From a virus, in the IMG/VR virus record IMGVR_UViG_3300022072_000126, positions 1-25,005 of that record: 25,005 bases of DNA. One strand, given 5' to 3'. The position numbers were made by a program, and so were the translations under genes. How positions within the stretch are numbered: position 1 is the stretch's first letter; the number at the start of each line of letters is the position of its first letter. This document shows positions 1 through 25,005 of the stretch, in pieces. A model generated the notes under the pieces. The model saw only the letters and a list, made by a program, of their open reading frames with translations, did not search any database and had not been told where the DNA came from.

Positions 1-1418
1 CCACCTGTTGTGTTAGATGAAAGTGATTGATGACCAACAGTAGTATTTCTTATTCCTGTAGTAATAGCATCACCTGCAAGACCACCAATGAGGGTGTTGA
101 ATGTGCCTGTGGTTACTGCGGCTCCTGCTTCTGCTCCCACCGCTACATTATAAGCGTCAGTGGCTGAAGTAAAGTTTTGAGCAGTTAACGCAAGAGTACC
201 TATTGCTGTAGACTGACTTCCTTGAGTGTCGGAACTTAAAGCACCTTTACCTATAGCTACGTTAGAATCTGCATCATTTAAGGCATCACCCGCTGCTTTT
301 CCTATAAGAGTATTAAATCTTCCAGTAGTTATCGCAGTACCTGCTTCATCGCCTACAACAGTATTATCAATACCACCACTAACAATGCTATTACCTGCGT
401 TGACACCTAGCGTAAGGTTGCTCGTGCCTGCACTTTCTGTGCTAAGGGTAGCGTTAACACTGCCAGCCCCAAGGTGAACTCCCGAGGCTGTGGTGGCTAG
501 TTTTAGAGCGTTGTTATAGAACAAATTAACTTCTGCGCCAGTTACAGCAGAAATAAGTTGAGCGTTATCAGCAGCATTGTTTAGGCGAAAGTCACCAGCC
601 AGAATCTTTAAATGCCCTGTACCTTGGTCTGAAATAAAACTAGCAGACCCATTATGATAAATCTGTAGGTCAGAGCCAGCACCGAAGATGGCCTTGTCAC
701 TATCGCCAAAGATAATGTCAGCGGAGGTAGTAAGCCCTGCAAACGTAGGACTGTCAGTAGTAGCAACACCCTGATTCAAAGCCTTTACGGAGGCTTCGCT
801 AGTTAACTCACTGTCCATCAAGGCACCAGCGGCTGTCACGTTGGCTGTGTCTGTTACGTCTGCGGAGTCTTCAATAGCATTTAACTTACTGTGGTCAGCG
901 TCTGTAAACACATTAGAATCTGTAGCGGCTTCAACGGCAGCACGAATCTCTGCATCTGTTTGGTCTGCGGTAGCTGCGGTTTCAATGCCATCTAGCTTTG
1001 TGCCATCTGTAGCAACATCACGGCCATCAAAGGTGCTGTTAGTTGTAATAGCGCCAGTCATAGCACCACCAGTTCTTGGCAGCGCAGCGTCTGCTGTAGT
1101 ACCTTGAGCTGCTGTAGCATAGTCCGCAGAGTCAAAAGCCTTAACCTGTGCAAGGTTAGTTACTTCAGAATCCATTAGTGCGCCAGCGGCTGTGACGTTA
1201 GTGGTATCTGTTACGTCTGCTGAAGCCTCGATGCCATCCAACTTACTTCCGTCAGTAGCGACATCACGCCCATCAACAGTGGAAGTGGTAGTTATAGCAC
1301 CAGTAAAAGCAGCGCCAGATAGCTCGGCCTTGTCGGTATTGAGATTGGTGAAGTTAAGGTCAACTTCGGCACTAGTAAGGGGCGAGCCTTTGCCTGCCCG
1401 TGTAGTAATAGTAGACAT
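1..1418 (-). CDS. Tail fibre protein, N-terminal 472 residues (runs off left edge)
   Basis: The frame is open from ATG at 1418 to the window edge, with no stop in 472 codons. An AAGGGG ribosome site lies just upstream. Residues 1-35 look like a fibre attachment segment. Residues 45-214 hold a duplicated module (DGRDVATDG, KLDGIE, NVTAAGALMDSE). Residues 250-273 carry the DLQIYHNGS and GTGHLKIL motif seen in many marine phage fibres. From about residue 334 there are short GxxAG/VGxxAG repeats (LTLGVNAGN, TVVGDEAG, TLIGKAAGD, NVAIGKGAL, NVAVGAEAG) typical of trimeric beta-helical head domains of the YadA/Hep_Hag type. By family it should be a trimeric host-binding fibre, probably ending beyond the window in a binding tip or an intramolecular chaperone. 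The plus-strand open frames here are shadows of this gene. The assignment as a fibre is strong, and the receptor is unknown. Confidence 0.88.
   Translation of the reverse strand, partial: MSTITTRAGKGSPLTSAEVDLNFTNLNTDKAELSGAAFTGAITTTSTVDGRDVATDGSKLDGIEASADVTDTTNVTAAGALMDSEVTNLAQVKAFDSADYATAAQGTTADAALPRTGGAMTGAITTNSTFDGRDVATDGTKLDGIETAATADQTDAEIRAAVEAATDSNVFTDADHSKLNAIEDSADVTDTANVTAAGALMDSELTSEASVKALNQGVATTDSPTFAGLTTSADIIFGDSDKAIFGAGSDLQIYHNGSASFISDQGTGHLKILAGDFRLNNAADNAQLISAVTGAEVNLFYNNALKLATTASGVHLGAGSVNATLSTESAGTSNLTLGVNAGNSIVSGGIDNTVVGDEAGTAITTGRFNTLIGKAAGDALNDADSNVAIGKGALSSDTQGSQSTAIGTLALTAQNFTSATDAYNVAVGAEAGAAVTTGTFNTLIGGLAGDAITTGIRNTTVGHQSLSSNTTG
804..1274 (-). repeat. Duplicated module inside the tail fibre gene
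   Basis: Two diverged copies of one coding module lie in tandem. DGRDVATDG is encoded at 1248..1274 and again at 1002..1028. ADVTD is encoded at 1206..1220 and at 849..863. AAGALMDSE is encoded at 1164..1190 and at 804..830. The second copy carries an insertion of about 38 residues (fibre residues 146-184). This is read directly from the translation. It suggests fibre length grew by internal duplication. Confidence 0.8.
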
Positions 1419-1434
1419 AGGTAGCCCCTTCTAA

Positions 1435-1884
1435 TTAAGATGCAGTAAGTGTAATAGTCCAAGTCACTGACATAGTATCGTCAGCTTGCTTGTTCACCAC
1501 TGGGAAAATAACGTGGCAAAGCATAGTGCCAGAAGTAGCAGCATTGAAGATGCCTGCCTCTGTAACCGCACCAGTGCCTTCTCCTGCCTCGAAAGATGAA
1601 ACATAAGCAATGGTATTGCTAGAAGCTGTAGTGCTGTCTAACGCTTCCCTGGAGCCTAGAATCGACTCCAGATCAGTATCACCAGCAGCCGCAGCAGTAG
1701 TGCCTGAACCTAAAGCCATGTGAGACATCACGCCAGCAGAAGCATCAGCCATGCGAGAGCAAATGTAGGTAAGACCTGCACTTACTACCAAGTTATTGAT
1801 TTCACGGCTTTCTTTAACCTTGCCGTCCTTGTCTTTCAGAACTATCGCAACATCACCGCGTAGTTTTAAGTCATCATTAATCAT
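1435..1884 (-). CDS. Tail fibre-associated structural protein, 149 aa
   Basis: The gene sits between the repeat protein (1895..2737) and the tail fibre, 10 bases from the former and 16 from the latter. An AGGTG ribosome site precedes the ATG. The protein begins with a short charged segment (DVAIVLKDKDGKVKE) and then NNLVVSAGLTYICSRMAD. The middle has a conserved-looking turn-rich section (HMALGSGTTA, TDLESILG) and the C-terminal half has alternating beta strands (GAVTEAGIFNAA, VTWTITLTAS). This pattern, an N-terminal sheet followed by an all-beta fold with the GSGTTA and EAGIFNA motifs, recurs in small proteins encoded beside tail fibres of many phages. It is most likely a virion component at the fibre base. 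The exact role is not known, and the name is by pattern and position only. Confidence 0.65.
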   Translation of the reverse strand: MINDDLKLRGDVAIVLKDKDGKVKESREINNLVVSAGLTYICSRMADASAGVMSHMALGSGTTAAAAGDTDLESILGSREALDSTTASSNTIAYVSSFEAGEGTGAVTEAGIFNAATSGTMLCHVIFPVVNKQADDTMSVTWTITLTAS

Positions 1885-1894
1885 AAATCACCTG

Positions 1895-2737
1895 TTAAAA
1901 GGATTGAGTGTAGCCGACATAATCTTCGGCAAAGTAATCGAAAGAGCAATAGCCCTGACCGCGCATCGAACCAGAATCGGATGCACCCATTGTATCACTC
2001 AAACCCCTAGACGTGGAATAAGCAAACAAATCGACAATAGTAGCCAGATCGGATCGAACTTTTACAAAGGTCATTTCTTGGTCATCATCTGCGGTGGCTT
2101 CACCGTCCAGATCATCTGTGACACCAGTGACCTCATCTATAAACTTGTGGAAGTCCATAGTCTGATCTTCAGCAGCAGAGGAAGAATCAGATATAATCTT
2201 GTTGGGAGAGAAAACAGCACTGTCAGTCATGGCCGAACTATCAGCCAAACCCTTACCAAATGCCATTGCCTCAGAGTCAGTAAATGCACTAGCATCTGCA
2301 AACGCCTTGCCTGCGCCTAAGCTAATAGACTCAGCAGCAGTAAAGGCATCAGCATGAGACCTGTTGAATGCAGTCTGTATATCTATGCTTTCAGCTACAG
2401 ACGATGAATCTTGCAGCAGCTTGCCAATGCCTAGCGTATCTATTTGATCTGACAGTGACCCAGAGTCACTCTGAACCTTGCCAATACTAAATACAGCAGC
2501 ATCAGCAGTAGAGGATGCGTCAGAAACGCCCTTGCCTGCTCCTAAGACGGTAGAGTCAGTTGCACCCTGTGTATCTGCCAGGGTCTTACCAACGCCCTTA
2601 GACGGCAAATCAGACAGTCCTAGAGCATCAGCAAAAAACCTAAAGATCAGGAAATCACCGAACTTAATTTCAGCAATAGCCTTTTTGAAGCCAATAGCGG
2701 CTACGGCTTTTTTAAATGCAATGGCTGCCTTAATCAT
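1895..2737 (-). CDS. Repeat-built tail protein, 280 aa
   Basis: No enzyme domain is visible. Residues 1-45 are Ala/Lys/Phe-rich (AIAFKKAVAAIGFKKAIAEI). From residue 51 to about 253 the protein is built of eleven units of 18-19 residues with the pattern K-x3-D-x5-(D/E)-x6-G. Unit starts fall at residues 51, 69, 87, 106, 125, 144, 162, 180, 198, 226 and 244. One unit (198-225) is longer and carries the acidic insert DGEATADDDQ. The last 18 residues contain GYCSFDYFAEDYVGY, an aromatic C-terminus of a type seen in other phage tail proteins. Regular Asp- and Gly-punctuated repeats suggest a beta-solenoid or calcium-stiffened shaft. It lies between the Ig-like protein and the fibre cluster, so a fibre-shaft or adaptor role is inferred. 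The start ATG overlaps the stop of the upstream gene. Confidence 0.7.
   Translation of the reverse strand: MIKAAIAFKKAVAAIGFKKAIAEIKFGDFLIFRFFADALGLSDLPSKGVGKTLADTQGATDSTVLGAGKGVSDASSTADAAVFSIGKVQSDSGSLSDQIDTLGIGKLLQDSSSVAESIDIQTAFNRSHADAFTAAESISLGAGKAFADASAFTDSEAMAFGKGLADSSAMTDSAVFSPNKIISDSSSAAEDQTMDFHKFIDEVTGVTDDLDGEATADDDQEMTFVKVRSDLATIVDLFAYSTSRGLSDTMGASDSGSMRGQGYCSFDYFAEDYVGYTQSF
1979..2587 (-). repeat. Eleven tandem 54-57-base coding repeats
   Basis: These degenerate repeats encode 18-19-residue units with conserved Lys at position 1, Asp at position 5, Asp or Glu near position 11 and Gly near the end. Spacing between unit starts is 18, 18, 19, 19, 19, 18, 18, 18, 28 and 18 residues. 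Conservation is at protein level more than at DNA level, which argues for selection on structure rather than recent slippage. Confidence 0.8.
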
Positions 2738-3063
2738 TAGAAGTCGGCTCGAATGTAAAAGTCTAGCACTTGGAATATAGTCTCTACTGTGCCACTGTCA
2801 TAAGTGATCTCAATCTCACCCTCATAGTAGCCCTCATCAAGCGTCAACTGGGTTCCTGAGAATGAAAAGACAGCAATGCCGTCTTGAAAATTCTGCCCGA
2901 CATCAGCGGCAGCCAAGGTAAACAAGGTAGTCGTGGTGCCTTTGGCCCTAAACTTTAGCGCACAAGAACCACCAGAAAAGTCTATAGCTGCGCCCGTATC
3001 ATCACGGGTCAGCTTGGCTTGAATCTGTGGGGCTTGGTCGCCCTGTACTAATTGATAAATCAT
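2737..3063 (-). CDS. Ig-like tail/baseplate protein (BppU N-terminal-like), 108 aa
   Basis: The protein opens with MIYQLVQGDQAPQIQAKLTR followed by AAIDFSGG, a pattern typical of the small Ig-like beta-sandwich domains found at the N-terminus of baseplate upper proteins (BppU) and in stand-alone form in many siphophage tails. The rest is alternating beta strands (ALKFRAKGTTTTLFTL, GIAVFSFSGTQLTLDEGYYEGEIEITY, TIFQVLDFYIRADF). The whole length fits one such domain. Between a TipJ-like protein and fibre proteins it would be a fibre-attachment or decoration element. It begins one base after the stop codon of the small upstream gene and ends with a 1-base overlap with the repeat protein, so it is co-translated with its neighbours. 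Confidence 0.65.
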   Translation of the reverse strand: MIYQLVQGDQAPQIQAKLTRDDTGAAIDFSGGSCALKFRAKGTTTTLFTLAAADVGQNFQDGIAVFSFSGTQLTLDEGYYEGEIEITYDSGTVETIFQVLDFYIRADF

Positions 3064-3064
3064 T

Positions 3065-3262
3065 TTAAGCCTCTAGCGGGTCAATAAACCCGTATCTTTT
3101 TATACCGTCATAGCTGGTTTGTAGGAAAAACGTATATATATCAGTGCGTTGCCGCAACTCTTCTCTGCGGTTACTAACAGCCTCGTTTGCTGCTGGCGCA
3201 TCTGCCACCGTATCTGTAATAGTATCAGTGCCGTCTAGCGTAGTATATCCAACTTCAATCAC
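3065..3262 (-). CDS. Small tail-region protein, 65 aa, unknown
   Basis: The start chosen is GTG at 3262. It overlaps the stop of the TipJ-like gene as GTGA and has a GGAG ribosome site 8 bases upstream. Longer forms (ATG at 3289, TTG at 3304) would sit deeper in the preceding gene with poorer ribosome sites. The protein (IEVGYTTLDGTDTITDTV, then REELRQRTDIYTFFLQTSYDGIKRYGFIDP) has no motif I recognise. It looks like a compact alpha/beta protein, probably a tail-tip accessory translated by coupling to the TipJ-like protein. Confidence 0.6.
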   Translation of the reverse strand: MIEVGYTTLDGTDTITDTVADAPAANEAVSNRREELRQRTDIYTFFLQTSYDGIKRYGFIDPLEA

Positions 3263-6200
3263 GATACATTCTCCATTGTGCCGACCCATTTTACCAGCCT
3301 GCAAGTAACATTGCTGATATTTGTCGTGCCTACAATGCTAGGTCTAAATTCAGTAGCGGTAGTAGATTCGCCATAAGTATTCGAAAAAGGTATTCGTACA
3401 TTCACAGTCTTGCCTGTTGGTGCAAATATATTGTTGTCGATACCGTAATCAGCCTCTACCCAAGTACCAGCCGATGTAAACTTGCTGGGACTAAAATACA
3501 TAGTTTCGCCATTAGAAAACACTGCGCTAGATGAAGAAACCATCACATAAGTACGGTTATTGCCTGAGTCGTAATACACGCTATTTATGTTGCCAGTTGT
3601 ACCGCTTCCAGAACTGTTATCTGCAACCCCGCCAGTATTGTCTAGCAGAGCAAGCACGTTGCCGCTTATATAAACCCACTGATTGTATGGTGGCGCACCA
3701 GATGCGAGAGTTACAGTGCCAACTATGCTGCCTGTAGCCCCCTTGCTTTTTCTCTGCATGTTTAAGGTGAACTGCACCTGATGATCTGTGCCGCTGCTAT
3801 TCGCAGTAGTAAAGTCAAAATCTAAGTCTAATCTTTGGCGCTTTGAGATACTTAAAGATGGCGCAGGTATGGCAAAGTCTTGCCCAAACTGAGTGCTACC
3901 AGTGGCAGTGATATTTTCATATATAGATGCTGGGTAAAGCTCAGATACATCGCCTGATAGTTTATCGACAGTAATTGTGGAAGCATTGATTTGATTGACA
4001 GTAATCACGCCATTCATGTTTTGCAGAGTTGGCAAGTTGCCTGCCGAAAATGACCCTGTAACAGTTGCATTTGTGACATTTAGATTATCAGCAACAATGT
4101 CCCCAGATACAGATAAGGTCGTACCGTTGAAAGATAGCTTATCTTTTAGGCTGAACTGCCCCGTATTATCTAAGTAAAAACCAGTGTTGCTGTTATTAAA
4201 AGTGCCTGCGCCTTCATAGAGCTTTGTTCCAGATATTGTGATCCCTGAGATTGTTCCACCAGTAAGCCCAAGGTTTACGTTTGTATCTGAATCTTGTAAT
4301 GCACTCGACCCATCACTAGCCCCTGAAACAACTGTACTGGCAACAGTCCCACCAATTGTCACAGAGCCTGAAATAGACCCAGAAGTAGCAGAAACATCGC
4401 CCCTGATAGTCGCCTGCTCAAACTCAACTACTCCGCTTTTCTGTATCTTCCATCCTGCCGACCCAGAAACGTAATTAGTTGACTCTAGGGTCGTAGCAAT
4501 CTTCTGAATCGTTACAGCATCATCATCTATTTTTGGGGTTGTAACAGCACCACCTTCAAGCTCACCAGTACCAACAGCGCCTATACCAATGTCGCCAGAT
4601 CCTACTACACTAGTGGTTGAATTAGCCACGCTGCTAAAGGCAGATGCATTGCCCGTAAAGTCAATGGCTTTGACCTTGTAGTAGAACGTAGCAGAATTTG
4701 CTAGATCATCATCAATAAAGACGGTTCCGTCAGTGTTACCGATTAAGCTATAAGTGCCACCTGAACTGGTAGACCTATATACGTCGATATGACTTAGGTC
4801 TTTCTGTGTCGGGTTAGTCCAGCTAATACTTATGTGCTGGTATTGGCCGCTTGCAGATACAGAAGATGGAACATCAGGCGCAGTGGTATCGACAGCCGCA
4901 GTAGGGGCAGCCACTATGTATGTTGACGATACGCCAATCTCGTTAACAGCCTTTACTCGCACATTGTACTGCTGATTATTCTGCAACCCAGTAATCACTG
5001 CTGGTGATGCTTTAGAATCCATTGTGAAGTAGTTACTGTCCGATGTTTTCTTCCACTCAACAACATAGTGATCAGTGAACGCATCATCTGCATCAGTCCA
5101 CGCAACATTAAAAGTTGTGTTAAAGGTGCCGTCAGAGTTAAGGAACGAATCGCCTGTAATGTTCAGGCTAGTGGGGGCAGCAGCGGTTAGACCGTCATAT
5201 AGCTCAACCTCACCTGCTCCTAGGTATACTTCTTCGTCTGAGGTAGTCCAGTCCCAGATAGATGGGGCAGTCTCAATCGCATCGACGTTGACTACAATCT
5301 GCCCTTCGGCAGTAAAGTCCATAGTATACCCGACAACCTCAAACACCTTATTTGAGTAACCTAGTCGAGCGTTAGTAACGTTAATATTGTCGCCAATCTT
5401 AAAGCGCAAAGCACTCAGGTTGCAGGGAATGGTAATCGCTTCTTGCTGTCTGCTTCGAAACAGTGCGAGCTTGGCTATTCTTTGTGCGCGAATATTGTTG
5501 ACAGTGAACGGAAGCGGCATATCAAGATAGATAGGGTCGCCATCTTGAGTAGCATATGTGCTGGATAATTGTGCGGGGTAATCGGCAAGAATATAGTTGT
5601 CATCCTCTGACAGAAATACACCCTTAACACCGTTATAAGCGTTTCTCCTAGACTGCTTGGTCTGTATGCTTATATCACCAACAGCTACCGACTCATCAAC
5701 GCTGTAGGTAGGGGCAACATATTCTCCTGCGTAAACTTCAAACTTACCCGCAGAGAATACCAACCGACCGATCATAGAGCCTAACATTGTGTCTATATTG
5801 TCTTTAATTGATCCAGCAGTATCTACAACACCATCTATGGTGTATCTTTTTTGCGTACCACCAGCAGCAAGCGCAACAGTATCATCACAAACAGTAGCGG
5901 CAGCATTAACGCTGGAGGTTAGTATATTGCCAACTGACTCGCCAAGCCCGTACTTGGTGTCGCGGAGATAGTCATACACGCACAAGGCTGGATTCTGAGA
6001 CCACGCTGTAGTGTTGGTAGCAGGGTTTAATACTTTCTTGCCGCGAACAACTGTTGATATATTGGGCAAGCCATTAGCAAACTGATCTATATCATAGGTC
6101 AGCTTAACCACCATATAAGCCGTATCAAGTAACTTGTGGTCTGATGTCCACTTGGTAGATGCTGCGGTTAAGGCACTATCAGATGTAGTCTGATCTCCCT

Positions 6201-6630
6201 CGTGGAATCCAATGCTTACATAGTTGCCCCAGCTTCCAACAAAACTACCATCCCATATTTTTACATCGTTGAACCAGACTTCCTCAAAGGCATCTATTTC
6301 ATGTCCAGCTACCGCAATAACCAGCCACAGGTATTTATTGTCTGTGCCTGTTGACTCCAAATAAACAATATTACCGCCTATTCTAGCGCGACCATAGACT
6401 ATCTTCCTAGAATGCGCAGCCTCCCTAGTCGTAATGGATCGACCGCCCATTGCAGCGCCTAAGTTTGGTGAAGGCATTAGAGCTTTAGAAACTAAAGATA
6501 GACCAGCACCAATAGCAAAGGCTGCAAATCCAGTCGCACTAAATAAGGTGGCAAAGAATCCTGCCGCACCAATCTGTGCTGCTGCTGCACCTGCTGCGGT
6601 TGCTAGCCCTGCTATTATTGCTGTAGCCAT
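3259..6630 (-). CDS. TipJ-like central tail tip protein with fibronectin III domains, 1123 aa
   Basis: The N-terminal 50 residues are Ala/Gly-rich and hydrophobic, as is usual in lambda J/TipJ relatives that plug the tail tube. Residues 65-480 match the conserved tail-tip body (SRKIVYGRARIGG at 75-87, FEEVWFNDVKIWDG at 115-128, NGLPNISTVVRGKKV at 186-200, LRDTKYGLG at 222-230). Two fibronectin III domains follow at about 485-580 and 586-675. Next come a GxGxxGTGELEGGAV linker and a strand-rich segment containing WKIQKSGVVEFEQATIRG (727-744), the part that in J-like proteins leads into the receptor-binding end. The last 350 residues are Ser/Thr/Gly-rich beta sequence. In lambda-type phages this protein forms the central tip and contacts the receptor. 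An AGGG ribosome site lies inside the end of the acetyltransferase gene. The family assignment is strong. Confidence 0.9.
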   Translation of the reverse strand: MATAIIAGLATAAGAAAAQIGAAGFFATLFSATGFAAFAIGAGLSLVSKALMPSPNLGAAMGGRSITTREAAHSRKIVYGRARIGGNIVYLESTGTDNKYLWLVIAVAGHEIDAFEEVWFNDVKIWDGSFVGSWGNYVSIGFHEGDQTTSDSALTAASTKWTSDHKLLDTAYMVVKLTYDIDQFANGLPNISTVVRGKKVLNPATNTTAWSQNPALCVYDYLRDTKYGLGESVGNILTSSVNAAATVCDDTVALAAGGTQKRYTIDGVVDTAGSIKDNIDTMLGSMIGRLVFSAGKFEVYAGEYVAPTYSVDESVAVGDISIQTKQSRRNAYNGVKGVFLSEDDNYILADYPAQLSSTYATQDGDPIYLDMPLPFTVNNIRAQRIAKLALFRSRQQEAITIPCNLSALRFKIGDNINVTNARLGYSNKVFEVVGYTMDFTAEGQIVVNVDAIETAPSIWDWTTSDEEVYLGAGEVELYDGLTAAAPTSLNITGDSFLNSDGTFNTTFNVAWTDADDAFTDHYVVEWKKTSDSNYFTMDSKASPAVITGLQNNQQYNVRVKAVNEIGVSSTYIVAAPTAAVDTTAPDVPSSVSASGQYQHISISWTNPTQKDLSHIDVYRSTSSGGTYSLIGNTDGTVFIDDDLANSATFYYKVKAIDFTGNASAFSSVANSTTSVVGSGDIGIGAVGTGELEGGAVTTPKIDDDAVTIQKIATTLESTNYVSGSAGWKIQKSGVVEFEQATIRGDVSATSGSISGSVTIGGTVASTVVSGASDGSSALQDSDTNVNLGLTGGTISGITISGTKLYEGAGTFNNSNTGFYLDNTGQFSLKDKLSFNGTTLSVSGDIVADNLNVTNATVTGSFSAGNLPTLQNMNGVITVNQINASTITVDKLSGDVSELYPASIYENITATGSTQFGQDFAIPAPSLSISKRQRLDLDFDFTTANSSGTDHQVQFTLNMQRKSKGATGSIVGTVTLASGAPPYNQWVYISGNVLALLDNTGGVADNSSGSGTTGNINSVYYDSGNNRTYVMVSSSSAVFSNGETMYFSPSKFTSAGTWVEADYGIDNNIFAPTGKTVNVRIPFSNTYGESTTATEFRPSIVGTTNISNVTCRLVKWVGTMENVS

Positions 6631-6634
6631 TCTA

Positions 6635-7090
6635 TTACCCTAAAAAGCATTTGTGGTAAACACGCTCTAAAAGATTAAATCCCATGCGCGTCATTAGGTT
6701 GTCAAAGGGAAACTCTGTTTTCATATTTAAAGTCATCAGAGAAGCACCATTTTCTTTGCAATGTGATTCTGCAAATTTAATCAGGTCTGAACCAGTAGCA
6801 GTTTTTCTATAATTAGGCTTTACATAAATCACATCAGTAGAGGCAAAAACGTGATCTTTATGATGGATGCTTTTTGATACCATAACCACACAGTAACCAA
6901 CTAGCTCGCCATCTTCCCTGGCAGTAAATATGTGCAATATACCCATCTGATCAAGCAATGCATATTCTTTCCAATCTGGGTCAAGTGCTATTGTATCTTG
7001 GTTTGGCTCAGTCTCTAACCAATGCTTTTCCAATAAAGGCTTAATATCTTCCTTTACATTAGCCAAACATTCGTGAGCAATTTTAATCAT
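6635..7090 (-). CDS. GNAT-family acetyltransferase in the tail operon, 151 aa
   Basis: The length and fold pattern fit a single GNAT domain. There is a strand with DGELVGYCVVMV (about residues 60-71), then VIYVKPNYRKTATGSDLIKFAE (about 88-109). The latter resembles the acetyl-CoA pyrophosphate-binding motif A (V-x-P-x-x-R then Gly then a helix), although the usual Q/RxxGxG/A core is imperfect (RKTATGS). The end, TRMGFNLLERVYHK, is the usual GF...E...Y closing strand. It overlaps the hub gene by 4 bases (ATGA) and is followed after 4 bases by the TipJ-like gene, so it is part of the tail operon. Its substrate is unknown; a virion protein or a host surface or defence component are possibilities. 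In many siphophages a NlpC/P60 peptidase gene occupies this position, and none is seen here. Confidence 0.75.
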   Translation of the reverse strand: MIKIAHECLANVKEDIKPLLEKHWLETEPNQDTIALDPDWKEYALLDQMGILHIFTAREDGELVGYCVVMVSKSIHHKDHVFASTDVIYVKPNYRKTATGSDLIKFAESHCKENGASLMTLNMKTEFPFDNLMTRMGFNLLERVYHKCFLG

Positions 7091-7722
7091 CTATGCTCTC
7101 TATTGTAATTTTCGCGGCCACCAGCACCACCGCCTGATACAGAAGATGAAGAAGCCCTGCCCCAGATAATTTCTTTCTCCACAATAGCAGTCACAAACTC
7201 AAAGCCTTTATCTGTAGGGTGATCAATCTTTTGATCTTCTGCGGTGTAGCGTCTTACCTTTGCTCTCTCGAATGCAATTAACTTATTCTCGCAAGATATA
7301 GATATAGTAGATGTCTGGCCTGACTCAGCGATAGTCATGGTATCCATAAAGCCAGCAAATATCACAGTCGGGTCAGCTACTAGATCGCCAGAAGCATCAA
7401 ACGCGCCAAGCATTACAGTTATGGCCCTGCCTTGGTATTCGTGATCTTTAGCTATTACAACCAAAGACGACTTGACACCTGTTAGCGTTACATTAATTCC
7501 GCTGGCTTGCATGTCTGAGGTTTCAGTAACTGCGCTAATGTTAAGCAGATCGCCAACACCAGTATAAGTCTCACTGTCATAGGTAAGATCGCCAACACCA
7601 GACCACAGGTTTAACTCGTTAGGCGTTTCACCTGAGTCAAATACCATACGGACAAGGAAGATAGGGCGAACCACATCAGCAGTTGATACTGCCTGCATTC
7701 CGCTAGATAGTGACCTGCTCAT
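7087..7722 (-). CDS. Tail hub-like protein (DUF2163-like N-terminal pattern), 211 aa
   Basis: The sequence contains ADVVRPIFLVRMVFDSG, LNLWSGVGDLTYDSETYTGVGDLLNISAV, EYQGRAITVMLGAFD, VIFAGFMDTM and ENKLIAFERAKVRRYTAEDQKIDHPTDKGFEFV as successive blocks. Together they match a widespread tail protein encoded just before the TipJ-like gene in siphophages and gene-transfer-agent-like elements, thought to form or decorate the distal tail hub. The C-terminal 25 residues are Gly/Ser-rich and likely flexible. It overlaps both neighbours by 4 bases (ATGA), indicating coupled translation. The family pattern is clear. The hub role is inferred from gene order. Confidence 0.7.
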   Translation of the reverse strand: MSRSLSSGMQAVSTADVVRPIFLVRMVFDSGETPNELNLWSGVGDLTYDSETYTGVGDLLNISAVTETSDMQASGINVTLTGVKSSLVVIAKDHEYQGRAITVMLGAFDASGDLVADPTVIFAGFMDTMTIAESGQTSTISISCENKLIAFERAKVRRYTAEDQKIDHPTDKGFEFVTAIVEKEIIWGRASSSSVSGGGAGGRENYNREHR

Positions 7723-8279
7723 AGCGCCTCAACCATAGCAAAGCTAAAGCCCTGCAAACTTGCTTCGTTAGTTGACCAAGACACATCATTTGATGCCATA
7801 CGCCAAAGGCTCTTGGGCTGGGTAAAGTCTAATGCCTGACCAGTAGCTATTGTTTCTCTAAGGGGTGGCTGAAACTCTAACGTCCCAGCACCTGCTGACT
7901 TGTCAGCCGTTACTAGGTAAAGATAACTGCCTAGCTGAAAGTAGGTGCCTGCTGATACCGCTGTACTGCCTGATGATGTTGTCAGGGTTTCTGATCGAAT
8001 CGCAGTTGATCCGCTAGTCAATACTATCGCTGTGTCTGTATGCAATGGGTTGCCGAAAGTAAACGTGCCTTCACGGCCTTTTAGCCCAACAATAAATGCC
8101 TCTACTGATCGGGCCTCTGCATAGGTCAAAGGCGGCAAAGTTACTTCAGCCTCCCATCTTGCGCCCTGATGGGTATATACCTGAGTATCTAAGGTAAAGG
8201 GAGATTCAGCAACAGCCACAACACGCTTTAGGCGCATTGACATATTCTGTATGCCGACATTCGGAAAAGATAAAGGCAT
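7719..8279 (-). CDS. Distal tail-like protein, 186 aa
   Basis: The protein starts MPLSFPNVGIQNMSMRLKRVVAVAESPFTLDTQVYTHQGARWEAEVTLPPLTYAEA, which is a tandem of beta strands. This is followed by FIVGLKGREGTFTFGNP, then a Ser/Thr/Gly-rich beta region (SGSTAIRSETLTTSSGSTAV), and closes with FTQPKSLWRMASNDVSW. The QGARWEAEVTLP and GREGTFTFGNP blocks are typical of small proteins placed between tape measure and tail hub in many siphophages, where a distal tail (Dit-like) adaptor is expected. The start is 3 bases after the tape measure stop and the end overlaps the hub gene. The function is by position and pattern. Confidence 0.65.
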   Translation of the reverse strand: MPLSFPNVGIQNMSMRLKRVVAVAESPFTLDTQVYTHQGARWEAEVTLPPLTYAEARSVEAFIVGLKGREGTFTFGNPLHTDTAIVLTSGSTAIRSETLTTSSGSTAVSAGTYFQLGSYLYLVTADKSAGAGTLEFQPPLRETIATGQALDFTQPKSLWRMASNDVSWSTNEASLQGFSFAMVEAL

Positions 8280-8282
8280 TCG

Positions 8283-10112
8283 TTATGCTCCGACCATTGC
8301 TCTTGAGAAGTTACCGCCACGCACCCTAGCATCTGCTACAGCGCCTTTAGCGGCTTGGGCTATCTGTGGCATTAGGCTTGCTATCTCGGCTCTAACAGTG
8401 CTTTGTATGCCTGTGGTGACGTTTATGGTTTGGTTGACTACAACACCTGAACCACCGCCTACTTGATTGTTGGGAATGATTGAGCCTGACTGATTAGGAA
8501 CAAACATTTCTGGGCCTCGCTCACCAACCATATAAGGTGAACCTGCCTGCACTGGGCCACCAATAGCTAAAGCACCTCTTCCGCCTGAAACGGTCAAACT
8601 TTTCACACCACCGCCAGCAGAAAGGTTTCCACCGCCACCATCAATCTTGCCTGTGATAAATCCAAATGCTGCGTCTACAATATACTTCTGCACCAGCATT
8701 TTAATTAAACTATCTACAACGCTTTTAGCCATAGACTTAATTGCATCAGCAAAGTTAGCTGCGCCTGTAATGCCTGCCGTTAGTGCGTCTGTAAGGCCCT
8801 CTAGACCCTGCTTTGTTAGGTTCTGAATATTGGTAGTCATATCAGGAATGCTGTCACTCCATGACTTAAAGCCAAGCTCAATGTCGCTTAGTGCTGGAAC
8901 TACAGCGGCTGGTATTGTGCTGGCAGATTCTTTAAAGTTTTCTAGCTTCTCGATTAAGCCATCAATCTCTAAACCTAAGCTACCTGCAAACTTCACCGCA
9001 TTTAGGAAGTCCAGCTCTTCACCCGTCTCTTCTGCCTTTTCAAGCAAAGCCTGTAAAGAGATCAATCGTTTTCTGTCGCTTTCTTGTGAAAGTTCTGCGC
9101 TGCGCTTTTGTTTGGCAGTATAGCCCTGTATTCTCTGCGCTCTCTCAGCCATTGCTTCTTCAAGCTGCTCAACTTCAGTTCTAAGTTGTCGAGCATTTTT
9201 TTCGTTATCGTCGGTAAAGGCTCTAGTTAACGCATCTTTAACCTTCAAGGCTCCGTTATAAACTTTTATAAATCCGTTTGCGAGACCCTCAAAAGCCTGC
9301 AATGCAACCTTTACACCATTCAAAAGGTCAACAGCCAACGATCTAGCAAATGCCTCAACGCCACCCTTTACTTCTATAGATCGCTGTAGGAAGCCAGTAA
9401 ACCTTTCTACTATCATTTCTATTGCAGGGGCAAAGGCTGCTACCGTTTGATCAGTAACGCCTTTAAACAAGCTCTTGAGCTTAGTCAGCGAGTCAACGGT
9501 GTCCTCGACTCCTTTAGCAGCAGTGCTAGACATCGTAAGGCCAAGCACTTTTGCTTCGCCCAGCATTTCTTTAAGGCCATCACTGCCTTGAGATAGAGTA
9601 TTGACAAGGGCTGCACCCTCGGAGTCGAACAGCTTAAAGGCTAGACGTAGCCTATCAGATTCACTTTCTACCTTTTCAAATGCGTCAGCTAGAACAATCA
9701 TTCGTTTATCTAGCGGCATTCTGTTTAATTCTTGAGCATTAATACCTAGCTCTTTAATGGCACCCTTAGCCTCACCAGTTCCTGCTGCTGCTTCCGCAGT
9801 TCTACGGGTAAACCTTTGCAGAGCCATATCCATCGTCTGAGTAGCCACGCCCGTAAGGTCAGCCGCATATCTTAATGCGCCCAGAGCCTCAGTGGTTGTG
9901 CCTATTTTCGCAGCAGTCTTTGCTAGTGAGTCGGTAGCGTTTAGAGATGATCTGACCAATAATCCAAATCCAGCCGCACCAGCAACGCCAATAAGTGCAG
10001 TTCTTAGGCTAAACACAGAGCCAGCTACAGCCTTTAAGCCTTTAGTTGCAGAGCCAAAACCTTTCTTGGTTTTATCGAATGCCCGTATCGTAATGTTTAC
10101 ATTTTCAGCCAT
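8283..10112 (-). CDS. Tape measure protein, about 609 aa
   Basis: This is the largest alpha-helical protein of the tail block. Its N-terminus (AENVNITIRAFDKTKKGFGSATKGLKAVAGSVFSLRTALIGVAGAAGFG) is a classic tape-measure start with a basic amphipathic segment and a hydrophobic stretch. The middle has long helices with charged coiled-coil character (about 310-400). Around residues 430-490 a helical, hydrophobic segment (AGITGAANFADAIKSMAKSVVDSLIKMLVQKYIVDAAFGFITG) precedes a Gly-rich region. The C-terminus ends RVRGGNFSRAMVGA. ATG at 10112 is preferred over GTG at 10121 because the typical N-terminus begins at Ala-Glu-Asn. The ATG overlaps the end of the G/T extension frame. At about 0.15 nm per residue the tail would be near 90 nm, which is an estimate from the general rule. 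Confidence 0.9.
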   Translation of the reverse strand: MAENVNITIRAFDKTKKGFGSATKGLKAVAGSVFSLRTALIGVAGAAGFGLLVRSSLNATDSLAKTAAKIGTTTEALGALRYAADLTGVATQTMDMALQRFTRRTAEAAAGTGEAKGAIKELGINAQELNRMPLDKRMIVLADAFEKVESESDRLRLAFKLFDSEGAALVNTLSQGSDGLKEMLGEAKVLGLTMSSTAAKGVEDTVDSLTKLKSLFKGVTDQTVAAFAPAIEMIVERFTGFLQRSIEVKGGVEAFARSLAVDLLNGVKVALQAFEGLANGFIKVYNGALKVKDALTRAFTDDNEKNARQLRTEVEQLEEAMAERAQRIQGYTAKQKRSAELSQESDRKRLISLQALLEKAEETGEELDFLNAVKFAGSLGLEIDGLIEKLENFKESASTIPAAVVPALSDIELGFKSWSDSIPDMTTNIQNLTKQGLEGLTDALTAGITGAANFADAIKSMAKSVVDSLIKMLVQKYIVDAAFGFITGKIDGGGGNLSAGGGVKSLTVSGGRGALAIGGPVQAGSPYMVGERGPEMFVPNQSGSIIPNNQVGGGSGVVVNQTINVTTGIQSTVRAEIASLMPQIAQAAKGAVADARVRGGNFSRAMVGA

Positions 10113-10227
10113 TGCTTTCACTCATTATCTGGAAGTAAGCCAGCCACTCGTTAAAGTGACTGACAGGCATTTGCTCTGCTTCTTCTATGCTCATGTGAAG
10201 GCGATCAGCCAAAGACAAAAGATTCAT
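10105..10227 (-). CDS. Tail assembly chaperone extension (lambda gpT-like), made by -1 frameshift
   Basis: This 40-codon frame (ATG 10227 to TGA 10105) lies between the chaperone gene and the tape measure, and its end overlaps the tape measure ATG. The translation contains LADRLHMSIEEAEQMPVSHF and NEWLAYFQIM. This is the small helical T-domain pattern seen just upstream of tape measures in lambda-like phages. In its own frame the sequence is open upstream to the slippery site at 10248..10254. Its ATG has AAGG immediately adjacent, too close for good initiation. The natural reading is therefore a GT fusion of 162 residues (10592 to 10105 with a -1 shift), which would recruit tube subunits to the tape measure. 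It is too short for ordinary gene finding. Confidence 0.8.
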   Translation of the reverse strand: MNLLSLADRLHMSIEEAEQMPVSHFNEWLAYFQIMSESNG

Positions 10228-10254
10228 CCTTGATTGATCGCTTCTCAGTTTCCC
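10201..10254 (-). promoter_or_regulatory. Programmed -1 frameshift signal (G GGA AAC plus hairpin)
   Basis: In the chaperone frame the last codons are GAG GGA AAC TGA, so the heptamer GGGAAAC (10254 down to 10248) is in the correct X XXY YYZ phase directly before the stop. Six bases further on, GCGATCA (10241 to 10235) pairs perfectly with TGATCGC (10207 to 10201) across a 27-base loop. Slippery heptamer, 6-base spacer and stem are the standard elements of a -1 frameshift. Lambda uses GGGAAAG at the equivalent place. The -1 frame is open into the 40-codon extension. Confidence 0.85.
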
Positions 10255-10592
10255 TCGGCTGCCTCTACAGATTCGATCTGTGCAAACATCTGATTAGCGA
10301 TTTCACTTATTACATTAGTTTCTTCACCCATCAAATCAATGCGATCTTCGGCAGATGTAAAGAGCTTACTACCGCCCTCGTCCTCTGCTTTCATAACGAT
10401 CAAATCCACCATCGCGCCAACCGTGGTGTTGTTAAGGAAGTTTGGGTGCTTCTTCTGCAACTGATCTAAGTCATAGCAAGTAATGGCCCTGCAATACAGC
10501 TTAAACGCTCCAGATTCGTCACCCCATTCAGGCACTGATACTTCTCGCGCCTCAACCTTCCTTCTACTGCGTAACTCTTTAGCTAATCCCAT
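10245..10592 (-). CDS. Tail assembly chaperone (lambda gpG-like), 115 aa
   Basis: This is a small acidic alpha-helical protein between tube and tape measure, the fixed position of the G chaperone. The body includes SGAFKLYCRAITCYDLDQLQ, KHPNFLNNTTVGAMVDLIVM and a C-terminal acidic helix (NVISEIANQMFAQIESVEAAEGN). The zero-frame product ends at TGA 10245, and a -1 slip two codons earlier makes the longer GT form. In lambda-like phages G and GT are made in an excess of G over GT and coat the tape measure before tube polymerisation, and neither is kept in the virion. Identification rests on position, size and the frameshift architecture together. Confidence 0.85.
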   Translation of the reverse strand: MGLAKELRSRRKVEAREVSVPEWGDESGAFKLYCRAITCYDLDQLQKKHPNFLNNTTVGAMVDLIVMKAEDEGGSKLFTSAEDRIDLMGEETNVISEIANQMFAQIESVEAAEGN

Positions 10593-10604
10593 GGTTTAAT
10601 CCCC

Positions 10605-11006
10605 TTATGCTGTTGCTTCGGTTACTGCTCCGCTGCACTGGATAGAGAAGCTGGCTTCTACCATTCCGTCAAAAGAACCAGTGATAGATCGTGAAGTTAC
10701 GATGCCGCCACCAGAGAAATAAGATTCGCCAGTGCCAGTACCCGTTGGATAAATCTCAAAATCTACCGCAGCGCGTTCGTCTAGGATCAATTGCTGTGCA
10801 TCAGCTTCGTCCCAGTAGCACTCGATAGTTACTGTATTGGTTTTTAGACCTTCTTTGTAAGATCGTGCGGTATCGCCCATTACTGAATCTTCAATGGTAT
10901 CTGCTGAACCATCAAACGTGAAAGAACGAACCTCACCCACAACGGCCACAGAGCCGCCAGATGCCGCGATTTTTACTACACCAGATGCGCCTGTTTTAGT
11001 CGCCAT
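10605..11006 (-). CDS. Major tail tube protein, 133 aa
   Basis: It is an all-beta protein of the right size just upstream of the chaperone pair. It begins MATKTGASGVVKIAASGGSV and continues VGEVRSFTFDGSADTIEDSVMGD, DTARSYKEGLKTNTVTIECYWDE and FEIYPTGTGTGESYFSGGGIVTSRSIT. The phrases SADTIEDSVMGD and SITGSFDGMVEASFSIQCSG are typical of tube subunits of siphophages (strand, EDS loop, strand, and a final GMVEASFSI strand). It should polymerise into hexameric rings around the tape measure. The AGAGGT ribosome site and TTATC spacer before the ATG closely resemble those of the capsid gene, in keeping with high expression. Confidence 0.85.
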   Translation of the reverse strand: MATKTGASGVVKIAASGGSVAVVGEVRSFTFDGSADTIEDSVMGDTARSYKEGLKTNTVTIECYWDEADAQQLILDERAAVDFEIYPTGTGTGESYFSGGGIVTSRSITGSFDGMVEASFSIQCSGAVTEATA

Positions 11007-11027
11007 GATAATTACCTCTAATTAAAG

Positions 11028-11462
11028 TTAAGTTGTGCCGCGAGTGTACTGATACAGAACGCGGATTGTCATAATGACCCCACCAACGGGATCAATAGAA
11101 CCTTCGTCGATCTCGACTCTAGTGATCTGCGTATCTAGTGCATAACCACCACGCAAACGATCAACATCAAGACCCTCTTCGATTGCTTCGATAATGTTGT
11201 TGCGGGCTGTATCAATAACAGACCCTTTAACGTAGCAAATAAATTCGTAGTTGATAGTCGCCATACGCTGAGTGATTGACCCACCGATGCTGCTATCTTC
11301 TCTATCCTCATCTGCACTTCGAACAAGGATAGCAGGAAACTGTGCGCTTGATAACTTAGTAAAATCAAACGGCTCTCTCGTTACATACTTAATATTTACT
11401 GGCGTTTTAACCGCCTGTAAAGTAGCCACTAAGTTGTTCGCAATGTTCTCTCTTACACTCAT
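11028..11462 (-). CDS. Tail terminator-like protein (lambda gpU position), 144 aa
   Basis: The gene lies between a neck or tail-completion gene and the tube gene, the position of the tail terminator. The protein starts with an amphipathic helix (SVRENIANNLVATLQAVK). It has a middle strand pair (FPAILVRSADEDRED and ATINYEFICYVKG), a helix (ARNNIIEAIEEGLDVDRL), and closing strands with an RVEIDEGSIDP turn and MTIRVLYQYTRG. The helix-sheet-helix-sheet layout matches terminator proteins that cap the tube and join it to the head. The 4-base overlap with the upstream gene shows coupled translation. An overlapping 77-codon frame inside it is a shadow. Confidence 0.7.
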   Translation of the reverse strand: MSVRENIANNLVATLQAVKTPVNIKYVTREPFDFTKLSSAQFPAILVRSADEDREDSSIGGSITQRMATINYEFICYVKGSVIDTARNNIIEAIEEGLDVDRLRGGYALDTQITRVEIDEGSIDPVGGVIMTIRVLYQYTRGTT

Positions 11463-11881
11463 TTCAACGCCCTAAAGAATACTTCGCCTAGTTGCTTTTC
11501 TTCTCTGCCGCTAAACCCAAAAAACGGCCTAGTCTTATTATTCATTGCCGCCTTCTTTGACTCAGTAGCTCTAGTAAAGAATATCTCAGCCTGCCTACTG
11601 CTTGCCCTTGAGGTCATTGAGCTTAACATCTGACCTGTGAACTGTAGGTCTGGGTTAGTGCTTCTGCCTCTACTAGCCCTAAATGCTGCATAGATTGGCG
11701 TGTACTTCTTAAACTTGCCGCCCTTAAAGCCAACACCTTTACTGGTACGGGCTTCAATAATATTAATACCAACCTGAGCAGTAACAGATAGCGCCCTTTT
11801 GACACTAGCTGATAGCTCTTTGCCCTTCTTGCCAATACGCTTTGCAACAGCCTTGGCATTGGTATCAATCTTTACATCCAT
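11459..11881 (-). CDS. Neck / tail-completion protein (HK97 gp10-like), 140 aa
   Basis: It is a basic protein between the head-tail connector and the terminator. The N-terminus (MDVKIDTNAKAVAKRIGKKGKELSASVKRALSVTAQVGINIIEART) is a long amphipathic helix. A basic loop follows (SKGVGFKGGKFKKYTPIYAAFRASRG). The C-terminal half has DLQFTGQMLSSM, then KAAMNNKTRPFFGFSGREEKQLGEVFFRAL. The tail-completion/minor tail family (HK97 gp10 and related morphogenesis proteins) shows this layout with the LxFTGxML and RPFFGFS motifs. It probably joins the connector to the tail. It overlaps the connector stop by one base and the terminator start by 4 bases. Confidence 0.7.
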   Translation of the reverse strand: MDVKIDTNAKAVAKRIGKKGKELSASVKRALSVTAQVGINIIEARTSKGVGFKGGKFKKYTPIYAAFRASRGRSTNPDLQFTGQMLSSMTSRASSRQAEIFFTRATESKKAAMNNKTRPFFGFSGREEKQLGEVFFRALK

Positions 11882-12291
11882 TATCTATCCAACCGCTGCC
11901 CGACAGGTTGCTTCTCATCATAATCAACTGTGCCGTCACCATCTTCATCATAGTCAACGCCATCAGCCAATACAGATTCTAGCTCTTCACCGTATCTTGC
12001 CTTGTAGAAGTCGATCATGTTTCCGAATCGGTCGCCCTCTGTCCAGTTAGTCAACTGGGGTAGAGCATAACGCCATAGGACTAGGTAAGCACTAGCCATT
12101 GTAAACTGTGTTGCTGTGAGCTTAGTATTGTCCATCTCACCCGCTATGTTCTTCCTGGGCCACCACTTGATCCGTAGTTCACGCTGAATATCTGCCTGCG
12201 CTTTCGGGTGTTCCAATACAAAAGACTCGATACCTAGATCGAGAATATCGGGAATCAGTTTTAATAAATCTGCGTCGCTTGAATAAGCCAT
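11881..12291 (-). CDS. Head-tail connector / adaptor with EF-hand-like loop, 136 aa
   Basis: The start chosen is ATG at 12291, which overlaps the upstream stop as TAATG; GTG at 12297 is possible. The protein is mostly helical (SSDADLLKLIPDILDLG, then QADIQRELRIKWWPRKN and TMASAYLVLWRYALPQLTNW), as in gp6/DUF1320-type adaptors that sit under the portal. The C-terminal part contains DEDGDGTVDYDE, an exact fit to the 12-residue EF-hand loop (Asp at 1, 3, 5; Gly at 6; Val at 8; Asp at 9; Glu at 12), so calcium binding is plausible. Position between capsid-associated genes and the neck protein supports the adaptor call. Confidence 0.7.
   Translation of the reverse strand: MAYSSDADLLKLIPDILDLGIESFVLEHPKAQADIQRELRIKWWPRKNIAGEMDNTKLTATQFTMASAYLVLWRYALPQLTNWTEGDRFGNMIDFYKARYGEELESVLADGVDYDEDGDGTVDYDEKQPVGQRLDR
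11914..11949 (-). other. Predicted EF-hand calcium-binding loop
   Basis: These 36 bases encode DEDGDGTVDYDE in the connector protein. Positions 1, 3, 5, 9 and 12 are all acidic, with Gly at 6 and Val at 8, as in canonical EF-hand loops. The flanking residues are short and not clearly paired helices, so it could be a stand-alone loop. Confidence 0.5.
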
Positions 12292-12578
12292 TACCACTTC
12301 ACCTTATCTGCCCAGTATGCCGCTGATGCTGTTTTATCTTTGCGGCCTCTTGCTATGTCTTTAGCAAACCGAGCTTTAAACGATCTGCGTTTAGCTTTGT
12401 CTGCTTCTGATTCGTTCTGGCGGGGAGGCTTGTTGTCTGCACCCTTCTGACCGAACCTAATTAGCTTTATCTTGTCGCCTTCTTTAGCAAGTACAGCGTG
12501 GCTCTTGCTGTCATGCTTGGGAGTGCGCTTGGGCTTGTTGTAGCCCTCGAACCTTTCACCGCGATAAGTTATAGCCAT
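12291..12578 (-). CDS. Small conserved basic head-region protein, 95 aa
   Basis: It is Lys/Arg-rich throughout (GYNKPKRTPKHDSKSH, KLIRFGQKG, AKRRSFKARFAKDIARGRKDK, AAYWADKVKW). The order KIKLIRFGQ, then KRRSFKARFAKDIA, then YWADKVKW matches a small protein family found in many marine T4-like and other phages, often near structural genes. Its function is not established. Strong charge suggests a DNA-facing or capsid-internal role. It follows the major capsid gene after a hairpin and overlaps the connector by one base. I am sure it is a gene, but not of its role. Confidence 0.7.
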   Translation of the reverse strand: MAITYRGERFEGYNKPKRTPKHDSKSHAVLAKEGDKIKLIRFGQKGADNKPPRQNESEADKAKRRSFKARFAKDIARGRKDKTASAAYWADKVKW

Positions 12579-12590
12579 ATAAACCTCGTA

Positions 12591-12615
12591 AGAAAGCCCC
12601 CTCCGAAGAAGGGGC
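12591..12615 (-). terminator. UUCG-capped hairpin after the capsid gene (terminator or attenuator)
   Basis: On the minus strand GCCCCTTC pairs with GAGGGGGC (8 bp, one G-T wobble) around a TTCG tetraloop closed by C-G, the extra-stable cUUCGg form. TTTCTTA follows at the 3' end (12595 downwards). The U-run is short and interrupted, so partial termination that sets a high capsid-to-downstream ratio is more likely than a full stop. It lies between the capsid stop (12624) and the next start (12578). Confidence 0.6.
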
Positions 12616-12623
12616 AGTCAGTC

Positions 12624-13457
12624 TTACAGTGCAGCGTCAGACAGAATCTCAACACCGAATGCATCGTCAAGCTCGGCAACACCATATACAGCAGTGGCGT
12701 TAAGCTCGAAGGCACGTAGAGACTCATCACGCTGAGGCGCAATGTTGAAGTCACGCTTCATAGCGATCATCAGAGCTTCAGGAGCAAATACAGCGCCTTT
12801 AGCGTCGTCGTTACCGTCGATAGCTACGTTAGATGACTCGTATACGTTGATTCCAGCGATAGTACCAACATAACCGTTGCGCATTGCTTCGTTTTGCAAG
12901 TCGCCACCATTGGGGTTAGCAAAGGTGTTGGTCAGGTTAGCTTTCAACTGGTAAGCCTGATAAGGATGTACTACGGCATTGATTGTGCCAGTAACCTTAT
13001 TGGCTCGCAGAGTAGCAGCAGCTTTGAACAGGTCAGCTACAGTGATTTCAGCGCCAGCAGTACCGATAGAACCAGAGAAGCCGTCAAACAGGGCAATCAG
13101 GTCGGTATCAATCTTAGTGGCAATAGCGTTACCAAGAACAGTACCCAGCTCAACAGCAGGGTTGCCGTCACCGTAGGTAGCCATGTCAGTCAGCAGAACC
13201 TGTGCGCCTACTTCGCCAACAGTTACAGAAACTGAGCTAGTAGATACAGTGGTGCTGGTCATGTCAGTGCCTTCGGTCAAGTCGGCAGCAGCGATTGCTG
13301 GGTACTTAGGAACCTGAATGGTCTTACCAGCTTGGGCTTGGATGTTGTACTGAGTAACCAGACCCATCATTAGTGATTGCTCTTCGGCAGTGAAACGAGC
13401 CTGAGCGACGATATTGACGAACAGGTCGTCGAGAGTTGTTGAAGTTGTTGCAGCCAT
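12624..13457 (-). CDS. Major capsid protein (HK97 fold), 277 aa
   Basis: Position after scaffold, length and layout fit a short HK97-fold capsid protein without an N-terminal delta domain. The N-terminal arm (TTSTTLDDLFVNIVAQARFTAEEQ) is helical. The E-loop/P-domain region includes AGKTIQVPKYPAIAAADLTEGTD and VSVTVGEVGAQVLLTD. The A-domain side carries FKAAATLRANKVTGTINAVVHPYQAYQLKANLT and YVGTIAGINVYESSNV. The C-terminus has AFAPEALMIAMKRDFNIAPQRDESLRAFELNATAVYGVAELDD, the typical closing strand-turn-strand. No prohead protease is visible in this window, consistent with a separate scaffold. The ribosome site (AGAGG) has 8-9 base spacing. A stable hairpin follows the gene. Confidence 0.88.
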   Translation of the reverse strand: MAATTSTTLDDLFVNIVAQARFTAEEQSLMMGLVTQYNIQAQAGKTIQVPKYPAIAAADLTEGTDMTSTTVSTSSVSVTVGEVGAQVLLTDMATYGDGNPAVELGTVLGNAIATKIDTDLIALFDGFSGSIGTAGAEITVADLFKAAATLRANKVTGTINAVVHPYQAYQLKANLTNTFANPNGGDLQNEAMRNGYVGTIAGINVYESSNVAIDGNDDAKGAVFAPEALMIAMKRDFNIAPQRDESLRAFELNATAVYGVAELDDAFGVEILSDAAL

Positions 13458-13496
13458 GATAATGCCTCTAAATAAAATTAAGTTGTGGTTTGGTGG

Positions 13497-14156
13497 TTAC
13501 TTTCGTTTCATAGCAGCAAATGCTTCTTTGCCGCCATCGCTCCAGTTAGCAACCATATCTGCCACAGATTGAGGCTTCTGTGTCGAGCCACCAGCGTTAC
13601 CCATCGAGCCAGTGCCGCCTTGGGAGGCTTTGACCATGTGTGGGTTTACTGTCAAGAACTCTGCTACCATCTCATTAACTGATAACAGATCACCGCTGTC
13701 ATTGTAACGCGGAGTACCGTTATCGTCTAGCACCTCTACATTTCCATCATCTGACAGGCGTGTATTGGTTTTAAGTAGCTGAGAAACTTGAGTTGGGTTT
13801 ACAGCGTTATTGTTAGAAGCTGCGCCAAGAATCGCTCCATCTACTAGCGTCTGTTGCAACTTGCTTTTATAACTCTGTATCTCCATGTCTTTCTTCTCGA
13901 CCGTTTGCTTCAGGACTTTATCGAACTCCCCGCGCTCTTTCTGTCGCTCTAGCTCTGCGGCTTCTTTCTTTGCCAGCAGGTCTTTAGCTTCATCAAGGTC
14001 TACGCCTGACAGTCTTTTATCGAACTTGCGTTGCTCTCTAGCAACACGATCCGCAACAATGCGGTCTAGTTCTTCCTGAGTAAAGGTCTTGCTTTCCTGA
14101 GTTTCTACTGCCGCAGTTTCAGTCTCTGCTTGGTTTTCCATGATTTCATCGCTCAT
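13497..14156 (-). CDS. Capsid scaffolding protein, 219 aa
   Basis: It is acidic and helical, and the gene lies directly upstream of the capsid gene. Residues 1-25 are Glu/Thr/Ala-rich. Residues 26-110 form a charged coiled coil (FTQEELDRIVADRVAREQRKFDKRL, ELERQKERGEFDKVLKQTVEKKDMEIQSYKSKLQQ), the pattern of GP20-type scaffolds. About 115-175 is a compact mixed region with LKTNTRLSDDGNVEVLDDNGTPRY. The Gly/Ser-rich linker (SQGGTGSMGNAGG) ends in KEAFAAMKRK, a basic C-terminal helix of the sort that binds coat protein in scaffolds. It should be lost from the mature head. The call is strong on position and composition. Confidence 0.85.
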   Translation of the reverse strand: MSDEIMENQAETETAAVETQESKTFTQEELDRIVADRVAREQRKFDKRLSGVDLDEAKDLLAKKEAAELERQKERGEFDKVLKQTVEKKDMEIQSYKSKLQQTLVDGAILGAASNNNAVNPTQVSQLLKTNTRLSDDGNVEVLDDNGTPRYNDSGDLLSVNEMVAEFLTVNPHMVKASQGGTGSMGNAGGSTQKPQSVADMVANWSDGGKEAFAAMKRK

Positions 14157-14205
14157 GTAACGTGCCTCTTAAAGAGTATTGGTGAATCTTTAGTTTATCA
14201 TAAAT

Positions 14206-14280
14206 TTACGTTTTGGTTTTTTTCTTCTTTTTCTTAGGTCGTCCTACTTTGCTACCGTATGTACCTTTACCTGCTGGCAT
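14206..14280 (-). CDS. 24-residue lysine-rich microprotein
   Basis: ATG at 14280 overlaps the stop of the MuF-like gene as TAATG. A strong AGAGGA ribosome site lies 7 bases upstream, and the frame closes with TAA at 14206. The protein starts MPAGKGTYGSKVGRPKKK and ends in a lysine run. GRP followed by basic residues is the core of an AT-hook, so it may bind DNA in the minor groove; this is inference. Similar tiny basic proteins beginning MPAGKGTYG are, as far as I recall, encoded at the same place in other marine phages. It lies between the MuF-like gene and the scaffold. Confidence 0.65.
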   Translation of the reverse strand: MPAGKGTYGSKVGRPKKKKKKTKT

Positions 14281-15035
14281 TATAATTCCTCTTCAAATAC
14301 TGGTCTAAATTGATGTCCGCAGTTATAACCACCGCGAACGATGAAAGGGTCACCAGCGGCTTTACCAGCCCAACTGCCTGACCACAAATCTTGAATTTCT
14401 TCATCAGTAAATGTTTCGCCTTCATGCTCTCGACAAAAAGGTCTAGACGTTTCGATTATACGCCCAACATACTTCCATTTAGTTGCGCCAGATTCTTTAC
14501 CTATTGCAGTGTTAACCGATGCATCGAACTGCATAAGGCTGTCATGTACCTGTTGTTTTGCATATTGAGAAAGCCTGCCGCCTGCTACCTCTTTTATCAC
14601 CTGAACACTTGCAGCAAAACTAGCGCCTGTTAGCGTGTTCCTGTATACCTCTCGGCTAATAGCGTCAAGATACTCTGCGCCTATATCTTGGAAACCTTGA
14701 AACTGCAATGACTGCAACTGGCTAATTATGCGTGGATCAAGTTGCGTAAAGGTGCCGTATGTTCCCAGCATTTCATAGGTGCTGGCAGCAACAGCCGTAT
14801 ACTCTCTGATTATTCTGTCTACCTCAGCAAGATACTCTTCCTCAACTATCTGGCGTATCTCAGCCCTTGCTTGAATAGCCCACTCTAAGTCGAATAGGTT
14901 TCCATCCTGCAAAGGTGCAGTAGCAAGCAAATCAGCAATGCGTTGCTCTAGCGTTACCAGTGCTGCGGCCAACTGCCTTTGATGGGCATCCGCTACCTGG
15001 TTAAGCTCTTCAACGTGATCAACGTCTGCTGGCAT
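14280..15035 (-). CDS. MuF-like minor head protein, 251 aa
   Basis: The N-terminal two-thirds is helical (ELNQVADAHQRQLAAALVTLEQRIADLL, then EIRQIVEEEYLAEVDRIIREYTAVA). The C-terminal domain has the Mu gpF/SPP1 gp7-type pattern: TKWKYVGRIIETSRPFCREHEGETFT (185-210), LWSGSWAGKAAGDP (217-230) and GGYNCGHQFRPVF (235-247). Cys201, His204, Cys239 and His241 could form a metal site. These proteins bind the portal and are packaged in the head, and some are injected. The ATG overlaps the portal stop (TAATG). Gene order after the portal is standard. Confidence 0.8.
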   Translation of the reverse strand: MPADVDHVEELNQVADAHQRQLAAALVTLEQRIADLLATAPLQDGNLFDLEWAIQARAEIRQIVEEEYLAEVDRIIREYTAVAASTYEMLGTYGTFTQLDPRIISQLQSLQFQGFQDIGAEYLDAISREVYRNTLTGASFAASVQVIKEVAGGRLSQYAKQQVHDSLMQFDASVNTAIGKESGATKWKYVGRIIETSRPFCREHEGETFTDEEIQDLWSGSWAGKAAGDPFIVRGGYNCGHQFRPVFEEEL

Positions 15036-16420
15036 TAGATTTCTTCAGGAACCTGCTCAGTAAACTGGCCTAGCACCTGAGTGCCAGATTCAATCTCTGC
15101 ATGGGCTTTAGCCAACTGCTCGTCATCAAGGATTAGGTCACTGATCTTTTTGTCGATCTCCTGAGACAATGTTGCAGACTTAACGCCTGTGGCTCTCATC
15201 TGCTGTAGGAACATTAACTCTTTATCGTAGTCGCGCAGGTCAAATGCGTCTGGGTAGAACACCTCCACATCGGGGGTGATATCCTGCCAATCACAGAACA
15301 ATAACCAGAGCTGCTCTTCAGCTAACTCTAGAAGGTCTGCTTTCTCTGATAGTTTGGCATTAAGCATCTGGAATTCTGTCTGCATCGCAACGCCACTCAT
15401 CGTCATGGCTTCTGTACCACGCACTGCACCCATGTGACTCATACGGTTGATTGACTGCACCTTATCATCTATAGATGCACGTACAGCATCTAGGTTCTGA
15501 CCGCTAGGCTGCATCTGGTAAGGCTTTAACTGTGCGTCCATATCGTCAGGCATATTAATAATCGCACCAGCACCTGCACTAGCATCGGTGCCAAATGACT
15601 TAACCAGTGTCGGGTGATTAGAGATACGGATAAGCTGCTCGATCTCAGACAGTTCCTGATAGATAGCTCTTTGCATATAGGACGCATCTGCTATGTCACT
15701 TATCCCTATGCCTCTCGTTATCGATCTTTGTGCAGGCAGGAACACCGCAGGGATACGACCCAGCACATTGTCATTCACCTCAATCATCTTGTCTAGGTCA
15801 TTGAGAGAGTGCCACTGCTCTACGCGGTCTTTGTACCAGACGCGGTAATAGGTCTCTGTAGTGGTCTCGTCAACACGGATAACGCTCTCTCTTACCTTCA
15901 GGTAATCAAGCTCAAAGCGACCGCTTGCGGTGCGAACGTAGTTCCAGTCTAAAACGTTCTCAGGCGTGAACATCGTCACATACGGACGGATGTCTTGGGC
16001 CAACTCTTCTGCCTTAGTTCCAGCATTAGACTTTGGCTTATCCATCATCAGCCATACATGACCATAGACACTAGACCAAATCTGAGCTTCACGCATAAAC
16101 GCATTAAAGCTGCGGCCATCGAGATCAGCATCGTTTAAGAAAGGCTCAAGGGCTACGTTATTGGCTGCGCTGTTGTATGCCCTCGTAGGCGGTACGCGCC
16201 AAAGAAAGCTGCTGTAGATGTGGACTATGTTTTTACAGTGATTATCTAATGGTGTTAGATCGAGCCTACGGTCGTAGTCGTCACTGGTTTCGGATATGTA
16301 GCGCGTCAGGTATGCGCCATTGAAGTAATCTTCTCCACCCATGTAGCTGCGAACATAAAACTCCCAGCGGCTTTCGTACTTATCATAATCAGGGTGCGTT
16401 GTATCTGCGTTCAATCTCAT
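15035..16420 (-). CDS. Portal protein, 461 aa
   Basis: ATG at 16420 overlaps the terminase stop as TGATG and has AAGGTGG 5-6 bases upstream, so it is preferred over GTG at 16429. The size suits a portal. The N-terminus (HPDYDKYESRWEFYVRSYMGGEDYFNGAYLTRY) and the following LDLTPLDNHCKNIVHIYSSFLWRVPPTR match portal proteins of the DUF4055-like/SPP1-like type. The central region (MFTPENVLDWNYVRTASGRFELDYL) and the helix-rich end (SGVAMQTEFQMLNAKLSEKADLLELAEEQLW) fit the wing, stem and crown order. It forms the dodecameric DNA channel at one capsid vertex, working with the terminase. The family name is moderately sure and the role very sure from context. Confidence 0.85.
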   Translation of the reverse strand: MRLNADTTHPDYDKYESRWEFYVRSYMGGEDYFNGAYLTRYISETSDDYDRRLDLTPLDNHCKNIVHIYSSFLWRVPPTRAYNSAANNVALEPFLNDADLDGRSFNAFMREAQIWSSVYGHVWLMMDKPKSNAGTKAEELAQDIRPYVTMFTPENVLDWNYVRTASGRFELDYLKVRESVIRVDETTTETYYRVWYKDRVEQWHSLNDLDKMIEVNDNVLGRIPAVFLPAQRSITRGIGISDIADASYMQRAIYQELSEIEQLIRISNHPTLVKSFGTDASAGAGAIINMPDDMDAQLKPYQMQPSGQNLDAVRASIDDKVQSINRMSHMGAVRGTEAMTMSGVAMQTEFQMLNAKLSEKADLLELAEEQLWLLFCDWQDITPDVEVFYPDAFDLRDYDKELMFLQQMRATGVKSATLSQEIDKKISDLILDDEQLAKAHAEIESGTQVLGQFTEQVPEEI

Positions 16421-17631
16421 CAAGTCCACCTTTGTGGTTGTGGCGTAGCGTATTCTGTGCGAACTGGGAACAGGTATTCAACCAAGTAGCCTAAGGCATC
16501 GTTCATGTGATCATAGCCGTCGTCTTTATTTGGAACGCTTGTTCCTTCTTTGTATGTCTGTCGCTCCAAGCTCTTAATGGTCTGCTTGCATTTTGGGCTG
16601 ACAAACAAATGCCGTCCACCATCACTCGACAGTAAACGACTATTCACAGCGTTGATACGATCCCTGACCAATGCGTGTGAGTTCTTCGCCTTAACGCTAA
16701 ATCCTGCGTTTTGTAAGATCGACAAATCTGTGCGACCACCAGCAGAGGTTTTCCGCTGTCTTGATGCTGGGTCTGGATAGACAATTATATTGCGTCTAGG
16801 GTAGCGGCTAATTATCTCCGCAACCATTTCATCAGTGTTAGACCCGTACATGACTATCTCGTCAACTGCAATCAGCGTCCCGCCTTTACGAATACAGATA
16901 ACGGCAGACATGGGGTCTAAATTGAAGTCCATCCCAATGTGGAGTGTACCACTATCGTCATCAATCGCCAATACAGACTCTTCGCGGCTAAACCCGTAAT
17001 AGATCAGGCCAGCGTAGGTCACAAAGGCTGCTTCATACTCCTGCTTGAATGTTCTTTCGTCTAGGTCTTGACGGGCTGCTTCGATCTCTGCCTGCGGTAC
17101 GTTGCCACCCTCAAGAGTTGTATATTGGAACGACTCCCAGTCATCAGAGTTATGCCCCTGCGCCCATAGATCATAGAAGTGGTTTCTACCTTTAGGCGTA
17201 CCGATAAACATAGCACCCCCCTGGCGATCAGATAAGCTAGGGCGAATAACCTCATACCAAGCCTCTGGGCGCATATCTGCGAACTCATCTAGGACAACAA
17301 AGTCCAAAGCACGTCCTCTCAAGTTGTTTGGCTTTTCGGCTCCTTTGAGGCTGATAACAGAGCCATTGATTAGCCTAAGTGTGAGGGAGCTTTCGTTAGT
17401 CTTCGATATATACTCATGAGGAATAGAATGAATAAGCATCTGCCAAGCAATCTCCTTAGCAGACCCGTAGGTAGGCGCTACATACCATACATTCTTATTC
17501 CTGCCTGATAGTGCTGCTTTTAGAAGAGAACCTGTAGATAGAAAGGTCTTGCCGAAGCGCCTTCCTGCTACAACAGAAACAAATCTGGCCTCAGATAAAA
17601 ATATTTTAGTCTGAGGTTTGGTTAATTGCAT
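16420..17631 (-). CDS. terL: Terminase large subunit, 403 aa
   Basis: Residues 22-29 AGRRFGKT form the Walker A motif. Residues 112-116 VVLDE form Walker B with the catalytic Glu. GTPKGRNHFYDL (144-155) is the coupling motif. The nuclease domain has acidic residues D235 (IGMDFNLDP), D287 (VYPDPAS) and D374/D378 (GYDHMNDALGY), the RNase H-like triad of terminases. It packages DNA through the portal, cutting the concatemer. At 403 residues it is short for the family but all motifs are present. The start ATG lies 26 bases inside the end of the small subunit gene. Confidence 0.95.
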   Translation of the reverse strand: MQLTKPQTKIFLSEARFVSVVAGRRFGKTFLSTGSLLKAALSGRNKNVWYVAPTYGSAKEIAWQMLIHSIPHEYISKTNESSLTLRLINGSVISLKGAEKPNNLRGRALDFVVLDEFADMRPEAWYEVIRPSLSDRQGGAMFIGTPKGRNHFYDLWAQGHNSDDWESFQYTTLEGGNVPQAEIEAARQDLDERTFKQEYEAAFVTYAGLIYYGFSREESVLAIDDDSGTLHIGMDFNLDPMSAVICIRKGGTLIAVDEIVMYGSNTDEMVAEIISRYPRRNIIVYPDPASRQRKTSAGGRTDLSILQNAGFSVKAKNSHALVRDRINAVNSRLLSSDGGRHLFVSPKCKQTIKSLERQTYKEGTSVPNKDDGYDHMNDALGYLVEYLFPVRTEYATPQPQRWT

Positions 17632-17986
17632 TGCCGTCTAAAATAATATTGATAGGTGGAATGTCTTGCACTTCAGCCTCTTGCTCTTTCCAGCCAGCCT
17701 GAGTCTTTAGGTAAAAGATATTAGCGGCAACATTACCTGCTTTAGCCAATTGAATTAAGTTAGACCCCATACTAGCGCACTGTTTAACTCTGCCCTTTTT
17801 ATAAGCGTCAGAAACTTCGGGCTGTCGTTCTTCAATAGCCCGCAAGGTTGTTTCGGAAATACTAAAGTAATCAGCGATTTGGCCTTTAGTTAATACAGCC
17901 GCCAATGCCTCTAATTGAGTTATTTGCTCTGGCGAAAACTCAATAATTGGTCTACCCCCGCCATCACCTTGATTGCCTTTTTTCAT
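17606..17986 (-). CDS. terS: Terminase small subunit, 126 aa
   Basis: The gene lies directly upstream of terL and overlaps it by 26 bases. Residues 15-60 (FSPEQITQLEALAAVLTKGQIADYFSISETTLRAIEERQPEVSDAYKKGR) contain a helix-turn-helix of the DNA-binding type expected for packaging-site recognition. The rest (CASMGSNLIQLAKAGNVAANIFYLKTQAGWKEQEAEVQD) is the helical oligomerisation part with the common NIFYLKTQAGWKE phrase seen in phage small terminases. It has a 4-base overlap with the Mom-like gene before it. The call is strong. Confidence 0.85.
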   Translation of the reverse strand: MKKGNQGDGGGRPIIEFSPEQITQLEALAAVLTKGQIADYFSISETTLRAIEERQPEVSDAYKKGRVKQCASMGSNLIQLAKAGNVAANIFYLKTQAGWKEQEAEVQDIPPINIILDGNAINQTSD

Positions 17987-18696
17987 AGTGATGCCTTTGA
18001 TTGGAGCGTACAGGTCGGAGTTGCACCGCCCAGATCAAGGTGGTCCCTTGACGCCTGCTCTTTTGTACGCTTTACTTGCCCTTTATACATGCCCGCACCT
18101 AATTCGTCAATCTTGCTAAAAGGAATTAAAGGCACTGTTAATCTTTTTTGGCACTCTTTATTTATAAAAAATAAATATCTTAGTTGATACCCGTCAAGAG
18201 TTACTGCGCCAGTAAAATCTTTTCTGCTAGTGCCGTGTGAAGCGGCAACAGTGCCGTCAGCCAATCTTTTAATTGTAGAGTTCTTTCTAATTGCAGTTAA
18301 AACAAAGCCGCTTGCTCTATAGATTGCGCCATCTCCGCATTGAGTGCCATCACTAAAACTAACTATCCAATCAATGTGAGGGTAATGCTTTTTTATTAAT
18401 CTAAAAGCAACTGCAAGCGCCCTTGATTCACTATTTCTTGGAAGCGCCTCACTAAATGCCATTCGATTTAGCTCAAGAAAATCATTGAATTTCGTCTCTG
18501 CAACTAAACCGATTAACTTTCTTCTATCTATCGGTGGCCCAAATTGCATTGCGCCCTCCAATTTTCCGTTTAAGAATACTCCAAAATGCAACTGACTAAT
18601 TGCTGCTGTTTTTCCGCTATAGTGAATTGCTTTTACAACTTTTTCTGCTGCTTTTGCTGTTATTGGCTTAACTTGTATTTCTTTTGCGCTACCCAT
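17983..18696 (-). CDS. mom: Mom-like DNA adenine hypermodification enzyme, 237 aa
   Basis: The length is close to that of Mu Mom. Blocks typical of the Mom family are visible: AIHYSG (23-28), FGVFLNGKLEGAMQFGPPID (38-57), FLELNRMAFSEALPRNSESRALAVA (73-97) and WIVSFSDGTQCGDGAIYRASGFVL (110-133). Mu Mom is a GNAT-fold protein that converts adenine to N6-carbamoylmethyl-adenine in phage DNA and protects it from restriction. The same chemistry is inferred here. The C-terminus has GGATPTCTL. It is co-transcribed with a ParB-like gene (8-base overlap) and with terS (ATGA overlap), so modification is tied to late DNA packaging. The family call is strong. Exact chemistry and target sequence are not shown. 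Confidence 0.85.
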   Translation of the reverse strand: MGSAKEIQVKPITAKAAEKVVKAIHYSGKTAAISQLHFGVFLNGKLEGAMQFGPPIDRRKLIGLVAETKFNDFLELNRMAFSEALPRNSESRALAVAFRLIKKHYPHIDWIVSFSDGTQCGDGAIYRASGFVLTAIRKNSTIKRLADGTVAASHGTSRKDFTGAVTLDGYQLRYLFFINKECQKRLTVPLIPFSKIDELGAGMYKGQVKRTKEQASRDHLDLGGATPTCTLQSKASL

Positions 18697-19303
18697 TATT
18701 TTTTAACCAATCAGTGCAAATAAAAGTTACTGCGTTCCCATTGCTGTTATCGTTTAAACTGCTGTCTGCTAAAGGGTTGGTTCTTGCCAGCATTACAGCG
18801 TCATCAACAATTGCGACTTGCTCATCATGCAAAGTAAAAGTTTTCTTTTGATACGGCTCTTTTTCTCCTGACGCAATATCAGGAAAAATAGATTCCGAAT
18901 CGCTGTCAAATAAAAGGTCATTTAAAAAATCATCATCAAAGCCAAGCAAATCAATGTCAATATCAAGCTCTGACAACCTATCTACCTCAATTCGTAACGC
19001 TTCAAAATCCCAACCTGCGTTCATGGCTAACTGGTTATCTGCTATAACGTATGCTTTTCTCTGGGCCTCTGAGAAGCCTTGTAAGGCAATTGTGGGAACA
19101 GTGTCCATACCTAGCAACTGAGCAGCTTGAAGCCGCCCATGCCCTGCTATAATACCGTTATCCTCGTCTATTAGGATCGGGTTAGTGAAGCCGAACTCTT
19201 TTATGCTGGCAGCGACCTGCTGTACTTGTTTCTCACTGTGCGTTCTTGAGTTGTTAGAATAAGGGATTAGCTCCCCCGTTTTCTTCCATTCAATAGATTC
19301 CAT
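18689..19303 (-). CDS. ParB/Srx-fold protein paired with Mom, 204 aa
   Basis: The N-terminal domain has LIPYSNNSRTHSEKQVQQVAASIKEFGFTNPILID (12-46), IIAGHGRLQAAQLLG (51-65) and RKAYVIADNQLAMNAGWD (82-99), the motif series of ParB-like nuclease/CTPase (ParB/Srx) domains, with GHGR at 54-57. The C-terminal 60 residues (EPYQKKTFTLHDEQVAIVDDAVMLA and AVTFICTDWL) match an extension found in phage ParB-like proteins. Such domains occur alone or fused to DNA methyltransferases in phages. Here the partner is Mom. It may bind DNA or act as a specificity or accessory factor for the modification, which is inference. The start overlaps the upstream stop (TAATG). Confidence 0.85.
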   Translation of the reverse strand: MESIEWKKTGELIPYSNNSRTHSEKQVQQVAASIKEFGFTNPILIDEDNGIIAGHGRLQAAQLLGMDTVPTIALQGFSEAQRKAYVIADNQLAMNAGWDFEALRIEVDRLSELDIDIDLLGFDDDFLNDLLFDSDSESIFPDIASGEKEPYQKKTFTLHDEQVAIVDDAVMLARTNPLADSSLNDNSNGNAVTFICTDWLKNNG

Positions 19304-19557
19304 TATTGCTCCGTCCCGAATATCTCTTCTGCCATTGCTGCAAACTCTCTGTAACCTTCATAAGGTTCGATAGCTGATAGCTCATCTACCATGTTAGCAA
19401 CACCATCCTGCCAGTCGATAAGCTCTTCTCTGATCTTATGCCTTTGGACATCTGTAGTCATTAACGATTCAATAATCGCATCAAAGCGGATTATCTCGTC
19501 GTTTAATTCCCAGTCGAAGCAGTCTTCAAGTGATTTAGTAAGGTTTAATTGATCCAT
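19303..19557 (-). CDS. Acidic helical protein of unknown function, 84 aa
   Basis: This is the first substantial gene after the terminator and leader region. It begins MDQLNLTKSLEDCFDWELND and is helical and acidic throughout (IIRFDAIIESLMTTDVQRHKIREELIDWQDGVANMVDEL, then YREFAAMAEEIFG). No motif is recognised. A GGGGTG ribosome site precedes the ATG and the stop overlaps the ParB-like start, so it belongs to the same operon. It might be a regulator or partner of the modification genes, but nothing in the sequence proves that. Confidence 0.75.
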   Translation of the reverse strand: MDQLNLTKSLEDCFDWELNDEIIRFDAIIESLMTTDVQRHKIREELIDWQDGVANMVDELSAIEPYEGYREFAAMAEEIFGTEQ

Positions 19558-19617
19558 GTGACACCCCTAATGTCAGTGAACTAGCGGCATTGTGCATGGT
19601 TTTTACTATAATGTAAA

Positions 19618-19686
19618 CTAGCTAAGGTCGTCGGCAGCGACTGCGCCAAGCGAAAGAATTACAAAAACTATCATGTAAATTATCAC
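19618..19686 (-). CDS. Possible 22-residue membrane or signal-like peptide
   Basis: GTG at 19686 follows AAGGGGG at a spacing of 7-8 bases, a strong ribosome site for a non-coding leader. The frame encodes MIIYMIVFVILSLGAVAADD plus two residues and stops with TAG at 19618. It looks like a signal peptide with an AVA-A cleavage-like end. It could be a leader peptide for the operon, a small membrane protein, or chance. Homologues at the same place would decide. Confidence 0.35.
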   Translation of the reverse strand: MIIYMIVFVILSLGAVAADDLS

Positions 19687-19766
19687 TGTTTGCCCCCTTG
19701 TTGGTAAGTTAGGGCGGCATTGTATAGATAACCAGATATGATCGGAAATGACAGTTTATTATTTAG

Positions 19767-19775
19767 TTTATACCA
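19767..19775 (-). promoter_or_regulatory. Extended -10-like promoter element (weak)
   Basis: The minus strand reads TGGTATAAA, a TGn extended -10 followed by TATAAA. It is about 85 bases downstream of the terminator and upstream of the ParB/Mom/terminase operon. There is no good -35 hexamer at 17 bases, so this is only a candidate. Confidence 0.25.
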
Positions 19776-19850
19776 TTAATGATATGTACAGTTTCGGTGT
19801 GCAATAATCACTGAAACTACCTGAATGCAGACTGCAATGTACATTTTAAT

Positions 19851-19894
19851 GTATAAAAAACCCCCCAGCCAAGTACAAATCGGTCTGAGGGGTT
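19851..19894 (-). terminator. Rho-independent terminator ending the early/middle block
   Basis: AACCCCTCAG (19894 to 19885) pairs with CTGGGGGGTT (19868 to 19859) in a 10-bp stem with one G-T pair, and CC/GG extend it inside the loop. The stem runs straight into TTTTTTAT. This is a textbook intrinsic terminator on the minus strand. It separates the gene block above 20054 from the modification and packaging operon. Confidence 0.85.
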
Positions 19895-19985
19895 GAGGGT
19901 TAGGCTCGCAACGACATGAAACGCGCCTAGAAAATAGTAGCCCGTATCGGCTCCCCAGTGGGCTATTCTGGGTCAAAAGGTTAAG
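19851..19985 (-). ncRNA. Candidate structured small RNA (C4/IsrK-like by memory)
   Basis: Three hairpins stand in a row on the minus strand. First is a stem pairing AGAATAGCCC (19969 to 19960) with the interrupted arm 19943 to 19929 (GGGCTA then ATTTTCT). Second is TAGGC..GCCTA (19929 to 19901) with an inner CG/CG extension. Third is the terminator. Further GATCA and TGATCT inverted repeats lie just upstream (19998..20030). No convincing protein frame is seen: the 66-codon TTG-started frame at 19776..19976 runs through the terminator. Arrangement and wording (GGCGCGTTTC, then ACCCTCAACCC) recall the C4/IsrK antisense RNAs of enteric prophages, which overlap Ash-type frames. I cannot verify that without a covariance search. 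Confidence 0.4.
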
Positions 19986-20053
19986 GAGACCTTGGCCTGA
20001 TCTGTCTTGCCACAGTAGATCACGCTGATCGGAAGGGAATATGAAACCCTCGG
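19895..20053 (-). other. Non-coding hairpin-rich spacer
   Basis: There is no credible gene between the membrane protein stop (20054) and the terminator. Inverted repeats are GATCA-cgc-TGATC at 20018..20030 and TGATCT..AGATCA at 19998..20022, which exclude one another, besides the hairpins assigned to the RNA candidate. Confidence 0.5.
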
Positions 20054-20245
20054 CTAGTAAATTATAACCTGATAAATAACAAAAGCAGCTAAAAAAGCGG
20101 TCATTACTGCAAAATGTAATCTATAAACTACCACTGGCTCAGTGATCCACTCCCTGAACCTGCTGGCCTTTGCCTCAATGTAAGATTGCCTGATAGCTTT
20201 GTCTGCATACTTGTTAGCCTCATTGATTAGCGATTTAACGTCCAT
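20054..20245 (-). CDS. Single-span membrane protein, 63 aa
   Basis: The N-terminal 35 residues are charged and helical (VKSLINEANKYADKAIRQSYIEAKASRFREW). Residues 44-63 are a hydrophobic segment running to the very end (FAVMTAFLAAFVIYQVIIY), giving a C-tail-anchored topology. No homology is recognised. A holin-like or host-membrane role is possible since no other lysis gene is visible, but that is speculative. The ATG overlaps the upstream stop (TGATG), and the gene is the last before the terminator. Confidence 0.65.
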   Translation of the reverse strand: MDVKSLINEANKYADKAIRQSYIEAKASRFREWITEPVVVYRLHFAVMTAFLAAFVIYQVIIY

Positions 20246-20700
20246 CAGTGGCTCCCTAGAAGTAATCTGTCTAAGTGGTTAAGGTCTTGGAAAGAATCCA
20301 TTACAAGCTCTTCCATACTAGGCTCAAGATACAGGTATATTTGTTGCCTTATCTCTTCAAGAAAATCTGGGGTATCCAGTATGTCCTCAAAGTCGTCAAG
20401 CGCCTCAGAAAGATAAGCATCGTTATCCACATCCTTAGCATTTCTCTCGGCAGCATCGCGGAACATAGCAGCAGCCATCCTAGATGTAGCATCCTCGCTG
20501 TAGATAGCCTCTAGGGCCAGCAGACGCTTATCGCTAACTGTGTGCGGGAATACGTCATCCATCCATGTAGGGTGAGTGATTAACCAAAGAGCTATAAGTC
20601 CGTCTTTGGTTGCATCTGGTAGTTCCTGATAGCTACCCTCCCATAGTGGGGTTTCATCGCGTATCAGACCTACAGCATCATTCAGCACTTTATAAGACAT
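20245..20700 (-). CDS. Acidic protein of unknown function, 151 aa
   Basis: ATG at 20700 is chosen. It overlaps the stop of the 55-residue gene as TAATG and has GGGGGTG upstream; GTG at 20706 is less likely. The protein is mainly helical and acidic (MSYKVLNDAVGLIRDETPLWEGSYQELPD, then GLIALWLITHPTWMDDVFP and DDFEDILDTPDFLEEIRQQIYLYLEP). No motif is recognised. Tryptophan-rich LWLITHPTWMDD may be a binding face. It is co-translated with membrane proteins on both sides. Confidence 0.7.
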   Translation of the reverse strand: MSYKVLNDAVGLIRDETPLWEGSYQELPDATKDGLIALWLITHPTWMDDVFPHTVSDKRLLALEAIYSEDATSRMAAAMFRDAAERNAKDVDNDAYLSEALDDFEDILDTPDFLEEIRQQIYLYLEPSMEELVMDSFQDLNHLDRLLLGSH

Positions 20701-20867
20701 TAGCACACCCCCAGATTAACGCAGTCGCTGTATTCCATATTACCGACAATACTTAACAAAATTAAAAGGGCCATAGATGCCACGAAGAAGACTCTGGCTT
20801 CGGCAATATCCTCGCGCTTGTTCTCGCGGGATTTGATATCTTTTAAACAACATTCATTGATTTTCAT
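20700..20867 (-). CDS. Small single-span membrane protein, 55 aa
   Basis: ATG at 20867 is preceded by AAGGAG at 7-base spacing, the best ribosome site in this part. The frame stops at TAA 20700, overlapping the next ATG. The protein is MKINECCLKDIKSRENKRED, then AEARVFFVASMALLILLSIV and a tail with NMEYSDCVNLGVC. One hydrophobic segment (about 27-42) and four cysteines (two at 6-7, two in the tail) suggest a cysteine-bearing membrane protein, N-terminus in by the positive-inside rule. The function is unknown. Confidence 0.7.
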   Translation of the reverse strand: MKINECCLKDIKSRENKREDIAEARVFFVASMALLILLSIVGNMEYSDCVNLGVC

Positions 20868-20883
20868 ATTATTCTCCTTAGTT

Positions 20884-20899
20884 GCCCCCCGTAGGGGGC
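20884..20899 (-). repeat. GC-rich hairpin before the 55-residue gene
   Basis: GCCCCC and GGGGGC form a 6-bp stem around a TACG loop. It sits between the stop at 20907 and the AAGGAG ribosome site. No U-run follows on the minus strand, so it is more likely an mRNA-stability or translation element than a terminator. Confidence 0.5.
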
Positions 20900-20906
20900 G
20901 GTTTGA

Positions 20907-21065
20907 TTATTCCCCTAAAAAAATAAGCGCATCTTCAGCGTGATCGAATGACTCAACTACATCGCCTGTTTCACTTATAAAAATAACATACTTACCTGCA
21001 AGCATATAATCGTCAATATGATCAGAAGCAGGATTAATTGGAAAATATTTAAGTTGTAATTTCAT
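20907..21065 (-). CDS. Small protein of unknown function, 52 aa
   Basis: ATG at 21065 has AAAGG about 10 bases upstream. The frame ends at TAA 20907. The protein reads MKLQLKYFPINPASDHIDDY, then LAGKYVIFISETGDVVESFD and HAEDALIFLGE. The two-strand plus helix layout with EDALIFLGE at the end looks like a small alpha/beta protein. No family is recognised. It is the first gene after a 109-base gap below NinG, so it may start a transcript. Confidence 0.6.
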   Translation of the reverse strand: MKLQLKYFPINPASDHIDDYMLAGKYVIFISETGDVVESFDHAEDALIFLGE

Positions 21066-21174
21066 TTGTTTAATACCTTTGTTTTTTGATTGAGGTGTAA
21101 CAGTACAATGTTATTAACCAAAAGTAACCCTTTTGTATATATCATTATGGAATAAAGGATTTGTTCTTATAACT
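21066..21174 (-). other. Intergenic gap below ninG
   Basis: This AT-rich stretch of 109 bases has a GGTTA-5-GGTTA direct repeat and a GTTA-T-TAAC palindrome near 21109..21130. It may hold a promoter or operator for the downstream small genes. No consensus promoter is evident. Confidence 0.3.
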
Positions 21175-21606
21175 TTACATCTCACCTATTCGCCACTCTT
21201 GATCCTTGATCTGCTCCTTTAGTTGACAGGCAAACTGAATAACTTGTTCTCTGTCAAACTTAGGTGATGCCCTCCAAGCGAGACGCTCCATAGCCTTGAC
21301 CCTGCACTCTCCGTAGGTATCAACCATCCACTGCCTGTATCTCAGGACGTAGTGGGCCTGCTTCATGCCCCACAGGTTACAGCTAGGGCATTGGGGGTGG
21401 ATGTTTTCCTCAAATAGCTTAAAGACGGTTCTGCCTCTAGGTATGAAATGGCCGCCCTGCATGGCCTTGTAGTGGTCTATCTTGCCGCAAGTAACGCACT
21501 GGCAGTATCCGTTATCATCGCTTGCCTTCAGACGCACAAGACGTTGTAGGAGCTTTGCGGCCTTCTCTACCTCCTGAGCTACAGTGGTCTTTTTACGCTT
21601 CGGCAT
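21175..21606 (-). CDS. ninG: NinG (Rap-like) recombination protein, 143 aa
   Basis: The N-terminal basic helix (MPKRKKTTVAQEVEKAAKLLQRLVRLK) is followed by a zinc-type cluster, Cys35, Cys37 and Cys40 in YCQCVTCGK, then HYKAMQGGHFIPRGR (45-59) and ENIHPQCPSCN (67-77) with Cys73 and Cys76. This is the lambda NinG/Rap signature, including the GGHFIPRGR and NIHPQCxxCN blocks. Rap in lambda is a structure-specific endonuclease acting on recombination joints. The window also carries a NinB-like gene (23337..23795), so a lambda-style recombination-accessory set is likely. The start overlaps the upstream gene by 14 bases. Confidence 0.9.
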   Translation of the reverse strand: MPKRKKTTVAQEVEKAAKLLQRLVRLKASDDNGYCQCVTCGKIDHYKAMQGGHFIPRGRTVFKLFEENIHPQCPSCNLWGMKQAHYVLRYRQWMVDTYGECRVKAMERLAWRASPKFDREQVIQFACQLKEQIKDQEWRIGEM

Positions 21607-21790
21607 CTACTATATCCAAATATTTGTCGGTAAAGTCATAGCCAGACGCTTGCAGGAATGACTGTATATGCTCCAGCATCTCAGGAAGGGTGAGGTTGTG
21701 GCTTTGAACTGTATACTCTATGAGTACAGGGTGGTTTACAAAACTCGAATTGTAGGGGTAATTTGTAAACTTGTAAGCTGGCTCAGTCAT
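21593..21790 (-). CDS. Small protein of unknown function, 65 aa
   Basis: The gene lies between a DUF3310 gene (8-base overlap) and ninG (14-base overlap). The protein MTEPAYKFTNYPYNSSFVNH is followed by PVLIEYTVQSHNLTLPEMLEHIQSFLQASGYDF, an alpha/beta pattern with a helix LPEMLEHIQSFLQASG. I recognise no family. Tight coupling to both neighbours argues it is real. Confidence 0.7.
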   Translation of the reverse strand: MTEPAYKFTNYPYNSSFVNHPVLIEYTVQSHNLTLPEMLEHIQSFLQASGYDFTDKYLDIVDAEA

Positions 21791-21995
21791 CTTTAATTTC
21801 TCGCTCGATCAGGAAGTCAACGTAGTGCTTTATCTTTCTGAGAGACTCTACCCCGCCTTTATCCTTCCAGCGCGTGATGTACTTCACAATATTCCCCTCA
21901 CAAAAATCCATCTCATTAGCCATTATGTACTCGATAGGCTGGATCGCTTTCTTTTTGTAGTGGTCGCCACCTACTTGATTTTCTAGTGCTTTCAT
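21783..21995 (-). CDS. DUF3310 protein, 70 aa
   Basis: The whole length matches the DUF3310 (SaV-like) pattern: VGGDHYKKKAIQPIEYIMANEMDFCEGNIVKYITRWKDKGGVESLRKIKHYVDFLI. The VGGDHY, QPIEYI, FxEGNIVKYITRWKxKGG and KxKHYxDxLI blocks are conserved across very many phages. A nucleotide-related role has been proposed for the family but not settled. It is translated by ATGA overlap with the zinc-ribbon gene. Confidence 0.9.
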   Translation of the reverse strand: MKALENQVGGDHYKKKAIQPIEYIMANEMDFCEGNIVKYITRWKDKGGVESLRKIKHYVDFLIEREIKDD

Positions 21996-22171
21996 TCGTA
22001 GTCCTCTTCTTCAAATATCTCAATCTCACAAGGCATCCCAATGTTACAGTGAGCGCAAATCCCGTAAGCATTGCCATCATTGCCAATCCAATACTCAAGA
22101 CCGTTACCACACTTACAAAAAGACTTAGCAGCAGTGACTCCATTCTTGGGGAAATTAATAACATTGCTCAT
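21992..22171 (-). CDS. Zinc-ribbon-like small protein, 59 aa
   Basis: ATG at 22171 overlaps the metallophosphoesterase stop as ATGA, and the stop overlaps the DUF3310 start as ATGA. The frame encodes MSNVINFPKNGVTAAKSF, then CKCGNGLEYWIGNDGNAYGI and CAHCNIGMPCEIEI with an acidic tail EEEDYE. Cys19, Cys21, Cys39 and Cys42 form a CxC-17-CxxC zinc-ribbon-like set. A longer open frame (21916..22164) overlaps it but lacks the coupling and has no domain, so this one is preferred. The role is unknown; nucleic-acid binding is a fair guess. Confidence 0.75.
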   Translation of the reverse strand: MSNVINFPKNGVTAAKSFCKCGNGLEYWIGNDGNAYGICAHCNIGMPCEIEIFEEEDYE

Positions 22172-23337
22172 TGGCCTACCTTAATTTTGACGCGGGAATC
22201 TTCTCCACTGTCTTTGTGATAAACCACAGCAGTCATTGAACGCTCTGCCCCGTAGCCAGAATCTGAGTGCCATTGATCGGTGGCGGTCAGGCTGCCCCAA
22301 TGCTCAAAGTGCATAGACCCCACTTCACGCGCTGTATGATGGTGGATATGCCCCAGGTGGCAGTATCTATTCTTCGACTGGCTCCACTGATTATCCAGAT
22401 TCTTAATCACTGCCTGGAGTATCTGTTCATGCTTAATCCTATCGCCATGATGGAATACGAACAGATTGTTGTGCCACTGATAGTGTATAAACTTAGAATA
22501 GTTAGGAACTACGTTGACTCGCGGCTCTTGATCGTACAGAAGCTCTAGACAGCTAGACAGGTGGCAGGCCATGTCGTGATCGTGATTGCCCCTAACATTG
22601 ATTACAACAACCTGCTCATGGGTCTCCAGCATCTTGCTGATAAGCACTTTAAATAGCCTGCCAGCGAGCTTAAATGTTCTTGATATGCGACTATCGACAT
22701 CAACTGGAGTGCCTTTAGTAGTCGTGTTAAAGCTAGAGTCGGCATGGAAGAAATCACCTACATTGAGTAGAACACCAACCTCAGCATTGCCTACCCTGTT
22801 TGATAGCCTGGCCGTTGAGTCTATTAGTATCTGGGTGGCTATCTTGATGTCCCAATCATCTGAATCCATCTTAGTTTCGCTATCCGCGAGCATCCCAAAG
22901 TGGTGGTCGCCAATCATATACATGGCTAGGTAGTCAGAGTTTACAGATTTAGGTTCTTTTGTGGGTTTCATAAACCCTTTGAGATCGTCGGTCATGCCAT
23001 CCATCATGGCTTCGATCTTGGCTTTCATATCGCGCTTCTGAGGCTCTTGAATCACCCACTGTAACGCTACAGTGCCATCCTCTTTGTAAGCAGTGGAGAT
23101 TCTCTTTGCATCGAACCCTTCTGCGGTCTGATGGATTAGGTCTCTGTGTGGGGATACACCCTGACTAGCAGCATACTTCTCCAACCTCCTGAGCATAACG
23201 TCGATAGTTCGCCTGCCGCATTTTAACTTCTTCGATGCCTTGTTTGCCGATCCAAACTCAATTACTGCGTCTAATACTTCGTGATGTCTTTCGGTGGTTG
23301 CGAATTCCTTTAATACTCTTGGGTCGATCTTACTCAC
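22168..23337 (-). CDS. HTH plus metallophosphoesterase protein, 389 aa
   Basis: Residues 18-52 (RHHEVLDAVIEFGSANKASKKLKCGRRTIDVMLRRLE) form a helix-turn-helix. Residues 138-335 have calcineurin-like phosphoesterase motifs: GDHHFG (143-148), NVGDFFH (192-198), RGNHDHD (249-255), HHGDR (296-300) and GHIHHHT (329-335). All metal ligands seem present. Such proteins occur in phage DNA-metabolism clusters, with a nuclease-like (SbcD/Mre11-related) or phosphodiesterase role. The N-terminal DNA-binding region supports a DNA substrate, but that is inference. GTG start at 23337 overlaps the NinB stop as TAGTG. Confidence 0.8.
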   Translation of the reverse strand: MSKIDPRVLKEFATTERHHEVLDAVIEFGSANKASKKLKCGRRTIDVMLRRLEKYAASQGVSPHRDLIHQTAEGFDAKRISTAYKEDGTVALQWVIQEPQKRDMKAKIEAMMDGMTDDLKGFMKPTKEPKSVNSDYLAMYMIGDHHFGMLADSETKMDSDDWDIKIATQILIDSTARLSNRVGNAEVGVLLNVGDFFHADSSFNTTTKGTPVDVDSRISRTFKLAGRLFKVLISKMLETHEQVVVINVRGNHDHDMACHLSSCLELLYDQEPRVNVVPNYSKFIHYQWHNNLFVFHHGDRIKHEQILQAVIKNLDNQWSQSKNRYCHLGHIHHHTAREVGSMHFEHWGSLTATDQWHSDSGYGAERSMTAVVYHKDSGEDSRVKIKVGQ

Positions 23338-23795
23338 TACGCCTCCTGCTGGGCTTGTAGCTCGGCATACTCACTGTCTGCGGGTATTGATAACCGAATG
23401 CCCTGCTTGGTAGCCCAATGATAGACGTTATCAAGAAAGTGTACAAATTCGCCTTTTGTTAACTTGCTGGTGCTTTTTACTTGCTCTGGGATGTGCTGGT
23501 TACCAATCGAGTAACTAGCAGTTCCTAAAAACCGCTTTTTTAACCACAGCTTCCATACCTCGGCAGGCTCTTCGTGATCAATCTTGTGGCCCTTGTCTTC
23601 CATTGCGTTAGCTATCTCCCTGTACCAGATATGGGACATAGCATTCTGGCTTAGGCTTCTAGGGTTTTCATAAGGGTGTAGCTTGACTGCCAAAGGCGTG
23701 CTGTAGTCCCAGCCTTGCATCCGTTTAATAATATGAGGCAGCCTTTTCTCTAACTCTTCTTTGCTGCTTACCTTTACATGATCGCCCTGAGTCAC
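23337..23795 (-). CDS. ninB: NinB-like recombination protein, 152 aa
   Basis: The start chosen is GTG at 23795. It overlaps the upstream stop as GTGA and has GGGTG about 5-7 bases before. GTG at 23813 has no ribosome site. The body has PRSLSQNAMSHIWYREIANAM (45-65), EVWKLWLKKRFLG (79-91), STSKLTKGEFVHFLDNVYHWATKQGIRL (108-135). The RSLxQNxxxHxW and STSxLxKxEFxxFLDxVxxWA blocks fit the NinB/Orf family, recombination mediators that assist strand exchange in lambda. Together with ninG it gives an accessory recombination pair. The family call is good. No recombinase (Erf, Red beta) lies in the window. Confidence 0.8.
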   Translation of the reverse strand: MTQGDHVKVSSKEELEKRLPHIIKRMQGWDYSTPLAVKLHPYENPRSLSQNAMSHIWYREIANAMEDKGHKIDHEEPAEVWKLWLKKRFLGTASYSIGNQHIPEQVKSTSKLTKGEFVHFLDNVYHWATKQGIRLSIPADSEYAELQAQQEA

Positions 23796-24109
23796 AGCTT
23801 CACCCGTAACCACTTAGCCATTAAGCGTTCTGAACTGTTTTCTAGCCTGCTGGCTGTCCTGACTCTTTCTCTCGCTGCCCGATCATAACCCAAGTTATTT
23901 TTCTGGAAAGCAAAAGTACCTTTTAAGTGTTTAGGCTCACAGTATTGAGCGCCATAAAGCCTGCCCTTAAGGGTGCTGTATTTAATCTCACTCTCATTTG
24001 AATCATTGCAAACCTTTACATACTCAGCAATCGTGTAGCACTTGCCGTTTTGCAGTATAGGATGCTCTCCCTTAAACTCTACTAACCTTTTTGCATTCTT
24101 GCTACGCAT
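23792..24109 (-). CDS. Basic protein of unknown function, 105 aa
   Basis: The gene overlaps its upstream neighbour by 8 bases and its downstream one by 4. The protein starts MRSKNAKRLVEFKGEHPILQ, continues KCYTIAEYVKVCNDSNESEIKYSTLKGRLYGAQYCEPKHLKG and ends with basic RERVRTASRLENSSERLMAKWLRVKL. The IAEYVK...YSTLKGRLYG part resembles a short helix-turn-helix, so DNA binding is possible. No named family is recognised. Confidence 0.7.
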   Translation of the reverse strand: MRSKNAKRLVEFKGEHPILQNGKCYTIAEYVKVCNDSNESEIKYSTLKGRLYGAQYCEPKHLKGTFAFQKNNLGYDRAARERVRTASRLENSSERLMAKWLRVKL

Positions 24110-24509
24110 TCTTCAATTCTCCGTCCCAGTAAAAACCGTATCTATTTAAATAAACCTGCTGCATCATTATTTTTTCTTCCCCTGATAAAAAGCTAACGTC
24201 AGCCAAACTTTCATCGATAGGCCTACTACGTATACTAGCCGACCTTCTTCTATACTTTGCTGCAAACTCTGCTTCTTGTGACTTTTGTATCTTAGTAGAT
24301 TCACCGCCACGTTCTTCGGCAGTATTAAGCCACCGCTGGCAAAAACTTTGTATGCCTCCTTTTGTTTTGCGCTTTTTAGGGTTTGCGTCACACCACAAAT
24401 CCATCTTGACTAATTCTCTGTCAACATTGACCTTACCCTTGTAGTGTTCTTTCCACTTAATGACCAGTTCGTCAGATGGCTCCCAATTTTCACCATTATT
24501 TAATAACAT
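24102..24509 (-). CDS. Phage replication-like protein (C-terminal type), 135 aa
   Basis: The region WEPSDELVIKWKEHYKGKVNVDRELVKMDLWCDANPKKRKTKGGIQSFCQRWLNTA (about 9-65) matches the helical module often found at the C-terminus of phage replication initiators, where ELxKMxxWxxANPKKRKTxxGxxxFxxxWL is characteristic. Here it stands alone with a basic linker (KYRRRSASIRSRPID). The module is thought to aid in helicase loading or DNA binding. It could be one part of a split initiator with the 24509..24805 gene, whose stop overlaps its start. A chance overlapping frame at 24167..24391 is rejected. Confidence 0.65.
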   Translation of the reverse strand: MLLNNGENWEPSDELVIKWKEHYKGKVNVDRELVKMDLWCDANPKKRKTKGGIQSFCQRWLNTAEERGGESTKIQKSQEAEFAAKYRRRSASIRSRPIDESLADVSFLSGEEKIMMQQVYLNRYGFYWDGELKNA

Positions 24510-24805
24510 TATTCACCCCCGTGATAGCTATTCTTTCTAGTGCGGAAACTAAACAGATTGCAATGCTCTGGATAATCTTGAACAAACTTTCTTGCGTAGT
24601 GACTGATCCAGCCGTCGTCTATCTTAAACTGGCTGTCAGATTCCTCAATCATAGTCTCCCAGCGGATACGGTGAAAGATATTCTTTGCAGAATAATATGA
24701 CCTTCTGGCTGCTACCTGCAATGCAAACTCCACAAACATATCATATATCTGAGGGTTGTCTTGATGGTGAGTTATAAAGTTTTCTTGTGACCATTTACCG
24801 TTCAT
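24509..24805 (-). CDS. Conserved phage protein, 98 aa
   Basis: A perfect AGGAGGT ribosome site (24816 to 24810) lies 5 bases before the ATG, the strongest in the window. The protein reads NFITHHQDNPQIYDMFVEFAL, then RRSYYSAKNIFHRIRWETM and FKIDDGWISHYARKFVQDYPEHCNLFSFR. The HHQDNPQIY and YSAxxIxxRIRWxT blocks are shared by a widespread small phage/plasmid protein, likely nucleic-acid binding, with no settled function. The 23-base gap above it and the perfect ribosome site suggest high expression. Confidence 0.75.
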   Translation of the reverse strand: MNGKWSQENFITHHQDNPQIYDMFVEFALQVAARRSYYSAKNIFHRIRWETMIEESDSQFKIDDGWISHYARKFVQDYPEHCNLFSFRTRKNSYHGGE

Positions 24806-24827
24806 GTTGACCTCCTACAGTCAGTGA

Positions 24828-25005
24828 TTAATACTTTTTACAGGTGTATAAATACTCTTTGCCTTCATCAAGTTCATCGATAAATAATTTTACAAGTTTC
24901 CTGAACTCTTTGTTTTGAACCAAACACTGCTGAAAAATGTTATGTAAAGTCCAACCAGTAATCTCTACTGATCCATACCAAGTCTCTATGCTGGCTCTTG
25001 CTGAA
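24828..25005 (-). CDS. C-terminal 58 residues of an upstream gene (truncated by edge)
   Basis: An open frame enters from the right edge and stops at TAA 24828. The translation contains ETWYGSVEITGWTLHNIFQQ and ends in KLVKLFIDELDEGKEYLYTC plus KKY. The pattern is alpha/beta with a charged helix and no motif. The lack of any stop for 58 codons and the correct distance to the next ribosome site support coding. The beginning lies outside the window. Confidence 0.55.
   Translation of the reverse strand, partial: SARASIETWYGSVEITGWTLHNIFQQCLVQNKEFRKLVKLFIDELDEGKEYLYTCKKY

Follow-up and report, generated by a model that had tools for sequence, protein, structure and literature searches.

Organization of the tail locus

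The window, i.e. the whole stretch of DNA analyzed here, is a 25,005-base virus record whose tail genes lie on the minus strand; motifs and coordinate pairs in the text below are read on that strand. The features relevant to the cassette are the following:

10605..11006 (−): major tail (tube) protein gene, upstream of G; phrog_10528, E = 2.7e-15
10245..10592 (−), stop included: gene G, predicted tail assembly chaperone, 115 aa; open reading frame matching phrog_344 (E = 2.9e-5), AF2 fold match to 2ob9
10262..10265 (−): SD-like GAGG, candidate 5' stimulator, 7 nt upstream of the heptamer; among the most invariant sites at the codon level
10248..10254 (−): slippery heptamer G_GGA_AAC, in phase; conserved in relatives
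10245..10247 (−): zero-frame stop TGA of G, adjoining the heptamer
10201..10241 (−): 3' hairpin; 10241..10235 pairs with 10207..10201, with an imperfect upper stem above; MFE −22 kcal/mol
10105..10248 (−): −1 frame T domain, 47 codons from the slip plus stop; translation, phrog_337, third-position variation
8283..10112 (−): tape measure protein gene; phrog_9483 (tail length tape measure, E = 5e-53) and PF09718; its ATG overlaps the end of T

Down the minus strand, the order is major tail protein, G, T frame, tape measure, distal tail and further tail genes. The two-part G/T gene thus lies downstream of the tail tube gene and upstream of the tape measure gene, as expected of a lambda-type cassette. 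We are highly confident in predicting that this locus is a tail-assembly-chaperone −1 recoding cassette of the lambda type. The tail operon also contains a GNAT acetyltransferase gene (6635..7090, PF00583, E = 3.9e-9), whose place is taken by a DUF6950 gene in the Roseobacter relatives.

The chaperone gene and its slippery heptamer

The assignment of G as a tail assembly chaperone is based on its match to phrog_344, a profile that lambda G touches only weakly (E = 0.049), and on a predicted fold. The top PDB match of its AF2 model (pLDDT 71) was the HK97 tail assembly chaperone 2ob9 (probability 1.00, E = 0.017). A Pfam search gave no useful match for either G or T, whereas the PHROGs profiles matched both.

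The 3' end of G reads GAG GGA AAC TGA and places GGGAAAC (10254..10248) in X_XXY_YYZ phase directly before the stop. This agrees base for base with the first-pass annotation, made by a model from the letters and open reading frames of the window alone, and its positions and lengths could be reproduced as well. A survey of the window's genes gave in-phase XXXYYYZ heptamers (Y = A/T) at 17 of 7176 codon steps; none but the GGGAAAC of G touches its own stop. One other gene of the window (18689..19303, minus strand), which adjoins the overlapping gene 17983..18696, contains five such heptamers. One of them (AAAAAAT) lies 6 nt before the stop, which may be due to chance.

Related loci were retrieved with seven queries, namely the G proteins of the window and of CRP-821, CRP-406, HTVC026P, HTVC202P, HTVC111P and DSL-LC06. 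Among them, 527 had readable 3' ends; a few of these come from the same contigs via different queries, and unique sequences were used for the statistics. The first-pass annotation had named loss of the heptamer and of the −1 frame in close relatives as the observation that would speak against frameshifting. Instead, an in-phase canonical heptamer (GGGAAAC, AAAAAAC, AAAAAAT or AAAAAAG) lies within four codons of the G stop in 527/527 loci, and the T frame is conserved. The heptamer touches the stop in 515 loci, and is one codon away in nine and four codons away in three. When 25 G proteins were aligned, identity to the window's G was 32–48% for those from other clades. Conservation throughout such a set rules out coincidence. 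We had also considered that the heptamers ending in AAC reflect the lysine tRNAs of the host, an idea that does not fit the AAAAAAG of a Pelagibacter phage and was therefore abandoned.

The −1 frame encodes a conserved T domain

From 10248, the −1 frame is open for 47 sense codons (beginning CTG AGA AGC GAT) up to a TGA at 10107..10105, and it overlaps the tape-measure ATG at 10112..10110. The 40 codons originally proposed are those counted from an internal ATG at 10228..10226, so that both figures describe the same frame. The predicted fusion comprises 115 + 47 = 162 aa, again as proposed.

In the window clade, the mean variation at −1-frame codon positions 1, 2 and 3 is 0.125, 0.086 and 0.332, respectively, and the same order was seen in the three other clades tested. 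This pattern indicates that T is under coding selection. The T domain of the window and lambda gpT match one profile, phrog_337, and T is predicted to form three helices (pLDDT 88). The assignment of the two halves as G and T is therefore upheld by their respective profiles and, for G, by the predicted HK97 chaperone fold. The expectation that ordinary gene calling would overlook T was borne out, since T is without annotation in all seven public relatives inspected.

Two candidate stimulatory elements

The recoding signal had been described as complete on the strength of the heptamer and the stem. Both are present, but an upstream GAGG had been missed. This tetranucleotide (10265..10262) ends 7 nt before the heptamer and 11 nt before the A-site codon AAC. 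Of 179 unique genes from three clades, 177 have GAG at this codon, while GAG makes up 14–41% of the Glu codons that precede a G base elsewhere in these genes. Among 25 conserved sites in the L082 and L084 clades (122 unique genes), codon choice varies least at AAA and AAC of the heptamer and at this GAG, which is present in 120/122 genes; the next-ranked site reaches 0.87. GAGG is also found in 89% of the HTVC111P-like clade and 69% of the DSL-LC06-like clade. The obvious reading, by analogy with dnaX, is that it would pair with the 16S rRNA tail. Spacings of 9–14 nt from the shift site, with the reference point unstated, have been quoted for SD stimulators of −1 shifts (PMC5009743); the 7-nt gap in the window is shorter, and a stimulator role for GAGG can be put forward only as a probable one.

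On the 3' side, six bases including the stop (10247..10242) separate the heptamer from the stem base GCGATCA (10241..10235), which is fully complementary to TGATCGC (10207..10201). The 6-base spacer and perfect 7-bp stem of the first-pass annotation are thus present, although its account understated the extent of the structure, as these 7 bp form the foot of a longer hairpin with imperfect pairing above them. Its MFE of −22 kcal/mol was reached in 4 of 200 dinucleotide shuffles (z = −2.4). As a stricter null, the 56 bases after the stop were folded and compared with shuffles that preserve the −1-frame protein and draw on the family's own codon usage. The natural hairpin folded better than at least 95% of the shuffles in 37/37 unique window-clade sequences (mean z = −4.2); with codon usage taken from T itself, z was −3.6. 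These comparisons indicate that the hairpin is selected beyond protein coding in the window clade.

Of the 37 distinct window-clade sequences, 24 have G-C and 13 have C-G at the pair 10241/10201, and none has a mismatch there, whereas column-wise permutation of synonymous codons kept the pair in 20/37. The 10201 side falls on the third position of an Arg codon (CGC or CGG) and can therefore follow the 5' side without altering the protein. In a phylogeny of G from which the signal region had been left out, the 5' base changed about five times with the partner following, three times on well-supported branches, which is too few for formal significance. Several pairs of the upper stem are broken in part of the clade, and the stem base is therefore the well-conserved part. 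Overall covariation of the whole stem was rejected, as changes on both sides were seen in only two pairs, in one of them in a single sequence.

Proposed mechanism and alternative explanations

The lambda-type G/GT frameshift reading of the first-pass annotation is supported by the conserved heptamer, coding selection on T, the predicted fold of G and the profile shared with lambda gpT. According to this model, most ribosomes would read G, decode AAC and stop at TGA, releasing the 115-aa chaperone. We infer that a minority slips back by one base on G_GGA_AAC, with the Gly and Asn tRNAs re-pairing on GGG and AAA. These ribosomes would then read CTG AGA AGC in place of the stop and continue to the end of the 162-aa G-T fusion. 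It is probable that the 3' hairpin, and pairing of GAGG with 16S rRNA, make the ribosome pause and thereby increase the frequency of slippage. As in lambda, G and the G part of GT would bind the tape measure, and T would recruit the tail tube protein.

The T domain could in principle be a separate small gene that starts at the internal ATG. This ATG, at T codon 8, is present in 77 of 81 window-clade loci and is preceded by AGG in the window. The AGG, however, directly adjoins the ATG and is too close for a normal ribosome-binding site, and codon 8 is GTA or ATA in the other four window-clade loci. Across the clades, five of seven have no ATG within T codons 1–8, and in the L082 clade one is found there in only 9% of sequences. 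Initiation at a start codon of its own is therefore not a general route to T, and it would leave the conserved heptamer unexplained; we consider a separate T gene very improbable. The sequence comparisons indicate that T is a real, frameshift-dependent frame.

It is just as improbable that heptamer, stem and open frame are fortuitous, with G terminating at its TGA and a short leader separating it from the tape-measure gene. In-phase heptamers do occur elsewhere in the window, as mentioned above, but chance would not account for the conservation of the G heptamer in all related loci, for the coding-type variation in T or for the profile common to this domain and lambda T. A fusion made in the window phage by slippage of RNA polymerase seems less plausible still. 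The idea draws on related pelagiphages, in which the site consists of nine A; on runs of this length, slippage of bacterial RNA polymerase is efficient (PMC5009743). The window site, however, has just three G and three A in a row, and GAGG and the hairpin, both known types of ribosomal stimulators, are conserved. Programmed −1 frameshifting by the ribosome thus remains our preferred explanation for the window. A point against this reading is that, in E. coli work cited in PMC5009743, A_AAA_AAC is far less shifty than A_AAA_AAG.

Comparison with known recoding systems

Lambda tail assembly depends on a tuned G:GT ratio. Tail chaperones with a −1 frameshift are found in lambda and many other phages, and the ratio of the lambda G and GT products is quoted as 30:1 (PMC5009743). 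The window shares with lambda the gene order, an in-phase X_XXY_YYZ heptamer near the end of G, a T frame that extends to the tape-measure gene, and phrog_337. The lambda heptamer is GGGAAAG (G_GGA_AAG), lies 15 nt before the G stop and is followed by a −1-frame part of 144 aa, whereas the heptamer of the window ends in C and touches the stop, and its T has 47 aa. Two tail-chaperone sites tested elsewhere gave 6–7% (PMC3711429).

A closer match to the signal itself is found in gp18/gp19 of Burkholderia phage KL1, where GGGAAAC directly precedes the chaperone TGA and the fusion continues in the −1 frame; this frameshift was published as a prediction in 2012 (PMC3483164). KL1 differs in a much longer T part (264-aa fusion), in an extra gene before the tape measure and in lacking GAGG at the corresponding position. 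The heptamer is AAAAAAC in phiCbK-type phages and GGGAAAC in the related Colossus (PMC3556154), and both G_GGA_AAC and A_AAA_AAC are used by haloviruses (PMC5009743).

Roseobacter phages CRP-821, CRP-811 and CRP-406 and Pelagibacter phages HTVC026P, HTVC202P and HTVC111P have the same cassette, with T unannotated in their records. The G proteins of the window, the three CRP phages, HTVC026P and HTVC202P are homologous. Compared with G_GGA_AAC in the window, the heptamer of the CRP and HTVC phages is A_AAA_AAC or A_AAA_AAG, and the helper elements vary by clade. The three-part arrangement of SD-like sequence, heptamer and 3' hairpin is also that of E. coli dnaX (PMC5009743, PMC3711429), and the 6-nt distance between heptamer and hairpin is a short spacing as in dnaX-like signals. 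In contrast, dnaX uses A_AAA_AAG, encodes a polymerase subunit and has its product shortened by the shift, and the SD gap of the window falls below the range quoted for −1 shifts.

Helper elements and A-run length differ between clades

This type of frameshift cassette is already known, and what our analysis adds are the helper elements and their pattern across clades. The window clade mostly has an A-run of three and keeps both GAGG and the hairpin. In clades with A-runs of six or seven, GAGG is mostly kept and the hairpin beats its shuffles in 12–62% of sequences. In the pelagiphage clades (HTVC026P- and HTVC202P-like), G ends in GTA AAA AAA AAC, i.e. with nine A, in 114/114 unique stop-touching sequences, and the nine-A run is also present in the nine exceptions listed, in which the heptamer lies away from the stop. 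Loci L085 and L086 and related pelagiphage loci carry it at the last four codons of G. The Val codon of the site is GTA in 109/109 cases, compared with about half of the Val codons elsewhere in HTVC026P-like genes. GAGG is absent from both nine-A clades, and a hairpin signal was found in 0–9% of their sequences.

Nine A together with the loss of both helper elements make slippage of RNA polymerase possible in these pelagiphage relatives, though not in the window. It is conceivable, if rather doubtful, that one group of marine phages produces the same G-T fusion by two machines, the ribosome in lineages that, like the window, combine a short slippery run with SD-like and hairpin elements, and RNA polymerase in the pelagiphage lineage. 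As other codons in the AT-rich pelagiphage genes are also nearly fixed and the clades were compared without phylogenetic correction, the nine-A pattern is suggestive only.

Our literature search, which did not cover subscription journals, found no published description of the cassette in these phages, and T is missing from their public annotation. In over 500 natural cassettes, whose phages have relatives among Roseobacter and Pelagibacter isolates, the slip site is retained while the helper elements come and go. These cassettes form a ready comparative system for studying how the strength of the slip site and the SD-like and hairpin stimulators may be balanced, and a possible transition of a lineage from ribosomal to transcriptional slippage.

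Additional loci

A megablast search found no close isolate. In HTVC111P (L330), AAAAAAG touches TAA just after G, from position 3119 on, with a perfect 7-bp hairpin (AGCGACC/GGTCGCT) after a gap of 5 nt; the unannotated T of this phage has about 60 aa. A scan of genome contigs matched two MAG contigs, one of which is cut off. The other, from a MAG labelled Pseudomonadales (L328, 5001-5345), carries the same GGGAAAC cassette with a G that is 83% identical to that of the window, and may be a virus contig binned with this MAG.
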